Assembly (NCBI GenBank): GCA_035635555.1
Contig: DASQAT010000046.1
Span: 186,001 to 250,000 of the forward strand
DNA: 64,000 nt
Reading direction: 5' to 3'
Source: Candidatus Dormiibacterota bacterium
Lineage (GTDB): Bacteria > Acidobacteriota > Polarisedimenticolia > Gp22-AA2
Shown one piece after another: positions 1-64,000 of this stretch (positions are counted from its first letter, which is position 1; each line of letters opens with the position of its first letter). Under the pieces are notes generated by a model. That model searched no databases and was not told the DNA's origin. It saw only the letters and a program-made list of their open reading frames with translations. The position numbers and the translations under genes are program-made.

Positions 1-1
1 C

Positions 2-973
2 CTGAAAGGACTGGCGCTGGGCGGGCACGGCCTCGGCCGGGTCGCCGTACGGAGCGCTCCGGGAGAGTGGTTCATGGCGTACGGTCCCTTCGTACTCCTT
101 CTCTGTCTCGGGGGGCCCCTCCTGCTGCGGACGGTCCGCGACCGGCCGGGTCCCGGGGAGGATGACCGTGCGGCTCATCGCGCGGCGGTGGCGTTCGGCG
201 CCTGCGCCCTTCTGACGGCGCTGTTCTGCGAGGTGGCCTACGTCCGCGATCTGTTCGCCCCCACACCGCTGGCGCGCATGAACACGGTCTTCAAGCTTTA
301 CCGCTTCTCGTGGCTGCTCCTCGCCCTGGCGTCGTCGCTCTGGATCGAATCACTCCTCGGCCCGGTCCGGTCGAGGCTCGACGTCCGCCGGTGGGCGGGG
401 CGCGCGGTCGTGGCCCTGGTGGTGGGGGCGGCGCTCGTCTACCCGGTGTACGGCACGGCCGCCTGGTTGCGGGTGCGCCGGAACGAGGCGGCGCGTCAGG
501 AGGGAGCGGCCCGCGCGGCGCTCCTTCCGGGCGCCGACGCGGAGGCCCTGTTCCGGGCTCGACTCCCGGGGGATGCCGATGCGGCGGCCTTCCTGGCGCG
601 CTCGGCGGGCGGTGCGGAGGCGCTCGTGGAGGAGACGGGGGAGCCGTACACCTGGTCGTCGAGAATCTCCACCTTCAGCGGAGTGCCTTCGGTCCTGGGC
701 TGGGGGAATCACGAGGCGATCTGGCGGGGAGGCTGGGATGAAATCCAGAAACGGACGGCGGACATCGTCCTCGTCTACACGCGTCCCGGATCGCAGGAGG
801 CCTGCGATCGACTGCGCCGGTACGGCGCAAGATGGATCGTGGCGGGCGGACTCGAGAGGCTGCGCTACGGCCCATCGGTCGACGATTTCGGGAGACTGGC
901 CCGGCCGGTCTTCGCGAGCAAGGGGACCGCGGTCTACTCGGTCGACGATGTGTGCGCACGGGCGACTCGATGA
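2..973 (+). CDS. DUF2298 (YYY-type) multi-pass membrane protein, C-terminal part
   Basis: The reading frame is open from the window edge (frame starting at base 2), so the N-terminus lies outside; about 323 codons are visible. Hydrophobic stretches near the start and around bases 300-470 predict several membrane helices. The segment RMNTVFKLYRFSWLL is characteristic of the DUF2298/YYY family of large polytopic membrane proteins, which are usually encoded beside Agl23-like proteins and are thought to act in surface glycan or glycosyl-lipid metabolism. The soluble C-terminal part holds the YTWSSRISTFSGVPSVLGW and IVLVYTRPG segments. The stop codon overlaps the start of the next gene (ATGA), indicating translational coupling. 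The family call is confident; the substrate is unknown. Confidence 0.75.
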   Translation: MKGLALGGHGLGRVAVRSAPGEWFMAYGPFVLLLCLGGPLLLRTVRDRPGPGEDDRAAHRAAVAFGACALLTALFCEVAYVRDLFAPTPLARMNTVFKLYRFSWLLLALASSLWIESLLGPVRSRLDVRRWAGRAVVALVVGAALVYPVYGTAAWLRVRRNEAARQEGAARAALLPGADAEALFRARLPGDADAAAFLARSAGGAEALVEETGEPYTWSSRISTFSGVPSVLGWGNHEAIWRGGWDEIQKRTADIVLVYTRPGSQEACDRLRRYGARWIVAGGLERLRYGPSVDDFGRLARPVFASKGTAVYSVDDVCARATR

Positions 974-2490
974 ACGGCGAGCGGCCGGACGGCGGTTCTC
1001 CCGGACCCGGCGCGCTCGAGCGCGCGGCACCCTGGCTCCTGCTCGTGCTCGCGGGGAGCCTGCGCCTGCCGCGCCTGGACCTCCGCCCTCTGCATCACGA
1101 CGAGGGGACGAACGTCATCTTCCTGCTCCGCCTGCTGCGGGAGGGTGTCTACCAGTACGACCCGTCCAACTACCACGGCCCGCTGCTCTACGTTCTGAGC
1201 GTCGTGCCGCTGTTCCTGTGCGGGACGACGACGGTCGTGCTGCGCCTGACACCGGCCCTGCTGGGCACGGTCATGGCCGCACTGCCGTGGCTCCTGCGCC
1301 GGGAGCTGGGACGCGCCGCGGCCATCGCCGCCGGTGTGCTCCTGGCCGTGTCCCCGTCACTGGTCTACTACTCACGCGACAACATCCATGAGATCTACCT
1401 GGGCGTCCTGACGCTGCTCCTGGTGACGGCCGCCGTCCGCGGGGCGGTCTCGGGCCGGACGACGCTGTTCGCGCTGGCCGGGGCCGCGGCCGGCGGGATG
1501 ATCGCCACGAAGGAGACCGCCTGCCTGACTTTCCTGGCGCTCGCCACGGGACTCCTGGTGTCGAGGGGCGCGGGCCTGCCAAGACCCGGTCGCGCGGCCA
1601 TCGTCGCGTGTCTCGGAACGACGTGCCTGGTGGCGCTCGCGTTCTACAGTGACTTCTTCACCGACCTCGCCGCGCTGGTCCGCCCGTTCGAGGCGATCCG
1701 TCTGTGGGGAGCGCGAGGAGTGCGGGCCGACGGTCACGGCAAACCGTGGTGGTACTACCTCGCGATCCTGGGTCGGGAGGAGCCCGCGATCGTCCTTCTG
1801 GCCGTCTTGGGGACTGCGATTGCCCTGTGGAGGCGTGAGCGCTTCGCGATGTTTCTCACGGGGTGGAGCGGCGCCATCCTCCTCGCCTATTCCGCCATCC
1901 CCTACAAGACGCCCTGGCTGGTCCTCAATGCCGTCCTGCCCATGGCACTCCTCGGTGGGACGGTGTTCACCGGGGGACTCCCCGACGTCGGCGCGGCCGA
2001 CGAAGGACGATCGGGCGGAGCGCGCCGCCGGCTCGCCTGTCTCCTGGTCGCCCTGCTTGCAGGGATGTCCGCGCGCCGGGCCTACGTGGTGTCGTTCGTG
2101 CGCTACGACGACGATCGGACGAGCGAGCTCGTCTACGTGCAGACGCGGCGCGACGTCAATCGTCTCGTGGCCCGGATCGAGGACTTCGCGCGGAGTCGTC
2201 CCGAGGGACGCGACCTGCCGATCGAGATCCTGTCCCCCGACTATCTGCCGCTCAACTGGTATCTGCGCGACTTCACCGATGTCAGCTACTTCGGCAAGGT
2301 CACCGAGAGCCCCGGCGCCCCGGTGGTCATCGCGCGCTCCGACGCGGCCGATGAGGTGGAACTCCTCCTGGGCCCGGGCTACGCGCGGTCCATCTACCCG
2401 CTCCGGCCCGGAGTCGACCTCTGCCTGTTCCTGCGCGAGAGCGGGACTCTTCCGACGCCGCCGGAGGAGTCCCGGCCGGGTCGCTTGTAA
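970..2490 (+). CDS. Agl23-like (TIGR03663) membrane protein, putative glycosyltransferase/flippase-associated
   Basis: A 506-residue polytopic membrane protein whose ATG overlaps the stop of the DUF2298 gene. The N-terminal loop carries HHDEGTN (residues 42-48) and YDPSNYHGPLLY (63-74), the hallmark of the TIGR03663 family named flippase activity-associated protein Agl23, which resembles GT39/PMT-type glycosyltransferases with an acidic residue in the first outer loop. About ten hydrophobic segments follow, then a soluble domain after residue 380. The pairing with a DUF2298 protein is the standard arrangement for both families. A role in adding sugars to a lipid-linked or surface glycan is inferred from the family; the substrate cannot be read from the sequence. 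Confidence 0.8.
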   Translation: MNGERPDGGSPGPGALERAAPWLLLVLAGSLRLPRLDLRPLHHDEGTNVIFLLRLLREGVYQYDPSNYHGPLLYVLSVVPLFLCGTTTVVLRLTPALLGTVMAALPWLLRRELGRAAAIAAGVLLAVSPSLVYYSRDNIHEIYLGVLTLLLVTAAVRGAVSGRTTLFALAGAAAGGMIATKETACLTFLALATGLLVSRGAGLPRPGRAAIVACLGTTCLVALAFYSDFFTDLAALVRPFEAIRLWGARGVRADGHGKPWWYYLAILGREEPAIVLLAVLGTAIALWRRERFAMFLTGWSGAILLAYSAIPYKTPWLVLNAVLPMALLGGTVFTGGLPDVGAADEGRSGGARRRLACLLVALLAGMSARRAYVVSFVRYDDDRTSELVYVQTRRDVNRLVARIEDFARSRPEGRDLPIEILSPDYLPLNWYLRDFTDVSYFGKVTESPGAPVVIARSDAADEVELLLGPGYARSIYPLRPGVDLCLFLRESGTLPTPPEESRPGRL

Positions 2491-2513
2491 GCGGGCGCGC
2501 GCCCGGATAGAAT
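2485..2513 (+). promoter_or_regulatory. Promoter for DUF2203 gene (TTGTAA-17-TAGAAT)
   Basis: TTGTAA (2485-2490) and TAGAAT (2508-2513) are separated by 17 bp. The -35 box includes the stop codon of the Agl23-like gene. The ATG at 2521 begins 8 bases after the -10 box, so transcription would start at or next to the start codon, implying a leaderless message. Confidence 0.55.
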
Positions 2514-2520
2514 CAGCGCC

Positions 2521-2982
2521 ATGGGGAGATCGAACTCGATGAGCGCCACACAGGGCTTCGCGCGGTTGTTCACGGTGGATGAGGCGAACGCATTGATACC
2601 GGGTCTCCGGCCGGTCGTGGAGGACCTGCTGGGCACGTTCCGCGAGATCAGGACGGAAATCGAGGGCGCGGCCGGACAATCGGACCTGCCACCGGGCAGC
2701 CCGGAGCTCGCCAGGCATCTGGAGGAGCGGGGCATCGCTCCGCGGCTTTTCGACAGGGTCAAGTCACTGGTGCAGCAGATTCACGCGAGCGGCTGCCTGG
2801 TGAACGGCCCGGAGGCGGGCCTGATCGATTTTCCGTGCCTGTTCAACAACGAGATCGTGTTCCTGTGCTGGAAGTACGGTGAGCCCGGGATCGGATACTG
2901 GCATCGAATTCCGGACGGTTTCGCCGGCCGCCGGCCGCTCCTGGACATGTCGGTCCCGGAGGAGGACATGCGGGTTCACTGA
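2521..2982 (+). CDS. DUF2203 family protein
   Basis: A 153-residue soluble protein matching the DUF2203 family: an N-terminal FTVDEANALIPGLRPVV helix, a central helical region, and a C-terminal block with GLIDFPCLFNNEIVFLCWK followed by GEPGIGYWH and GFAGRRPL. The function of the family is not established; it is widespread in Acidobacteriota, Chloroflexi and related groups. There are two possible starts. ATG 2521 has no Shine-Dalgarno sequence but sits where the promoter would begin transcription. ATG 2539 has GGGGAG about ten bases upstream and would leave a very short leader. The upstream start is kept because both fit the same transcript. It is convergent with the LOG-family gene, 29 bp away. 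Confidence 0.75.
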   Translation: MGRSNSMSATQGFARLFTVDEANALIPGLRPVVEDLLGTFREIRTEIEGAAGQSDLPPGSPELARHLEERGIAPRLFDRVKSLVQQIHASGCLVNGPEAGLIDFPCLFNNEIVFLCWKYGEPGIGYWHRIPDGFAGRRPLLDMSVPEEDMRVH

Positions 2983-3011
2983 GAGGCGGAGCGAGAGGAC
3001 GGGTCGGGGAT

Positions 3012-3761
3012 CTAGGTGCGCAGGTGATGGCCGTTGGTCTGGGCACGGCGCCGCCACCCCTCGCGCACGAGACGGCAGACCTCCTGGGCGTCGTCGGTGA
3101 CGGTGAACAGGCGCTGATCGTCCCGGCTGATCATTCCGCCTCCCAGCATTTCACGACGCATCCAGCCGACCATTCCCTTCCAGAACGCGCGACCAATCAT
3201 GATGACGGGGAAATTGTCCACCTTGTGCGTCTGGACCAGGGTGAGCGCCTCGAACGCCTCGTCGAGAGTTCCGTATCCGCCCGGGAAGACGACGTAGGCG
3301 CAGGCGTACTTGATGAACATCACTTTGCGCGCGAAAAAATAGTTGAAATTGATCAGGGTGTCGATGTGCCGGTTGGGACGGTGTTCGAAGGGCAGCCTGA
3401 TGTTCAGACCGATCGATCGGCCGCCGCCCCGCCGCGCCCCCAGGTTGGCGGCCTCCATGATTCCGGGTCCTCCTCCGGTGATGATCGAGAACCCCTCGCG
3501 CGCGAGCGCCTGGGACACCTGGACGGCCTTGCGGTAATGACGCGAGCCTCTGCGCACGCGCGACCCGCCGAAAATGGAGACGGCCGGCTCGATCGGACGG
3601 AGCGTCTCGAATCCTTCCACGAACTCGCCCATGATCTTGAACAGAGTCCAGGTGTCCTTGGGCGCGACGTCCCGCATGGAACGCGCCCTCGGGGCCTGCG
3701 GGGCGGGGTCGTCGGAGTCCGGCTCGTCCTGGGATGTATCGAGTCTTGGCGGGCGCTTCAC
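3012..3761 (-). CDS. LOG family protein (TIGR00730 Rossmann fold)
   Basis: The protein carries both signatures of the LOG/TIGR00730 family: GGGPGIMEA (residues 97-105) and PGGYGTLDE (160-168), in a Rossmann-like nucleotide-binding fold. Characterised members are cytokinin riboside 5'-monophosphate phosphoribohydrolases; many bacterial ones probably act as nucleotide monophosphate hydrolases. The frame is open up to 3815, but a promoter at 3787-3815 would start transcription near 3780. The GTG at 3761, with GAGG five bases upstream, is therefore preferred, giving 249 residues with a charged, Pro/Asp-rich N-terminal extension of about 35 residues. It is divergent from the RlmD-type gene. The family is certain; the physiological substrate is not. 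Confidence 0.85.
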   Translation of the reverse strand: MKRPPRLDTSQDEPDSDDPAPQAPRARSMRDVAPKDTWTLFKIMGEFVEGFETLRPIEPAVSIFGGSRVRRGSRHYRKAVQVSQALAREGFSIITGGGPGIMEAANLGARRGGGRSIGLNIRLPFEHRPNRHIDTLINFNYFFARKVMFIKYACAYVVFPGGYGTLDEAFEALTLVQTHKVDNFPVIMIGRAFWKGMVGWMRREMLGGGMISRDDQRLFTVTDDAQEVCRLVREGWRRRAQTNGHHLRT

Positions 3762-3786
3762 TCTCACCTCATGATGGTGCGGGGAG

Positions 3787-3815
3787 AATATAGGTCGTGC
3801 CGGCGGGCCGAACAA
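3787..3815 (-). promoter_or_regulatory. Promoter for LOG-family gene (TTGTTC-17-TATATT)
   Basis: On the minus strand TTGTTC (3815-3810) and TATATT (3792-3787) are spaced by 17 bp. The predicted start of transcription, about 3780, lies downstream of the longest possible ORF start and decides in favour of the GTG at 3761. Confidence 0.5.
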
Positions 3816-3901
3816 CCGCTCCGGGCCGCGCCCCCTGGCGCGTCGCGGGCGCGCGGACTCCGGATCGTTCCGCCCGCGCGAGGCGGCACCGGGGCGGGAG
3901 G

Positions 3902-5278
3902 ATGAGTCGAGTGTCGCCGCCGGTTCGCCAAGGGGACGAGCTCACGCTTCAGATCGTGGACCTGGCCTTCGGGGGCCAGGGTGTCGCCCGCGTGTCCGGC
4001 TATGTCGTGTTCGTGGACAACGCCCTGCCGGATGAGACCGTGCGTGCGCGCATCCGCCGTGTCCGTCAGGGCTACGCCGATGCGGAGAGCATCGAAATCG
4101 TCGCGCCTTCCTCCCTGAGAGTCGCGCCTCCGTGCCGGTACTATGGTGAATGCGGCGGCTGCGACCTGCAGCACCTGGCCCGGCCGGCCCAGGCGGAGGC
4201 CAAGCGCGGGCAGGTCACCGCCCTCCTCCGGCGGGTCGCGGGTCTTTCGGATCCTCCCGTGCGGGAGGCCGTGGCGGCGGGCGATCCACTGCTGTACCGC
4301 TTTCGGATCGACTTCGACTGGGGCGCGTCGCGCGAGGGCCGGTCGGGGCTCGGGCTGCACAGGGCAGGCCATCCCGCGGATATCGTGCCGGTCGAGACCT
4401 GTCTCCTGATCCCCGAGGCGGCCAACAGGATCCGGGCCTTCCTGGAGCGCCGGGCCGCGGAGAAGGGACTGGCGCCACGCGATCCACGAAGGCGCCGGGG
4501 TCTGCTGCGTCGCGCCGGGATCCAGATGGCGCGCACGACAGGGGAGATCCTGCTCACGCTGGAGACGCATCGGGGCGACCCTCCCGCGCTCCTGGGTCTG
4601 GCGCGCGAAACGGCGCGCGCCTTTCCACGCATCGTCGGCATCGTGCGCCGGGAGCACGACCGTCACGGTCGGAGTTTCGGCGCGTCGATCCTGCACGGGC
4701 GGGATCATCTGTTCGAGGAGGTCGACGGGGACCGCATGAAGATCCCCGCCGGGGCGTTCTTCCAGCCGAACGCGACGGCCTGGGGCCTCCTGCGCGGCGC
4801 CGTCGAGAAGGAGCTCGAGGCGGGACGAGAGGAGACCGTGCTGGAGCTCTACTGCGGTGTGGGGTTCTTCACCCTCGCGATGGCCCGCCGCTGTCAGCAG
4901 GTCGTGGCGATCGACGTGTCGCGCGAGGCGGTCGCCGCGGCCCGCGACAATGCCGCCCGGGCGGGGCTCGGGAACGTCCGGTGGCTGTGTCACGACGTGG
5001 GAGAGGGACTCGCGGAGCTTCTGGAGGAGACGCGTTTCGACGCGATCCTCCTCGATCCGCCGCGTACCGGTCTGCCCCCGGGTGCGGCGCGTGTCCTGGC
5101 GCGCACCGCAGCCAGGCGCATCGTGTACGTCTCGTGCGATCCGGCCACGCTGGCCCGCGATCTCGGGATCCTCGTCGGGGAGGGCTCCTTCCGACTGCGG
5201 TCGGTCGTGCCGCTCGACCTGTTCCCCCAGACGCACCACGTGGAATGCGTGGTCCGGTTGGAGAGGTCCGCGGCGTGA
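3902..5278 (+). CDS. rlmD: 23S rRNA (uracil-C5)-methyltransferase, RlmD/TrmA family
   Basis: The 458-residue protein has an N-terminal TRAM RNA-binding domain (about residues 8-67). An iron-sulfur motif follows, with C78, C84 and C87 (CGGC) and a further Cys in VETCLLIP. The C-terminus is an AdoMet methyltransferase domain with LELYCGVGFFTLAMA, the LLDPPRTGL motif and the catalytic YVSCDPATLARDL (Cys at about 412). This is the RlmD/RumA architecture that forms m5U in 23S rRNA; RlmC or a tRNA-specific relative cannot be fully excluded. The ATG at 3902 abuts GGGAGG. The in-frame GTG at 3911 has better spacing to the same sequence and may be the true start. Confidence 0.85.
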   Translation: MSRVSPPVRQGDELTLQIVDLAFGGQGVARVSGYVVFVDNALPDETVRARIRRVRQGYADAESIEIVAPSSLRVAPPCRYYGECGGCDLQHLARPAQAEAKRGQVTALLRRVAGLSDPPVREAVAAGDPLLYRFRIDFDWGASREGRSGLGLHRAGHPADIVPVETCLLIPEAANRIRAFLERRAAEKGLAPRDPRRRRGLLRRAGIQMARTTGEILLTLETHRGDPPALLGLARETARAFPRIVGIVRREHDRHGRSFGASILHGRDHLFEEVDGDRMKIPAGAFFQPNATAWGLLRGAVEKELEAGREETVLELYCGVGFFTLAMARRCQQVVAIDVSREAVAAARDNAARAGLGNVRWLCHDVGEGLAELLEETRFDAILLDPPRTGLPPGAARVLARTAARRIVYVSCDPATLARDLGILVGEGSFRLRSVVPLDLFPQTHHVECVVRLERSAA

Positions 5279-5300
5279 AGCGGTGGTCCGTCGTCCGGGT

Positions 5301-6047
5301 TCAGCGGGCGGCCCGCCTGGCCTGGGCCTGAACGCCGCGCAAGCGCAGGATGCCCGCGGAGACCAGGTTGAACAGGACCGAGTAGCACTCGAACTCGCCC
5401 TGTCTCGCCAGACCGGCGATCTCCGCGAGGGTCCGCGAGCCGTCGACCAGGGCCAGGAGCTTCTTGTCCTCGGTGCCGAGGTCGGGCCGGGCTCCGACCT
5501 GCTCGGGGCCGATGGCCGCTTCCAGGATTTGCGAGTCGTCGGTGAAGAGGGTGCGAATCTTGGCCCACTCGTCGAGGCGGTGGATCCCCTCCATGATGAC
5601 CTTGGTGGTCGACATCGACAGGGTGATCTTCTCTTTGGCGTCAGTCGCTCCCTCCAGGAACTCGAACAGACCCGAGCGCCAGTGGAACAGGGAGTAGACG
5701 ATCTCCAGAACCTGCTGTTTGACCGCCCACAGCAGCTGGTCGGCCGTGATGAAGCCCATCCGGACCAGAACCTTTCCGTGCCGGGTCGTCTCGTCGATCT
5801 TGGAGGCCGAGACCGCGTTCTGCTCCGGGGTGATGATGCCTTTGCGCACCAGGAAATTTCCAAGACTGTTGCGAACCGAGTTGGATCGCGCGAAGACGAT
5901 CTCACCGAGCTCCCAGTGCAGCGAGCGGGTCTCCGCGCCGCGCATGAGCCTCAGGACGCCCGTCTTCTTGGACATTCCCAGGAGACCGAAAATGTCCGCG
6001 AGGTTGATGGCGCCCAGATCGCCGCTCAGAATGCTCTTTCCGTTCAT
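5301..6047 (-). CDS. DUF4388 domain-containing protein
   Basis: The 248-residue soluble protein begins LSGDLGAINLADIFGLLGMSK, the typical opening of the DUF4388 (PATAN-like) domain. That domain is common in Deltaproteobacteria and Acidobacteriota, where it is linked to signal transduction and motility regulators. The middle part (about residues 65-135) resembles paired helical repeats of the same family (VRKGIITPEQ, VRMGFITADQ). The C-terminal third is predicted to be helical, winged-helix-like (ALVDGSRTLAEIAGLARQGEF). The start at 6047 is preceded by a G-rich Shine-Dalgarno run; the frame continues upstream without good starts. It is convergent with the methyltransferase gene at 22 bp. The ligand or partner is unknown. 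Confidence 0.7.
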   Translation of the reverse strand: MNGKSILSGDLGAINLADIFGLLGMSKKTGVLRLMRGAETRSLHWELGEIVFARSNSVRNSLGNFLVRKGIITPEQNAVSASKIDETTRHGKVLVRMGFITADQLLWAVKQQVLEIVYSLFHWRSGLFEFLEGATDAKEKITLSMSTTKVIMEGIHRLDEWAKIRTLFTDDSQILEAAIGPEQVGARPDLGTEDKKLLALVDGSRTLAEIAGLARQGEFECYSVLFNLVSAGILRLRGVQAQARRAAR

Positions 6048-6149
6048 CGCGACCCCCCCGCGGAGGTCACGATCCGGGGGCCGGGTCCGCTGCCCGAATG
6101 GCGGCCGATCACGATGCTGTATGCGCGCCGCAAGGCGCCCGAAATGACC

Positions 6150-6178
6150 TTGACACCACCAGGGGCTCCCCGTACACT
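6150..6178 (+). promoter_or_regulatory. Strong sigma-70-type promoter (TTGACA-17-TACACT)
   Basis: A perfect -35 box TTGACA (6150-6155) is separated by exactly 17 bp from TACACT (6173-6178). The start of transcription would be near 6185, about 120 bases upstream of the Cys-rich lipoprotein gene. It is one of the best consensus matches in the window. Confidence 0.65.
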
Positions 6179-6304
6179 TAGCCCGCGTTCGCGGTGCCTT
6201 TTCGCTCCAAGTCGCTGATTTGCGGGCCTTCCGGGCCACCGACGCCCCCGAGCGCGGGCTCGCGTCGCGACCCACGCCGCCGACGCCCTGGAGACTTCGA
6301 ACTG

Positions 6305-7279
6305 ATGACGTCGAGGACCATCCGCTCCGCCATTCTTCCCGTGGCCGTGCTCGCTGCTCTGTCGTGCAGCAAGACCGAGGACACGGCCCCCGAACGCCGG
6401 CTGTTCGGCGATCCACCCATCATGAGGTCGGTGAACTTCGACCATATCGACGACACAGGGAACGAGGTGCCGGGCTTCGGCACCAAGGCTTTCATCATGT
6501 GTGACTTCACTGAAATCGTCGTCAGGCAGGCCTGTTACCTCGGCGCCGGTGCCGACCTTCAGGCCATGGCCGGGGGTGGCTGGACGTACGACAGCGACGC
6601 GGGGAAGGGTTTCATCGGCAACAATCCCACGACCGAGCCGGGGATATTCATTGAGGGGACCTATGGGGAAGCAATCTTCAAGGTCACCGTGACCGATCCC
6701 AATTCGACGACCGCGCAGAACAACCTTCTCCTGGTGGGAGCGAGCTATGTGCCCCCGACCGGTTCTAGCCCCCGGACCGAAACCACGCTCGTCCTTTTCG
6801 ATGACGGGCAATTCAGCAAGTTCAAGAACACTCAGCAGAACATCGCCGTGGGGGATGTTTGTGTCGTCAATCCGGATGGCTCCTGCGACTGCACCCTGGC
6901 ATCGTGGGATGTGACCTCGGGTGACATCACCGCCAAGGATGACGTCTGGACGCGCAGGATCGCGTTTGTCAACAGTCAGGTCCAACCCCTCCTGAAAGAC
7001 TGCATCATGCGTGACAGAGCCGAAACACTCGCCTCGGCGCCACCTGGGTCGACCCTCACGTTCACGGTCGAGGCGGTCGATCGTCAAGGGAACCTGACCA
7101 CCTGGCCCACCAAGCTGGTCGGCGTCACCGATTCCAATTTCGGCAAGTTCGCCTGCAACGGAGACTCGTGCGGCTGCTGCTTCCTGTGGACCGGGTCGCC
7201 TGCCGACCCGCAGTGCAACGGCCTTCCGGGGATGACCAGTCCGACCTTCCCCGACGGAATGTGCAAGGCCTTCGGTTAG
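6305..7279 (+). CDS. Hypothetical Cys-rich lipoprotein
   Basis: No family is recognised. The 324-residue product starts with a basic N-terminus and a hydrophobic stretch ending in a lipobox-like ALSC (Cys21), so it is probably a lipoprotein. The mature part is Thr/Asp/Gly-rich, beta-like and carries about a dozen further cysteines, including SCDC and a CNGDSCGCC cluster near the C-terminus. This suggests disulfides or metal binding outside the cytoplasm. Codon choice is visibly less GC-extreme than in its neighbours. The gene stands alone between convergent and divergent neighbours with its own near-consensus promoter 120 bases upstream. Start 6305 is chosen because it gives a proper signal peptide; the frame is open further upstream. 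Confidence 0.6.
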   Translation: MTSRTIRSAILPVAVLAALSCSKTEDTAPERRLFGDPPIMRSVNFDHIDDTGNEVPGFGTKAFIMCDFTEIVVRQACYLGAGADLQAMAGGGWTYDSDAGKGFIGNNPTTEPGIFIEGTYGEAIFKVTVTDPNSTTAQNNLLLVGASYVPPTGSSPRTETTLVLFDDGQFSKFKNTQQNIAVGDVCVVNPDGSCDCTLASWDVTSGDITAKDDVWTRRIAFVNSQVQPLLKDCIMRDRAETLASAPPGSTLTFTVEAVDRQGNLTTWPTKLVGVTDSNFGKFACNGDSCGCCFLWTGSPADPQCNGLPGMTSPTFPDGMCKAFG

Positions 7280-7404
7280 CGCCTGCAGGCCAGCGAAAGT
7301 CATCGCACCTCACCTCGAATGGCGCCCGGCACGCACGTGATTACCGACCGGCACTCCGCGCCGGCGGACCCGTTTCCCGAATGTAATTTCACGCCGGAGT
7401 CAGA

Positions 7405-8280
7405 TCAAGGAAGGGTGCTGAGCAGGCGCGCGATCCGCCCGGCCATCTCGGGTGTGATGGTGCGCGCCTGCAAGGCCAGCCCGGAGGAGCGCAGCGCCAG
7501 GATTCGGTGCAGGCGCCGCAGGTCCGCAGGAAGAGTGCGCAGTGCATCGGAGTGCAGGCGAAGGGTCGCGATGTCCCCTCGGGAGATTGGTCCCGTCAAG
7601 GCTTTGACGGGACCGAGCCGCGCCACGTTCTCGATGGTCCCGCGGATCAGCGGAAGATAGAGGCGGGCCGCCTGTCGTGTTCCCAGCCCCAGGCCGCGGG
7701 CCGCCTCGAAGCCAGCCGCCAGGAACGCCACGAGGTCGTTCGAGAGGGTGCAGGCGATGAGGTGATACAGAGCCTTGGCCTCGCGTGGAATGGTGACGGG
7801 GAGGCCTCCCAGATCGAGGACCAGCCTGCGGAGGACGCGCACGGCGCGCGGGTCCCCTTCGATGGCGAACGGAGTCCCCTGGAAGTCCGTGTCGGAGCGC
7901 GAGGCCGCGATGCTCGCGAGCGGATGCACCGAGGCCACCAGAGCACCCCGCCGCCGCAAAGGCTCGAGCGCCGCCGACGAGACGGCGCCGCTGCAATGGG
8001 CCACGACGCGCCCGGCCCACGGCAGGCGGGCACGCGCGAGCTCGCGCCCCACGGGAACCACCTCGCGATCGGGCGTGGCGATGAGGACGAGCCCCGCCCG
8101 GGCCGCCGCTTGCACGTTCGAGGCCGTCGGTTCTCCGGCGCCTATGAAGGCGCGGGCCTGGCGCGCCGAGCGCAAGGATCGGCAGGCCAATCCGGTCGGC
8201 GCGTAGCCGTGCCGCATCAGGAGCCGGCCGAGCGTCCTTCCGAGCCTCCCCGCCCCGATCAGGGCGAACTCCTTCTTCAT
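7405..8280 (-). CDS. Rossmann-fold/DUF2520 domain protein
   Basis: A 291-residue protein with an N-terminal NAD(P)-binding Rossmann motif GAGRLG (residues 9-14) and a C-terminal DUF2520 domain containing LYHLIACTLSND and LTGPISRGD. The family resembles short 6-phosphogluconate/pyrroline-5-carboxylate dehydrogenase-type oxidoreductases; its substrate is unproven. The ATG overlaps the stop of the RluA-family gene by four bases (8277-8280), making it the last gene of the ileS-lspA-lgt-rluA operon. The downstream spacer to 7279 has only a short GC hairpin (7348-7364) without a T-run. Confidence 0.8.
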   Translation of the reverse strand: MKKEFALIGAGRLGRTLGRLLMRHGYAPTGLACRSLRSARQARAFIGAGEPTASNVQAAARAGLVLIATPDREVVPVGRELARARLPWAGRVVAHCSGAVSSAALEPLRRRGALVASVHPLASIAASRSDTDFQGTPFAIEGDPRAVRVLRRLVLDLGGLPVTIPREAKALYHLIACTLSNDLVAFLAAGFEAARGLGLGTRQAARLYLPLIRGTIENVARLGPVKALTGPISRGDIATLRLHSDALRTLPADLRRLHRILALRSSGLALQARTITPEMAGRIARLLSTLP

Positions 8281-9287
8281 GGCGATCCCGCCTCATCAGA
8301 CGGCCCGCCCGGCGCGCCCCGACTCAACCGGTCAAGAACGGACTGAAGAGTCTCCGGACGCGCCGCGGTGAACTCGTGCCACGCACCGCTCCGCGGGTGG
8401 GCGAAACCGAGGCGCCTTGCGTGCAGCGCCAGTCCCGCGTAGGCAGCGAGGGCCTCGGCTACGTCGCGCGGCGCATCCTGGAGCGGGCGCCTGCCTCCGT
8501 AAAGCGAATCGCCTACGATCGGGTGGCCGATGAAGCTCAGATGCACGCGGATCTGGTGCGTCCGGCCGGTCGAAGGCTCGATCTCCAGGAACGACACCTC
8601 GCCGAACGAGGTGCTGATCCTGAAGACCGTACGAGACGGGCGGCCATCCGGACGGACGGCCATCCTGACCCGGGCGAAAGGATGACGTCCGATCGGCCCG
8701 TCTATGACGCCGTCCAACCCGCGTGGATCGCCCCAGACGAGGGCTTCGTAGAGCTTCCTCACGGTGCGCGCCTTGAACTGGGCCGCAAGCGAACGATGGG
8801 CGGCGTCGTTCTTGGCGACCACAAGGACGCCGGACGTCTCCCGGTCGAGCCGGTGCACGATTCCCGGCCGTTCGACTCCCCCGATCACGGAGAGATCCTT
8901 GCAGTGATGCAGCAGGGCGTTGACCAGGGTGGTGCGGCGGGCGCCGGCTCCAGGGTGGACCGGAAGTCCCGCCGGTTTGTCGAGGACCAGGAGATCGGTG
9001 TCCTCGTGCAGGATGATGAGCGGCAGCGCCTCGGGCTCGAGATGCGAGGGGCGGGGAGGCGGAATCTCGATCTCGATGCGCTCCCCCCCGCGCACGGTGT
9101 AGGAGGGGCGCGCCGGCCGGCCCAGGATACGCACGCGTCCGTCGCGCATCAGGCGCTGCAACGAAGCCCGGCTTTCCCCGGGAAGGAGAGAGGCGAGGAC
9201 CCTGTCCAGGCGCTCCCCGCGGGCCTCCCGGGGGAGATCGAGGCTCTTCGGGCTCCCGGCCCCGCTGGACCGGGGCGATCCCGTCAT
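8277..9287 (-). CDS. rluD: RluA-family 23S rRNA pseudouridine synthase (RluD-like)
   Basis: The 336-residue protein has an N-terminal S4 RNA-binding domain (about residues 24-72, ERLDRVLASLL) and an RluA catalytic domain with the signature GIVHRLDRETSG. The catalytic Asp is D148. TGRTHQIRVHLSFIGHPIVGD is the second family motif. S4 plus RluA is the architecture of RluD (helix 69 of 23S rRNA), but RluC-type specificity cannot be excluded from sequence alone. The gene begins four bases after the lgt stop and overlaps the DUF2520 gene, consistent with cotranscription behind lspA and lgt, a common arrangement. Confidence 0.85.
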   Translation of the reverse strand: MTGSPRSSGAGSPKSLDLPREARGERLDRVLASLLPGESRASLQRLMRDGRVRILGRPARPSYTVRGGERIEIEIPPPRPSHLEPEALPLIILHEDTDLLVLDKPAGLPVHPGAGARRTTLVNALLHHCKDLSVIGGVERPGIVHRLDRETSGVLVVAKNDAAHRSLAAQFKARTVRKLYEALVWGDPRGLDGVIDGPIGRHPFARVRMAVRPDGRPSRTVFRISTSFGEVSFLEIEPSTGRTHQIRVHLSFIGHPIVGDSLYGGRRPLQDAPRDVAEALAAYAGLALHARRLGFAHPRSGAWHEFTAARPETLQSVLDRLSRGAPGGPSDEAGSP

Positions 9288-9291
9288 CGTG

Positions 9292-10110
9292 TCACGCAGT
9301 CCGCCGCCCTGCGACGGTGGTGCCGCGGGCGCGGCCGAGACGGATCAGCATGAAGGTGGCCATAAGCGCGGCCGGGACGGCGATCAGCTGCGACGTGGAC
9401 ACGCTCCCGCCGAAGAACACACCGCGTGCCGCGTCCCCCCGGAAGATCTCGACGACGAAGCGCAGGATCGCGTAGAGAAGGACGTACGCCCAGAACACCT
9501 GGCCCTCGAAACGGCGTCGCTTCAGCAACCACAGGGTCGCCGCCAGGATCAAGAAGTCTGCGAGGGCGTGGTAGATCTGAGTCGGGTGAAGCGGAACGCC
9601 GAGCGGCACCCCCGTCAGCTGAAAGGCGGACGGGTCGCTGAAGGTGACCGCCCAGGGGAGATTGCAGCTCCGACCGTAGCAACAGCCGGCCATCAGGCAT
9701 CCGATGCGGCCGATCGCCTGGCCCAGGGCCAGGGGCGGGGCGACGAGGTCCGCGACCTTCCCGACAGGCAGGCGGTAGCGGCGGACATACAGGAGCCCCG
9801 CCACCGCCGCGAGGGCGAACCCGCCGTAGAAGACACCCGCCGAGCGGAGATTCCTCAGGATTTCCACCGGGTGAGCGATGTAGTAGCGCGCGTCGATGAT
9901 GTACAGCGTCAGCTTCGCGCCGATGAAGCCGGCCAGGAGCGCCACGATCCCGAGGTCCACGATGCGGGCGCTGTCGATTCCATCGCGCCGGGCCAGGGCG
10001 ACCGCCAGGCGGAGGGCCAGCAGAAATCCCAGGGCATAGAACAGCCCGTAGGTTCCGACCGTGAACCTGCCGAATCGTCCGAGGTCGAGATCGAACAGGA
10101 CAGGATACAT
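9292..10110 (-). CDS. lgt: Prolipoprotein diacylglyceryl transferase
   Basis: A 272-residue, seven-helix inner-membrane protein. The family signature GRIGCLMAGCCYGRSC lies in the middle, and FYGGFALAA and the HPTQIYHALAD segment are also typical of Lgt. Lgt moves diacylglycerol from phosphatidylglycerol to the lipobox Cys of prolipoproteins and acts directly before LspA, whose gene is immediately upstream with one base between them. Several lipoprotein substrates are predicted in this window (6305, 34990). The length is normal for the family. Confidence 0.95.
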   Translation of the reverse strand: MYPVLFDLDLGRFGRFTVGTYGLFYALGFLLALRLAVALARRDGIDSARIVDLGIVALLAGFIGAKLTLYIIDARYYIAHPVEILRNLRSAGVFYGGFALAAVAGLLYVRRYRLPVGKVADLVAPPLALGQAIGRIGCLMAGCCYGRSCNLPWAVTFSDPSAFQLTGVPLGVPLHPTQIYHALADFLILAATLWLLKRRRFEGQVFWAYVLLYAILRFVVEIFRGDAARGVFFGGSVSTSQLIAVPAALMATFMLIRLGRARGTTVAGRRTA

Positions 10111-10111
10111 C

Positions 10112-10627
10112 TCAGCACCCGGGTGGCAGCGCCGGCTCTCGATGCCAGCCGCGCGCCAGAAGGTCGAACAGAAGGAGGGCGACTCCGATGGAGATGCAGG
10201 AGTCGGCTACGTTGAAGGCCGGCCAGTGGTGATCCCCCACGAAGACGTCGAGGAAATCGGTGACGTAGCCGAGACGCAGGCGATCGACGAGGTTCCCGAA
10301 CGCGCCTCCGAGGATGAGCGCCAGCCCGGTCTGCGTCGCGGTGTCGTGGATGGTGGTGCGGTACTGGAACACGAGCATCAGGATGATCGCCAGGACGGGC
10401 ACGACGGTGAAAAGGGTGCCGCGGTAAGGGTCCGGGAGATCCTGGAACAGCCCGAACAGCGCCCCCTTGTTCCTGACCAGCGTGATGTGGAAGAACCCCG
10501 GGACGACCGGCGCGCTGGACCACAGCGTCATGCGGGACACCACCATCGCCTTGGTCGTCTGGTCCAGGAGGAGGACGGAGAGGGTCAGGAGCGCGTAGGC
10601 GATCCGGAGAAGCGTGGAGCGGCTCAC
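10112..10627 (-). CDS. lspA: Lipoprotein signal peptidase II
   Basis: The protein is 171 residues with four predicted membrane helices. Conserved motifs are [30 protein letters not shown] and [11 protein letters not shown], which contain the conserved aspartates of this intramembrane aspartyl protease. LspA cleaves the signal peptide of diacylglyceryl-modified prolipoproteins. The GTG at 10627 overlaps the stop of ileS (GTGA) and gives the usual family length; a longer frame reaching 10744 would lie entirely inside ileS. The order ileS-lspA-lgt is widely conserved. Confidence 0.93.
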
Positions 10628-13467
10628 ACCCCCGCCCTCCGCGTGCCGAGGATGGCCTGCACGGCGCGCACGCAGCGCGCGCACACGGTCTTGAACTCCG
10701 CATCCTGGCCGACATCCTTCCGAATATGCCAGCAGCGCTCGCACTTGCGCCCTTCGGCCCGCTCCACGCTCACCGAGAGCGGCTCATCCTCGCCGCCCGG
10801 GACGGCGGTCGCGGGCGGGGACCCGACGGTGACCCCCGACACGATGAACAGGTCCTCGAGAAACCCGGCGTAGCGCTGCAGGAGCGCGAGCCGCTCGCCC
10901 GTGGCCCGGAGCACGACGTGCGCCTCGAGCGAGTTCCCGATGCGTCCCTCCGCGCGCGCCGTCTCGAGCGCCTTCAGCACGACTTGGCGAGTTTCCAGCA
11001 GCCGCTCGAAGCGGGTTTCGATCCCGTCGTCCTGCGGCAGATCCAGCGCGACCGGGAACTCCTGCGTGTGGACCGACTCGTCGACGGGATCGCCGGAGCG
11101 CCCGCCCCGGAGCGCCTGCCACACCTCGTCCGCGGTGAAGCACAGCACCGGCGCCATCAGCCGCGCCAGCGAGTCGAGGATCAGCCGCATGGCGGTCTGG
11201 GCCGATCGTCTCGACCGGTCGTCGGGCGGCCTGGTGTACAGGCGGTCCTTCAGGACATCGAGGTACAAGGCGCTCAGGGTGACCGTGCTGAAGCGATGGA
11301 TCGCCTGCGTGGCGAGATGGAACTCGTAGCGTTCGTACGTCGAGCGCATCCGTGCGATCACGTGGTTGAGCTGATGCAGGACCCAGAGGTCGATCTCCTC
11401 CATGTCGCGCGGGGCGACCACGTGGAGCCCGGGATCGAAATCGTACAGATTGCCGAGGAGATACCGGCAGGTGTTGCGGATTTTCCGGTAGGCCTCGGCG
11501 TTGCGGTCGAGGATCTCCTTGGACAGACGCATGTCCTCGAGAAAGTCCACGGTCGCGACCCACAGACGCAGGACGTCGGCCCCGTGCTGCTTGATGACGT
11601 CCTGCGGCGGGATGACATTGCCGAGCGACTTGGACATCTTGCGCCCCTGGCCGTCCAGGGTGAAACCGTGCGTCAGGACGCTGCGATACGGCGCCTCGTC
11701 CCGATCATTGACCGCGATGATGAGGGAGGAGTGGAACCATCCACGGTGCTGATCGCTCCCCTCGAGGTACAGGTCGCTCGGCCAGGGAAAATCGGCGCGC
11801 TCGCCCAGAAGGGCCAGGTAGGAGACCCCCGATTCGAACCAGACATCGACGATCTCGTTCCGGGCCTGAAGCTCCCGCCCCCCGCAGTGCCGGCAGGTCG
11901 TCCCCTCGGCGAGCGTCCCGAACTGCTCCGGGTCGAACCAGGCGTCGCTGCCTTGCTCCTGGAACAGGCGGGCGGTGCGCTCGATGAACGCGGGATCGAC
12001 GATCTCGCGACCGCAGGAGGAGCAGAACGGAAACGGCAGCGGCACGCCCCAGACCCTCTGACGGGAGATGCACCAGTCGGGCCGCGTGCCGATCATGCCG
12101 CCGATGCGCAGAGCGCCGCTCTCGGGAATGAACCGCACGCCGCGGATCGCATCCAGGCAGCGGCGACGCAGGTCGGCGTGATCGAGGGCGATCCACCACT
12201 GCTCGGTGGCGCGGAAGAGGATCGGCCCCTTGCAGCGCCAGCAGTGCGGATAGCTGTGGCTGATCGTGGCGGCGTGGAACAGAAGACCTCGATCCTCCAG
12301 GTCCTTGAGGATCGCCGCGTTGGCGTCGAACACGCTCTGCCCCGCCCAGGGACCGACCTCCTTCGTGAAACGACCCCGGTCATCGACGGGCGAGAAGATC
12401 GGCAGGCCGTGTCTGCGGCCGGTCAGGAAATCATCCATCCCGTGACCCGGCGCCGTGTGGACCGCGCCGGTGCCGGTGTCGCGCGTCACGTAGTCGCCCA
12501 GGACGAGTCGCGAGAGCCCTCCGGAGGCGAACGGGTACGGCGCCCTCGCGGGACCGACCCCCTCCAGGCTCCGACCCTTCGCCTCTCCGAGGATGCCCCG
12601 GGGCCGGAGACCCTTCAGAGCGAGGACCGTCGGGACGAGATCGGCCGCCAGGAGCAGCACCTCCTCCCCGATGTCGACGAACTGGTAGGTGAATTCGGGA
12701 TGGAGGGCGATCGCCACGTTGGCCGGCAGGGTCCACGGAGTCGTGGTCCAGATCAGGACCGATACCTTGCGCCCCGCCAGGGAGGGGAAGCGCTTCAGCA
12801 GCGGGGCCGGGTCGAGCGGGAAGCGGACGTAGATGGACGGTGAGACGTGATCCTCGTACTCCACCTCCGCCTCGGCCAGGGCGGTGGCGTCACGTGGACA
12901 CCAGTGCACCGATCGCTTGTCGCGGTAGATGTTGCCGTTCTCGGCGAAGCGTCCGACCTGGCGGACGATGGTCGCTTCGTACGCGGGATTCATGGTCAGG
13001 TACGGAGTCTGCCACTCGCCGAACACCCCCAGCCGGCGGAATTCCTCGCGCTGGACAGCCACGTATTTCTCGGCGTAGGCGCGGCAGGCGGCGCGGATCT
13101 GCGGCGGGGTCAGGGCGGCCTTCTTCGGTCCCAGGTCCTTGTCGACCTGGTGCTCGATCGGCAGGCCGTGGCAGTCCCATCCAGGGACATAGGGCGCATC
13201 GAACCCCATCATGGAGCGCGACTTCACCACGAGATCCTTCAGGATCTTGTTGAGCGTCTGTCCCAGGTGGATGTTGCCGTTCGCGTACGGCGGTCCGTCG
13301 TGGAGGACGTAGCGCGGCCGTCCGCCGCGCATGCGGCGGAGGGCGGCATAGACATTCAGGCGGTCCCAGCGCTCGAGCATGGCCGGCTCGCGTCGCGGCA
13401 GGTCCGCCTTCATCGGAAAGTCGGTGCGCGGCAAATTGAGGGTGTTCTTCAGGTCGAGCGGTTCCAT
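10624..13467 (-). CDS. ileS: Isoleucyl-tRNA synthetase
   Basis: A 947-residue class I aminoacyl-tRNA synthetase. The HIGH-type motif is [11 protein letters not shown] (about residues 59-69) and the KMSKS motif is present as KMSKSLGN. There is a large editing (CP1) insertion, and [12 protein letters not shown] precedes KMSKS. The C-terminal zinc finger [10 protein letters not shown]...CARC is intact, and the middle insertion also has two Cys pairs (CSSCG, CRHCGG). The ATG at 13467 has GGGAG two bases upstream and starts [19 protein letters not shown], the normal bacterial IleS opening. An upstream extension to 13557 would run through the promoter and is rejected. There is no leader long enough for a T-box. 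Confidence 0.96.
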
Positions 13468-13529
13468 GGCTCCCGGGATCGATGTATTTCGTTGGCCGCC
13501 AGCGGGTTGGCCGGAGCGCGGAAGACCGA

Positions 13530-13557
13530 AATCTAGCATACTCCGCAATATTGTCAA
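13530..13557 (-). promoter_or_regulatory. ileS operon promoter (TTGACA-16-TAGATT, extended -10)
   Basis: On the minus strand TTGACA (13557-13552), a 16-bp spacer and TAGATT (13535-13530) preceded by TGC form an extended -10 promoter. Transcription would begin near 13523, about 55 bases before ileS. Its -35 box shares five bases with the -35 box of the divergent cysteine desulfurase promoter. Confidence 0.65.
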
Positions 13558-13580
13558 GGACGCCGCGCTTGTGCTACGTT
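13551..13580 (+). promoter_or_regulatory. Cysteine desulfurase promoter (TTGTCA-18-TACGTT)
   Basis: TTGTCA (13551-13556), an 18-bp spacer and TACGTT (13575-13580) preceded by TGC. The expected start of transcription, six to eight bases after the -10 box, coincides with the ATG at 13587, so the transcript would be leaderless. The -35 box overlaps that of the ileS promoter on the other strand. Confidence 0.5.
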
Positions 13581-13586
13581 TCCCCG

Positions 13587-14756
13587 ATGCCCGGGATTTA
13601 CCTCGATCACAACGCCACCAGCCCGCTCGGACTCGAAGCGCGCGAAGCGATGCTGCGCGCCCTGGACGACGCTTCCTGGAACGCGTCGAGCCCTCACGCC
13701 CCCGGGCGGGCGGCGCGCCGTGTCGTCGACGCGGCCCGCGAGGAGGTGGCCCGGCTCATCGGCGCCTCGCCCGAGGACATCGTTCTGACCTCCGGCGGGA
13801 CGGAGTCGAACAACCTGGCGATCTACGGCGGCGCGGCTCTGTGCGCGGCGTCGGCGCGGCGCGTGGTGACCTCGGCCATCGAGCATCCCTCCGTGCTGGG
13901 CCCGTTCGAGGATCTGGAGCGGCGCGGGCTGGAGGTGACGCGCGTGCGGCCGACGCGCGACGGCGTCGTCGAGACCCGAACCATTCTGGAAACGGCTTCG
14001 GAGGGGACGGCGCTCGTGTCGCTGATGCTGGCGAACAACGAGATCGGAACCGTCCAGCCGGTCGCTGAAATCGGGAACCTCCTGGCGGGTCGCGGCATCC
14101 TGGTGCACACCGACGCTTCGCAGGCCGCGGGCAAGATGCCGATCGACGTGCGGGAGCTCCGCGTGGACATGCTGACGCTCGCCGGCCACAAGTTCGGGGC
14201 GCCCCAGGGGATCGGAGCCCTGTACGTCCGCCGCGGCCTGGCCTTGCGACCGCACCTGCGGGGCGGAGGGCAGGAGCTCAACCGCAGGCCGGGCACGGAA
14301 AACGTGCCGGCGATCGCGGGCCTGGGGGCGGCCGCCGGGGCCGCGCGGAGGACCCTGGCGGATCGGCGCGCCCGGATCGCGGAGCTGCGCGATCTCATCG
14401 AACGCGAAGTGCTCCGCCGGGTCCCCGGGTCGAGCGTCAACGGAGGCGCTTCGCCGCGGGTACCGAACACCTCGAGTCTGGCGTTCGAGGGGGTCGCGGC
14501 CGAGGCGCTGGTCTTCGCGCTCGACCTCGAGGGGATCGCCGTCTCCTCCGGGGCAGCCTGCTCCGCCGGAACGATCAGGAAGTCGCACGTGCTCCTGGCG
14601 ATGGGGCTCGCGGAGGAGGCGGGCGCGTCCATCCGCGTCAGCCTCGGTCCGGCGAACACCCGGGAGGAGATCGCGACGTTCGTCGAAACCCTGGAGCGGC
14701 TGGTCGAGCGGGTCCGAAAGGCGGCGGCCCGGGGGGCCGTGCGGAGCCGGGGATGA
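13587..14756 (+). CDS. Cysteine desulfurase (NifS/IscS type)
   Basis: A 389-residue PLP enzyme that releases sulfur from cysteine as an enzyme-bound persulfide. It opens with [14 protein letters not shown]. The PLP-binding site is [10 protein letters not shown] and GHKFGAPQG, with the Schiff-base Lys at K202, and the persulfide Cys is C325 in SSGAACSAG. The gene is cotranscribed with a Zn-ribbon/FHA protein and with mnmA, so its most likely job here is to supply sulfur for tRNA 2-thiouridine. A wider role in Fe-S assembly is possible because no isc or suf genes are visible. There is no Shine-Dalgarno sequence before ATG 13587, in keeping with the promoter that begins transcription there. Confidence 0.92.
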
Positions 14757-15289
14757 TCGTCAGCTGCAGCGGCTGCTCGAGGCGCTACAACTTCGACCTC
14801 GCCAAGCTCGGGGGGCGACCGTCGGCCCGGCTGCGCTGCCCGCACTGCTCGACGACCATCACGGTGGCCGCGGCGGATCCGGGCGATCAGACGACCCGTC
14901 TCGATCACGATGCCAACCTGCTCTCGAAGAGCAGCAAGGTCCCGCAGGGCGACCTGTCGATGCCGGGGGACAAGCGTCTGTCGCTCGCGGTCCTCCAGGG
15001 GAAGGACAGCGGCCGCATCTTCCTGGTGGAGAAGCCGAGGGTGATCCTCGGACGGGGTGACGCCGACGTCGTGCTCAACGACACCGAGGTGTCGCGGCAG
15101 CACGCCGCCATCGAGGTGCACTCGGGGAGGGTCGTCCTCAAGGATCTCGGCAGCACCAACGGCACCTTCGTCAACGACGTGAAGGTCTCGCAGACCGAGA
15201 TCGACAATCGAGCGGAGTTCCGCGTGGGCGGGACCCGGCTGATGCTCATCATGACGGACACGACGACCGAGCTGGAGAGCCTCGAGTGA
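14753..15289 (+). CDS. Zn-ribbon plus FHA domain protein
   Basis: A 178-residue soluble protein. The N-terminus is a small zinc ribbon with C5/C8 and C29/C32 (MJ0042-like). A linker of about 40 residues follows, then an FHA domain (about residues 78-170) with its phosphothreonine-recognition residues intact: GRG at 100-102, SRQH at 114-117 and STNG at 134-137. FHA domains bind phosphothreonine peptides, so the protein is probably read by, or docks to, targets of a Hanks-type kinase (one is encoded at 31518). It overlaps the desulfurase stop (ATGA) and the mnmA start (GTGA), a tight coupling to a sulfur-transfer operon for which no established explanation is known to me. Confidence 0.85.
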
Positions 15290-16380
15290 GCGCACGCGCC
15301 GCGGAGCGAACGGTGGTCGCCATGAGCGGCGGCGTGGATTCCTCCGTGGCGGCGCTCCTGCTGAAGGAGGCGGGCGAGGAGGTCGTGGGTCTGTCGATGC
15401 AGCTCTACGACCGGAGTCGCGATGGACGGCCCGTCTATGGTCGGTGCTGCTCGCCGCGCGATCTGCAGGACGCGCGGACCGTCGCCGATCGCCTGGGAAT
15501 CCCGTACTACGTGCTCAATCTGGAGGAGGAGTTCCGCACCGAAGTCATCGGCAATTTTCTGTCCGAATACCGGAGCGGAAGGACGCCGGTTCCCTGCGTC
15601 CAGTGCAACAGCGGTCCCAAGTTCCGCCACCTCGCGGCGAGGGCCGCCGCTCTCGGCTCGGCCACCGTGGCGACGGGGCACTACGCCCGCACCGGGCGCG
15701 ATTCCGGGAGCGGCCGCCGCCAGCTCATGAAGGCGGTCGACCCGGATCGGGACCAGTCCTACTTCCTCTTCGATCTCGATCAGGAGCAGCTCGGGATGGC
15801 GGTCTTCCCCCTGGGGGGGATGAGCAAGTCGGAGGTCAGGGCGATCGCCTCCCGGCGCGGGCTTCCGAACGCCGACAAACCGGACAGCCAGGACATCTGC
15901 TTCGTGCCGGACGGAGATTACCGGGAGTTCGTGCGCCGGGAATCGGGTGACACGGGCCTCCCGGGCGACATCGTGGACTCGAGCGGCCGGGTCCTCGGGC
16001 GGCACGCGGGTCTCGGGTCCTACACCGTGGGTCAGCGCCGCGGCCTCGGGCTCGTCTCCAGCGGGCCGCTCTATGTGATCGCGCTGGAGCCGGAGTCCAA
16101 CCGCGTCGTCGTCGGCGGCGACGAGGAGCAGTACCGCCTGACCCTGATTGCCGAGCGCATGAACTGGGTGTCGATCGAGGAGCCGGGCGGGTCCATCGGC
16201 GCCCTCGCCCGCATCCGATCGACCCACAAGGGAGCCGACGTCACGGTCGAGCCGCTGCCGGAGAGGTGCGCGCGCATGACCTTCCGGGATCCGCAGCGGG
16301 CCATCACTCCCGGACAGGCGGTCGTCCTCTACCGCGACGACCTCGTCCTGGGTGGCGGGTTCATCCGTGCCGCGCTCTGA
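15286..16380 (+). CDS. mnmA: tRNA-specific 2-thiouridylase
   Basis: A 364-residue MnmA/TrmU enzyme that makes 2-thiouridine at position 34 of Lys, Glu and Gln tRNAs. It has the PP-loop ATP motif SGGVDSS (14-20). The two catalytic cysteines lie in [14 protein letters not shown] and [13 protein letters not shown], and ATGHYAR is conserved. The C-terminal beta-barrel domains are present ([15 protein letters not shown]). The GTG start overlaps the stop of the FHA gene. With the desulfurase two genes upstream, it forms a compact thiolation operon. A tRNA-Gln(TTG), a possible substrate, is encoded at 37155. Confidence 0.94.
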
Positions 16381-16394
16381 GCGCCGCAGTCTCG

Positions 16395-16424
16395 TTGACA
16401 CCGTGAGAGAGCCGGTGCTAGATT
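16395..16424 (+). promoter_or_regulatory. tRNA-Gly promoter (TTGACA-18-TAGATT)
   Basis: TTGACA (16395-16400), an 18-bp spacer and TAGATT (16419-16424) lie just upstream of the tRNA. Transcription would start near 16431, seven bases before the mature tRNA. Confidence 0.65.
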
Positions 16425-16437
16425 CGACGCGCCAGGG

Positions 16438-16513
16438 GCGGGCATAGCTCAGCTGGTAGAGTACGAGCTTCCCAAGCTCGGTGTCGCGGGTTCGATTCCC
16501 GCTGCCCGCTCCA
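16438..16513 (+). tRNA. tRNA-Gly (anticodon CCC)
   Basis: A complete 76-base cloverleaf. The acceptor stem GCGGGCA/TGCCCGC and D-stem GCTC/GAGT pair fully. The anticodon stem CGAGC/GCTCG encloses loop TTCCCAA, giving anticodon CCC. The T-stem GCGGG/CCCGC encloses TTCGATT. The 3' CCA is encoded. It is transcribed from its own promoter ahead of the bactofilin gene. Confidence 0.95.
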
Positions 16514-16566
16514 GGATTTTCCCGCCCCGCATGCCGGGGGCCTCTTCATCATCGAGGACTCGACCC

Positions 16567-16992
16567 ATGCTGTTCCGCAAACGCACCCGCACCGGAATCG
16601 AGCCCGAACGAGGGCCGGTGCCACTCGATGTCCCGGGACTTCCCGGGGGCGGCCGCACGGTGATCGGCCGGCACACGCGGGTGGTGGGCCGGCTGTCCGG
16701 TGACGGGCCGGTCGTCGTGCACGGGGACGTCAAGGGCACGATCGCGATCCGCGGCGGCCTGAGCGTGAGGGGGGGCGGGCGGATCGAGGCCGACGTACAG
16801 GCGCAGAGCGTCGACCTGGCGGGGGAAGCGCACGGGCGGATGAGCGTCTCGACACGCGTCAGTCTTTCCGCGACCGGGGCGTTCGAGGGAGAGATGGACA
16901 CGCCTATCCTCGATGTCACCCAGGGTTCCACCGTCCGCGGCCGCGCCCGGGTGGCGGGGCTTTCGTCGAGAGCCCGTCCATCATCACATTGA
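16567..16992 (+). CDS. Bactofilin (polymer-forming cytoskeletal protein)
   Basis: A 141-residue protein with the bactofilin core (about residues 28-125): a repeating six-residue beta-helix pattern beginning TVIGRHTRVVGRLSGDGPVVVHGDVKG. Short disordered tails flank it, as in typical bactofilins, which polymerise without nucleotide into membrane-associated scaffolds used in cell shape, stalk growth or motility. The ATG at 16567 follows GAGG at normal spacing; the ATG at 16531 would sit only 18 bases from the tRNA end and lacks a ribosome site. The stop codon overlaps the first TTGAC repeat of the upstream array for the next gene. Confidence 0.85.
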   Translation: MLFRKRTRTGIEPERGPVPLDVPGLPGGGRTVIGRHTRVVGRLSGDGPVVVHGDVKGTIAIRGGLSVRGGGRIEADVQAQSVDLAGEAHGRMSVSTRVSLSATGAFEGEMDTPILDVTQGSTVRGRARVAGLSSRARPSSH

Positions 16993-17085
16993 CGCTCGCC
17001 TGATCCCTTGACAGGCAGGCGACCCGTTGACGCTTTTTTGCCGTCGGGTTGACGATTTGTGTCACCTTTCTGACGGGTCGACCCG
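16989..17085 (+). promoter_or_regulatory. Phased TTGAC repeat array, candidate upstream activator sites
   Basis: TTGAC occurs at 16989, 17008, 17027 and 17049, and CTGAC at 17070. The intervals are 19, 19, 22 and 21 bases, roughly two helical turns. A TGAC-N7-GTCA inverted pair spans 17050-17064, and the 12-bp palindrome CGGGTCGACCCG lies at 17074-17085. The array sits about 90-190 bases upstream of the start predicted from the sigma-54 promoter at 17149, the usual range for enhancer-binding protein sites. Confidence 0.45.
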
Positions 17086-17148
17086 CGCGCGCCCGCTTTC
17101 GTCCCAGTCCACCGCACATTCCACGACGATCAGGAGGTGTCGGCGCGC

Positions 17149-17164
17149 TGGCACACGCCTTGCT
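17149..17164 (+). promoter_or_regulatory. Sigma-54 (-24/-12) promoter
   Basis: TGGCACACGCCTTGCT matches the sigma-54 consensus TGGCAC-N5-TTGCW at every fixed position. Transcription would start near 17175, 27 bases before the GTG of the response regulator gene, leaving room for its GGGGAGGG ribosome site. Confidence 0.75.
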
Positions 17165-17201
17165 CGTCCCTTGCACGACAGCGGACTGGGGAGGGCAGCG
17201 T

Positions 17202-18662
17202 GTGAAGGAAAAGATCCTGATCGTGGACGACGACGAGGGGGTGCGGCAGGTCCTCGGGCAGTCTCTCCTGGAGGCCGGGTACCGGATCTCTTCGGCGGAG
17301 TCGGGGGAGAAAGCGGCCGCGTCCGTGCGCGAGGAGACGTTCGACCTGGTTATCCTCGACATGGTCCTGCCGCGCGTCGACGGCATGGAGGTCTTGAAGG
17401 AGATCACGGCTCTGCGGCCGGAGATGCCGGTCGTGATGATCACCGGATATGCCTCGGTGGAGACGGCGATCAAGGCGATGAAAATGGGTGCGGTCGACTA
17501 CATCGTGAAGCCCTTCCGCATGGAGGAGGTTCACCTCGTCGTCGGCAAGGTGCTGGAGCGCAGTCACCTGCGACGTGAGAACGTCTACTTGAGAAGGCAG
17601 CTGGAGACGACCTACGGTGTTCACAACATCATCGGGCAGAGCCCGGTGATGCGCCGGATCTTCTCTCTCATCGAGCAGGTGGCCTCCAGCCGCAGCACGG
17701 TGCTGATCACGGGCGCCAGCGGGACCGGCAAGGAGCTGGTGGCTCGGGCCCTGCACTTCAACGGCGACCGCCGCAATCGACCGTTCGTTTCGGTGAACTG
17801 CGGAGGCATCCCGGACACGCTGCTCGAGGACGAGCTGTTCGGCCACGTCAAGGGAGCGTTCACCGACGCGGTCGCCGATCGACCGGGCCGGTTCGAGGCG
17901 GCGGACACCGGCACGCTCTTCCTGGACGAGATCGGCAACATGAGCATGAGTCTCCAGATCAAGCTGCTGCGCGTGCTCCAGGAGAGAGAGTTCCTGCCCC
18001 TCGGCGGCACCCGGAAGATCCAGGTGGACGTGCGCATCATCGCGGCGACCAACGTCAACCTCAAGACGATGATGGAAGAGGGGAAGTTCCGCGAGGACCT
18101 CTACTATCGTCTGAACGTGATCCACATCCAGCTTCCCTCGCTGCGCGAGCGGCGCGAGGACGTTCCTCTCCTGATCCAGCACTTCCTCGCCAAGTATTGC
18201 CACGACATGAACGTGCCCGCCAAGCGCTTCACGCCGGAAGCCATGAAGGCCCTGGCGGACTTCTCCTGGCCGGGGAACGTGCGGCAGCTGGAGAACGTCA
18301 TCGAGCGGGCGGTGGCCCTGTCCTTCGGCAAGCTCGAGCTGGGCCCCGAAGACCTGCCGCGGGACATCCTGGACGAAGGACTCGTGGAAATGCCGGTCCT
18401 GCACGTCGGCGGGGACGGCTTCTCGCTGGACGAGGTCCTCGCCAACTACGAGCAGCGGATGCTGTACCAGGCCCTCGAGCACGCCGGCTGGGTGAAGACG
18501 CGGGCTGCAGAGCTGTTGAAGATCAAGCGAACGACGCTGATCGAGAAGATGAAGCGTCTCGGGATTCCGCTCAGGGGGGCGGCCGAACGCGGTCCGGCGG
18601 CGCCCGCCCCGGGCGGGCCGCAGACGGGCGAGCCGGCCTCGGACCCGGGCGCGCAGAACTGA
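17202..18662 (+). CDS. Sigma-54-dependent response regulator (NtrC family)
   Basis: A 486-residue protein with an N-terminal receiver domain (about 1-120; acidic pocket D10/D11, phosphoacceptor D53, K103), a central AAA+ domain and a C-terminal Fis-type helix-turn-helix (WVKTRAAELLKIKRTTLIEKMKRLGI). The AAA+ domain has Walker A GASGTGKE at about 171-178 and FLDEIGNM as Walker B. The sigma-54 contact loop reads GAFTDA (218-223) rather than GAFTGA, a variation also seen in other family members. A disordered Pro/Gly-rich tail ends the protein. The GTG at 17202 has a strong ribosome site, and a sigma-54 promoter lies just upstream, suggesting autoregulation or control by a related activator. Its likely partner kinase is encoded at 21350. 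Confidence 0.93.
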   Translation: MKEKILIVDDDEGVRQVLGQSLLEAGYRISSAESGEKAAASVREETFDLVILDMVLPRVDGMEVLKEITALRPEMPVVMITGYASVETAIKAMKMGAVDYIVKPFRMEEVHLVVGKVLERSHLRRENVYLRRQLETTYGVHNIIGQSPVMRRIFSLIEQVASSRSTVLITGASGTGKELVARALHFNGDRRNRPFVSVNCGGIPDTLLEDELFGHVKGAFTDAVADRPGRFEAADTGTLFLDEIGNMSMSLQIKLLRVLQEREFLPLGGTRKIQVDVRIIAATNVNLKTMMEEGKFREDLYYRLNVIHIQLPSLRERREDVPLLIQHFLAKYCHDMNVPAKRFTPEAMKALADFSWPGNVRQLENVIERAVALSFGKLELGPEDLPRDILDEGLVEMPVLHVGGDGFSLDEVLANYEQRMLYQALEHAGWVKTRAAELLKIKRTTLIEKMKRLGIPLRGAAERGPAAPAPGGPQTGEPASDPGAQN

Positions 18663-18731
18663 GACGGCGCGCTCTGGAACCGATCCCCCGACGGACGAGC
18701 CGCCCGGCGCGCCGCCGGGCCGACCGGATTC

Positions 18732-18761
18732 TTGATCGCACCGACGGGACTATGGTATCGT
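18732..18761 (+). promoter_or_regulatory. Possible promoter for REC-PilZ gene (TTGATC-18-TATCGT)
   Basis: TTGATC (18732-18737) and TATCGT (18756-18761) with an 18-bp spacer lie in the 180-bp gap before the REC-PilZ gene. The boxes are degenerate and the call is tentative. Confidence 0.25.
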
Positions 18762-18841
18762 CCGGCCGTAATCCGCGACCCGTGCGGTTGTTCCCGGAAG
18801 TGTTCCTCTCCCGACGCATGCCTAGTCTCGACGGGCCCACG

Positions 18842-19588
18842 ATGCGGCGACCGATGTCCCGGGTTCTGATGGTCGACGACGCCGGCCTGTTCAGGATGCT
18901 CGAAGCGTCGTTCCTGCGGCGCCTGGGATGCGAGATCCTGCGCGCTCACGACGGTTCGGACATCATCCGCAAGGCGACGGACGTCGAGCCCAGCCTCATT
19001 CTCCTCGATTCGCAGAAACCGGATCTGGACGGCCCGGGATGCGTGCGCGCGCTCAAGTCGGATCCGTCCCTTCGCGCCATCCCGGTCCTGGTCGTGAGCG
19101 GCAGGGACGATGTGAAGGCGTGCTGCGAGGCCGGGGCGGACCTCACCCTGACGCGTCCGCTCGAGCCCGGGGCGCTGGAGCTGGCGTTGTCGTCCCTGGG
19201 GCGGCTGGCGCACCGCGAAGGTCTGAGGCGGACCGCCCGGGGATGGGTCCAGATCGCCGGGCCGTCCGGTCCGAGACGGGCCCGCCTGAAAGACATCAGC
19301 CGCACCGGTCTGTTCCTTGCCCTGCCCGAGCCTCTCTCGATGGACGAGCGGATCGGTGTGTCGCTGCGGGTGCCGGGACCCGAGGGTCAGCGGCGCGTCC
19401 GCGCGCAGGGAGTGGTGGTGCGCCAGGTGTCACGGGATCCCGACTCGCACCTCATCCCGGGGGTGGGCGTGCGCTTCGTCGAGATCGATCCGGGTGACCA
19501 GAGCCACATCGATCGGTACGCGAACGAAGCGACCGTCGAGGGGGAGTCGTCCTCCGGGCCGGAGTCCGGTGAACGCGGGCGATCCTGA
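18842..19588 (+). CDS. Receiver-PilZ fusion protein (c-di-GMP effector)
   Basis: A 248-residue protein. The receiver domain (about 6-120) keeps D12/D13 and the phosphoacceptor D56, but the switch Lys is replaced by Arg (R105 in LTRPLEP). A PilZ domain follows, with RRTAR (129-133) and DISRTG (151-156), matching the RxxxR and DxSxxG c-di-GMP-binding motifs. It is therefore predicted to bind c-di-GMP and respond to, or compete for, phosphorylation. The start is uncertain: ATG 18842 and 18854 give a clean receiver domain, while ATG 18818 and 18752 are also in frame; none has a clear ribosome site. It lies between the sigma-54 regulator and a stand-alone receiver. Confidence 0.82.
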   Translation: MRRPMSRVLMVDDAGLFRMLEASFLRRLGCEILRAHDGSDIIRKATDVEPSLILLDSQKPDLDGPGCVRALKSDPSLRAIPVLVVSGRDDVKACCEAGADLTLTRPLEPGALELALSSLGRLAHREGLRRTARGWVQIAGPSGPRRARLKDISRTGLFLALPEPLSMDERIGVSLRVPGPEGQRRVRAQGVVVRQVSRDPDSHLIPGVGVRFVEIDPGDQSHIDRYANEATVEGESSSGPESGERGRS

Positions 19589-19606
19589 GTCGAGAGCGGA
19601 GAGCCG

Positions 19607-19996
19607 ATGCCGCAGACCGTGATGGTGGTGGATGACGACGCCGACATCCTGGACGTGACGCGACTGGCGCTCGAGGGGGGCGGCTACAGTGTCCTGCCGA
19701 CCCGCTCGGGGCCCGAGGCCCTGCGGACGCTCGAGCAGTCCCGCCCCGACCTGATCCTCCTGGACATCAATATGCCGGACATGGACGGATGGCAGGTGCT
19801 GCGCATGCTGAAAGTGGACGAGAGGATGTCCTCCATTCCGGTGGCGATGTTCTCGATCAAGATGGAAGTGCGCGACCGGCTCCACGGCCTCCAGGAGGGA
19901 GCGTTCGACTACATCACCAAGCCCTTCTCGCCGGAGGATCTGCTGCGGCGCGTCCGGCGCATCTTCGATTCGCTCGAGACAAGGGTGCAGGCGTGA
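19607..19996 (+). CDS. Single-domain response regulator (CheY-like)
   Basis: A 129-residue stand-alone receiver domain. It has the acidic DDD near residue 10, a phosphoacceptor Asp in LILLDINMPDMDG, and the conserved Lys in YITKPFSPEDLL. No output domain is fused, so it probably relays or sequesters phosphate within the surrounding signalling block. Its stop overlaps the GTG start of the EAL protein (GTGA), suggesting tight coexpression and possibly direct interaction. Confidence 0.9.
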   Translation: MPQTVMVVDDDADILDVTRLALEGGGYSVLPTRSGPEALRTLEQSRPDLILLDINMPDMDGWQVLRMLKVDERMSSIPVAMFSIKMEVRDRLHGLQEGAFDYITKPFSPEDLLRRVRRIFDSLETRVQA

Positions 19997-21342
19997 AGCC
20001 GGGGATCGATCCCGGGACTGCGCGCCTGGCCGACGAGACGCGGCGCCTGCGGACCGGTTTCCTGCGGCTCAAGAGCGCCTTGTTCGACCCGGTCACCAGC
20101 CTGTATTCCTACAACCTCCACCTCGACCAGCTGGAAATGCACTGCGCCGGCCGGCGCCTGGGGGTGATCGTGGTCGAGTTCCCGGCGTTCGGCGCCCTGG
20201 AGCAGATGTACGGCTGGGAGGTCGGAGACCGCTTCCTGACGGGCGTGGCGGCGCAGCTGAAATCGCTCAAGGGACGACTCTATCCGGAGAGCACGCTCGT
20301 CTCCCTCGACGGCGTGTACGGCAACACGTTCACTCTGTTCCTCAGGGAAGGACGGGGGGGCCGGGAGGTGGGGGTCCCGGACCTGGCCGAGGCCTGCGCC
20401 CTCCTCACCGTCCACCTCGAAGGCCGACTGGCCGACGCGACCTGGGCCCCGACCCCGCCGGCCATCGATTGCTCGGTCGGGTACTCCCTGGTCTACCCGA
20501 ACCCGTCCGCACGATTCGAGCGGATGGTCCACCAGGGGATCCGCGAGGCGCGCGGCATGACGCTGCGCGACGCGGATCGGGTCCAGGTCCGGCGGGCCGC
20601 GGAGCTGCGGACCATCATGGACGAAGGGCTCCTCACGACGCATTACCAGCCGATCGTAGACATGGATCTCGGGACGATCATGGGTTACGAGGCTCTCACG
20701 CGCGGCCCGGAGAACACCGCCTTCGCGGTTCCCAAGGCCTTGTTCACCGCGTCGGAGGCCAGCCGCCTGTCGGGCGAACTGGATGCTCTGTGCCGTCGGA
20801 AGGCGTTGCTCGGCGCCCGCGGCTTCGATCCGGACAAGAAGCTGTTCCTGAACTCCCTGCCCGAGACGCTGGGGACACCGGGCTTGATCGAGAGGAATCT
20901 GGCGGCGGCGCTCGAGGAGGTGGCCCTTCGGCCGCACAACCTGGTGCTGGAGATCACGGAACGCACCGCCATCGAGGACTTCGAGGCGTTCGGGCGCGAG
21001 CTGGATCGTCTGCGCAGGATCGGCTTTCTGGTCGCCATCGACGACGTCGGGACCGGCTACTCGTCGCTGCAGACGATCTCCGAGGTCCCGGCGGACTTCC
21101 TGAAGATCGACATCTCTCTCATCAAGAACATCCACCAGAGCCTGATCAAGCAGGACCTGGTGCATTCGCTGCTCCAGGTCGCGTCCCGGACACGCACGCG
21201 GGTCATCGCCGAGGGGATCGAAACCGCGGAAGAGCACCAGGCTCTGCGGGCGTGCGGAGTGCGCTACGGGCAGGGGTTCTATTTCGCCCGCCCGGCGCCG
21301 GCCTTTCCGGTGCTCGCGCGGGACGGGAAGGGTTCGGCCTAG
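19993..21342 (+). CDS. Degenerate GGDEF plus EAL domain protein, probable c-di-GMP phosphodiesterase
   Basis: A 449-residue protein without membrane segments. The N-terminal GGDEF-like domain (about 30-190) has lost the cyclase signature (LDGVYGNTF where the GGDEF motif should be), so it cannot make c-di-GMP. The EAL domain (about 205-440) keeps the catalytic set: E233 in EALTR, N287, E320 in LEITE, D350/D351 in DDVGTG, K371, E407/E410 in AEGIE, and Q427. It is thus predicted to hydrolyse c-di-GMP. The GTG start overlaps the CheY-like gene. A PilZ effector two genes upstream makes this a local c-di-GMP sink with its own reader. Confidence 0.88.
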   Translation: MKPGIDPGTARLADETRRLRTGFLRLKSALFDPVTSLYSYNLHLDQLEMHCAGRRLGVIVVEFPAFGALEQMYGWEVGDRFLTGVAAQLKSLKGRLYPESTLVSLDGVYGNTFTLFLREGRGGREVGVPDLAEACALLTVHLEGRLADATWAPTPPAIDCSVGYSLVYPNPSARFERMVHQGIREARGMTLRDADRVQVRRAAELRTIMDEGLLTTHYQPIVDMDLGTIMGYEALTRGPENTAFAVPKALFTASEASRLSGELDALCRRKALLGARGFDPDKKLFLNSLPETLGTPGLIERNLAAALEEVALRPHNLVLEITERTAIEDFEAFGRELDRLRRIGFLVAIDDVGTGYSSLQTISEVPADFLKIDISLIKNIHQSLIKQDLVHSLLQVASRTRTRVIAEGIETAEEHQALRACGVRYGQGFYFARPAPAFPVLARDGKGSA

Positions 21343-21349
21343 GAGAGTC

Positions 21350-23635
21350 ATGGGGATGTCGTACGAGGTTGCGAGGAACGTCCTGGCGGCGATCGCCACC
21401 GTGTCGGGAGTCGTGGCCCTGGCGCTCGCGGTCGTCACAGTGCACCTCCTGCGCCGGTCGGTCCGCCGGGTCAAGGAGCACCTGGAAGAGTTGCGGCGTC
21501 ATCCACTGGTCGGCGTCCTGCCCGCCGAGACCGAGCCGGAGCTGCGTCCCCTCACCTCCGAATTGAACCATCTGCTGGCGGACCTGCGGGCTCGTCTGCA
21601 CGAGACCGAGAAACGCTCGGCCGACATCGAGGGATTCGCGGCCGGACCGCCCGATCTCGCACTGATCGGAACGGACGCCGACTGGGGCGTCACCTTCTTC
21701 AGCCGGGGCGCGGTGTCTCTCCTGGGCTGGCCGCCGGAGGAGGTCGCGGGGCGGCACGTCGAGGCGCTGTTCTCCGAGGGGGAATGGGACCGCGTCCTGC
21801 CGAAGCTCGCGCGGCGCTCCCTGCGCGAGGCCGGGTTCTCCGAGACCGTCCGTTTGCAACGCCGGGACAGAAGCGTCCTCACAGCGCAGGTTTCGATCGC
21901 AACTGCGGCCGGAGATGGTTCGTCGATGCTCCTGGCGGCGCGCGATCTCACCTCCGAACAGGAGCTGCACGCTCGTCTGCGCGAATCGGAGGAGCGCTAC
22001 CGCAACCTGGTCGAAGGAATGGGCGACGGCGTCTTCATTCTCCAGGACGACCGGATCGTGTACGCCAACGCCGCCCTGGCGCGGATGGCCGGGACAGAGC
22101 GCGAGGCGCTCCGTGACTCGTCCCTGGCGCGGCTGGTCCACTCCCACGATCTTCTCCGCGTTCTCGAGGTCCTGCGCCAGGCCCGCTCGGGGATGGAATC
22201 GGCGGGGGAGGTGCGCTGCCTCCTCTCGTCCCGCGGATCGCGGACTCTCGAGGTGCGGCTCGCCTGGGCGCGCACCGAGTTCCAGGGGCGTGCGGCGCTC
22301 GTGGGCACGGTGACCGACGTCAGCGACTGGGCACGGTTCGAGCGGGCCCTGGCCGGGAGCCAGGCGCGCCTGCAGGCTACGCTGGAGTCGAACGGCGACG
22401 GCATCCTGGTGCTGGAGACCCAGGGCGACGAGCTCCGGGTCACCCTGGCCAACCGCGCCTTCTGCGATCTCTGGGGGGTCGCCGCGGGCGATCTCATCGG
22501 CCGGTCGGTCCGGGAAATCGTCGAGCGGCTCGGAGCCCGCACGGATGCCCCTGCACTGGAGACGTTCCTGCGCGAGGCGCAGACGGGGGACGAGGCGCAC
22601 CTCGACGCGCTGGAAACCAAGGATCCGCGCGCGGTCGTCGACCTGGTGGCGGGTCGCATCGTGGGAACGGCCGATCTCCCGCCGGGCCTGATCGTGACGG
22701 CGCGGGACGTCACCCGGCGGGTCGAGGGCGAGAAGGAGCTGCGCAGAACCATCGAGGAGCTGTCCAGGGCCAAGGCCGAGATCGAGACCGCCCACCGCGG
22801 GCTGGCGTCAGCGCAGAAGAACCTGGCGGAGAGCAACGCGCAGCTCATGACGCTGAACGCCGAGCTCAGGTCGTTGGACGAGATGAAGTCCGGCCTCCTG
22901 GCGAACGTCTCGCACGAGCTGCACACTCCCCTCGTGTCGATCAAGGGATACACCGAGATGATCCTGAAGCGGCGTCTCGGTCCGCTGACGCCGGAGCAGG
23001 AGCGCGGACTGGGCGTGGCGCTCAAGAACATCGACAGATTGATTGAGATGATCGACAACCTCCTGTCGTTTTCGCGCATCGAGAAGGGGGACACGCAACT
23101 GCATCTGGAGGATGTCCCGCTCTGGCAGATCGTCGACGAAGCGATCGAGATGGTGGGCGAGCGCATGCGCAAGAAAAACCTCTCGGTCACGACGGAGTAC
23201 GAGACCGATGAGCTCGTGGTGCGCGGCGACCGCGTGAAAATCGGGCAGGTCCTGGTCAATCTTCTGACCAACGCGGTCAAGTTCAACACGGAGGGAGGAC
23301 GGATCACCCTCACCGCGCGCAAGGGGGGGGGCGGGTTCCTCGAAGTGGACGTCGCCGATACCGGTGTCGGCATTCCGCAGGACGCGCTCGAGAAAATCTT
23401 CGAGCGCTTCTACCAGGTCGATTCGACGCCGCGCCGGAAGTACGAGGGGACCGGAATCGGGCTCTCCATCGTGCGCGACATCCTTCGTCTCCACGGATGC
23501 ACGATCAGGGTCACGAGCCAGGTCGGACACGGATCGGTGTTCACCTTCACATTGCCGCTCTCGCGCGATCAGCAGGCCTCGGCGTCACGACAGGCTCCCG
23601 GCCGGGGCAAGAGCCAGGACACCAGGACCCCCTGA
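21350..23635 (+). CDS. PAS-domain sensor histidine kinase
   Basis: A 761-residue kinase with one N-terminal membrane helix (about 10-33). Three PAS-like domains follow (about 100-205, 212-330, 338-455), then a coiled coil (about 460-510). The HisKA domain has SHELHTPLVSIKG (phosphorylated His at about 522). The HATPase_c domain has the N, G1 (DTGVGIP) and G2 (GTGIGLSIV) boxes intact. A single anchor and no large periplasmic domain point to sensing of cytoplasmic signals through PAS. It ends the signalling block and is the only kinase there, so it is the obvious phosphodonor for the three receiver proteins upstream. The ATG 21350 has GGAGAG upstream. Confidence 0.92.
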   Translation: MGMSYEVARNVLAAIATVSGVVALALAVVTVHLLRRSVRRVKEHLEELRRHPLVGVLPAETEPELRPLTSELNHLLADLRARLHETEKRSADIEGFAAGPPDLALIGTDADWGVTFFSRGAVSLLGWPPEEVAGRHVEALFSEGEWDRVLPKLARRSLREAGFSETVRLQRRDRSVLTAQVSIATAAGDGSSMLLAARDLTSEQELHARLRESEERYRNLVEGMGDGVFILQDDRIVYANAALARMAGTEREALRDSSLARLVHSHDLLRVLEVLRQARSGMESAGEVRCLLSSRGSRTLEVRLAWARTEFQGRAALVGTVTDVSDWARFERALAGSQARLQATLESNGDGILVLETQGDELRVTLANRAFCDLWGVAAGDLIGRSVREIVERLGARTDAPALETFLREAQTGDEAHLDALETKDPRAVVDLVAGRIVGTADLPPGLIVTARDVTRRVEGEKELRRTIEELSRAKAEIETAHRGLASAQKNLAESNAQLMTLNAELRSLDEMKSGLLANVSHELHTPLVSIKGYTEMILKRRLGPLTPEQERGLGVALKNIDRLIEMIDNLLSFSRIEKGDTQLHLEDVPLWQIVDEAIEMVGERMRKKNLSVTTEYETDELVVRGDRVKIGQVLVNLLTNAVKFNTEGGRITLTARKGGGGFLEVDVADTGVGIPQDALEKIFERFYQVDSTPRRKYEGTGIGLSIVRDILRLHGCTIRVTSQVGHGSVFTFTLPLSRDQQASASRQAPGRGKSQDTRTP

Positions 23636-23639
23636 ACGC

Positions 23640-24470
23640 TCACGGTCGAAAGCGGAATTCGCGCTGCCGCGCGACCTCGTAGAGGAGTGACGCCGCGGCG
23701 GCATGGACGTTCAGTGACTCGACGCCCTGGGCCATGGGAATGCGCACCCGGCGCCGGGCGGCGCGAAGCAGATCGTCGGGCAGGCCGGCCGCCTCGCTTC
23801 CCAGCAGGAGGACGGTCGGGAGGCTCAGATCGACTTCACTCGGCGTATCCCGGCCCCCGCGGTCGGCCGCGATCAGCTGAAACCCTGCCGGCCCCAGGAG
23901 ATCGAGGAAGGGGCGCACCCCGGCGGTGGCGATGGGGAGGGAGAACTGCGCCCCCATCCCCGCCCGCACGGCGCGACTTCCGAAGGGGTCCGAGCAACCG
24001 GGAAGCACGATCAGGCCGGAGGCGCCGAGAGCACGGCTGCTCCGCACGATCGAGCCGACATTCCCGGGATCCTGCACGCCATGCAGCGCCACGACGAGCG
24101 AGGTCCCCGGACGGATGAGCGCCTCCGGTCCCAGAACGGGACGCGTGCACAGAAGGAGAACGCCCTGATCGCCGCTTCCTTCGGCGATCGACTCCAGGAC
24201 CCGTGACGTGGTGCGCACCATCGGCGCGTCGGTCCCGCCCAGCCCGCGTACAAGCTCCCGCCCTTCCTCCGACTCCGGAAGGGCCGGGGTCATGAAGATC
24301 TGCCTGAGCGGGGCCCGGGTCCGCAGCGCCTCCTGGGCGAGGTGCAGTCCCCAGGCGACGAACGTGCGCTCACGCTCCCTCCGATCCCGGTCGCGCTCCA
24401 GGGCGCGGGCACGCTTCACAGCCGGATTCTGCGGGCTGTCGATCGCGCGCTCGCGCGGCGCGCGCGTCAA
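23640..24470 (-). CDS. TrmH/SpoU-family RNA 2'-O-methyltransferase
   Basis: A 276-residue SPOUT methyltransferase. The N-terminal part is an RNA-binding substrate domain (SPQNPAVKRARAL, FVAWGLHLAQEAL). The C-terminal trefoil-knot domain has motif 1 ALHGVQDPGNVGSIVRSS, motif 2 LLLGSEAAGLPDDL and motif 3 IPMAQGVESLNVHAAAASLLYE. The family methylates ribose 2'-OH of rRNA or tRNA; the target nucleotide cannot be read from sequence. It is convergent with the histidine kinase gene, only four bases apart, and divergent from tsaC. Confidence 0.87.
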   Translation of the reverse strand: MTRAPRERAIDSPQNPAVKRARALERDRDRRERERTFVAWGLHLAQEALRTRAPLRQIFMTPALPESEEGRELVRGLGGTDAPMVRTTSRVLESIAEGSGDQGVLLLCTRPVLGPEALIRPGTSLVVALHGVQDPGNVGSIVRSSRALGASGLIVLPGCSDPFGSRAVRAGMGAQFSLPIATAGVRPFLDLLGPAGFQLIAADRGGRDTPSEVDLSLPTVLLLGSEAAGLPDDLLRAARRRVRIPMAQGVESLNVHAAAASLLYEVARQREFRFRP

Positions 24471-24520
24471 TGCCCCGGCCCGCCCGCCCGAGGGCCTGAG
24501 TCGGGAGCGAACGGATCGGA

Positions 24521-24526
24521 TAGAAT
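24521..24526 (+). promoter_or_regulatory. Possible -10 element for tsaC (TAGAAT)
   Basis: TAGAAT 37 bases before the tsaC start matches the -10 sequences seen elsewhere in the window. No convincing -35 box lies at the right distance (GAGTCG at 17 bp). Confidence 0.3.
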
Positions 24527-24562
24527 CAGGCCCACACTGCGCACAGGTTGGAGGTGGTGTCG

Positions 24563-25207
24563 GTGACTGAGGTCCAGAACGTCGATCCGCAGCACCCCTC
24601 CTCGGTCATCATCGGCCGCGCCGCCGAGCTTCTGCGCGCCTCGAAACTCGTCGTCTACCCGACCGAGACGTTCTACGGCCTGGCCGCCGATCCGCGGAAC
24701 CCCGCGGCGGTCGAGAGGATCTTCGCGTCCAAGGGGCGGCCGGACCGCATGGCGCTCCCGCTGATCGCCGGGACCCGCGCCGCGGTGCAGCTGTGCGTCC
24801 GCGAATTTTCCGAGACCGCCGAGCGTCTGGCCGCGGCATTCTGGCCGGGCGCCCTGACCCTGGTCATGCCCGCGTCGCCGGCCCTGCCACCGCGCCTTCT
24901 GGGGGGTGGTTCGACCGTGGGGATCCGCATCTCCTCGCACCCGGTGGCGTCGGCGCTGGCCGCGGCCTTCGGCGCCCCGATTGTCGCGACCAGCGCCAAC
25001 CGCTCGGGACAACCGGCCCCCATGACCGCTCTGGAGGTCCAGGAGACGCTCCGGAGCGAGGTGGCGCTGATTTTGGATGGCGGCCCCACGCTCGGCGGCC
25101 TGGCCTCGACAGTCCTCGATCTCACGGCCGATCCACCCCGCGTGGTCCGCTCCGGCGCCGTCCCCCTCAGCGCCGTCGAACAGGTCCTCGGCCGCCGACT
25201 CGGCTAG
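24563..25207 (+). CDS. tsaC: L-threonylcarbamoyladenylate synthase (Sua5/YciO/YrdC)
   Basis: A 214-residue YrdC-fold enzyme that makes threonylcarbamoyl-AMP for the t6A37 modification of ANN-decoding tRNAs. It has VVYPTETFYGLAADP, the KGRP motif (ASKGRPDRMALPLI) and TSANRSGQPAP, all typical of the family. It lacks the C-terminal Sua5 domain, so it is the short TsaC type. The GTG at 24563 is chosen because GGAGG lies eight bases upstream; in-frame TTG 24548 and GTG 24554/24557 are alternatives. It is convergent with anmK. Confidence 0.88.
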   Translation: MTEVQNVDPQHPSSVIIGRAAELLRASKLVVYPTETFYGLAADPRNPAAVERIFASKGRPDRMALPLIAGTRAAVQLCVREFSETAERLAAAFWPGALTLVMPASPALPPRLLGGGSTVGIRISSHPVASALAAAFGAPIVATSANRSGQPAPMTALEVQETLRSEVALILDGGPTLGGLASTVLDLTADPPRVVRSGAVPLSAVEQVLGRRLG

Positions 25208-25263
25208 GAGGCCGGCCGCCGCGGCGGGTGAGAGGGGCGAAGGCCTCACGCGACCTGCGGCTC

Positions 25264-26457
25264 TCACTGGGGTGCGCGTCCGAACACGATCGTGCCCAGG
25301 ACGACCGGTCGCGAGGCGCCGGTGACGGAGGGCAGGTTGTTCGGCGCGCCGTGGATCGCCTCGTTGGCCAGAAGGGCGAAGGCGACCGCCTCCTTGGCGG
25401 CGGCCGGCAGGCCGTATTCGTCGCTCTCCTTGATGGAGAGCTCCGGGATGGCGTTCCGCAGCTGCTCCATCATGTAGACATTGCGCGCCCCGCCCCCGGA
25501 CACGATCGCTTCCTCGTACACGTTGTGCGGCATGATGTGGCGGCGGCAGGCGAAGGCGATCGACTCGGCGGTGAAGCGGGTGGCTGTGGCGATCAGATCG
25601 TGGGGTGGCAGCGCGCTGTTCTCCTTCAGGATGCTTTCCAGGAAGGGGCGGCCGAACTCCTCGCGTCCGCAGGCCTTGGGCGGCGGGGTGAGCAGGTAGG
25701 GGTGATCGAGAAGGCGCGCGAGGAGCTCGTCGGCGACCTTCCCCTTTCTCCCGTAGCGCCCGCCGTGATCGAAGGCCTCCCGCCCGCCGGTCATGTGCGA
25801 GACCAGCCCGTCGATCACCATGTTGCCCGGACCCGTGTCGAACCCCAGAACGCGATCGCGGGGCGTATTGGCCGGAATGGCCGTGACGCTGGCCACCCCG
25901 CCGATGTTGATCACCAGCCGTCCCCGGGATCGGTTGTGGAACAGGAGAAAATCCACGAAGGACACGAGGGGCGAGCCCTGTCCGCCCGCGGCCAGATCGC
26001 GCGCGCGGAAGTTCGCCACCGTCGTGATGCCGGTCCGCTCCGCGATGACCGCCGGCTCGCCGATCTGGAGACTGGAGCGTACGGTGATCCCGGTGATGGT
26101 CACGGGCGCCGGAAGGTTCTGCACCGTCTGCCCGTGCGAGCCAATCAGATCGATCGACTGAGGATCGAGACCGGCGCGCTCCGCGACATGCGCGACCGCC
26201 CGCGCGAACAACTCTCCGAGAAGGACGTTCAGACGGCAGAGCGAGGCTGTGTCGCCGCTCCCGGGTTCGGAGCAGCGCAGGATCAAATCGCGGACCTTCA
26301 CCGAATAGTGCAGCGTTTCGTGCCGCAGGAGGCGCCACGAGAGGCCCTCGCCGCTGCCGCGGAGGCGCACCAGTGCCGCATCGACACCATCGGCCGAGGT
26401 CCCGGACATGACGCCGACGACCAGCTTCTCCGGCTTCGCTGCGAGCGCGGCAATCAC
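25264..26457 (-). CDS. anmK: Anhydro-N-acetylmuramic acid kinase
   Basis: A 397-residue sugar kinase that converts 1,6-anhydro-MurNAc to MurNAc-6-phosphate during recycling of cell-wall fragments. The start of the protein has GVMSGTSADGVDAALV, the phosphate-binding motif of the family. LIGSHGQTV, VNIGGVASVT, GFDTGPGNMVID and IVSGGGARNVYMMEQL are also typical. The GTG at 26457 has GAGGT upstream. No murQ or nagZ is adjacent, so it is a lone recycling gene here. It is divergent from the membrane phosphatase. Confidence 0.92.
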   Translation of the reverse strand: MIAALAAKPEKLVVGVMSGTSADGVDAALVRLRGSGEGLSWRLLRHETLHYSVKVRDLILRCSEPGSGDTASLCRLNVLLGELFARAVAHVAERAGLDPQSIDLIGSHGQTVQNLPAPVTITGITVRSSLQIGEPAVIAERTGITTVANFRARDLAAGGQGSPLVSFVDFLLFHNRSRGRLVINIGGVASVTAIPANTPRDRVLGFDTGPGNMVIDGLVSHMTGGREAFDHGGRYGRKGKVADELLARLLDHPYLLTPPPKACGREEFGRPFLESILKENSALPPHDLIATATRFTAESIAFACRRHIMPHNVYEEAIVSGGGARNVYMMEQLRNAIPELSIKESDEYGLPAAAKEAVAFALLANEAIHGAPNNLPSVTGASRPVVLGTIVFGRAPQ

Positions 26458-26556
26458 CCGTCCACACCTCGGAAATTCTAGGAAGATTGGAACTTAGAGC
26501 CCGGACCCTCGAGATATGCCGGGAGATATTAGCGGAATAGAGACGGGGGATCAACG

Positions 26557-26585
26557 TTGAAGGCCCGCACTTTTTAACCTATAAT
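26557..26585 (+). promoter_or_regulatory. Promoter (TTGAAG-17-TATAAT)
   Basis: TTGAAG (26557-26562), a 17-bp spacer and a perfect TATAAT (26580-26585). Transcription would start near 26592, about 35 bases before the phosphatase gene; it probably drives the phosphatase-EnvC-S41 operon. Confidence 0.65.
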
Positions 26586-26626
26586 TTGCACGTGAGCAAC
26601 CATGCGGTATCTCATTGACCTGCCGG

Positions 26627-28903
26627 ATGATCTTCCCCTTGGCTTCAGGATCCCGAAGGGGGATCGGTTTCGAAAGACGAGGAATCCTCCTCCTGGTAGC
26701 GCTGATCTCGCTGCCGTTCCTGCAGGGGGCGGCCTACGAAAAGGTGGTCATCCTCGGATTCGACGGCGCCGACGCCGCCCTGGTCGAGCGCTACATGACC
26801 GAGGGAAGGCTGCCCCATCTCAAGGCGCTGCGCGACCAGGGATTCTATGCGCCGCTGCGGCCCACGAACCCGCCGCAGACTCCGGTGTCCTGGGCGACGT
26901 TCACGACGGGACTGAATCCTGGACGGACCGAGATTTTCGATTTTCTCCGTCGCACGGAGGGCACGTACCTTCCTGAATTCGCCATGATCAAGGCCGGTCG
27001 GAAACCGCTCCTGTTCGGCGACCGCAACGCGATGATACTGGGATCGATCTGTGCCGTCCTGTCCGCGGTCCTCGTGTTCTCCGCCGGGCTCCTCCTGCGC
27101 CGAAGCGCGCGTTCGGCGATCCTCGTGGGGCTGGTCGCGGGTGCCGCAGGCGGCCCCGCAGCCGCGTTCCTCTCGCTCCGCTATCTGCCGAAGGAGGTTC
27201 CCACCGCGTCCAATCCCCGCAAGGGATCCCCCTTCTGGACCGCCACGGCGGACGCCGGGTTCAAGGTGAGAGTGATCAATGTTCCCACGACCTTCCCGGC
27301 GGAGGAGCACAAGGACGAGTGGATGCTCTCCGGCCTGGGAGTCCCCGACATGCGCGGCCGCATCGGATCGCCGTCGCTCTACACGTCCGATCCGTCGCTG
27401 TCGCTGCGCGACAACCAGTTCAGCGTCGAGATCGTGCATCTGGGCGCGAAGCGGGGATCCCTCGACACCGTCATCGTCGGGCCCTTGAATCAGCCGTTCT
27501 ACGACTTCGTCCTGGACGACGCGGTCCGCGGCCTCGAGGGGCAGGCCCGTTCGGCGGCTCGCGCCGACATGGAGAAACGCCTGCAGGCGCGCGGCGTGCC
27601 GCGGCGTCTCGATGTCCCCATCCATATCGAGGCCCGCGACGACCACGTCAGCATCGAGGTGGCGGGCGCCAGCCAGACGCTGCGCGTCGGGCAATGGAGC
27701 GAATGGTTCACCGCTCCGATTCATGTGAATCCCATCGTCGATCGGGTGGCGGGGCTCCGCGGGATCATCCGGTTCAAGCTCCTGTCGTTGTCTCCGGAGC
27801 TGAGGCTCTACGCCTCGCCGCTGAATTTCCATCCGGAGTGCCAGCCGGTGGCGTTCACCGGGCCGCGGTCGTTCGCGCAGGAGCTGGTGAAGGAGTTCGG
27901 TCTCTTCAAAACGCTGGGCTGGCCGATCGACACCTGGTCCCTGCCCTCCGGCCTGACCGACGAGCGGCACTTCCTCGAGGACATGGAGTTCACGGCCGCG
28001 AAGCAGCAACAGATGATGGAGCACTTCCTGGAACGAGGGGAGGACCGCCTGTACGTGCAGGTTTTCGACTTCACCGATCGGATCGGCCACATGCTCTGGC
28101 GGCTGTACGATCCCGGGCACCCTCTGTACGACGCGCGCCTGGCGGCCGAGTACGGCCAGGAGATTCCCAAGTCCTACGAGAGGATGGATCGGATCGTCGG
28201 TGAGGCGCAGAAGCGGATCGGGCCCAGGACGGCGCTCATCGTCTGCTCCGATCACGGGTTCGCTTCGTTCCGTCGCGGTGTGAATTACAACACCTGGCTC
28301 GTCAAGAACGGCTTCATGACGCTCCGGCAGGTGACCTCGACCGGGGGCAAGACGCTGGAGGATCTGTTCGACAAGGGGGAGCTCGGCGAGTTCTTCCGGT
28401 ACGTGGACTGGTCACGCACCAAGGCCTATGCCATGGGACTGGGCAACATCTACATCAACCTCATGGGCCGCGAGCCGCAGGGAAGCGTCGTTCCCGGGCG
28501 CGACTACGATGACGTGCGCGCGGCGATCGGTCGCGGGCTGGAGACGCTGGTGGACCCGGAGACGGGAGAGAAGCCCGTCCTGCGCGTCTATCGGCGGGAA
28601 GAGATCTACTCGGGTTTCGACCCGCGTGTCGTGCCCGATCTGCGCGCCGCCAACACGGCTCACTACCGGATCGGCTGGCAGACCGCCCTCGGAGAGGTCC
28701 CCCCGAAGATCTTCGAGGACAACCTGAAGGCCTGGAGCGGTGATCATTGTTCGAACGATCCATCGCTCGTTCCGGGGGTCCTGTTCAGCAACGTGAGCCT
28801 GGCTCGCGGCGACCCGGGGATCGCGGACATCTACCCCACGGTTCTGTCGCTCCTGGGCGTTCCGCCTGTCGAGGGAATCGATGGACGATCGCTCCTGCGC
28901 TGA
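26627..28903 (+). CDS. Membrane-anchored alkaline phosphatase-superfamily protein with internal transmembrane hairpin
   Basis: A 758-residue type I phosphodiesterase/nucleotide pyrophosphatase-like protein. After an N-terminal signal anchor (about 18-35) the catalytic fold shows metal-binding GFDGADAALV, the nucleophile region TPVSWATFTTGLNPG, FDFTDRIGHMLWR, CSDHGF and a late GDH. This metal-ligand set is typical of the superfamily. Two strongly hydrophobic segments (about 136-157 and 164-184) interrupt the domain shortly after the nucleophile region. That is unusual for a globular hydrolase and implies a membrane-embedded hairpin. The start is uncertain: ATG 26627 lacks a clear ribosome site and TTG 26615 is also in frame. 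EnvC and S41 genes follow closely. The substrate is unknown. Confidence 0.8.
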   Translation: MIFPLASGSRRGIGFERRGILLLVALISLPFLQGAAYEKVVILGFDGADAALVERYMTEGRLPHLKALRDQGFYAPLRPTNPPQTPVSWATFTTGLNPGRTEIFDFLRRTEGTYLPEFAMIKAGRKPLLFGDRNAMILGSICAVLSAVLVFSAGLLLRRSARSAILVGLVAGAAGGPAAAFLSLRYLPKEVPTASNPRKGSPFWTATADAGFKVRVINVPTTFPAEEHKDEWMLSGLGVPDMRGRIGSPSLYTSDPSLSLRDNQFSVEIVHLGAKRGSLDTVIVGPLNQPFYDFVLDDAVRGLEGQARSAARADMEKRLQARGVPRRLDVPIHIEARDDHVSIEVAGASQTLRVGQWSEWFTAPIHVNPIVDRVAGLRGIIRFKLLSLSPELRLYASPLNFHPECQPVAFTGPRSFAQELVKEFGLFKTLGWPIDTWSLPSGLTDERHFLEDMEFTAAKQQQMMEHFLERGEDRLYVQVFDFTDRIGHMLWRLYDPGHPLYDARLAAEYGQEIPKSYERMDRIVGEAQKRIGPRTALIVCSDHGFASFRRGVNYNTWLVKNGFMTLRQVTSTGGKTLEDLFDKGELGEFFRYVDWSRTKAYAMGLGNIYINLMGREPQGSVVPGRDYDDVRAAIGRGLETLVDPETGEKPVLRVYRREEIYSGFDPRVVPDLRAANTAHYRIGWQTALGEVPPKIFEDNLKAWSGDHCSNDPSLVPGVLFSNVSLARGDPGIADIYPTVLSLLGVPPVEGIDGRSLLR

Positions 28904-28925
28904 GGGCGTCCCGGCGAGGCCGGCG

Positions 28926-30167
28926 ATGGCGGTGGCCCTGCTGATTCTGATCGCGGCGGCGGCGGGCCGGGGAGTCGAGGCGCGGGCGGCGACCCCGGAA
29001 GAGACGCTCCGCCGCGAGGCGCGCCGCCAGGAAGAGGAGTCGCGGCTGCAGAAGGTCCATCAGGATATCCAGGATCTCAAGGAGCGCCTGGAGCAGAACG
29101 AGAACGCGGCCGGTTCGGTCCTCGACGCGATCGAGGAGCTCGACCTCCGGATGGCGCTCCTGCGGCGGGAATCCGAATCGCTGCGCGGAGAGGTCCGAGC
29201 CACCTCCGAGCGCGAGCGGGTCGCGCGCCGCGAAGCGGAGACCGACGCGGAGCGGCTCCGGGAGACCGAGACCGCCCTCCGGAGCTACCTGCGCGAGACA
29301 TACAAGATCGGTCCGGCCCGTTACCTGCGAGTCGTCAGCGTGGCGTCCTCGCCCGCGCAGGTGGCCGCGGGGTACAGGGCGATCGAGGCGATGAGTCTCG
29401 GCGAAGCTGACCGCGTGGCGACCTACCGCGCCGACCGCGAGCGGCTGGATGCCGCCCTCGCAGAACTGAAGACGCAGGGCGACAGACTGAGGGACCTGGA
29501 GGCCGAGCTGGAGGGGAAGACGAGCGAGCTGCGCGAGGTGCGCGGGCAGAAAGGGGACGTGCTGACAGACCTGCAGCGCGAACAGGCGTCGCAAAAGGCG
29601 CTCCTCCAGGAGCTCGTCCAGGTCGAGAGCGACGTGCGCGCCCTCCTCGATCGCCTGGAGCTTCCGGGCTCCACCGGGCCGGTGCCGTCCCTGGGCTTCG
29701 CGCGCCAGCGCGGGCAGCTGCAGTGGCCCGCCCGGGGTCGGTTCGCCGTTCCGTTCGGGAACGTTCGTCACCCCAGATTCAGCACCGAGGTCCCGCATCC
29801 CGGTGTCGACATCGCCGCGTCCCCGGGCCAGGCCGTGCGCGCCGTGTACGAAGGGCGCGTCGTCTTCAGCGACTGGTTCAAGGGGTACGGTCAGATGGTC
29901 GTGATCGATCATGGAGATTCCTACCTGTCGATCTACGGTCATGTGGACGAGCGCCTGGTCTCGGCCGGGGAGGACGTGTCGACGGGCGACCTGATCGCCC
30001 GGTCAGGTCAGAGCGGGTCGTTCGAGGAGCCCGCGCTGTATTTCGAGATCCGGCACGACGGCAAGCCCGAGGATCCGGCCCGGTGGCTGAAAGGAGCGCC
30101 CGGCGCTCTGGCCCAGCGCAGGGGACCCCCGCAGCGCGGGAGCCGGGAAACCCGCAGGACTCCCTGA
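28926..30167 (+). CDS. envC: EnvC-like murein hydrolase activator (coiled coil plus degenerate LytM)
   Basis: A 413-residue exported protein. It has a signal peptide (about 1-22), a long coiled coil (about 25-245) and a C-terminal LytM/M23 domain. The first metal motif is present (H291, D295 in HPGVDI) and YGH (H339) remains. The last HxH motif is replaced by ALY (370-372), the same kind of loss seen in EnvC, so the domain is predicted to bind and activate amidases rather than cut peptidoglycan itself. ATG 28926 with GAGG six bases upstream is preferred over the frame opening at 28881, which would overlap the phosphatase gene. An S41-family gene follows, as in many genomes. Confidence 0.85.
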   Translation: MAVALLILIAAAAGRGVEARAATPEETLRREARRQEEESRLQKVHQDIQDLKERLEQNENAAGSVLDAIEELDLRMALLRRESESLRGEVRATSERERVARREAETDAERLRETETALRSYLRETYKIGPARYLRVVSVASSPAQVAAGYRAIEAMSLGEADRVATYRADRERLDAALAELKTQGDRLRDLEAELEGKTSELREVRGQKGDVLTDLQREQASQKALLQELVQVESDVRALLDRLELPGSTGPVPSLGFARQRGQLQWPARGRFAVPFGNVRHPRFSTEVPHPGVDIAASPGQAVRAVYEGRVVFSDWFKGYGQMVVIDHGDSYLSIYGHVDERLVSAGEDVSTGDLIARSGQSGSFEEPALYFEIRHDGKPEDPARWLKGAPGALAQRRGPPQRGSRETRRTP

Positions 30168-30181
30168 GGAGTGGAGGTGAA

Positions 30182-31354
30182 ATGAAGATCACGACCGACA
30201 GAAAGCTCATGCTGGTCCTTTCGACAGCGCTGATCCTGTTCACCATCTCCGGCGCGATGATCGGACGGGTGGTGGCCGTGGAGGGGACCTACAGCTACCT
30301 CAAGCTGTTCAACGAGGCGCTGTACCTGATCGTGCACAACTACGTCCAGCCGGTGCAGATCGACGTGCTCATGGAGGGAGCCTACCGCGGGATGCTCGAA
30401 TCGCTCGACCCGGCCAACGAGTACCTGGCGCCCGCGCGGTACGAGCGAGCCTACAAGGGGGAGAGCGACGGGCCGGCGGGGGTCGGCGCCAGCCTGTCGA
30501 AGCGACGGGGCTACATCATCGTCGTCTCGGTCGCCCCGGGTTCGCCCGCCGCGGAGGGCGGCCTCCAGACAGGTGACGTCCTGGTGACGATCGACGGCAG
30601 GTCCACTCGCCAGCTCGGAGTATGGGAAGCCACGCAGGCCTTGTCCGGCAAGCCGGGGAGCAAGACGACCATCAACCTCAGCCCGGTCGATTCGGCGGGG
30701 CGCAAGACCGTGACCCTGGTCCGCAAGGTCCTGGCGCCGCCCGCGCCTTCCGGCTCCGTGGAGCCGGGGGCGATCGGAATCGTGCGAATCAGCGGTCTGC
30801 GCGAGGGGGACGCCCGGCGAGTGGACCAGGCCATCGCCTCCCTCAAGAGACGAGGCGCCACGCGCCTGCTCGTCGATCTGCGCGGCTGCTCTTCGGACGC
30901 GCTGGCCGAGGCGATCGGTACGGCGAGCCTGTTCGTCCGGGATGGCAGGATCGTGTCCGTCGCCGATCGGTACGAGGGGGACAAGTCGTTCCGCGCCGAC
31001 GGGCGCCGGCAGGCCTGGGACAACCCCGTGGCCGTCCTGGTGGATCCGGGAACCGCCGGCGTCTGCGAGGTCCTGGCGGCCGCGCTGCGCGACGACCGCG
31101 ACGCGCCAATCCTCGGGCAGCGCACCTGGGGCGAGGGGGCGGTGCGGAAGCTCCTGCCCCTGCAGCACGGGGACGGTGTGCTCCTGGCCACCGGCAAATA
31201 CCTGTCCCCAGCGGGCAAGGAATGGCACGGTCAGGGACTCCAGCCGGACGTGCCGATCGACGGTCGGCTGACGGATTCCGGTGACCCCCAGCAGAAGAAG
31301 GCGGTCGATTATCTGCGTGGACAGGCCCTCTCCACGGAGCGCAAGGCCGCCTGA
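30182..31354 (+). CDS. S41-family (CtpA-like) protein lacking the catalytic Ser and Lys
   Basis: A 390-residue exported protein: N-terminal membrane anchor (about 8-30), PDZ domain (about 95-170) and S41 tail-specific protease domain. In active enzymes the nucleophile lies three residues before a conserved Glu (SASASE). Here the stretch is TAGVCE, placing G293 at the nucleophile. The general-base Lys of the GKG motif is E318 (GEG). The conserved Asp (D304) remains. Both catalytic residues are thus missing, so this is predicted to be a pseudoprotease that may bind rather than cut its target. It directly follows the EnvC-like gene with a strong ribosome site (GGAGGTGA). Confidence 0.85.
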   Translation: MKITTDRKLMLVLSTALILFTISGAMIGRVVAVEGTYSYLKLFNEALYLIVHNYVQPVQIDVLMEGAYRGMLESLDPANEYLAPARYERAYKGESDGPAGVGASLSKRRGYIIVVSVAPGSPAAEGGLQTGDVLVTIDGRSTRQLGVWEATQALSGKPGSKTTINLSPVDSAGRKTVTLVRKVLAPPAPSGSVEPGAIGIVRISGLREGDARRVDQAIASLKRRGATRLLVDLRGCSSDALAEAIGTASLFVRDGRIVSVADRYEGDKSFRADGRRQAWDNPVAVLVDPGTAGVCEVLAAALRDDRDAPILGQRTWGEGAVRKLLPLQHGDGVLLATGKYLSPAGKEWHGQGLQPDVPIDGRLTDSGDPQQKKAVDYLRGQALSTERKAA

Positions 31355-31406
31355 ACCGGCAATTTTCGCCCAGGGTCCCCCCAAGCGCCCCACGCGTCTG
31401 TCCGTT

Positions 31407-31436
31407 CTGGACGATCCCCGGAGGGGGTCCTATATT
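31407..31436 (+). promoter_or_regulatory. Probable kinase operon promoter (CTGGAC-18-TATATT)
   Basis: TATATT (31431-31436) with CTGGAC 18 bp upstream lies in the 163-bp gap before the Ser/Thr kinase gene. The -10 box is good and the -35 box weak. The predicted leader is about 75 bases. Confidence 0.4.
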
Positions 31437-31517
31437 GAGAAAACGCGGGCCCGCGGCCTGTTCGGGAGAGCGTGCGGTGCGGGCGGCGTCTCCTGCGCTG
31501 GGGAGCGAGGCAAGTTG

Positions 31518-33026
31518 ATGGGCATGCCGAAGACGATTGGGCGCTACGAGATCCTCGAGGAGGTCGGGCGGGGATCCATGGGGGTGGTCTACAAGGCCCG
31601 CGACCCCAGGATCGGCCGCGTGGTGGCCCTCAAGACGATCGCCTTCTCCTTCCCGCTCGGCCCGGGGGAGGAGGAGGAATTCCTGCAGCGTTTCTACCAC
31701 GAGGCCCAGGTCGCCGGGCGCCTCAACCACCCGAACATCGTCACGATCTACGACGTCGGCGAGAAGGGGGACGGCGGCGACGCCTACATCGCGATGGAAT
31801 TCATGACGGGCACGAACCTGCACGAGCTCCTGTCCGGCGGCGGACGTCTGCCGCTGGCCCAGGCGGCCGACGTTTTGGAGAAGCTGGCCCAGGCCCTCGA
31901 TTACGCCCACGATAACGGCGTCATCCACCGGGACATCAAGCCGGCGAACATTCTTCTGACGGATAGCGGGCAGCCGAAGATCCTCGACTTCGGCATCGCG
32001 CGCCTGGCTGCGGGCGGTCTGACACGGCCTGGGAAGTTCTTCGGCACGCCGAACTACATGTCTCCCGAGCAGGTGACCGGGAGCAACGTGGACGGCCGAA
32101 CCGACCAGTTCTCCCTCGGGGTCATTCTCTATCAGCTCCTCACGGGCGAGAAGCCGTTCGTAGGCGACAGCGTCACCGCTATCTCGTATCAGGTGGTCAA
32201 CGTTGAACCGCCCCCGCCCACCAAGCTCAACCCCGCCCTGCGTCCCCCGTTCGACCGGATCGTCCGGAAGGTGCTCTCCAAGAACGCTTCCGATCGATAC
32301 CCTCGCTGCGCCGACCTCTCGAACGATCTGAAAACCGCCGTCGGCGAGTGGCGGGAGTCGGCGGAGAAATCGACACCACCGACTCTGGTCTCACGCGAGG
32401 AGTCTGCATCGGCGGCCGCAGAGACGGGCGAAGGGGGGAAGCGCGGTGTCACTTTTCTGGCCCCGCGGTTCGCGCGGATCCTGGCGGGACACGGCTCACC
32501 CCTCGGAGTCGGGTGGATTGCGTTCCTGGTCTGCCTGGTTCTCCTGGCCGCGGCCCCTTTCCTCCTGTACCGTTCTCCGGCCCGACGCTCGGGCGGGCCG
32601 CAGCCGCTGGGTCTTCTGACGAGTCCCTCCGGCGCGCGGACTGGCGCAGACCCCGCCCTGTCGGGGATCGGGGTTGCCCCGTCGCAGGAGGCGCCCGATC
32701 CGGCCCAGGCCGGCCGCCTCCGGGTGACCCTGTCCCACCGCTTCAATTCCGGGCGCATCGAGGTCCGAATCGACGGCGCAAAGACCCTCGAGGACAGACT
32801 CAGGGGGACCGGCAGCAAGACGCGATTCGTCCGAACCCTGTCGGTGCCGGCGGGCAGCCACCGCGTCGAGGTGCGGGTCACGAGCGGCCATACGTTCGAC
32901 GGAATCGAGGGGATACAGGGGGAGTTCCGTCCCCGGGAGCAGAAGGAGTTGACGGTATCCGTGAGTCCGATCAGCAGGAGGCTCAAGTTGCGCTTCGAGG
33001 AGCCGGAAACGGCGGAGCACAAGTGA
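31518..33026 (+). CDS. Hanks-type Ser/Thr protein kinase with extracytoplasmic domain
   Basis: A 502-residue receptor-type kinase. The kinase domain (about 10-275) has a Gly-rich loop GRGSMGVVYKA, the ATP Lys K39, HRDIKPAN (catalytic D139) and DFG (157-159), with GTPNYMSPEQ after the activation loop, so it should be active. A charged linker leads to one membrane helix (about 331-351). The outer part (about 352-500) is a beta-rich domain of no recognised family, not PASTA repeats. The first of two nearby ATGs has GAGG seven bases upstream. The gene heads an operon with a TPR protein, a lipoprotein and ispE, joined by overlapping stops and starts. Confidence 0.9.
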   Translation: MGMPKTIGRYEILEEVGRGSMGVVYKARDPRIGRVVALKTIAFSFPLGPGEEEEFLQRFYHEAQVAGRLNHPNIVTIYDVGEKGDGGDAYIAMEFMTGTNLHELLSGGGRLPLAQAADVLEKLAQALDYAHDNGVIHRDIKPANILLTDSGQPKILDFGIARLAAGGLTRPGKFFGTPNYMSPEQVTGSNVDGRTDQFSLGVILYQLLTGEKPFVGDSVTAISYQVVNVEPPPPTKLNPALRPPFDRIVRKVLSKNASDRYPRCADLSNDLKTAVGEWRESAEKSTPPTLVSREESASAAAETGEGGKRGVTFLAPRFARILAGHGSPLGVGWIAFLVCLVLLAAAPFLLYRSPARRSGGPQPLGLLTSPSGARTGADPALSGIGVAPSQEAPDPAQAGRLRVTLSHRFNSGRIEVRIDGAKTLEDRLRGTGSKTRFVRTLSVPAGSHRVEVRVTSGHTFDGIEGIQGEFRPREQKELTVSVSPISRRLKLRFEEPETAEHK

Positions 33027-34993
33027 ATCGCGCGGATCGGGCTGTTCGGATCACGCTGCTCCTGGCGCTCTGGGGGGCCGCCGGTGGCGCTCTGTCGGCC
33101 GCCGAGGGTCTGGTCGGGAAGGACCCGGCGCGTCCCGACGCGTACTATCATTATTCGCTGGCGCAGCAGCTCATCATGGCGCGCGACTATCTGCACGCGC
33201 TCGAGCAGATGGAGCACGCGGTGGCCAGCGACTCCTCGCCGTCGCTCCTGCTGGAGCTCGCCCAGCTGCGGTATTCGCTGAACGACCTCGCCGGCGCCAC
33301 CGATCTCGCCGAGAAGGTGGCCGCCGCGAACCCCGACCTCGGGGAAGCCCACCGCCTCCTGGGGGACATCCATCTCAGCCGCGCCCGGGACGGCGGCGAC
33401 TCCGACACCCAGGTGACGCAGGCGATCGAGCAGTACCACAGCGCCCTGCAGGCGGACCCGGCCGACCAGGACACCTGCCGGGCCCTCGCCGAGCTCTACT
33501 ACCACACGGGCCGGCTGAAGGAGGCGGGCGAGACGCTCTCGGAGTACGCGCGGAAGCGGCCGCTGGACGGCCAGATGTCGCTCCTCCTCGGGAAGGTCTA
33601 CGCGCGCACCGGACGCCTGGCGGACTCGGAGGTCCTGCTGCGCCAGACCGTCGCGCGCGACCCGGGGAACCTCGAGGCCGCCGACGCCCTGGCCTCCCTT
33701 CTTGAGTTCGAGAAGAAATACGACGAAGCGATCGCGATTTACCGGGCCGCGTCGGAGGGGAATATCGATTCGGCCTACGTCCGCACGCGCCTCGGCACGC
33801 TGCAGCTGCTGGCGGGGCGCTATCAGGAGGCGATCCGCGAGCTTCAGAGAGCGCAGACGCTCGATCCCGCGGACAGCCGCTCGCTCCTGCCCCTGGCCCA
33901 GGCCTGCGAAGCCGCGGAGGACTTCAAGGGCGCCCTCGAAACCTATGAACGGCTGATCCAGAAGGAGCCGGCGAATCTCGAGGCGCGGTTCCACAGGGCA
34001 CGTCTCCAGCACAAGGAGGGGGATGCGGCCGGGGCCCTCAAGGGGTATCAGGACATCATCGATCTCGCCACCGGTCGCGGTGCGGTGACCGACCGCGAGG
34101 CCGCGATCCTGGCGCTGGTCTACTCGCAGATCGGGATCCTGCACATGGACGGACGCGAGTACGCCGCGGCCGTGGAAGCGTTCACCCAGGCGCTCAATGC
34201 GGCGGACGAGCCGGGGCCGGAGCTGTTCCTGCTCCTCGGCCGCGCCGAGCTCGAGGCCGGCAGCCCCGCGGAGGCGCGCCGTGTCTCGGCGGAAGCGAGG
34301 AAACGATTCCCCGCCGACCTCGACGTCAAGGTGTTCCAGGGCGAGATCCTGATCGCATCGGGAGACGAAGGCGGAGCGCGTGACTATTACAGGGGAGTCC
34401 TGCGGGACGCCTCGGGCTCTTCCGAGGCGTACGGGCGCGTCTCGGAGGCCCTGCTGCGCCGGAAGCGGTATACCCTGGCGGATCTGTTCCTCAAGGAGGG
34501 CACGCGCAAGCATCCGGAGGACGATGGCCTGCTGTTCGCGCGGGGCGCCGCCCTGGAGCGTGTAGGGCGCGCGGCCGAAGCGGAGCGTCTCCTGTCCCGC
34601 GCCATTGCCATCAATCCAAAGAACGCGATGGCCCTCAACTACCTCGGCTACATGCTGGCCGACCGCGGCGTCAAGCTGAAGGAGGCCCTGGCCTACGTGC
34701 AGCGGGCGCTGGCGCTGGAACCCAACAACGCCGCCTACCTCGACACTCTGGGCTGGGCCCAGTTCAGGCTGGCGCTCTACGCCGACGCCGAAAAGAGCCT
34801 GCGCGCCGCCCTCGCCTCCGACGGGAGCGATCCCACGATCCGCGAGCACCTCGGGGATCTCCTGATCGCCACGGGACGCGAGGAGGAAGCGTTGCGCGAA
34901 TGGCAGGCCGCGCTGCAGCGCGGTCACGAGGAGCCCGAGAGGGTGCGGCAGAAAATCCTGAAAGCCCAGGGCGGCCGCCCCGTGACGCCGTGA
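33023..34993 (+). CDS. Exported multi-TPR protein
   Basis: A 656-residue protein with an N-terminal signal peptide (about 1-26) and then tetratricopeptide repeats over almost its whole length, for example YHYSLAQQLIMARDYLHALEQME and NAMALNYLGYMLADRGVKL. TPR arrays act as protein-binding scaffolds; this one should lie in the periplasm or on the outer membrane. The GTG start overlaps the kinase stop (GTGA) and its stop overlaps the following lipoprotein start, so the three proteins are likely made in fixed proportion. The repeat architecture is clear; the partner is not known. Confidence 0.8.
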   Translation: MNRADRAVRITLLLALWGAAGGALSAAEGLVGKDPARPDAYYHYSLAQQLIMARDYLHALEQMEHAVASDSSPSLLLELAQLRYSLNDLAGATDLAEKVAAANPDLGEAHRLLGDIHLSRARDGGDSDTQVTQAIEQYHSALQADPADQDTCRALAELYYHTGRLKEAGETLSEYARKRPLDGQMSLLLGKVYARTGRLADSEVLLRQTVARDPGNLEAADALASLLEFEKKYDEAIAIYRAASEGNIDSAYVRTRLGTLQLLAGRYQEAIRELQRAQTLDPADSRSLLPLAQACEAAEDFKGALETYERLIQKEPANLEARFHRARLQHKEGDAAGALKGYQDIIDLATGRGAVTDREAAILALVYSQIGILHMDGREYAAAVEAFTQALNAADEPGPELFLLLGRAELEAGSPAEARRVSAEARKRFPADLDVKVFQGEILIASGDEGGARDYYRGVLRDASGSSEAYGRVSEALLRRKRYTLADLFLKEGTRKHPEDDGLLFARGAALERVGRAAEAERLLSRAIAINPKNAMALNYLGYMLADRGVKLKEALAYVQRALALEPNNAAYLDTLGWAQFRLALYADAEKSLRAALASDGSDPTIREHLGDLLIATGREEEALREWQAALQRGHEEPERVRQKILKAQGGRPVTP

Positions 34994-35841
34994 TCGACAG
35001 GCCGGGGCCGCGGAAGGGGAGAGTCTCGGCGTGGCGGGGGCCCGTCGCGTGCCTCGCCCTTCTTGCCAGCGCCTGCGCCGGCGCACATCTGCCCGACACT
35101 CAGCCGCCGTCATCTCCCGCGGGCGCGCGGGGGTATCGGGCGCTGTTCCGCGGGGAGGCGGAGGGTCCCGGCGGCAAGGGTCGTTTTCGCGTGGCCGTCG
35201 CCATCCTTCCGCCGGATCGTATTCGTCTCGAGTTCTTCGGTCCCGTAGGCGGCCCGCGGGTGATCCTCGCGGCATCGTCCGACCAGACCGTCGCACTCCT
35301 GCCCTCCGCCCGCGCCTACGAGAGAACGCAGTCGTCGGCGGAGGCGATCGACAGGATCCTGGGGATGCCCGTGGACGTGCCTGGGCTGGTCGCGCTACTG
35401 ACGGGACGTCCGATGTGCGCGCAGGAATCGATGCGCGTCGAGGTCATGACCCGCCCGGCGGCGACCTTCGGCCGCACGCTGTCGTGGTACCAGGTCAGCT
35501 GCCCACCCGCGGACGTCCGCTATCAGGCACGCTGCGAGGATCGCGGCGGAACGCTGTTGTCGGCGACCGTGAGCGAGGGGATCACCGGTGCTATCATCCT
35601 CGAGGCGGAGTATGGCGACTATGAAAAGGGGCTGGGACCGCGCTGGCCCCGGCAGGTGAAGCTGCGGCTCCTCAAGAAGGACGCGACCGTCCATCTCGCC
35701 GCCGTGGAGGGCCCGTGGGCCAGCGACGTGCCCGAGTCGATCTTCACACCGGACGTTCCCGAGGGCTTCGAGAGCAGACCACTCACCCTGTTTCCATCCG
35801 GTCCGGGTCTCCCGGGGGGAGAGGCCGGCCTGACGCGCTGA
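34990..35841 (+). CDS. LolB/DUF4292-like lipoprotein
   Basis: A 283-residue lipoprotein with a basic start, hydrophobic stretch and lipobox LASAC (Cys29). The mature part has the pattern of outer-membrane lipoproteins of the LolB/DUF4292 type (YRALFRGEAEG, FRVAVAILPPDRIRLEFFGPVGG, a central helical region and a C-terminal beta-sheet), though the match is by pattern rather than strict motif. A role in envelope lipoprotein or lipid handling is inferred. The GTG at 34990 overlaps the TPR stop (GTGA). Its own stop appears to overlap an unusual CTG start of ispE. Confidence 0.6.
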   Translation: MIDRPGPRKGRVSAWRGPVACLALLASACAGAHLPDTQPPSSPAGARGYRALFRGEAEGPGGKGRFRVAVAILPPDRIRLEFFGPVGGPRVILAASSDQTVALLPSARAYERTQSSAEAIDRILGMPVDVPGLVALLTGRPMCAQESMRVEVMTRPAATFGRTLSWYQVSCPPADVRYQARCEDRGGTLLSATVSEGITGAIILEAEYGDYEKGLGPRWPRQVKLRLLKKDATVHLAAVEGPWASDVPESIFTPDVPEGFESRPLTLFPSGPGLPGGEAGLTR

Positions 35842-36731
35842 TCCGGCTGAAGGCACACGCCAAGATCAACCTCTCCCTCAAGATTGTCGGCAGGCGGCCC
35901 GACGGCCTGCACGATATCGAGACGATCGTGCAGACGATCAGCCTGCACGACACCCTCACGCTCGAGTCCCGGGACGAGGGGCTCTCCCTGCAGGTGGACG
36001 ATTCCGCGATTCCCAGCGGGCCGGACAACCTGGCCTGGCGGGCAGCAGCCGCCCTGCCCGCGCCTCGCCGGGCGCCGCGCGGGGCGCATCTCAGGATCCA
36101 GAAGGGGATTCCCGCGGGGGCCGGGCTGGGCGGTGGCAGCAGCGACGCCGCCGCCACTCTGATCGGACTGCGCTCGCTGTGGGGCCTGGATCTGCCCGAA
36201 CGGGAGCTGGAGACCATCGCCGCGACTCTGGGGGCCGATGTGCCGTTCTTCCTGCACGGCGGCACGGCCCTGCTGACGGGGACGGGGACGGTCGTCGACC
36301 CCCTGGAGGACGCTCTCGGGTACCAGATCCTGCTCGCCTTTCCGGGGGTGCCTCTCGCGACGCGGGAGGTCTACGCCCTGGCCTCGGCGTCGTTGACATC
36401 TAGCTTGAAAATCAGTAGCATGGCACGCTTCAGACACACCCTGCAGGGCGGCCTCCCGAGGGAGGTCGAGATGTGGGTGCGCGCGGGCAACGACCTGGAA
36501 CCGTTTGCGCGCTCCCTCTGTCCTCCCATCGCGGAGATCCTGGACCGCCTGCGGACAGCGGGGGCAACGGCCGCTTCCATGACCGGAAGCGGGTCGGCCG
36601 TTTTCGGCATTTTCAGGGACACGGCCGCTCTGGGACGAGCTCTCGCGTCGGTGGGGGCCTCGGGCCATGCCGCTGTTCGGTGTGTGCCCGTCGGACGGAT
36701 GGAGTACCGGAGACACGCGGGTTTGCTATAG
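35838..36731 (+). CDS. ispE: 4-diphosphocytidyl-2-C-methyl-D-erythritol kinase
   Basis: A GHMP kinase of the non-mevalonate isoprenoid pathway, phosphorylating CDP-methylerythritol. It has LKAHAKINLSLKIVGRRPDG at the N-terminus, the ATP motif PAGAGLGGGSSDAA, and MTGSGSAVFG near the C-terminus. The family always starts one or two residues before the KAxAKINL motif. No ATG, GTG or TTG exists there: the only candidates are CTG 35838, which overlaps the upstream stop as CTGA, or CTG 35847. ATG 35715 would overlap the lipoprotein gene by about 127 bases and add 41 unrelated residues. CTG 35838 gives 297 residues, normal for IspE. Gene order ispE-spoVG-prs is classical. Confidence 0.85.
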   Translation: MIRLKAHAKINLSLKIVGRRPDGLHDIETIVQTISLHDTLTLESRDEGLSLQVDDSAIPSGPDNLAWRAAAALPAPRRAPRGAHLRIQKGIPAGAGLGGGSSDAAATLIGLRSLWGLDLPERELETIAATLGADVPFFLHGGTALLTGTGTVVDPLEDALGYQILLAFPGVPLATREVYALASASLTSSLKISSMARFRHTLQGGLPREVEMWVRAGNDLEPFARSLCPPIAEILDRLRTAGATAASMTGSGSAVFGIFRDTAALGRALASVGASGHAAVRCVPVGRMEYRRHAGLL

Positions 36732-36761
36732 CACTCGGGACAGCGAAGAGAGGCGCCGGGC

Positions 36762-37127
36762 ATGGAAATCACGGAGGTCCGGGTCTTTCCAGTCGGCGAA
36801 GACAAGCTGAAGGCCTTCGTCTCCATCATCATTGACGACTGCTTCGTGGTCAGCGACATCAAGATCATCAACGGGAACAACGGGCTGTTCATCTCGATGC
36901 CCAGCAAGAAGCGGAAAAACGGAACGTTTCGGGACATCGCCCACCCGCTGAACAACGACACGCGCAGGAAGATCGAGGAGAAGGTGCTGGCCAGGTACAA
37001 GGAAGTCCTCGCACGCGGCGGTGCCGCAGCCGATCGCGCGGCCGGCGACGAAGACGATCGTTCCGACGGTCCGGCGGGCCTCGAGCCATCCTCCACCCCC
37101 CACCCGGACGATCCCACACCTGCGTAA
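36762..37127 (+). CDS. spoVG: Septation/nucleic acid-binding regulator SpoVG
   Basis: A 121-residue SpoVG protein. The conserved core is the first 85 residues: EITEVRVFPV, KAFVSIIIDDCFVVSDIKII, GLFISMPSKKRKNG and DIAHPLNNDTRRKIEEKVL. The C-terminal 30-odd residues are a disordered Pro/Asp-rich tail. SpoVG binds DNA and RNA and acts as a global regulator in Firmicutes and spirochaetes; outside sporulating bacteria its targets are poorly known. GAGAGG lies at proper distance before ATG 36762. It is placed between ispE and tRNA-Gln/prs, as in many genomes. Confidence 0.95.
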   Translation: MEITEVRVFPVGEDKLKAFVSIIIDDCFVVSDIKIINGNNGLFISMPSKKRKNGTFRDIAHPLNNDTRRKIEEKVLARYKEVLARGGAAADRAAGDEDDRSDGPAGLEPSSTPHPDDPTPA

Positions 37128-37154
37128 CACCGGACCGGATCAGGAGCCGATCGT

Positions 37155-37228
37155 TGGGGCGTCGTCAAGTGGTAAGACACTGGACTTTGGATCCAGGACC
37201 GGAGGTTCGAATCCTCCCGCCCCAACCA
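37155..37228 (+). tRNA. tRNA-Gln (anticodon TTG)
   Basis: A complete 74-base cloverleaf. Acceptor stem TGGGGCG/CGCCCCA, anticodon stem CTGGA/TCCAG around loop CTTTGGA (anticodon TTG), T-stem GGAGG/CCTCC around TTCGAAT, and an encoded CCA end. It lies in the spoVG-prs spacer and is probably processed out of that transcript, since no separate promoter is evident. Confidence 0.95.
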
Positions 37229-37266
37229 CGGGGCGCAAGCGGGTCCGCAGGAGAGGACACGAAGAG

Positions 37267-38220
37267 ATGAGCCCGGCCGACATGAACGGCCTGACGGTGT
37301 TCACGGGCAGCGCCCACCCGGTGCTGGCCAAGGAGATCTGTTCTTTCCTCGGGATCCCCCTGGGACGCACCGAATGCCGGCGTTTCGCGGACGGCGAGGC
37401 GTACTGCCAGATTCTGGAGAACGTGCGCGGCGCAGACGTCTTCGTCATCCAGCCGACCTGCCCGCCGGCCGACGCGAACCTGATGGAACTCCTCGTCATG
37501 CTGGATGCCTTCAAGAGATCCTCGGCGGCCCGCATCACCGCGGTGCTGCCCTACTACGGTTACGCGCGGCAGGACCGCAAGGACAAACCGCGGGTCCCGA
37601 TCTCGGCGAAGCTGGTCGCGGATCTCCTGACGGCCGCGGGGGCCGATCGCATCCTGGCGATGGATCTGCACGCGCCGGCCATCCAGGGATTCTTCAACAT
37701 TCCCGTGGACCACCTGTTCGCGGCGCCGGTGATGATCGACCATGTGGCCGCGCTGGGCCTGAAGAACCTGGTCATCGTTTCACCCGACGCGGGCGGTGTC
37801 GAGCGGGCGCGCGCGTACGCCAAGCGACTGGATGCATCGCTCGCCATCATCGACAAGCGGCGGGGCGAGGGGAACGAGCCGAAGGTCATGCACGTCATCG
37901 GCGAAGTCGACGGTCGCACCTGTCTGATCGTCGACGACATCGTCGATACGGCCGGGACGCTCGCCGGCACCGTGCAAGCCCTGACGCGCAAGGGCGCGAA
38001 GGGGATCTACGGCTGCTTCACGCACGCCGTGCTGTCGGGTCCGGCGGTCGATCGCATCCGCGCCTCCGAGATGATGCAGACGGTCGTGACCAACACCATT
38101 CCGATCGACGAGGAGAAGCGTCGTGCCGGGCGCATCACGGTGCTCTCGGTGGCCGGACTCCTGGGTGAGGCGATCAAGAGGATTCACACGAACTCGTCGG
38201 TGAGCTCGCTGTTCGTGTAG
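37267..38220 (+). CDS. prs: Ribose-phosphate pyrophosphokinase
   Basis: A 317-residue class I PRPP synthase making PRPP from ribose-5-phosphate and ATP for nucleotide, His and Trp synthesis. It has FADGEAYCQI, the flexible-loop/ATP region YYGYARQDRKDKPRVPISAK, MDLHAPAIQGFF and the ribose-phosphate loop LIVDDIVDTAGTL. The ATG at 37267 has GGAGAGG about ten bases upstream; ATG 37282 is a less likely alternative. A clear terminator follows. Confidence 0.95.
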   Translation: MSPADMNGLTVFTGSAHPVLAKEICSFLGIPLGRTECRRFADGEAYCQILENVRGADVFVIQPTCPPADANLMELLVMLDAFKRSSAARITAVLPYYGYARQDRKDKPRVPISAKLVADLLTAAGADRILAMDLHAPAIQGFFNIPVDHLFAAPVMIDHVAALGLKNLVIVSPDAGGVERARAYAKRLDASLAIIDKRRGEGNEPKVMHVIGEVDGRTCLIVDDIVDTAGTLAGTVQALTRKGAKGIYGCFTHAVLSGPAVDRIRASEMMQTVVTNTIPIDEEKRRAGRITVLSVAGLLGEAIKRIHTNSSVSSLFV

Positions 38221-38251
38221 CGGGCGCCGGCTCACGGGCCGCGGGATCTTC

Positions 38252-38277
38252 CGGAACGCCGGGAGGTTCCGTTTTTT
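38252..38277 (+). terminator. Rho-independent terminator after prs
   Basis: Stem CGGAAC/GTTCCG with an 8-base loop is followed directly by six T residues. It separates the ispE-spoVG-prs transcript from rplY, although rplY probably has some read-through because no strong promoter is visible in the 50 bases between them. Confidence 0.7.
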
Positions 38278-38327
38278 GAGCCGCAGGGACGGCGCGCGCC
38301 GCTCCCGGGCGCTGAAGGATACGCGCG

Positions 38328-39059
38328 ATGAAGGAAATCGTGGTCGACGTGAAGAGCCGGGAGACGCTGGGGAAAAACCCGTCCCGCCGCCTGAGGCACG
38401 AGGGTCTGATCCCGGCGATCGTTTACGGCGCGAAGAAGGATGCGGTCCCGGTGGTCGTGGATCCGAAGAAGATCCTGGAGATCATCCGCTCTGAATCCGG
38501 GGTCAATACGATTTTCCAGCTCGGCCTGGTCGACACGGAAGCCCGGCGACACGTCATGATCAAGGAATATCAGGTCGACCCGGTCCGGGGGAACCTGATT
38601 CATGCCGATTTTGTGCGCATCCAGATGGATGAAGTGATCGAGGTGGACGTTCCCGTACAGGCGACGGGCGAGGCGGCGGGCGTCAAGCTCGACGGCGGCA
38701 TTCTCGACCATGTGACGCGCCAGGTGCGGGTCTCCTGCCTCCCCGGCGACATCCCGGAGCACATCGTGATCGATGTCACACCGCTCAAGATCGGCGACGC
38801 GCTGCGCGTCTCCGATCTCCCCAAGAGCGACAAGTATCGCATCCTGAGCGAGGCCGACGTGACGCTCGTCGTGGTCACCCCGCCCGCCAAGGAGGAGGTC
38901 GCGGCACCGGCCGCCGAGGCCGCGCCGGCCGCCCCCGCGGAGCCCGAGGTCATCAAGAAGGGCAAGGCCGTGGACGAGGAGGCGGGAGAGGCGACCGAAG
39001 CCGACGAGACGAAGAAGAAGGAAGCCAAGAAGCCGGAAGGCAGGGAAGGGAAGAAGTAG
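38328..39059 (+). CDS. rplY: 50S ribosomal protein L25/Ctc (long form)
   Basis: A 243-residue protein with the L25 5S-rRNA-binding domain (about 1-95) and the C-terminal TL5/Ctc domain (about 95-185). Typical motifs are RETLGKNPSRRLRHEGLIPAIVYG and LIHADFVRIQMDEVIEVDVPV. The last 60 residues are a low-complexity Ala/Glu/Lys tail. This is the general stress protein Ctc form. It opens the rplY-pth-rpsF-rpsR-rplI cluster; AAGGA lies upstream of the ATG. Confidence 0.95.
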   Translation: MKEIVVDVKSRETLGKNPSRRLRHEGLIPAIVYGAKKDAVPVVVDPKKILEIIRSESGVNTIFQLGLVDTEARRHVMIKEYQVDPVRGNLIHADFVRIQMDEVIEVDVPVQATGEAAGVKLDGGILDHVTRQVRVSCLPGDIPEHIVIDVTPLKIGDALRVSDLPKSDKYRILSEADVTLVVVTPPAKEEVAAPAAEAAPAAPAEPEVIKKGKAVDEEAGEATEADETKKKEAKKPEGREGKK

Positions 39060-39079
39060 AGCGGGAAGGACGGCGGGCG

Positions 39080-39673
39080 TTGAAGGTTGTCGTGGGTCTG
39101 GGCAACCCGGGCGAGGAGTACGAGACGACCCGCCACAACATCGGCTACAAGGTGGCCGAGGAGATTCTGGCGCGCCGCGGCCACCCTTACGAGGAGCGCC
39201 GGGCGCGGTCGCTGGTGAGCCGGGCGAGGATCGACGGGGCCGCGGTGCTCGTGGCGCGCCCCTTGACCTACATGAACCGAAGCGGCGCCGCGGTGGCGGC
39301 GCTCCTGGTCCTCGCGGAGGCGGGGCCGGAGGAGTTGTTGGTGGTCTGCGACGATCTGCATCTCGAGTTCGGAACGATCAGGCTGCGTCCGCGCGGCACT
39401 CACGGAGGCCACAAGGGTCTCCTGTCGATCATCGAGACGCTCGGAACCCAGGAGTTCTCCCGCCTGCGCGTGGGCGTCGGTCCCGCGGACCCCGCCTCGG
39501 CGCACGCCGACTTCGTCCTGGCGCCGTTCCGTCGCGCTGAGCGCGCGCGAATTCCCGATCTGGTGCGGCTCGCGGCGGACTGCGCCGAGACGGCCGTCCT
39601 CCTGGGCGTGACGGCCGCCATGAACCGCTTCAATGCACCGCCGCGCTCGGGCGCGGCGGAAGGTCCAGTCTAG
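39080..39673 (+). CDS. pth: Peptidyl-tRNA hydrolase
   Basis: A 197-residue enzyme that recycles peptidyl-tRNA. It has VGLGNPGEEYETTRHNIGY (catalytic H19), RPLTYMNRSG, CDDLHLEFGTIRLRPRG and GGHKGL. The start is TTG at 39080 with GGAAGGA upstream; this gives the universal KVVVGLGNPG opening, and no ATG or GTG is available there. It follows rplY as in most bacteria. Confidence 0.95.
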   Translation: MKVVVGLGNPGEEYETTRHNIGYKVAEEILARRGHPYEERRARSLVSRARIDGAAVLVARPLTYMNRSGAAVAALLVLAEAGPEELLVVCDDLHLEFGTIRLRPRGTHGGHKGLLSIIETLGTQEFSRLRVGVGPADPASAHADFVLAPFRRAERARIPDLVRLAADCAETAVLLGVTAAMNRFNAPPRSGAAEGPV

Positions 39674-39691
39674 AAAGAGAGGGTCCACGCA

Positions 39692-40060
39692 ATGCTACAA
39701 TACGAGACGGTGTTCATCGCCGACCCGACCTATACGGACGAGGAAGTCGATGAGCTCATCAAGGGATACGAGCAGGTCGTGACGGCCGCCGGAGGCAAGT
39801 CCGTGAAGATTGAGAAGTGGGGCAAGCGCCGGCTCGCCTACTCGATCAGGCACCACGAGGAGGGAATCTACGTCCTGATGACCCTCGAGTGCCCCGCGAC
39901 GCTGGTCAAGGAGCTCGATCGACGGTTCCGCATGAACGACAGGATTCTCCGCCACATGGCGGTGCGGGTGGAAAGCGAGCTTCAGCTCGGTCCTTCCCCG
40001 ATGATGAGGCCGCGGCCGGAGCGCGACGAGCAGCTTCTCGAGCCGCCCATGATGCCCTGA
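39692..40060 (+). CDS. rpsF: 30S ribosomal protein S6
   Basis: The protein is 122 residues, [22 protein letters not shown] at the start and [22 protein letters not shown] in the middle. The C-terminal tail ends EPPMMP, without the terminal Glu-Glu that RimK extends in E. coli. A RimK-like gene is nevertheless present at 60862. The gene is followed by rpsR and rplI, the usual order; ssb is not between them. Confidence 0.96.
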
Positions 40061-40079
40061 GCGGGGCACAGGAGAGACG

Positions 40080-40364
40080 ATGAGGGAATCGAGAGAATCG
40101 GGCGGACGAGGGCAGGATCGCGGACGCAAGAAGCAGTACAAGAAGAAGTTCCTGTTCCGGAAGAAGAAGTTCTGCAAATTCTGCGACGAGAAGATCAAGT
40201 TCATCGATTACAAGGACGTCCGGCTCCTCCAGGCCTTCACGCCGGAGCGCGCCAAGATCTTCCCTCGGAGGATCGCGGGAACGTGCTCCAAGCATCAGCG
40301 CAAGCTGATGCAGGCCATCAAGAGAGCGCGCATCCTGGCCCTGATTCCGTTCACCTCGGATTGA
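40080..40364 (+). CDS. rpsR: 30S ribosomal protein S18
   Basis: A 94-residue protein with the S18 core ([41 protein letters not shown]). CKFC upstream and GTC downstream supply cysteines of the zinc-containing (C+) type. A basic N-terminal extension of about 20 residues precedes the core. GGAGAG lies upstream of the ATG. Confidence 0.96.
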
Positions 40365-40397
40365 GAGGCGCCGCCTGAAGGCCTGCCGGAGGAACGC

Positions 40398-40841
40398 ATG
40401 CAGATTGTCCTGAAGGAAGACATCGACAAGCTGGGCCGCCGCGGCGAGATCGTCAAGGTCGCCGATGGCTACGCCCGGAACTATCTCCTGCCTCTCGGAA
40501 AGGCCCTGCCGGCCACGGCGGGGAACCTGAAGGTCATCGAGAGGGAGAAGCGGCGGTACGTCGTCCGGCTCACGAAGGAGAAGGAGGAGAACCAGGCGCT
40601 GGCGGGCAGGATCCAGGCGCTGTCGCTGACTCTCGTGCGCAAGGTGGGGGAGAGCGACGTGCTGTACGGATCGGTGACGTCCGGTGATGTCGCGGAGTCG
40701 CTGTCGAAGGAAGGGATCGTCGTCGACAAGAGGCGCATCCAGCTTCCGGAACCGATCAAGAGCCTGGGGATCTATACGATTCCGATCCGGTTGCATCCCG
40801 AGGTGACCGCCGAGGTGAAGGTGTGGGTGGTCAAGGAGTAG
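40398..40841 (+). CDS. rplI: 50S ribosomal protein L9
   Basis: A 147-residue two-domain protein: N-terminal MQIVLKEDIDKLGRRGEIVKVADGYARNYLLP, a long connecting helix, and a C-terminal domain ending in HPEVTAEVKVWVVKE. Full length and typical of the family. It ends the ribosomal protein cluster. Confidence 0.96.
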   Translation: MQIVLKEDIDKLGRRGEIVKVADGYARNYLLPLGKALPATAGNLKVIEREKRRYVVRLTKEKEENQALAGRIQALSLTLVRKVGESDVLYGSVTSGDVAESLSKEGIVVDKRRIQLPEPIKSLGIYTIPIRLHPEVTAEVKVWVVKE

Positions 40842-40845
40842 CCGC

Positions 40846-41322
40846 GTGAGCGAGACGATGGTGGAGCAGGCCGCGCCCAGGGCGCGTTCCGCTGCGGGGT
40901 CGTTCGTGGCCTGCGCGCTCGCATGGCTCGTTCCCGGTCTCGGCCATCTCTACCTGGGGAAGAAGGGACGCGCCGCGGTATTCTTCCTCGTGGTGGCGGC
41001 CACGTTCGGCCTCGGGATCGCGTCGGACGGGGCGGCGTCGCTCATCGAGGAGCGGCAGCCCCTCACGTTCCTGGCCACCTTCGACAACGTGGCCGTGGGT
41101 CCGTTCGATCTCGTCGGCCGCTACCTGACCTACGGCACGATCGTCTACGCCCTGCCCGGCGAGGAGGGAGACCCCCGGCGCACCCGGCTCGTGGACCGCC
41201 AGCGCGCGCGCGTGCGCAGCGTGACCTACGAGTACGGCAACACCTTCCTCCTCACCGCGGGACTGATGAACCTCCTCCTGATCCTGGACGCGTTCGACAT
41301 CGCGACCGGACGGAAAGAGTGA
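40846..41322 (+). CDS. DUF6677/TM2-like small membrane protein
   Basis: A 158-residue protein with about three membrane helices and the opening ACALAWLVPGLGHLYLGKKGRA, similar to the TM2-type hairpin and to the uncharacterised DUF6677 family of Acidobacteria. A hydrophilic middle region follows. No catalytic motif is visible. The GTG at 40846 has AAGGAG seven bases upstream and overlaps nothing; ATG 40858 is an alternative. It begins a row of small membrane-protein genes downstream of rplI. Confidence 0.55.
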   Translation: MSETMVEQAAPRARSAAGSFVACALAWLVPGLGHLYLGKKGRAAVFFLVVAATFGLGIASDGAASLIEERQPLTFLATFDNVAVGPFDLVGRYLTYGTIVYALPGEEGDPRRTRLVDRQRARVRSVTYEYGNTFLLTAGLMNLLLILDAFDIATGRKE

Positions 41323-41332
41323 CGGGTCCGGG

Positions 41333-41512
41333 ATGATCCGAAGCCACTTCCTCAACATGGTGGTGTTCTCGGGGCTGGTGGCCGTGTTCTTCGCGTTCCT
41401 GACCCAGAATGACGCGAAGAACCGGATGCGCGTCGTCCTCATCCTGGGCGGATCGATGATCGTGCTGTCGCTCGTGCTCGCCTACGTGATGTACCCGTTC
41501 CCGATCCGGTGA
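41333..41512 (+). CDS. Small two-helix membrane protein (59 residues)
   Basis: A 59-residue ORF beginning MIRSHFLNMVVFSGLVAVFF and ending YPFPIR. It has two hydrophobic helices with a short charged turn (TQNDAKNRMR). It fills the gap between the DUF6677-like gene and the VanZ-like gene exactly, and its stop shares a base with the next ATG (TGATG), which argues that it is translated. No family is recognised. Its small size and position suggest a membrane partner of one of the neighbouring proteins. Confidence 0.65.
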   Translation: MIRSHFLNMVVFSGLVAVFFAFLTQNDAKNRMRVVLILGGSMIVLSLVLAYVMYPFPIR

Positions 41513-41904
41513 TGCCCGTCCGCAGAGTCCTGCGCGCCCTGTGGATCTGGGGCCCGCTCCTCGCGTACGTCGTCCTCATCTTCTATCTCTCCAGCCTGTC
41601 GCAGATCCCGTGGGCCGCCGCCTATCCCGACTACCTCGAGCACTCGGTGGAGTACCTGGGGCTCGCCGTCCTGATGGCCCGGGCGTTGAACAACGGTCTG
41701 ACGCGATCGGTGTCATCGCACACCCTCCTGATTGCGTTCGGCCTCTGCGTCGGCTACGCCATCAGCGACGAGATCCATCAGATGTTCGTGCCGAACCGGT
41801 TCGCGGACATCACCGATGTCGTCAGCGACGCGATCGGAGCGGGGACGGGGCTGCTGGCGCTGTACTTCGGACACCGTCTCCTGTACAGGCGGAGCGTGCT
41901 GTGA
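41512..41904 (+). CDS. VanZ-like family membrane protein
   Basis: A 130-residue protein with four membrane helices and the family motif YAISDEIHQMFVPNRFADITDVVSDAIGAGTG, plus an EHSVEYLGLAVL segment. VanZ-like proteins are widespread and of uncertain function; the prototype gives low-level teicoplanin resistance. There is no van cluster here, so a resistance role is unlikely. ATG 41512 overlaps the preceding stop; GTG 41509 is also in frame. Confidence 0.8.
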   Translation: MPVRRVLRALWIWGPLLAYVVLIFYLSSLSQIPWAAAYPDYLEHSVEYLGLAVLMARALNNGLTRSVSSHTLLIAFGLCVGYAISDEIHQMFVPNRFADITDVVSDAIGAGTGLLALYFGHRLLYRRSVL

Positions 41905-42284
41905 GAGGCAGGGCGGGCGCGGTCCTCTACACCCGCCACGCCTGTCCGCTGTGCTTCGCGCTTGGACGGCTGGCGGAGCGCTCGTCCCGCCGGCACCGCG
42001 TGGGTCTCATCGAGGCCGACGTGGATGCCGATCCGGCGCTCCAGCTGCGCTACGGCAGCCGGGTCCCCGTCCTGGAGCTTCCCGGCGGAGCGTCGCTCTC
42101 CGGCGGCTCCGGGGCGCGGGAGGTGGACGAGGCGTTCTCGCGCGCCGCGGACTTTCTGCGGGGTCTGGACGAGCGTCCGCCCGGGGCCTGCCCTGGGAAA
42201 GAGGGACCCTCGCGGCCGCGCGTCGCGTGGATCCGCCGGCTCCTCGGCCTCGGCGGGAGCCCCCCGGAGGATCGGACCCTGTGA
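41901..42284 (+). CDS. Glutaredoxin-like (DUF836) thioredoxin-fold protein
   Basis: A 127-residue protein. The first 80 residues form a thioredoxin fold: VLYTRHACPLCFALGRL with a CPLC redox motif, and SRVPVLELPGG with the cis-Pro. The tail is Pro/Gly-rich and probably disordered. The GTG overlaps the VanZ stop and the gene's own stop overlaps the next GTG. It is probably a cytoplasmic dithiol oxidoreductase. Confidence 0.75.
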   Translation: MRGRAGAVLYTRHACPLCFALGRLAERSSRRHRVGLIEADVDADPALQLRYGSRVPVLELPGGASLSGGSGAREVDEAFSRAADFLRGLDERPPGACPGKEGPSRPRVAWIRRLLGLGGSPPEDRTL

Positions 42285-43342
42285 GTCGCATCGCGGTCAT
42301 CCCGGGGGACGGTATCGGCGTCGAGGTGACGCGCGAGGCGGTCGAATGCCTGCGGGCCGCCGCGCAGGTCGGGGGGCGGCCGCTCGATCTCGACCTCCTG
42401 CCGTACGGTGCGGAACATTTCCTGAAGACCGGCGAGACGCTGCCCGTCGCCGCCCTCGACTCCCTGCGCGGCTACGATGCCATCCTGCTGGGGGCCCTGG
42501 GGGACCCCCGCGTGCCGGACAACCGGCACGCGGCCGACATCCTGCTCGGTCTCCGGTTCAAGCTCGATCTGTACGTCAACCAGCGCCCCGTCCGGCTCAT
42601 CGCCGAGCGTCTGACGCCCCTCAAGGGGAGGACGACCCGCGACATCGACTTCGTCATCTTCCGCGAGAACACCGAGGGGCTCTACGTGGGCATGGGTGGG
42701 ATCTTCAAGAAGGGGACCCCCGACGAGCTCGCCGTCCAGGAGGACATCAACACACGCAAGGGGGTGGAGCGCATCATCCGGCACGCGTTCGAGTACGCGC
42801 GATCCCGCGGTCGTCGGCGCGTCCTGATGTCGGACAAGAGCAACGCGCTCACCTACGGACATGACCTGTGGCAGCGTACGTTCCGGGAGGTGGCCCCCGA
42901 TTACCCCGACATCGAAGCGTCCCATCTCTACGTGGATGTGCTGGCGATGCAGATGATCAAGGACCCGTCCCAGTTCGATGTCATCGTCACCTGCAACATG
43001 TTCGGCGACATCCTGAGCGACCTGGGGGCGCAGCTGCAGGGCGGCCTGGGCCTCGCGGCGAGCGGCAATATCCATCCCGGCCGGACTTCGCTGTTCGAGC
43101 CGGTGCACGGCTCAGCGCCGAAGTACGCGGGGAAGAACGTCGCCAATCCGATGGGGGCGGTTCTCTCGGCCGCCATGATGCTCGAGGAGATCGGTTACCG
43201 GCAGGAGGCCCGCCTTCTCGAGGAGGCTGTCACGGGCGCGGTGATCGCGGGCCGCACGACGCGCGATCTCGGCGGGGACCTCGGAACACGAGAGACCGGA
43301 GACGAGATCCGCCGACGCATCCTGGCCGCGCGCGGCGCCTGA
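42281..43342 (+). CDS. Isocitrate/isopropylmalate dehydrogenase-family enzyme
   Basis: A 353-residue NAD-dependent beta-decarboxylating dehydrogenase. It opens with IAVIPGDGIGVEV. The substrate-binding helix, FVIFRENTEGLYVGMGG, SDKSNALTYG and the nucleotide-binding stretch EPVHGSAPKYAGKNVANPMG are all present. The family includes 3-isopropylmalate (LeuB), homoisocitrate and tartrate dehydrogenases. The long insert after the RENTEGLY motif (FKKGTPDELAVQEDINTRKG) and the absence of neighbouring leu genes leave the substrate open; LeuB is the simplest guess. The GTG overlaps the glutaredoxin-like stop. Confidence 0.82.
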   Translation: MSRIAVIPGDGIGVEVTREAVECLRAAAQVGGRPLDLDLLPYGAEHFLKTGETLPVAALDSLRGYDAILLGALGDPRVPDNRHAADILLGLRFKLDLYVNQRPVRLIAERLTPLKGRTTRDIDFVIFRENTEGLYVGMGGIFKKGTPDELAVQEDINTRKGVERIIRHAFEYARSRGRRRVLMSDKSNALTYGHDLWQRTFREVAPDYPDIEASHLYVDVLAMQMIKDPSQFDVIVTCNMFGDILSDLGAQLQGGLGLAASGNIHPGRTSLFEPVHGSAPKYAGKNVANPMGAVLSAAMMLEEIGYRQEARLLEEAVTGAVIAGRTTRDLGGDLGTRETGDEIRRRILAARGA

Positions 43343-43354
43343 GAGGACACACTC

Positions 43355-44632
43355 CTAGTGCCGGGGCGATGTCCCGTCGGCCGCCGGCGGGGCAGCCGGC
43401 CCCGGCTCCTTCGCGTCCGGCTTGTTCGCGCCAGGCGCCTTCGGCTGCGCCACCTGTTTCGAGACCAGCAGGGAGAGGATCCGTCCTTCGCTGCGACCGT
43501 AGCCGAGCGCGACCCGGTCCGCCAGCCAGAGGGGGGCCGTCGTGAACCATTCTCCGGGAGCCTGGAGATCGAAGCGTCCGGCCTTCTGCAGGCCCGGCAG
43601 GGTCAGCCCCACGATGCTGGCTTCGGTGAACGGTACGACGAACAGGTGGTCCTGAGCCACCACCGCGTCGGCATCCAGTCGGTGACCGAGGCGGACGCGG
43701 GTCAGCTGGTGGCCGTTGCGCTTGCCGAAGACGTAGATGTCGTTGTCGTAGCTCAGCACGTAAAGATATGGACCGAGAACCAACGGTCGAGCGGTGCACA
43801 TGGCCCCTGTCCTCGCCACCCAGCGCTCCCGGCCGCTCCGGAAGCGAAGACAGCGGACCGTCCGGTCGGCGGCGGCGAACCAGACACGCGCGCCATCGAA
43901 CACGGGAGGAGAGGTGATCGGCACACCGATGTCGCGCTGGAAGCGCACCTCCAGGCTCGATTCCTCGAGCGCCAGGACAGCCCCGTGATCCGTGCCGACC
44001 AGCACCGAACCGGGCGCGGGCTCTGCAGGAGTCGAGGCGCGTCCGGGCAGCAGGCGTGTCGCCGCCACCCGGCCGCTGTCCTTCTCGATCGACAGGAGAC
44101 TGCCGTCTGCCGTGCCGATCAGGACGCGCGTTCCGAGGACCCGCGGAGCGACCACCGGCTCGGCCGGAAGGTCCGTCGTCCAGAGTGAGGCTCCGTCGCT
44201 GCCGTTGAGAGCGTGAAGGCGGCCGCGGGAGGTCGCGATGAACAAGCGCGTTCCGTCGCTCGCGGGGCCCTGAATCACGGGCTCGGCGAGGGCCGCCACC
44301 CAGCGGGCCTCGCCCTTCATCGGCTCGAGCGCGGCGATCTCTCCGTCCCGGCTTGCGGCGACGATGGATCCCGCGCACGCGAGCGGGTCGCCCGCCAGCG
44401 GCGATTTGAAGCCGCTCCAGGTCCACGCCGGGTGGAAGGCCAGTGACGGCTGCTTGTGGTCCTCGTCGACCTGGGGAGCCCAGTCGGGCGGCTGGCTGAG
44501 GAAGACCGTCCGCTGCCGGCGCACCGCCCCGGATTCGATCGGCCAGGCCAGAAGGGTGAGCGCGACAAGCGCGGCCAGGAACGCCTGGCCTCGCCGCCTC
44601 GAGACACTTTCTGGAATCCCTCTCCGTCTCAT
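43355..44632 (-). CDS. Exported PQQ-type beta-propeller protein
   Basis: A 425-residue protein with a signal peptide (RRRGQAFLAALVALTLLAWPIESGAV) and a series of PQQ/WD40-like blades: GSIVAASRDGEIAALEP, RLFIATSRGRLHALNGSDG, RVLIGTADGSLLSIEK and LYVLSYDNDIYVFGKRNG. It resembles BamB-type and dehydrogenase-type propellers but has no dehydrogenase active site and no lipobox, so a scaffold or sensor role outside the cytoplasm is inferred. The Pro/Lys/Ala-rich tail is disordered. ATG 44632 has GAGGTG five bases upstream. It is convergent with the dehydrogenase gene and divergent from hisS. Confidence 0.75.
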   Translation of the reverse strand: MRRRGIPESVSRRRGQAFLAALVALTLLAWPIESGAVRRQRTVFLSQPPDWAPQVDEDHKQPSLAFHPAWTWSGFKSPLAGDPLACAGSIVAASRDGEIAALEPMKGEARWVAALAEPVIQGPASDGTRLFIATSRGRLHALNGSDGASLWTTDLPAEPVVAPRVLGTRVLIGTADGSLLSIEKDSGRVAATRLLPGRASTPAEPAPGSVLVGTDHGAVLALEESSLEVRFQRDIGVPITSPPVFDGARVWFAAADRTVRCLRFRSGRERWVARTGAMCTARPLVLGPYLYVLSYDNDIYVFGKRNGHQLTRVRLGHRLDADAVVAQDHLFVVPFTEASIVGLTLPGLQKAGRFDLQAPGEWFTTAPLWLADRVALGYGRSEGRILSLLVSKQVAQPKAPGANKPDAKEPGPAAPPAADGTSPRH

Positions 44633-44657
44633 GACACCTCGTCGCGCGCGCACGGGC

Positions 44658-44663
44658 ATTATA
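44658..44663 (-). promoter_or_regulatory. -10 element for the propeller gene (TATAAT)
   Basis: A perfect TATAAT on the minus strand about 25 bases before the ATG at 44632. No convincing -35 box lies 16-18 bases upstream. Confidence 0.4.
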
Positions 44664-44698
44664 GACCTCCCGTCTCCTTCCGCCCGGACGGACGGGTG

Positions 44699-44707
44699 TG
44701 CTATTCT
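44699..44707 (+). promoter_or_regulatory. Extended -10 promoter for hisS (TGCTATTCT)
   Basis: TATTCT (44702-44707) is preceded by TGC, an extended -10. There is no good -35 box. Transcription would begin near 44714, about 85 bases before hisS, with no T-box-like structure seen. Confidence 0.35.
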
Positions 44708-44798
44708 GCACGCCCTTTCGCCAGGCACCGCACGCGGCGCGCATTCCGGAAGGCAGTCCGGTCTTCGGGGAATGCCTCGTGCAGGGCACGCAGGGATC

Positions 44799-46058
44799 AT
44801 GATCGAGGCACAGAAGGGCACGCGCGACATCCTGCCGGAGGAGATCGGGCGCTGGCAGCTCGTGGAAGATCACGCCCGCGAAATCTTCGAGCGCTACGGG
44901 TTCGGGGAGATACGGACGCCCATCTTCGAGAGCACGGAGCTGTTCGCGCGCGGCATCGGCGAGGGGAGCGACATCGTGTCGAGGGAGATGTACACCTTCG
45001 TCGATCGAGGCGGCCGGTCGCTGACCCTGCGTCCCGAGAACACCGCCCCCGTGGCCCGCGCCGTTCTCCAGCACCAGATGCACCGCGCATCGGGACTGCA
45101 GAGGCTGTACTACATCGGTCCCATGTTCCGTTACGAGCGGCCGCAGAAGGGACGCATGCGGCAGTTTCACCAGATCGGTGTCGAGGTGTTCGGCAGCGAG
45201 CACCCGGCCGTCGACGCCGAGACGCTCGAGATGCTCATGAGATTCCTGCACCGGCTGGGGCTGGACGACCCTGAGCTGGTCCTCAATTCCGTCGGCGATT
45301 CCACGTGCCGTCCCGCCTATCGCGCTGCGCTCCTTGCGTATCTCGAGCCGCGCAGGGACGGTCTCTGCGAGGATTGCCGCCGTCGCATGGTGGACAATCC
45401 GCTGCGCTGCTTCGACTGCAAGGTGGAGGCGGACCGGGCCACGATGGCGCAGGCGCCGGCGATCACGGACTTTCTCTGTGCCGCGTGTCGCGAGCATTTC
45501 GACCATGTCCTCGGCCTGCTCCGCAACTATGGTGTGCGTCACCGGGTCGACCCGAGGCTGGTGCGCGGACTCGACTACTATCGGCGTACGGCCTTCGAGG
45601 TGGCGCTTCAATCCCTGGGGGCGCAGAACGCCCTGCTGGGTGGCGGCCGCTACGACGGACTGATCCGCGATCTCGGCGGCCCGGATGTCCCGGGCTTCGG
45701 GTTCGCGGTCGGCGAGGAACGCCTGGTGATGGCGCTGCCGTCGGCCCGCCCGGTCGACGGCGGGGGTCCGGACGTCTTCATCGCCGCGGTGGGAGAGCCG
45801 GGTGTCGAACGGGCGCTGCTGGTGGCGCGGGCGCTGCGGGCCGCGGGGAGAAGGGTCGTGTTCGACCCGCTTCCCGACAAGAGCCTGAAGGCGCAGCTGC
45901 GCCGCGCCAACGATCTTCGGGCCCGTTTCGTGCTGATTTTCGGCGAGAGCGAGGTGAAGGAGCGTTCCGTGACCCTCAAGACCATGTCCGACGGCTCGCA
46001 GGAGACGATCGCGGAAGAGACCGTGGTCGCGCGGCTCGGGGAGATGATGGGTGGCTGA
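44799..46058 (+). CDS. hisS: Histidyl-tRNA synthetase
   Basis: A 419-residue class II synthetase. The protein begins [15 protein letters not shown]. Motif 2 is [21 protein letters not shown], the His-binding loop is [13 protein letters not shown] and the GGGRYDGL and [11 protein letters not shown] motifs are present. The C-terminal anticodon-binding domain is complete. There are additional cysteine pairs in the middle (CEDC, CFDC, CAAC) that may bind zinc. An in-frame ATG at 44772 is possible, but 44799 fits the family. The stop overlaps the aspS start by eight bases. Confidence 0.95.
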
Positions 46059-47853
46059 AACAGGGATGTACCCTCAGAGGACCGACACCTGCGGCGCGCT
46101 CCGGGGGAAGGATGCCGGCCGCGAAGCGCGTCTTCTCGGCTGGGTGGACAGCGTGCGCGATCACGGCGGGCTCCTGTTCTGCGACGTGCGCGATCGCTTC
46201 GGAGTCACCCAGGCGGTGTTCAACCCGGAGACCGCCCCTGAGGCGTTCGCGACGGCCAAGACCCTCCGCCCCGAGTTCGTGATCGCGGTGAGCGGCCAGG
46301 TGGTGGCCCGCGGTCCCGGGAACCTGAATGCGGTGCTGCCGACCGGCGAGATCGAGGTCCGAGCCGAGCGCCTCGACGTCCTGAACACCTCCGAGACCCT
46401 GCCGTTTCCGCTCAACGACGAGGCGAACGTCGCCGAGGACGTGCGGCTGCGCTACCGATACCTGGACCTGCGCCGGCCGCGCCAGCAGCGGATCCTCGAA
46501 ACGCGGCATCGAATCCTCCTGGCCGCGAGACAGTTCCTCGACGCGCACGGCTTTCTGGAGATCGAGACGCCCATCCTGACGCGCAGCACGCCGGAAGGGT
46601 CGCGCGAGTACCTGGTCCCCTCCCGGGTCAACCCGGGACGCTTCTACTCTCTGCCGCAGTCGCCCCAGATCTACAAGCAGCTCCTCATGGTCGCGGGCTG
46701 CGACCGCTATTTCCAGATCGCCAAGTGTTTCCGCGACGAGGATCTGCGGGCCGACCGCCAGCCGGAGTTCACGCAGATCGACGTCGAGCTGTCGTTTCCG
46801 GATCCGGAGGCGCTGTACCCTCTCATGGAAGGACTCGTGGAGGAGATATTCCGCGCCGCCGGCCGCTCCATCCGGGGCCCCTACCCGCGTCTGTCGTACC
46901 GCGAGGCGCTGGAACGCTACGGCAGCGACAAACCGGATGTCCGCTTTTCCCTCGAGATCAAGGACGTGACCGGCGCCGTCGCGAACAGTCCCTTCCGGGT
47001 TTTCTCGGACAGCGTGAGCAAGGGCGGCGTGGTCAAGGCGCTGCCCATCCCGGGGGGCGGAATCTGGTCGCGGCAGCGGATCGACAACACCGTGGAGGCG
47101 GCCAAGGTTCTGGGCTCGAAGGGTCTGATCTGGATCAAGAGCTCGGGGGGGGGCATCCAGTCCTCGGTCCTCAAGCACCTGACCGAGGCGGGCTGCCGGG
47201 CCGTCCTCGAGGCCGCCGGCGGAGGAAACAACGACCTTCTCCTCATCGTGGCGGATGCCTGGAAGCCCGCCTGCACGATTCTGGGCGGCCTGCGGCTGTC
47301 CATCGCCAGGGCCGAGAAGCTCGTCGACGAAACCCGTGACGCTCTCCTGTGGGTGCACCAGTTCCCCCTGTTCGAGCACAGCAACGAGGAGGGGAGACTG
47401 GTCTCCTGCCATCACCCGTTCACCGCGCCGCGCCCGGAGGACGTCCCGCTGCTCGAGAGCCGACCCCTGGACGCACGCGCGCTCGCCTACGATCTCGTGC
47501 TGAACGGCATGGAGATCGGCGGCGGCAGCATCCGGATCCACAGGAGCGATCTGCAGGCCAAGGTATTCCAGGTCCTCGGGATTGGCCGGGAGGAGGCCGA
47601 ATCGAAGTTCGGCTTTCTCCTGAGCGCACTGCGAATGGGGGCTCCCCCCCACGGCGGCATCGCCTTGGGCGTGGACCGACTGACCGCCCTCCTGACCGGC
47701 TGCCCGTCGATCCGGGACGTCATCGCCTTTCCAAAAACGGCCAGCGGAGTCGACCTGATGAGCGGGGCCCCCTCGCCCGTGACCGAGCGGCAGCTCAAGG
47801 ATCTCTCGATTCGTGTCGAGATGCCCCCGTCGATACGACCGCCATCGAAGTAA
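46051..47853 (+). CDS. aspS: Aspartyl-tRNA synthetase, probably non-discriminating (Asp/Asn)
   Basis: A 600-residue bacterial-type AspRS with an N-terminal OB-fold, the class II core split by a GAD insertion (about 290-410), and motif 3 [15 protein letters not shown]. In the OB-fold it reads RDHGG, with His38 in the position where discriminating enzymes such as E. coli have Leu. His at this site is known from the non-discriminating Pseudomonas AspRS that also charges tRNA-Asn for GatCAB. This is a hint, not proof. The GTG at 46051 overlaps hisS and has GGGGAG seven bases upstream. Confidence 0.93.
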
Positions 47854-47901
47854 CCAATTGATAATACAAGTGTTACGCGATGACCCCCTGTGGCGATTGC
47901 A

Positions 47902-47930
47902 TTGACAACATCGTGATCGGATGTTAAGTT
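47902..47930 (+). promoter_or_regulatory. phoH operon promoter (TTGACA-17-TAAGTT)
   Basis: Perfect TTGACA (47902-47907), 17 bp, TAAGTT (47925-47930), in the AT-rich 128-bp gap after aspS. Transcription would start near 47937, about 45 bases before phoH, and it should drive phoH through era. Confidence 0.65.
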
Positions 47931-47981
47931 AGACCCCTGTTTCAGGTCTCCACCGGTGATCGGGGGGGCACGCCGAGCCGA

Positions 47982-49013
47982 ATGCGAAAAGTCGCACTCC
48001 CCGAAGAATTCCTCATCGACGTCTTCGGACACTACGACGAAAACCTCAAGACGATCGAGAAAGACCTGGGCGTGCGTGTCTCCGCGCGCGGCACGGAAGT
48101 AACCGTGCAGGGGGATCCGGACAAGGAGGCCCTGGCCGCGAATCTCATTGATCAGCTCGCCATGGTCGTGCGGGGAGGGTACGCCCTGAAGAAAGGGGAC
48201 GTGGAAATCGCCGCGCGCCTGCTGCGTGACAACCGTTCCGCCGTTCTCCACGAGTTCTTCGCGTCGGGGCGGTTGCGGGCCACAAACGGCCGGTACGTGA
48301 CTCCCAAGAGCCTCAATCAGAGGCTGTACCTCGATGCGATCAAGGACAACGATCTGGTGATCGCCATCGGTCCGGCGGGCACGGGCAAGACCTACCTGGC
48401 CGTGGCGGCGGCCGTCGGACACCTCACGGAGAAGAAGGTGGAGCGCATCATTCTCTGCCGGCCGGCGGTCGAGGCCGGGGAAAAGCTCGGCTTCCTGCCC
48501 GGGGACATGGCGGAAAAGGTGGATCCCTACTTCCGGCCCCTGTACGACGCCCTGTACCACCTGCTCGATCGCGACCGCGCGGACGCGCAGATGGAGCGCG
48601 GAGCGATCGAGATAGCACCGCTCGCCTTCATGCGCGGCCGCACCCTGAACAACTCCTTCGTCATCCTGGACGAGGCGCAGAACACGACATCCGAGCAGAT
48701 GAAGATGTTCCTGACCCGCCTCGGGAGCAATTCCAAGGCGGTGATCAACGGGGACGTCACTCAGGTCGACCTGCCGCCCGGCCGGACTTCCGGCCTCATC
48801 GAGGCGCAGACCGTCGTCGCGTCCGTGACGGGGATCCGGTTCGTCTACTTCGACGAAACGGACGTCGTGCGGCACCCGCTCGTGCAGAGCATCATCAAGG
48901 CCTACGAGGCGTACCGGAACGGAAACCAGCCCGCGAAGACCGGTGCCCCGGTCCAGGCCAGGGGCCGACGCCGATCCTCCCGGTCCACCTCCGAACCCTC
49001 CGGGCGGCGCTGA
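47982..49013 (+). CDS. phoH: PhoH-family ATPase
   Basis: A 343-residue protein with an N-terminal KH-like region (about 1-90) and the PhoH ATPase domain: Walker A AIGPAGTGKTYLAVA, LCRPAVEAGEKLGFLPGD, Walker B FVILDEAQNTT and INGDVTQVDLP. The family is linked to RNA metabolism and forms a conserved cluster with pgpH, ybeY and era, seen here unbroken. A basic Ser/Arg tail of about 25 residues ends the protein. Confidence 0.93.
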   Translation: MRKVALPEEFLIDVFGHYDENLKTIEKDLGVRVSARGTEVTVQGDPDKEALAANLIDQLAMVVRGGYALKKGDVEIAARLLRDNRSAVLHEFFASGRLRATNGRYVTPKSLNQRLYLDAIKDNDLVIAIGPAGTGKTYLAVAAAVGHLTEKKVERIILCRPAVEAGEKLGFLPGDMAEKVDPYFRPLYDALYHLLDRDRADAQMERGAIEIAPLAFMRGRTLNNSFVILDEAQNTTSEQMKMFLTRLGSNSKAVINGDVTQVDLPPGRTSGLIEAQTVVASVTGIRFVYFDETDVVRHPLVQSIIKAYEAYRNGNQPAKTGAPVQARGRRRSSRSTSEPSGRR

Positions 49014-49021
49014 CGGCCCCC

Positions 49022-51346
49022 ATGTCCACGCCACGAGCGGATCGTCCGTCCCCTGGCAACCCGGGCCGGAGAGGATCCATCGAGCGCGCGCGCGCCGGCC
49101 TGCACGCGGCTCTCGAGGCTGTGTACGACTCGCGCGCAGCGTGGATCACGTTGTTTCTCGTCTCCGCGACACCCCTCGTGCTGAGTCGGCAGCTGCGGCA
49201 GGAGCCTCCGGTCCTTCCGGCGGGGTCGACAGCACCGTCCGACATCGTCGCGCCAGAGACGCGCGAATTCGTGGACGACGCCGCGACGAAGGAGGTCCGC
49301 GACGCGGCCCGAGGAATGGTCCCTCCCGTATACGACCTGGACAGTCAGGCTCTCGCCGACGCCGTGAGCTCGGCCCGGCAGGCCTTCGAGATCTGGCGCG
49401 CCGGCCGCGGAGCGTCCGACGATGCGCCGGCCGCGAAGAACGGACTGCGAACGGCCGCGGCCCGTCAGGCCCGTGACTACCTGGTCTCGGTTCGGTTCGA
49501 CGTGCGGACGGAGGAGCACTTCCTGCAGGCCCTGCGCAGCGCGTACCAGCGGCCCATCGTCGGGAGCCTCATTCTCCTCCCCGCATCGGGTCGCGTGACG
49601 GTGCGCGACGCGCGCGCCGGGGACGAGTGGGATGAGAACACGAGCGATCGCACCCTGTCGCTCGACGAGGCGCGCCGGCGGGCGCTCGTGACGCTGCGCG
49701 AAGCCGGAGCGTCCCCGCGCGAGGTGGAGTCGCTCGGACCCTTCCTGCAGGACCTCATCACGCCCAGCCTGGTGTTCGACGGCGCCGTGAGCGAGACCCG
49801 GAGACAGGAGGCGGAAGGGCGCATCGAACCGTTGATCGTCCGCATCCCGAAAGGCAAGCTCCTCGCTCGCCGGGGGGAAGCGGTGGGGGATGCGGCCGCC
49901 CGCATGCTCCTGGCCTATCGCGGCGCCTCGAAGAAGAGCCCGATGACGCTCGTCGGCACGGTCCTCCTGCTCGGTCTCGTCGTCCTGTTCATGCTCCGTT
50001 ACGCCGACTTCTACCGGAAAACGGAGCGTCGTGAGCGGCATCTGTTCGCCCTTCTGGTGCTGGTGACGGTCATCGCCCTGACCATCGATCGCGGCTTCCT
50101 CTGGCTCTTCGACCACCTCGTCGGCTCGCTTGGGGTGGAGCCGTATGCCAATCCCGGGCTGTACCGCTTCATGCTGCCCCTGGCGGCGGGCGCGATGCTG
50201 ATCACGCTGCTCGTCGGACCGCGCGTGGGCGTCGCCTACACGCTCTTCTACCTGATGCTGTTCGGGATGATGACCGGTTTCGATCTCTCGCTTCTGGTCT
50301 ACTGCCTGATCGGGAACCTGGCCGCGGTATACGGCGTCACGGGCTATCGCAGGCGCACGGCGCCGATCCAGGCAGGCATCCTGCTCGGCACGATCAACGC
50401 GGTCGCCGTTTTGGCTCTCCTCGGTCTTCCGGGGACGCCGCCGCCCCTGTCCCACCTCGTCTTCCAGATGGGCGGCGGGTTCTTCGGGGGGGTCCTGGTC
50501 GCCGTCCTCGTCTCGTTCCTGCTGCCGCTCATGGAGTCGGTGTTCAACATCCTCACCGACGTGCGGCTGCTCGAGCTGTCGAATCTCAACAATCCCCTGC
50601 TGCGTCGTCTGGCGGTGGAGGCTCCCGGCTCCTACAATCACAGCGTCATCGTAGGGACCCTCGCGGAGGCCGCCGCGGAGGCGATCGGCGCCAATGCGCT
50701 CTTCTGCCGGGTCGCCGCCTACTATCACGACGTGGGGAAACTCCTGAAGCCCAGCTATTTCATCGAAAACCAGAGGGAGGGTGACAACCGCCACGACCGG
50801 CTGAGCCCGCACATGAGCGCCCTGGTCATCGCCAGCCACGTGAAGGAGGGATACGAGCTGGCGAAAAGCTACGGCCTGCCGAAGGAGGTGCTGGACATCA
50901 TCCCGCAGCACCACGGGACGCGGAAGATCAACTTCTTCTACCAGAAGGCCCTGCAGGCGGGGGGCGCGGGCACGGGGGACGTGCAGGAATCCGACTTCCG
51001 CTACCCGGGACCGAAGCCGCAGACCAAGGAGGCGGCGATCTTCATGCTGTCCGACTCCATCGAGGCGGCCGCCCGCACGCTCGAGGACCCCTCCCCGGCG
51101 CGCTTCAAGGGCCTGATCCGAAAAATCGTCTCGGACGTCGTCCTCGACGATCAGCTCGACCAGTCCGACCTGACCTTTTCCGATCTCGAGCGGGCCGAGG
51201 CGGCGTTCCTGAGGACGCTCAGCAGCATCTACCATCACCGAATCGACTATCCCGGATTCGATTTCGAGAAGGTCCAGGAGCGGCCGTTTCGCGGCAGCCG
51301 GTCGCACGAGGGACCGCCGCCGACCTTCAAGCGATGGGGACAATAG
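49022..51346 (+). CDS. pgpH: 7TM-HD phosphohydrolase, probable c-di-AMP phosphodiesterase
   Basis: A 774-residue protein: N-terminal membrane helix (about 45-60), a large extracytoplasmic 7TMR-HDED domain (about 65-310), seven membrane helices (about 310-510) and a cytoplasmic HD domain. The HD domain reads APGSYNHSVIVGTLAEAAA, then AAYYHDVGKL and IIPQHHGT, which contain the metal ligands. Characterised PgpH proteins hydrolyse c-di-AMP. No cyclase is seen in this window. The gene lies in the usual place between phoH and ybeY, overlapping ybeY by 13 bases. Confidence 0.9.
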   Translation: MSTPRADRPSPGNPGRRGSIERARAGLHAALEAVYDSRAAWITLFLVSATPLVLSRQLRQEPPVLPAGSTAPSDIVAPETREFVDDAATKEVRDAARGMVPPVYDLDSQALADAVSSARQAFEIWRAGRGASDDAPAAKNGLRTAAARQARDYLVSVRFDVRTEEHFLQALRSAYQRPIVGSLILLPASGRVTVRDARAGDEWDENTSDRTLSLDEARRRALVTLREAGASPREVESLGPFLQDLITPSLVFDGAVSETRRQEAEGRIEPLIVRIPKGKLLARRGEAVGDAAARMLLAYRGASKKSPMTLVGTVLLLGLVVLFMLRYADFYRKTERRERHLFALLVLVTVIALTIDRGFLWLFDHLVGSLGVEPYANPGLYRFMLPLAAGAMLITLLVGPRVGVAYTLFYLMLFGMMTGFDLSLLVYCLIGNLAAVYGVTGYRRRTAPIQAGILLGTINAVAVLALLGLPGTPPPLSHLVFQMGGGFFGGVLVAVLVSFLLPLMESVFNILTDVRLLELSNLNNPLLRRLAVEAPGSYNHSVIVGTLAEAAAEAIGANALFCRVAAYYHDVGKLLKPSYFIENQREGDNRHDRLSPHMSALVIASHVKEGYELAKSYGLPKEVLDIIPQHHGTRKINFFYQKALQAGGAGTGDVQESDFRYPGPKPQTKEAAIFMLSDSIEAAARTLEDPSPARFKGLIRKIVSDVVLDDQLDQSDLTFSDLERAEAAFLRTLSSIYHHRIDYPGFDFEKVQERPFRGSRSHEGPPPTFKRWGQ

Positions 51347-51828
51347 ACGTGGTGGTGGAGCGGCCCGCCTGGCGCGGTTTCGCGCCGCGCTGCTCCCGCC
51401 TCCTGGGTCGGCTGCTGCGGGCGACCCGGCGGACCCGCTCGGGGGTCACGCTCCTGCTGGCTTCCGACGCGGAGGTGCGTCGCCTCAACCGGGTCTTCCG
51501 AGGCAAGGACCGGACGACCGACGTGCTGTCCTTCCCCGCGCGCGGCGAGCTCGAGCCGGGTCGTCCCCACCTCGGGGACCTCGCCGTCTCGGTGCCCCAG
51601 GCCCGGCGCCAGGCGCGGCGCGCCCGCTGGACGGTGGAAGAGGAATTGTCGCTGCTCGTGACGCACGGGTACCTGCACCTGCTCGGATACGATCACGAGG
51701 AGGACGCCGGCGAGATGAGACGCCTGGAGGGGACGCTCCTGGCGCGCGCCGCGCGGGTCTCCCTGAAGAGACGGCGCCTGCCCTGGGGCGAGGCTCCGGG
51801 CGGCGCCAGCGGAGGGTCGGTTCCATGA
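51334..51828 (+). CDS. ybeY: Endoribonuclease YbeY (rRNA maturation factor)
   Basis: A 164-residue zinc protein. The signature HGYLHLLGYDHEEDAGEM supplies the three His ligands, and DRTTDVLSFPA is conserved. YbeY acts in 16S rRNA 3'-end maturation and ribosome quality control. A C-terminal extension of about 20 residues is Pro/Gly-rich. The gene overlaps pgpH upstream and era downstream (ATGA), so the four-gene order phoH-pgpH-ybeY-era is translationally coupled. Confidence 0.93.
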   Translation: MGTIDVVVERPAWRGFAPRCSRLLGRLLRATRRTRSGVTLLLASDAEVRRLNRVFRGKDRTTDVLSFPARGELEPGRPHLGDLAVSVPQARRQARRARWTVEEELSLLVTHGYLHLLGYDHEEDAGEMRRLEGTLLARAARVSLKRRRLPWGEAPGGASGGSVP

Positions 51829-52775
51829 GCGAGAGGGAGGAAGGATCCGCGGCCGCGACCCGACGGGGGGCGGCGCCGATCGCGGAGGAGTTTCGCTGCG
51901 GCTTCGTGGCCCTGGTCGGGCGCGCCAACGTGGGCAAGTCGACCCTGATGAACCGGATGGTCGGGGCGAAGGTGTCGATCGTCTCGGACGTCCCGCAGAC
52001 CACGCGCTTTCCGGTGCGGGGCATTCTGCACCGTCCCGGGCTCCAGGTCATCTTCATCGACACCCCCGGGATCCACAAGCCGCGCTATCGCATGAACGAG
52101 GAGATGGTGCGGCTGACGACGCGCGTCCTGCGCGAGGTCGATGTGGTGGGCATCCTGGTCGATGCCTCCGAGGGGTTCGGGCCCGGCGACCGCTTCGCGT
52201 TCGATCTGCTGCGGCAGGCCCGATCGCGCAACCTCCTTGTGCTGAACAAGGTCGACCTGGCCCCGAAGGAGGCTCTTCTGCCGCTCATGGACGAGGCGGG
52301 TCGCATGGGACTGTTCGACGAAATCGTTCCCGTGTCGGCCCTGACCGGTGAAAACAGCGATCGGCTGGAGGCCGTCATCGCGGCGAAGATGCCACCGGGA
52401 CCGGCCCACTTCCCCGAGGACATGCTCACGGACCTGCCCCAGCGACAGGCTGTCGCCGAGCTGATCCGCGAGCAGGTGTTCCGGCAGACACGGCAGGAGG
52501 TGCCGCACGCCACCGCCATAATGATCGATCTCGTGGAGCGCGCGGAGAACGGCCTGACCCGCATCCACGCCACCATCGTCACCGACAAGGAATCGCAGAA
52601 AGGGATCCTGATAGGCGAGGGCGGCCGCATGATGAAAGGGATCGGCACCGCCGCGCGCCACGCGGTCGAAGAGTACCTGGGATCACGCGTCCATCTTTCC
52701 CTGTGGGTGAAGGTCAAGAAGGGCTGGCGCGACGACACGGCCCTGCTCCGGCTCATCGGTCTGCCGCTGTCGTAG
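51825..52775 (+). CDS. era: GTPase Era
   Basis: A 316-residue GTPase needed for 30S assembly. The G1 motif is GRANVGKST, G2 lies in VPQTTR, G3 is DTPG, G4 is NKVD and G5 is SALTG. The C-terminal KH domain has EKESQKGILIGEGG-like motif (here DKESQKGILIGEGGRMMKGI) and ends typically (KVKKGWRDD). The N-terminus has a 25-residue acidic/Ala-rich extension before the G domain. It overlaps ybeY. Confidence 0.95.
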   Translation: MSEREEGSAAATRRGAAPIAEEFRCGFVALVGRANVGKSTLMNRMVGAKVSIVSDVPQTTRFPVRGILHRPGLQVIFIDTPGIHKPRYRMNEEMVRLTTRVLREVDVVGILVDASEGFGPGDRFAFDLLRQARSRNLLVLNKVDLAPKEALLPLMDEAGRMGLFDEIVPVSALTGENSDRLEAVIAAKMPPGPAHFPEDMLTDLPQRQAVAELIREQVFRQTRQEVPHATAIMIDLVERAENGLTRIHATIVTDKESQKGILIGEGGRMMKGIGTAARHAVEEYLGSRVHLSLWVKVKKGWRDDTALLRLIGLPLS

Positions 52776-52792
52776 TTGTCCCGCCGTTGCGA

Positions 52793-52798
52793 TAGAAT
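52793..52798 (+). promoter_or_regulatory. Possible -10 element for mgtE (TAGAAT)
   Basis: TAGAAT 33 bases before mgtE. No good -35 box at 16-18 bp. The gap to era is only 55 bp, too short for an M-box riboswitch. Confidence 0.3.
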
Positions 52799-52830
52799 GA
52801 CCGCCCTTCTCGGGGAGACAGGGCGGCGCG

Positions 52831-54174
52831 ATGAAAGACAGCACGATCCTGGTGGAGTCGATCAAGAAACTGCTCCGCCGGAGCGCCACCGTCCATCTCC
52901 TCAACATGCTGGGCAAGGTGCGGGCCGCCGATCTGGCGGAAGCCTTCAAGTCCCTGGACGAGGAGGAGAAGTCGGCGACATTCCGCCTTCTCGCCGAGCG
53001 CGCCACGGCCCAGGCGGCCGCCCTGCTCGGTCTGATCCATCCGGCGCACCGGCCCGATCTCCTGCGGGATATGAGTCCGGAGGACCTGGCGCCCATCCTG
53101 CAGCGCCTGCCCTCAGAGGAGGTGGCGGAGATTCTCTCGGGCTTCGCCGGAGACGTCCGGGAACGCATCCTGTCCCACATGCAGAAGGAGGCCTCCGAGG
53201 AGATCCAGGACCTTCTCGAGTACGACGAGGACACCGCCGGCCGGATCATGACGATCCGTTATCTGGCCCTGCCGGAGAACACCTCGGTGCAGGAGGCGAT
53301 CGCCGCGGTCCAGAAGGCGCAGGAGGCGGAGATGGTCTTCTACCTCTATGTGCTGGACGGGCAGGGCCGCCTCAAGGGGGTGCTGTCGCTGCGCAAGCTG
53401 CTGTCGGTCCCGCCGACGACCGAGCTCAAGGAGCTCATGTCGACCGACGTGATCACCGTCCGTCCGGAGACCGATCAGGAGGAAGTCGCGAAGATCGTGT
53501 CTCAGTACGACCTCCTGGCCATCCCGGTGGTGGACACCGACGGTGTTCTGGCGGGCATCGTGACGATCGACGATGTCATCGATGTCATGCGCGAAGAGGC
53601 GACCGAGGACATCTACAAACTGGCGGGCACATCCGACGAGGAGCGCCTGACACGATCGACGCTGAAGGCGTCCGGGCTCCGGCTTCCCTGGATGTTCGCG
53701 GCGTTCGGAGGCGGGCTCCTGGGCGCCCTCGTCATCAAGGCCTACACGCCGCTGCCGCCCCTGGCCTGCTTCATTCCGGTCGTGCTCGGCATGGGCGGAA
53801 ACATCGGAACACAGGCGGCCACCATCATGGCCCGCGGCCTGTCGACCGGGCGGATCTCCATGCGCGTCGCGGGCGGTGTCATCTTCAAGGAGATTCGGAT
53901 CGCGATCCTCCTGGGTTTCATTTTCGGGGCGCTCCTGGGGATCGCCGCCATCCTGCTGATGGGGCTCGGTCGAATCCAGGGTCTCGCCGTGGGGCTGTCG
54001 CTCTGGTTGTCGATGGGACTGGCGTCGGTCCTGGGCGCCGTCCTTCCGATGCTCCTGAAGACCCTTCACATCGATCCCGCGGTGGCCACGAATCCGTTCG
54101 TGACGACGTCGGTGGACCTGCTCGGCCTGCTCTCCTTCTTCGTGGTGGCCGGGCCCCACCTCGCCGACCGATGA
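52831..54174 (+). CDS. mgtE: Magnesium transporter MgtE
   Basis: A 447-residue MgtE channel: N-terminal superhelical domain (about 20-130), two CBS domains (about 130-260) that sense Mg2+, and five membrane helices (about 285-445) with the pore motif PVVLGMGGNIGTQAATIMARGL. It moves Mg2+ across the inner membrane and is gated by cytoplasmic Mg2+ through the acidic N/CBS regions. GGGGAGA precedes the ATG. There is no room for a magnesium riboswitch upstream. Confidence 0.94.
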   Translation: MKDSTILVESIKKLLRRSATVHLLNMLGKVRAADLAEAFKSLDEEEKSATFRLLAERATAQAAALLGLIHPAHRPDLLRDMSPEDLAPILQRLPSEEVAEILSGFAGDVRERILSHMQKEASEEIQDLLEYDEDTAGRIMTIRYLALPENTSVQEAIAAVQKAQEAEMVFYLYVLDGQGRLKGVLSLRKLLSVPPTTELKELMSTDVITVRPETDQEEVAKIVSQYDLLAIPVVDTDGVLAGIVTIDDVIDVMREEATEDIYKLAGTSDEERLTRSTLKASGLRLPWMFAAFGGGLLGALVIKAYTPLPPLACFIPVVLGMGGNIGTQAATIMARGLSTGRISMRVAGGVIFKEIRIAILLGFIFGALLGIAAILLMGLGRIQGLAVGLSLWLSMGLASVLGAVLPMLLKTLHIDPAVATNPFVTTSVDLLGLLSFFVVAGPHLADR

Positions 54175-54198
54175 CGGCGGAGGGAGAGAGGGTCCAAG

Positions 54199-54960
54199 GT
54201 GCCGGTGAGGGAGACCGAGGCGATGGTCATCCGATCCCACCCCCTCGGGGAGTCGGATCGGATCGTGACCTTCCTTACGCGCGCGGCCGGGAAGGTGCGG
54301 GCGGTGGCCAAGGGGGCGCGGCGGAGCCGAAAGCGGTTCGGGAGCAACCTGGAACCACTCAGCCGCGTCCGGCTGCAGTACTTCGAACGCGAGGGGGCCG
54401 ACCTCGCGCGCATCGAAACGGTGGATCTCCTCGAGTCGTTCTATCGGCTTCAGGAGGAGCCGGAACGGGCCGCCGTCCTGGCCTGCATGGCGGAGGTCGC
54501 CGACGCCTTTGCGCGGGAGCAGCAGGAGGACGAGCCGTACTTCCGACTCCTGCACGCCGTGCTGCGGGCGGTTCGCGACGGACTCGACCTGGCGTGGGCG
54601 GCGCGGTATTTCGAGATCTGGACGCTGCGGCTGCATGGGGTCCTGCCGTCCCTGTCATCGTGCGGACGCTGCGGACGCGAACTCGGGTCGCGCGGAGGAC
54701 AGTACGATCGGCGGGGCGGCGTCGTCCTGTGCCGGACGTGCGCCGCGGGCGGTCTGCCGGGCGGGCTGCCGTTGCAGGCGGACGCTCTCGCGGCCGCGGC
54801 GGAGATCCTGAAGGCGGCGCCCGCGGCCCTGATCGGGCGGGAGGCGGTTGCGCGGGCGCTGGCGCCGCTCCAGGAGCTGGCGGAAATCGTCTTCTTCGAA
54901 TTGACCGACCGGCGCTTCAAGAGCTACGAGATTCTGCGCGCGCTGCGCCGGGGGCGCTGA
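54199..54960 (+). CDS. recO: DNA repair protein RecO
   Basis: A 253-residue recombination mediator that loads RecA with RecR. The N-terminal OB-fold reads TEAMVIRSHPLGESDRIVTFLTR. The C-terminal part has a zinc finger with CGRCG and CRTCA and the usual helical domain. The GTG at 54199 is preceded by a GA-rich ribosome site; GTG 54205 is an alternative. It sits between mgtE and glyQ. Confidence 0.9.
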   Translation: MPVRETEAMVIRSHPLGESDRIVTFLTRAAGKVRAVAKGARRSRKRFGSNLEPLSRVRLQYFEREGADLARIETVDLLESFYRLQEEPERAAVLACMAEVADAFAREQQEDEPYFRLLHAVLRAVRDGLDLAWAARYFEIWTLRLHGVLPSLSSCGRCGRELGSRGGQYDRRGGVVLCRTCAAGGLPGGLPLQADALAAAAEILKAAPAALIGREAVARALAPLQELAEIVFFELTDRRFKSYEILRALRRGR

Positions 54961-54988
54961 GACGGGATGAGCGGGAACGGGTGACGAT

Positions 54989-55894
54989 GTGCCTCTCAAT
55001 TTCCAGCAGCTGATCCTGGCTCTGCAGCAGTACTGGGCCTCGGAAGGGGCGTTGCTGCAGCAGCCGTACGACGTCGAGGTGGGCGCCGGGACGATGCACC
55101 CGGACACCTTCTTCCGCGTCCTGGGGCCTGAGCCGTGGCGCGTGGCCTACTGCTCCCCCTCGCGCCGGCCGGTCGACGGACGGTACGGGAAGAACCCGTT
55201 CCGCGTCTATCGGCACTACCAGTTCCAGGTCATCCTGAAGCCGTCGCCTGCCGACGTGCAGGACCTCTACCTCAAATCGTTGTCCGCGCTCGGCATCGAG
55301 CCGCAGGCGCACGACATCCGTTTCGATGAGGACAACTGGGAATCCCCCACGCTCGGCGCCGCCGGCGTCGGCTGGCAGGTGCTGATGGATGGAATGGAGA
55401 TCAGTCAGTTCACCTACTTTCAGCAGGCGGGTGGAGTGGAGCTCGCGCCGATCCCGGTCGAGATCACCTACGGCAGCGAACGCATCTGCATGTTCGTGAA
55501 CGGCGTCGACAACGTCTTCGACCTCGAGTGGAGGCCCGGCGTGTCCTACGGCGACGTCCGGCTCCAGGAGGAGGTCGAGTTCTCGAAGCACAATTTCGAG
55601 GCGGCCGACGTGACGCTCCTGAACCGTCTGTTCGATCAGTATGAAGCGGAGGGGCACAGGCTCCTCAAGCTCGGGCTGGTCCTGCCGGCGTACGATTACG
55701 CCCTGCGCTGCTCCCACACGTTCAACGTCCTGGAAGCGCGCGGCGCCATCAGCGTGACGGAGAGGACCGGGTTCATCCAGAAGGTGAGGCGGCTCTCGGT
55801 CGGGTGCGCCAAGGAATACTTGAAGACCCGCGAGGCCATCGGCTTCCCGCTCCTCAAGAACCGCGCGGGCACCACGGAGGCGCGGGGCCGATGA
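54989..55894 (+). CDS. glyQ: Glycyl-tRNA synthetase alpha subunit
   Basis: A 301-residue class II catalytic subunit. It opens with [20 protein letters not shown] and has [49 protein letters not shown], and the YFQQAGG and [11 protein letters not shown] segments. The two-subunit GlyRS type is typical of most Gram-negative and Firmicute lineages. The start is GTG. It overlaps glyS (ATGA). Confidence 0.95.
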
Positions 55895-58110
55895 GCGGCC
55901 GCGCCGGTGGGGTCTTTCTTCTCGAGATCGGGACCGAGGAGATTCCTGCCCGGATGATCGACGGCGCCCTGAGGGACCTGCGCCTCGCCCTGTTCAACGA
56001 GTTCGAAGCGGGGAGGCTCCTGCCGGACATCGATTTCAACATCGACGAAAACATCAAGGCCTTCGCAACGCCGAGGCGTCTCGCCATCATGGCGCACGGC
56101 CTTCGCGACCGGCAACCCGATACCGTGCAGGAGATCAGCGGCCCGCCCGTCAAGACGGCGTTCGACGCTTCGGGCCGGCCGACCAAGGCGGCCGAGGGGT
56201 TCGCCCGCTCGCAGGGCGTCACGGTGGAGGATTTGAAGCGCATCACCACCCCCAAGGGGGAGTGTGTCGGTGTGCGCAAGGAGGTGCACGGGTCGGCGGC
56301 GGTCGAAATTCTGGCGGTCAGGGTGCCACCCGCCGTTCTATCGATCGCGTTCCCCAAGACCATGCGGTGGGGCGGAGGCGAATTCCGCTTCGTGAGGCCC
56401 ATCCACTGGGTGATTGCGCTCTTCGACGACGCCGTCGTGGATCTGACGATTGCGGGCGTGCCCTCGGGCGACCGTACCCTGGGGCATCGCTCTCTGGGGA
56501 AGACGTGGGTCACGATCCGTCATTCGGTGAAGTATCGCGAGCTGCTTCGAGCGCACCTGGTGGAGATCGACATCGAGGAGAGGCGCAGATTGATCGAGGA
56601 CAGCCTGATCAGGGTAGCGCGCCGTCACAACGCTATTCTTGCGGCGCCGCCGGGCTCGTCCACCGGTGTCGAGGGCGACCCGGATCTGCTGCGCGAAGTC
56701 ACGCACTCCGTGGAGTGGCCGCAGGTCATCGACGGTGAGTTCAACGCCTCCTTTCTTGATCTTCCCGAGGAGATCCTGGTCACGGCCATGCGCCACCACC
56801 AGAAATCGTTCTCGCTGAGGGGGGGCTCCGACCGGCTCCTGAATCGCTTCCTGGCGGTCGCCGACGCCCAGGGGGACCCGACGGGCGCCATCCGCAAAGG
56901 GAACGAATGGGTGCTGCGCGCCCGGCTCGCCGACGCGCGGTTCTTCTGGGAGGAGGATCGTAGAGTCCCCCTCGAACAGCACTCGGCCAAGCTGTCGCGC
57001 GTGACCTTCCACGAGAAGCTCGGGTCCTACGCGCTCAAGTGCGAACGCATGATCCTCCTGGCCTCCGCCGTGCGCGAGGCGTTCGAGCGCTCGGGCGCCG
57101 CAGTCTCCCGGGAGGCGGTGGAGGAGTCGGTCCGGCTGAGCAAGGCCGATCTCACGACCCAGATGGTGAAGGAATTCCCCGAGCTCGAGGGGATCGTGGG
57201 GGGGCTGTACGCGCGGGCCGACGGACGTCCGGAGAGCGTCGCCATGGCGATCTACGCGCACTACCTGCCGCGCGGCCTGGAGGACCCGCTGCCACCCGCG
57301 CCCGAGGGGGCGATCGTGGGTCTTCTCGATCGCCTGGACACGCAGGCGGGGATCTTCCTGCTGGGGATCGTGCCGACCGGCTCGCGCGACCCGTACGGCC
57401 TCAGGCGGTCGGTGCTGGGAGCGTGCCGTCTGCTGATCGAGAACAAGGTCCGGGTTTCGCTCGGCGATCTGCTCGACAGGGCGCTGGCCGCGTACGGAAA
57501 GGATGCGATCGAGGGAAGCGTGCCGGTGTCGAAGGCCAGGGCGACCCTCCTGGAGTTCTACCGGGGACGATTGCAGTTCATCGGCGAGGAGGCCGGTCTG
57601 CGCCAGGATTCCGTGCGCGCCGCCCTGGCGGCTTCGGCGGACGACCCGTACGACGCGCGGCTGCGCATGGCCGCCCTCGATGCGATCCGGGAGGACGCGG
57701 GTTTCGTGGCGCTGGTCCTGGCCCACAAGCGGATCAAGAACATTCTCAAGGATCGGCCCGCGTCCCGGTACGAGGCAGCGAAGCTGAGTGAGGACGCCGA
57801 GCGCGCTCTGGACAGGGCGCTGCGCGCCGCGGTGGCGGCGATCGAATCGGCGGAAGCGCGATCCGACCCCTTGCAGGCGCTGCGGGAGATCGCCCGCCTA
57901 GGGCCGCTCCTCGACCGATTCTTCAACGATGTCCTGGTGATGGCCGACGACGCGCGTGTGCGGGACAACCGCCTCGGACTCCTGCAGTCGATCGCCCGTC
58001 TGTTCCTGCGGGTGGGGGACTTCTCCGAGATCGTCGTCGAGGGAGAACCGGCCAGGACCGCGCCCTCCCGCGATCGCGCGGAGGCTCGGCCCGGGGAGGC
58101 TGGACGCTGA
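55891..58110 (+). CDS. glyS: Glycyl-tRNA synthetase beta subunit
   Basis: A 739-residue tRNA-binding subunit, beginning [67 protein letters not shown] and [18 protein letters not shown] are typical. The C-terminal DALR anticodon-binding region is complete and ends in a short charged tail. The ATG at 55891 overlaps the glyQ stop; its stop shares a base with the ppdK start (TGATG). Confidence 0.95.
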
Positions 58111-60893
58111 TGCCGCGCAAATTCATCTACTCGTTCGGGCGCGGTCGCGCGGAAGGGGACGGCGGGATGCGCGATCTCCTGGGTGGCAAGGGGGCGGGGC
58201 TCGTGGAGATGACGCGCATCGGCCTCCCGGTGCCCGCCGGTTTCGTCATCACGACCGAGGCGTGCGGACTGTTCCTGAAACGGGGTCGCGGGGCGTTGCG
58301 GCGCGCCATCGGCCGCGAGCTCGAGGTCTACCTGTCCCGTCTGGAGCGTCTCGCGGGTCGCCGGCTGGGTGACGCGCGCGATCCTCTCCTGGTCTCCGTG
58401 CGATCGGGAGCGGCCCGCTCCATGCCCGGGATGATGGAGACGATTCTCAACCTGGGGCTGAACGACCGCACGGTGCTCGGCCTGGCGGAGCGTGGCGGAA
58501 ACCGGCGATTCGCCTTCGACTCCTACCGGCGGTTCCTCTCCGCCTACGGCAGTGTCGTGCTGGGCCTGCCCCGCCACCCGCTCGAGGAGCACCTCGAGGA
58601 GGCCAAGAGGCGTCTCGGTGTCGACAAGGACACCGAGGTGCCCGCCGAAGCGCTGGAGGAGATCTGCCGGCGCCTGCAGGCGCACATCCGCGAGACGGCC
58701 GGCGGCCCCGTGCCGCAGGAGCCGGTGGAGCAGCTCTGGGGCGCCATCGAGGCGGTGTTCAGGTCCTGGCTGGCGGAAAAGGCGGTCACCTACCGCAGGG
58801 TCGAGAGGATCACCGGTCTGCCCGGCACCGCGGTGAGCGTGGTGCAGATGGTCTTCGGCAACCTCGGGCCGACCTCCGGCACCGGGGTCTGCTTCACGCG
58901 CGATCCCAACACCGGCGCGCGGTCCCCGTACGGAGACGTCCTCATGAATGCCCAGGGAGAGGACGTGGTCGCCGGCATCCGCACACCGATGACCCTCCGG
59001 GAGATGAAGAAACGGATGCCCGCGGTCTACCGCGAACTGGAGCGCGTGCAGCGGCTCCTGGAGCGGCATTACGGCGACATGCAGGACCTGGAGTTCACGA
59101 TCGAAGACGCCCGCCTGTACATGCTCCAGTGCCGCACGGGCAAGCGTTCGCCCCGCGCGGCCTTCCGGATCGCACGCGACATGGCGAGAGAGGGACTGAT
59201 CACCCGGGACGACGCCGTCCGCCGCGTCGCCCCGGAGGACATCGAGCGCCTGTTCTACCCCGTGCTCGATCCGGAGGTGCCGCGTGGCGAGCTGGAGAAG
59301 CGCCTGCTCGCCACGGGGATCGGGGCGGTCCCGGGGGCCGCCACGGGCGAGGTGGTGCTGACGGCCCGGGATGCGGAGGAGGCGGCCGGCGCCGGGCGTC
59401 AGGTCATCCTTGTAAGGCGCGAGACGTCCCCCGAGGACGTGGCCGGGATGCACGCGGCACAGGGGATCCTGACGGCCACGGGGGGAAAGACGTCGCATGC
59501 GGCGGTCGTGGCGCGCGGCTGGGGGAAGACCTGTGTCGTGGGCTGCGAGGCGTTGTCGATCAACCTGGAGGCGGGGACGATCCGGCTCGGCGAGCGGACC
59601 GTGAGGCGAGGCGAGTCGATCACCCTCGACGGGACGGTCGGGAGGGTCTACGACGGCTCGCTGGCCCTGGTCCGGCCCGAGCTTCCGGAGGCCTATCGCG
59701 AGGTCATGGCCTGGGCGGACTCCGCCCGGCGGCTGGGAGTCCGCGCCAACGTCGACACGCCCTACGATGCCCGCAAAGCGGTCGAGATGGGCGCGGAAGG
59801 GATCGGCCTGTGCCGCACGGAGCACATGTTCTTCGACAGCGCGGAGCGCCGGCTGGCTATCCGGGAGATGATCCTGGCGCAGGAGACCGAGGCGCGTGAA
59901 CGGGCCCTGTCGAGGCTCCTGCCCTTCCAGCGCCAGGATTTCGAGGGGATCTTCGAGGCCATGGACGGTCGGCCCGTCACGATCCGGCTGATCGATCCAC
60001 CGCTGCACGAGTTCCTGCCGGAGGGTGAGGACGAGCAACGCTCCCTGGCGGCCCGCCTGCATCTTCCGCTCGAGACTGTGGCCCTGAGGGTGACCCAGCT
60101 GCACGAGGCCAACCCGATGCTCGGTCATCGCGGCTGCAGGGTCTGCCTCGTCTACCCCGAAATCCTCGACATGCAGGTGCGCGCCATCGTGGAGGCGGCC
60201 GCGGCCGTGCGGCGCAGGGGCATCCGCGTGCTTCCCGAGATCATGCATCCGCTGATCATGGATCCGAAGGAGTTCGAGCTCGTGGAGAGGCGCACCCGCG
60301 AGGTCGCGGCCAGGGTTCTGGCGGAGCAGAAGCTGAAAATCCCCTGTCTCGTCGGCACGATGATCGAGGTGCCACGCGCGGCGCTCCTGGCCGGGCCGAT
60401 CGGGCGCCGCGCCGATTTCTTCTCGTTCGGGACCAATGATCTCACGCAGATGACCATGGCCCTGTCGCGTGACGACGCCGGGCGGTTCCTGCCGGATTAC
60501 GTCGACGAGAAGCGCCTCGGGATCTTCGCGGAGGACCCGTTCCAGACCCTCGATCGCGAAGGGGTCGGCCAGCTCGTCCTGCTCGCCATCGAACGGGGGC
60601 GCGCCGCACATCCCGGTCTGAAGATCGGCATCTGCGGCGAGCACGGCGGGGACGCGCGCTCGGTGCGGTTCTTCCATGCGGCCGGCATGGACTACGTCAG
60701 CTGCTCCCCGTACCGCATCCCGATCGCGCGCCTCGCCGCCGCCCAGGCCGCGCTCGAGGAGGACGGAGTGCGTGCGACGACCCGCGCGACGGCGGCCCGG
60801 CGGCGGGCGCGTCGCGCGTCAGGGGACGGGCGGGACCCGGGAGCCGCGGACAGGAGGCAGCGTGGTCATCGGCATCCTGTCGCGCAGGCGTAG
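58110..60893 (+). CDS. ppdK: Pyruvate, phosphate dikinase
   Basis: A 927-residue enzyme interconverting pyruvate, ATP and phosphate with PEP, AMP and pyrophosphate. The N-terminal ATP-grasp region has FGRGRAEGDGGMRDLLGGKGAGL and VRSGAARSMPGMMETILNLG. The phosphohistidine domain reads ATGGKTSHAAVVARGWGK. The C-terminal PEP/pyruvate TIM barrel has CRTEHMFF, FGTNDLTQMT and GICGEHGGD. The last 40 residues are a basic low-complexity tail that overlaps rimK by 32 bases. The order glyQS-ppdK is common. It gives the cell a reversible glycolytic step. Confidence 0.95.
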   Translation: MPRKFIYSFGRGRAEGDGGMRDLLGGKGAGLVEMTRIGLPVPAGFVITTEACGLFLKRGRGALRRAIGRELEVYLSRLERLAGRRLGDARDPLLVSVRSGAARSMPGMMETILNLGLNDRTVLGLAERGGNRRFAFDSYRRFLSAYGSVVLGLPRHPLEEHLEEAKRRLGVDKDTEVPAEALEEICRRLQAHIRETAGGPVPQEPVEQLWGAIEAVFRSWLAEKAVTYRRVERITGLPGTAVSVVQMVFGNLGPTSGTGVCFTRDPNTGARSPYGDVLMNAQGEDVVAGIRTPMTLREMKKRMPAVYRELERVQRLLERHYGDMQDLEFTIEDARLYMLQCRTGKRSPRAAFRIARDMAREGLITRDDAVRRVAPEDIERLFYPVLDPEVPRGELEKRLLATGIGAVPGAATGEVVLTARDAEEAAGAGRQVILVRRETSPEDVAGMHAAQGILTATGGKTSHAAVVARGWGKTCVVGCEALSINLEAGTIRLGERTVRRGESITLDGTVGRVYDGSLALVRPELPEAYREVMAWADSARRLGVRANVDTPYDARKAVEMGAEGIGLCRTEHMFFDSAERRLAIREMILAQETEARERALSRLLPFQRQDFEGIFEAMDGRPVTIRLIDPPLHEFLPEGEDEQRSLAARLHLPLETVALRVTQLHEANPMLGHRGCRVCLVYPEILDMQVRAIVEAAAAVRRRGIRVLPEIMHPLIMDPKEFELVERRTREVAARVLAEQKLKIPCLVGTMIEVPRAALLAGPIGRRADFFSFGTNDLTQMTMALSRDDAGRFLPDYVDEKRLGIFAEDPFQTLDREGVGQLVLLAIERGRAAHPGLKIGICGEHGGDARSVRFFHAAGMDYVSCSPYRIPIARLAAAQAALEEDGVRATTRATAARRRARRASGDGRDPGAADRRQRGHRHPVAQA

Positions 60894-61773
60894 TCTCTAC
60901 ACCACGCGCCGCCTCGTGGAGAGCGCCCTGCGGCTGGGTCACGAGGCGCGGGTCCTGAACCCTCTGCACTGCGTCCTGGTGCTGAGCCGGCGCGCCCCTG
61001 AGATGTATTACCGCGGACTCGAATCGCGGGTGTCCGATCTCGATGTCGTGGTCCCGCGCATCGGCGCCTCGATCACCGAGCACGGGCTGGCGGTCGTCAA
61101 TCAGTTCGACATGATGGGCGTGCCGCTGGTGAACAACTCCCAGCCGATCGCCCGATCGCGCGACAAGCTCAGGTCGCTGCAGCTCCTGTCGCGGGAAGGG
61201 CTCGACATCCCGAAAACGGTCATGGCGAGCGACCCCTCCCAGATCCACCGCGCCCTGGAGATCGTCGGCGGACCGCCGGCCGTCCTCAAGGTGGTGAAAG
61301 GGACGCAGGGGATAGGTGTCATTCTTGCCGAGACCGAACAGTCGGCGCTGACCGTGCTGGAGACATTCTGGAACCTGGGGATGAACATCCTGGTTCAGGA
61401 GTTCATCGAAGAGTCGGAGGGTCGCGACATACGCGCCTTCGTCGTGGGAGACCGGGTGGTGACCGCGATGCGCCGCCAGGCGTCGATCGGCGAGTTCCGG
61501 TCGAACGTCCACCGGGGGGGCACGGGCACCGTCGTGGACCTGGACGAGACCTATCGCCGCGTGGCGCTGGAGGCGACGCGCGTCATGGGGCTCCAGATAG
61601 CCGGCGTGGACATGCTCGAGTCGCAGACCGGGCCCAAGCTCGTGGAGATCAACTCGTCGCCGGGCTTCGAGGGACTGGAGAGAGCGACGGGCGCCGACAT
61701 CGCGCTGGCGATAGTCGAGTACGCGGCGGGGTTCGCGCGCTCGAAGAAGCGCAGGAAGACGAACGAAAGCTAG
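60862..61773 (+). CDS. rimK: RimK-like ATP-grasp ligase
   Basis: A 303-residue protein with the RimK preATP-grasp and ATP-grasp domains: VPRIGASITEHGLAVVNQFDMMGV, RDKLRSLQLL, the ATP site VLKVVKGTQGIGVILAE, FIEESEGRDIRAFVVGDRVV and the metal-binding VEINSSPGFEGLE. RimK of E. coli adds Glu to the C-terminus of ribosomal protein S6. The GTG at 60862 has a perfect AGGAGG four bases upstream. The S6 encoded here (39692) does not end in Glu, so the substrate is open; the adjacent M14 deacylase-like gene suggests a small system of addition and removal. Confidence 0.88.
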   Translation: MVIGILSRRRSLYTTRRLVESALRLGHEARVLNPLHCVLVLSRRAPEMYYRGLESRVSDLDVVVPRIGASITEHGLAVVNQFDMMGVPLVNNSQPIARSRDKLRSLQLLSREGLDIPKTVMASDPSQIHRALEIVGGPPAVLKVVKGTQGIGVILAETEQSALTVLETFWNLGMNILVQEFIEESEGRDIRAFVVGDRVVTAMRRQASIGEFRSNVHRGGTGTVVDLDETYRRVALEATRVMGLQIAGVDMLESQTGPKLVEINSSPGFEGLERATGADIALAIVEYAAGFARSKKRRKTNES

Positions 61774-61788
61774 GAGCGTGCCCGAGTC

Positions 61789-62796
61789 ATGGCGCTGAAG
61801 ATCGGCGGCCGGGACATCCGCCGCGGAACGATCGAGCAGATCCTCCTCAAGGCGAGCGAGTACTACACCGCCACCCCGGTCAATGTTCCGGTGATCGTCA
61901 TCCGCGGGGCGGAGCGCGGACCGATCGTCTTCCTGACGGCGGCCATTCACGGCGACGAGCTGAACGGGGTGGAGATCGTCCGTCGCGTCATGACCGGCTA
62001 CACGCCGCAGCAGCTCAGGGGGACGCTGATCTGCGTCCCGGTGGTCAATCGCGTCGGTTTCCTCACCCACACGCGCTACCTGCCGGGCCGCCGCGATCTG
62101 AACCGCTATTTCCCGGGCAGCCCCGAGGGGAACGCGGCGGCGCGCTATGCCCACACGCTGTTCACCGAAATCGTCGTGCGATCGAGGTACGGTATCGACC
62201 TGCACACGGCGAGTCTCGGCCGGACGAACCTTCCGCACGTGCGAGCCGACATGTCGTGCAAGGACGTCCGGAAGATGGCGCGCGCGTTCGGCACCGAGAT
62301 CATCATCGATTCGCCGGGCCCGCCGCGCACGCTGCGCCACGCCGCCACGACCGCCGGCGTGCCGACCATCATCTTCGAGGCGGGGGAGACGTTCCGCTTC
62401 CAGCGGAACATGGTGGCGCGGGGTGTCGCCGGCGTGCGCAACGTTCTCGTGGCCCTCGGGATGACGCAGGACACGCGGCGCGAGCCACGTTTCCGCGTCA
62501 TCGTGAAGGTGTCGGAATGGGTCCGGTCCGTGAAGGGGGGGATCGCCGACATCGTCGTGCGCCCGGGTGAGATCATCTATGCCGGGGAGGAGATCGCGTC
62601 GATCACCAACCCGTTCGGTCGCGAAGTGTCCATGGTCCGTTCCCCTCTTACGGGGCTGATCATCGGGATCACGACCATGCCGATGGTGAACCCCGGGGAC
62701 GCCATCTGCCACATCGCCAAGCTCGAGAAGACCCTGGCGACCGTAGAGACCTTCTGCGTCACGGATTCGCGCGGTAAGAAGATGCTGCTCGCGTAG
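61789..62796 (+). CDS. M14-family succinylglutamate desuccinylase/aspartoacylase-like protein
   Basis: A 335-residue zinc hydrolase of the AstE/AspA group. Zinc ligands are H54 and E57 in AAIHGDELNG and H139 in GIDLHTAS. The catalytic Glu is E197 in IIFEAGET. The final 90 residues form a beta-domain (VSEWVRSVKGGIADIVVRPGE). The family deacylates N-acyl amino acids or trims glutamyl groups. It lies 15 bases after rimK and before mutL. Pairing with RimK recurs in many genomes, suggesting a linked role, but no substrate is proven. Confidence 0.85.
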   Translation: MALKIGGRDIRRGTIEQILLKASEYYTATPVNVPVIVIRGAERGPIVFLTAAIHGDELNGVEIVRRVMTGYTPQQLRGTLICVPVVNRVGFLTHTRYLPGRRDLNRYFPGSPEGNAAARYAHTLFTEIVVRSRYGIDLHTASLGRTNLPHVRADMSCKDVRKMARAFGTEIIIDSPGPPRTLRHAATTAGVPTIIFEAGETFRFQRNMVARGVAGVRNVLVALGMTQDTRREPRFRVIVKVSEWVRSVKGGIADIVVRPGEIIYAGEEIASITNPFGREVSMVRSPLTGLIIGITTMPMVNPGDAICHIAKLEKTLATVETFCVTDSRGKKMLLA

Positions 62797-62815
62797 GCGG
62801 GGGAGAGCGAAGCGG

Positions 62816-64000
62816 ATGCCCGTGATCCGGATCCTCGAGTCGAACGTCGCGAACCAGATCGCGGCGGGTGAGGTCGTCGAGCGCCCGGCCTCGGTCGTCA
62901 AGGAGCTCCTGGAGAACGCCCTCGACGCCGGGGCCGGCCGGGTGGACATCGCGCTCCACGGCGGCGGCGTCGACCGGATCCGGGTGGCCGACGACGGTTC
63001 CGGGATGGAGCGGGACGACGCGCGCCTGGCGTTCGAGCGCCACGCGACGAGCAAGATCCGCCTGGCCTCCGATCTGAAGGCGATCCACAGCTACGGGTTC
63101 CGCGGGGAGGCCCTGCCGTCGATCGCATCCGTGGCGCGCGTGATCCTGACGACCTGCACCGGCGGCCCGCAGGGGACGCGGATCCGCCTGAGGGCGGGGA
63201 AGATCCTGGCCGTGGAGCCGGCGCCGCACCCGCGCGGCACGACCGTCGAGGTCGAGGGGCTCTTTCAGAACGCGCCGGCGCGTCGAAAATTCCTGCGTTC
63301 GGCCGCCACCGAGACCGGCCACGTTGCCGCGCTCGTCAGCCGCACCGCCGCGGCCCACCCCGGCATCGCCTTTTCGCTCGCGAGCGGCGAGCGCGAGCTG
63401 GCGCGCTTCGCCGCGGCCGCGGACTACCGCGTGCGCGTGGCGCAGATCGTCGGAGCGGCGGAGGCCGCGGTCCTGGTCCCGATCGAGCGGCGATCCGGAA
63501 CCCTGCGGATCGTGGGCCTGGCGTCGGCGCCTGGCTTGAATCGTTCCACGTCCGCCGACGAGAGCCTGTTCGTGAACGGCCGGCCGATCCGCGATCGGCG
63601 GATCCTGCACGCCGTCCAGGCGGCCTACGCCACGCTCCTGCCGCGCGGCAGGTACCCCGTCGTCTTCCTGTTTCTGGAGGTGCCTCCGGACGAGGTCGAT
63701 GTCAACGTCCACCCGGCCAAGGCGGAGGTCCGATTTCTGCGGCCCGGAGCCGTGCACGACCTGGTGCGCGAGGCCTTGCTCGAAGGGCTCGGCGTCAGGC
63801 GGCCATTCCAGCAGATGGCCTCGTTCTCGCCGGGTGTCGCAGAGGCCGGGCCGGGCTTCCGGGGGACGGGATACGGAATCGCCTCGGCGGTGGAGCCGGA
63901 CACGATCCCTCCTGGAGAGACCGCCCCCGGGACGAGTGCCCGGGGTGCCGCCGCTCCGATCGGCGGCGGAGCCGGAATGGGTGGTTTGGAGCGGAACGCG
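62816..64000 (+). CDS. mutL: DNA mismatch repair protein MutL (N-terminal part)
   Basis: The gene runs off the window; 395 codons are visible. The GHKL ATPase domain shows IAAGEVVERPASVVKELLEN (catalytic E30, Mg-binding N34), DDGSGM, HATSKI and GFRGEALPSIASV. The transducer domain has the FVNGRPIRDRRI and VDVNVHPAKAEVRF motifs. The linker toward the dimerisation domain is just starting (Gly/Pro-rich). No mutS is visible in the window. The start ATG 62816 has GGGGAGAG upstream and gives the standard MutL opening. Confidence 0.95.
   Translation, partial: MPVIRILESNVANQIAAGEVVERPASVVKELLENALDAGAGRVDIALHGGGVDRIRVADDGSGMERDDARLAFERHATSKIRLASDLKAIHSYGFRGEALPSIASVARVILTTCTGGPQGTRIRLRAGKILAVEPAPHPRGTTVEVEGLFQNAPARRKFLRSAATETGHVAALVSRTAAAHPGIAFSLASGERELARFAAAADYRVRVAQIVGAAEAAVLVPIERRSGTLRIVGLASAPGLNRSTSADESLFVNGRPIRDRRILHAVQAAYATLLPRGRYPVVFLFLEVPPDEVDVNVHPAKAEVRFLRPGAVHDLVREALLEGLGVRRPFQQMASFSPGVAEAGPGFRGTGYGIASAVEPDTIPPGETAPGTSARGAAAPIGGGAGMGGLERNA

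Follow-up and report, generated by a model that had tools for sequence, protein, structure and literature searches.

A predicted S41 pseudoprotease encoded beside EnvC and widespread in Acidobacteriota

The 64,000-nucleotide stretch of acidobacterial DNA analysed in this study (the window) encodes an EnvC-type protein followed by a CtpA-like protein of 390 amino acids that, judged by an ungapped alignment and its predicted fold, is a catalytically dead CtpA, an S41 pseudoprotease. Short S41 proteins without the Ser-Lys pair were found in 105 genomes representing 70 of 80 sampled family-level groups of Acidobacteriota. We tentatively suggest, at somewhat less than even likelihood, that these proteins form an ancient and nearly universal acidobacterial pseudoprotease that arose from an envC-linked CtpA by repeated loss of activity, would control hydrolases without catalysis and would carry a C-terminal Ala-Ala as a binding tag. 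An earlier note on this DNA had described the two proteins of the window as a non-catalytic pair and had proposed a regulatory complex for daughter-cell separation; the phylum-wide loss, the copies not linked to EnvC and the C-terminal Ala-Ala go beyond what it had seen. In the literature searched, no earlier account of an S41 pseudoprotease that is linked to EnvC or spans a phylum was found, although its absence is not thereby proven.

The EnvC-type protein and the S41 protein of the window

The EnvC-type protein (28926..30167, forward strand) consists of a signal peptide, a coiled coil and a degenerate LytM domain. The longest open reading frame spans 28881-30167, and the ATG at 28926 within it is the likely start, giving a signal-peptide-like N-terminus. 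The protein matched EnvC structures in the PDB (8i6o, 1.9e-34; 8hd0 and 6tpi, 1e-27) and Pfam Peptidase_M23 (1e-29). The NCBIfam EnvC equivalog model gave 5e-33 and 114.5 bits, under its cut-off of 270 bits, presumably reflecting a model made for a narrower group. Analysis of the LytM/M23 domain (29793..30077, forward strand; Pfam, residues 305-399 of the 428-residue ORF) revealed an intact HxxxD half-site, HPGVD, while the HxH containing the second histidine is replaced, with ALYFEIR at this place in the window and SLYFEIR in E. coli EnvC. A motif census of about 48 related EnvC proteins found an intact HxH in none. The claim that this motif is gone, as in amidase activators, is thus borne out; EnvC proteins ordinarily lack HxH in their LytM domain, and its loss is in itself no novelty. 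The coiled coil followed by such a domain is the architecture of EnvC, and the genome also encodes an FtsX extracellular domain (FtsX_ECD, 1e-16) and an amidase (Amidase_3, 6e-55). Structure matches, Pfam and motif together identify the product as an EnvC-type protein and predicted amidase activator. It resembles E. coli EnvC (gene order gpmM-envC-yibQ) in the coiled coil, the LytM domain without HxH (LYFEIR) and the presence of FtsX and an amidase in the genome, and differs in retaining the HxxxD half-site; yibQ follows envC in E. coli, whereas the dead S41 gene follows it in the window.

The S41 gene (30182..31354, forward strand) runs from the ATG at 30182 to the stop codon at 31352-31354. 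Its ATG lies 14 bases past the EnvC stop and is preceded by a Shine-Dalgarno-like GGAGGTG (30173..30184 with the ATG). The product comprises an N-terminal helix, a PDZ domain, the cap/core and a C-terminal helix, and Pfam detected both the S41 and the PDZ domain. The match to TIGR00225 (prc) gave 2e-58 and 197.9 bits and did not reach the curated cut-off of 218.6. A phmmer search of the PDB matched P. aeruginosa CtpA (7rpq) at 6e-44, with an alignment free of gaps over the segment from the catalytic Ser to the Gln. At the position of the nucleophile Ser302 stands G293 (31058..31060), at that of the general base Lys327 stands E318 (31133..31135) and at that of Gln331 stands R322 (31145..31147), all on the forward strand. 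The same alignment places A78 (30413..30415, forward strand) at the position of His84, the accessory histidine of CtpA (PMC11021448). The nucleophile column was fixed independently by the crystal entry of the S302A mutant (7rqh), in which the site mutated to Ala corresponds to G293. The numbering given in the earlier note for the lost nucleophile and lysine is therefore exact.

The losses extend to the substrate site. The Asn and Gly of the DLRNNPGG motif (Asn236/Gly238), fully conserved among the active acidobacterial paralogs, are lost in the S41 protein, while D232, R234, E296, G312 and G317 are invariant across dead and active groups. The carboxylate-binding loop of the PDZ domain is GLGI in active relatives and is changed in dead copies, often to D-x-G-L; going by this sequence change, canonical binding of C-termini by the PDZ domain of the dead protein is doubtful. 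The PDZ domain and the overall fold had been claimed to be retained, and modelling of the S41 protein recovered the CtpA fold: the AlphaFold2 model (alignment of 88 relatives) has a pLDDT of 93.4, and Foldseek, with CtpA as the best PDB matches, returned H. pylori CtpA (9jr1, 2e-35), the P. aeruginosa CtpA-LbcA complex (8sxf_B, TM 0.79) and CtpB. A shifted alignment that would bring Ser and Lys back elsewhere is ruled out by the ungapped PDB alignment and the model. The model overlaps resting CtpB (4c2e, TM 0.72) better than active CtpB (4c2c, 0.57), which hints weakly at a resting-state conformation, the comparison being that of the dead protein's model alone.

Occurrence across the phylum and loss of the active site

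The search covered 41 genomes (the window's own and its relatives), then 297 genomes of the phylum and then one representative for each family still missing, and the catalytic columns were read in the fetched loci. Alignment of S41 neighbours of EnvC across the phylum, which the earlier note had proposed as a check, revealed the same losses: a dead short S41 protein adjoins EnvC in 40 families and is encoded away from EnvC in 30. Recurrence of the same losses on this scale excludes chance. The dead copies are mostly about 360-450 amino acids long. The nucleophile position is occupied by Gly in 84 of the 105 copies, and the Lys position is variable (R, L, M, D, A, E and others). A separate long S41 protein (open frames of about 530-690 amino acids) has Ser, Lys and Gln intact in all examples read, and the genome of the window also encodes such a protein (L001). 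Comparison of the dead S41 gene and EnvC revealed pairwise dN/dS values of 0.12-0.31 for the former, similar to or below those of the latter; the dead gene is under purifying selection.

Ten genomes with an unlinked dead S41 gene, from families f18, f20, f30, f36, f40, f62, f63 and f64, were examined for EnvC and FtsX (G107, G276, G255, G119, G216, G189, G159, G160, G271 and G298). The search detected no FtsX extracellular domain in these ten and no EnvC of full length, LytM matches being partial or nil, while both FtsX and EnvC were found in the EnvC-linked control families f33, f28 and f49. Retention of the dead S41 protein where EnvC is absent implies at least one role independent of EnvC. 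In family f4, EnvC stays at the syntenic locus without an S41 gene and the S41 gene lies elsewhere, beside a kinase gene.

A tree was built with the catalytic columns left out. One of its clades (100/99) unites the active paralogs with P. aeruginosa CtpA, and the short S41 proteins of Acidobacteriota fall opposite to it. Among the short proteins is family f34, whose EnvC-linked members include three proteins with Ser, Lys and Gln (L075, L150 and L152) as well as two broken ones (L153, Gly/Lys/Gln; L151, Gly/Arg/Gln). Its sister family f48 has Gly/Lys/Arg (L081, also EnvC-linked). These proteins form a natural graded series of catalytic loss. Scored by parsimony at a single site, the tree favours a history of 2 changes, with one loss and one regain in f34. 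The triad proteins of f34 also retain Asn236 and the GG motif, and for this reason we prefer the reading that f34 kept its activity, which would imply repeated losses elsewhere. Because some f34 species have an intact triad and their sister species a broken one, the step from protease to pseudoprotease can be tested directly in this family.

The C-terminal Ala-Ala

The S41 protein of the window ends in Lys-Ala-Ala (31343..31351, forward strand), an instance of a C-terminal Ala-Ala conserved in the family and often preceded by Lys. It was found in 64 of the 105 dead copies (61%) against nine of the 407 other genes at the same loci (2.2%). The copies are kin and not independent, so a binomial statistic is too generous; more weight attaches to the spread of the ending across many families. 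All three f34 proteins with a triad end in Ala-Ala, and none of the long active S41 paralogs compared does. The linker ahead of the two alanines has a variable length of 31 to 70 residues, and codon usage for the alanines is ordinary, which points to selection on the protein. An origin at the DNA level, such as an overlapping signal, is excluded by this codon usage together with the varied stop codons.

C-terminal processing proteases and PDZ domains recognise C-termini, and the ending therefore looks like a recognition tag. It probably serves as such, being read for example by the PDZ domain of the pseudoprotease or of the active CtpA paralog. In the predicted model the tail lies at the end of a helix, which together with the altered PDZ loop counts against self-recognition; candidate readers of the tail include the active paralog and a neighbouring subunit.

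Candidate functions and gene neighbourhood

CtpA/Prc proteases govern the cutting of the bacterial cell wall through degradation of hydrolases. Comparison outside the phylum for an EnvC-linked S41 protein was made with the P. aeruginosa literature, where envC-ctpA-PA5135 is an operon (PMC12569750). P. aeruginosa CtpA (PA5134) resembles the window's S41 protein in following envC directly, in domain order and in fold. It is an active protease that degrades hydrolases with Ser302, Lys327, Gln331 and His84, whereas the window's protein has Gly, Glu, Arg and Ala at these positions; the trans-interacting loop of CtpA (376-411) is apparently absent from the shorter 390-residue protein. The earlier note was thus right that the window's arrangement differs from EnvC with an active protease. 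Hydrolases of P. aeruginosa, LytM/M23 enzymes among them, are trapped in vivo by the CtpA-S302A mutant (PMC6050968). LbcA has about equal affinity for CtpA(S302A) and for the wild type (PMC11021448).

A candidate for the LbcA half of such a system lies close by. Downstream of the S41 gene, the window contains in order a Ser/Thr protein kinase (31518..33026, forward strand; synteny), a periplasmic-type TPR protein (33023..34993, forward strand; sequence and position before lolB-ispE), a LolB-like protein and IspE. The order LbcA-like TPR protein, LolB-like protein, IspE (33023-36731), kept in the genus, is that of the lbcA operon of P. aeruginosa, lbcA-lolB-ipk (PMC6050968). The TPR protein is conserved in the class and is a repeat protein whose best natural PDB match is LbcA/PA4667 (3e-31 over 461-639); fold comparison with LbcA is not specific, the repeats matching many TPR proteins. 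Its N-terminus, VNRADRAVRITLLLALWGAAGGALSAAEG, has no cysteine, i.e. the lipobox is absent, unlike LbcA. The LbcA match and the gene order together suggest that relatives of both halves of LbcA-CtpA lie together in the window.

Trapping by CtpA-S302A, its binding to LbcA and the operon organisation make a natural holding form plausible. By analogy with that trap, the best explanation, to which we give about an even chance, is that the pseudoprotease belongs to the machinery of cell-wall hydrolases as a CtpA that holds its clients without catalysis. The protein would be located in the periplasm, with its N-terminal helix as an anchor, would keep the resting-state scaffold of CtpA and would bind cell-wall hydrolases or their activators without cleaving them, as a holder or brake and possibly jointly with the LbcA-like TPR protein. 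Where FtsEX-EnvC exists, the likely client would be EnvC or its amidase; EnvC could not be the sole client, being absent with FtsX from the ten unlinked genomes. The likeness to CtpA-S302A lies in the missing nucleophile, the retained scaffold and the nearby gene for an LbcA-like protein with lolB-ispE. Unlike the laboratory mutant, the S41 protein is natural, has lost four catalytic positions and has an altered PDZ loop.

A dedicated complex of EnvC and the dead CtpA, gating the activation of amidases in daughter-cell separation, as the earlier note proposed, is a narrower possibility that we regard as rather unlikely. That both members of the pair are non-catalytic holds, as EnvC has no HxH and the S41 protein lacks equivalents of Ser, Lys, Gln and His; their adjacency in 40 families, at a spacing of about 17-20 bases within the window's genus, the purifying selection and the FtsX and Amidase_3 genes of the genome all agree with a regulatory complex. 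As a whole account this reading does not stand up to the 30 families with unlinked copies, the ten genomes among them without FtsX and full-length EnvC, and the separation of the two genes in f4, and the adjacency itself may derive from an active envC-ctpA operon. From the sequences compared, the pseudoprotease is probably regulatory, with roles beyond EnvC and daughter-cell separation. It is less likely still that it serves as a client or decoy. In that case its Ala-Ala end would present it to the long active S41 protein, and this paralog would either degrade it or be titrated by it. Such a role would agree with the recognition of substrate C-termini by C-terminal processing proteases, with an ending frequent in dead copies and absent from long active paralogs, with the variable linker and ordinary alanine codons, and with the active paralog that the window's genome and the other genomes read for such a protein possess. 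However, the active members of f34 also end in Ala-Ala, which uncouples the tail from deadness, and the C-terminus ends a helix in the model.

Two further readings concern the S41 protein itself. The protein might cleave with substitute residues such as Cys295, which follows the lost Ser by two positions and is conserved within family f1 (GTAGVCE, GTSGACE), but this is very improbable: sister families have Ala or other residues at this position, a Lys or His partner is absent and the substrate-site residues Asn236/Gly238 are lost too. That the gene is a decaying pseudogene has next to no likelihood, as nothing but the loss of catalytic residues speaks for it; it is refuted by the dN/dS values, the full-length frames, the conserved fold motifs and tail, and conservation in so many families. 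If the client-holding reading is true, a non-cutting CtpA kept under selection throughout a phylum would show that holding suffices and would be the natural counterpart of the CtpA-S302A trap. Annotation pipelines based on the S41 domain would label these pseudoproteases as peptidases. C. difficile CspC, MamO and the S41-related repeats of IRBP likewise have a protease fold in a non-catalytic role, but belong to other families or to other biology than an EnvC-linked S41 pseudoprotease.

Upstream of EnvC, the window encodes a type I phosphodiesterase/AlkP-type protein (26615..28903, forward strand; Pfam PF01663, 2e-32; synteny), which occupies this place in most of the class and in several other families. 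The order phosphodiesterase, EnvC and S41, followed by the TPR protein and IspE, is held through much of the class, and its first three genes recur in other families. The Ser/Thr kinase gene adjoins the pseudo-S41 gene in the window's genus and in f4 (L102, L104 and L105). A gene for anhydro-N-acetylmuramic acid kinase (anmK, peptidoglycan recycling; 25264-26457) is also nearby in the genus, on the opposite strand.
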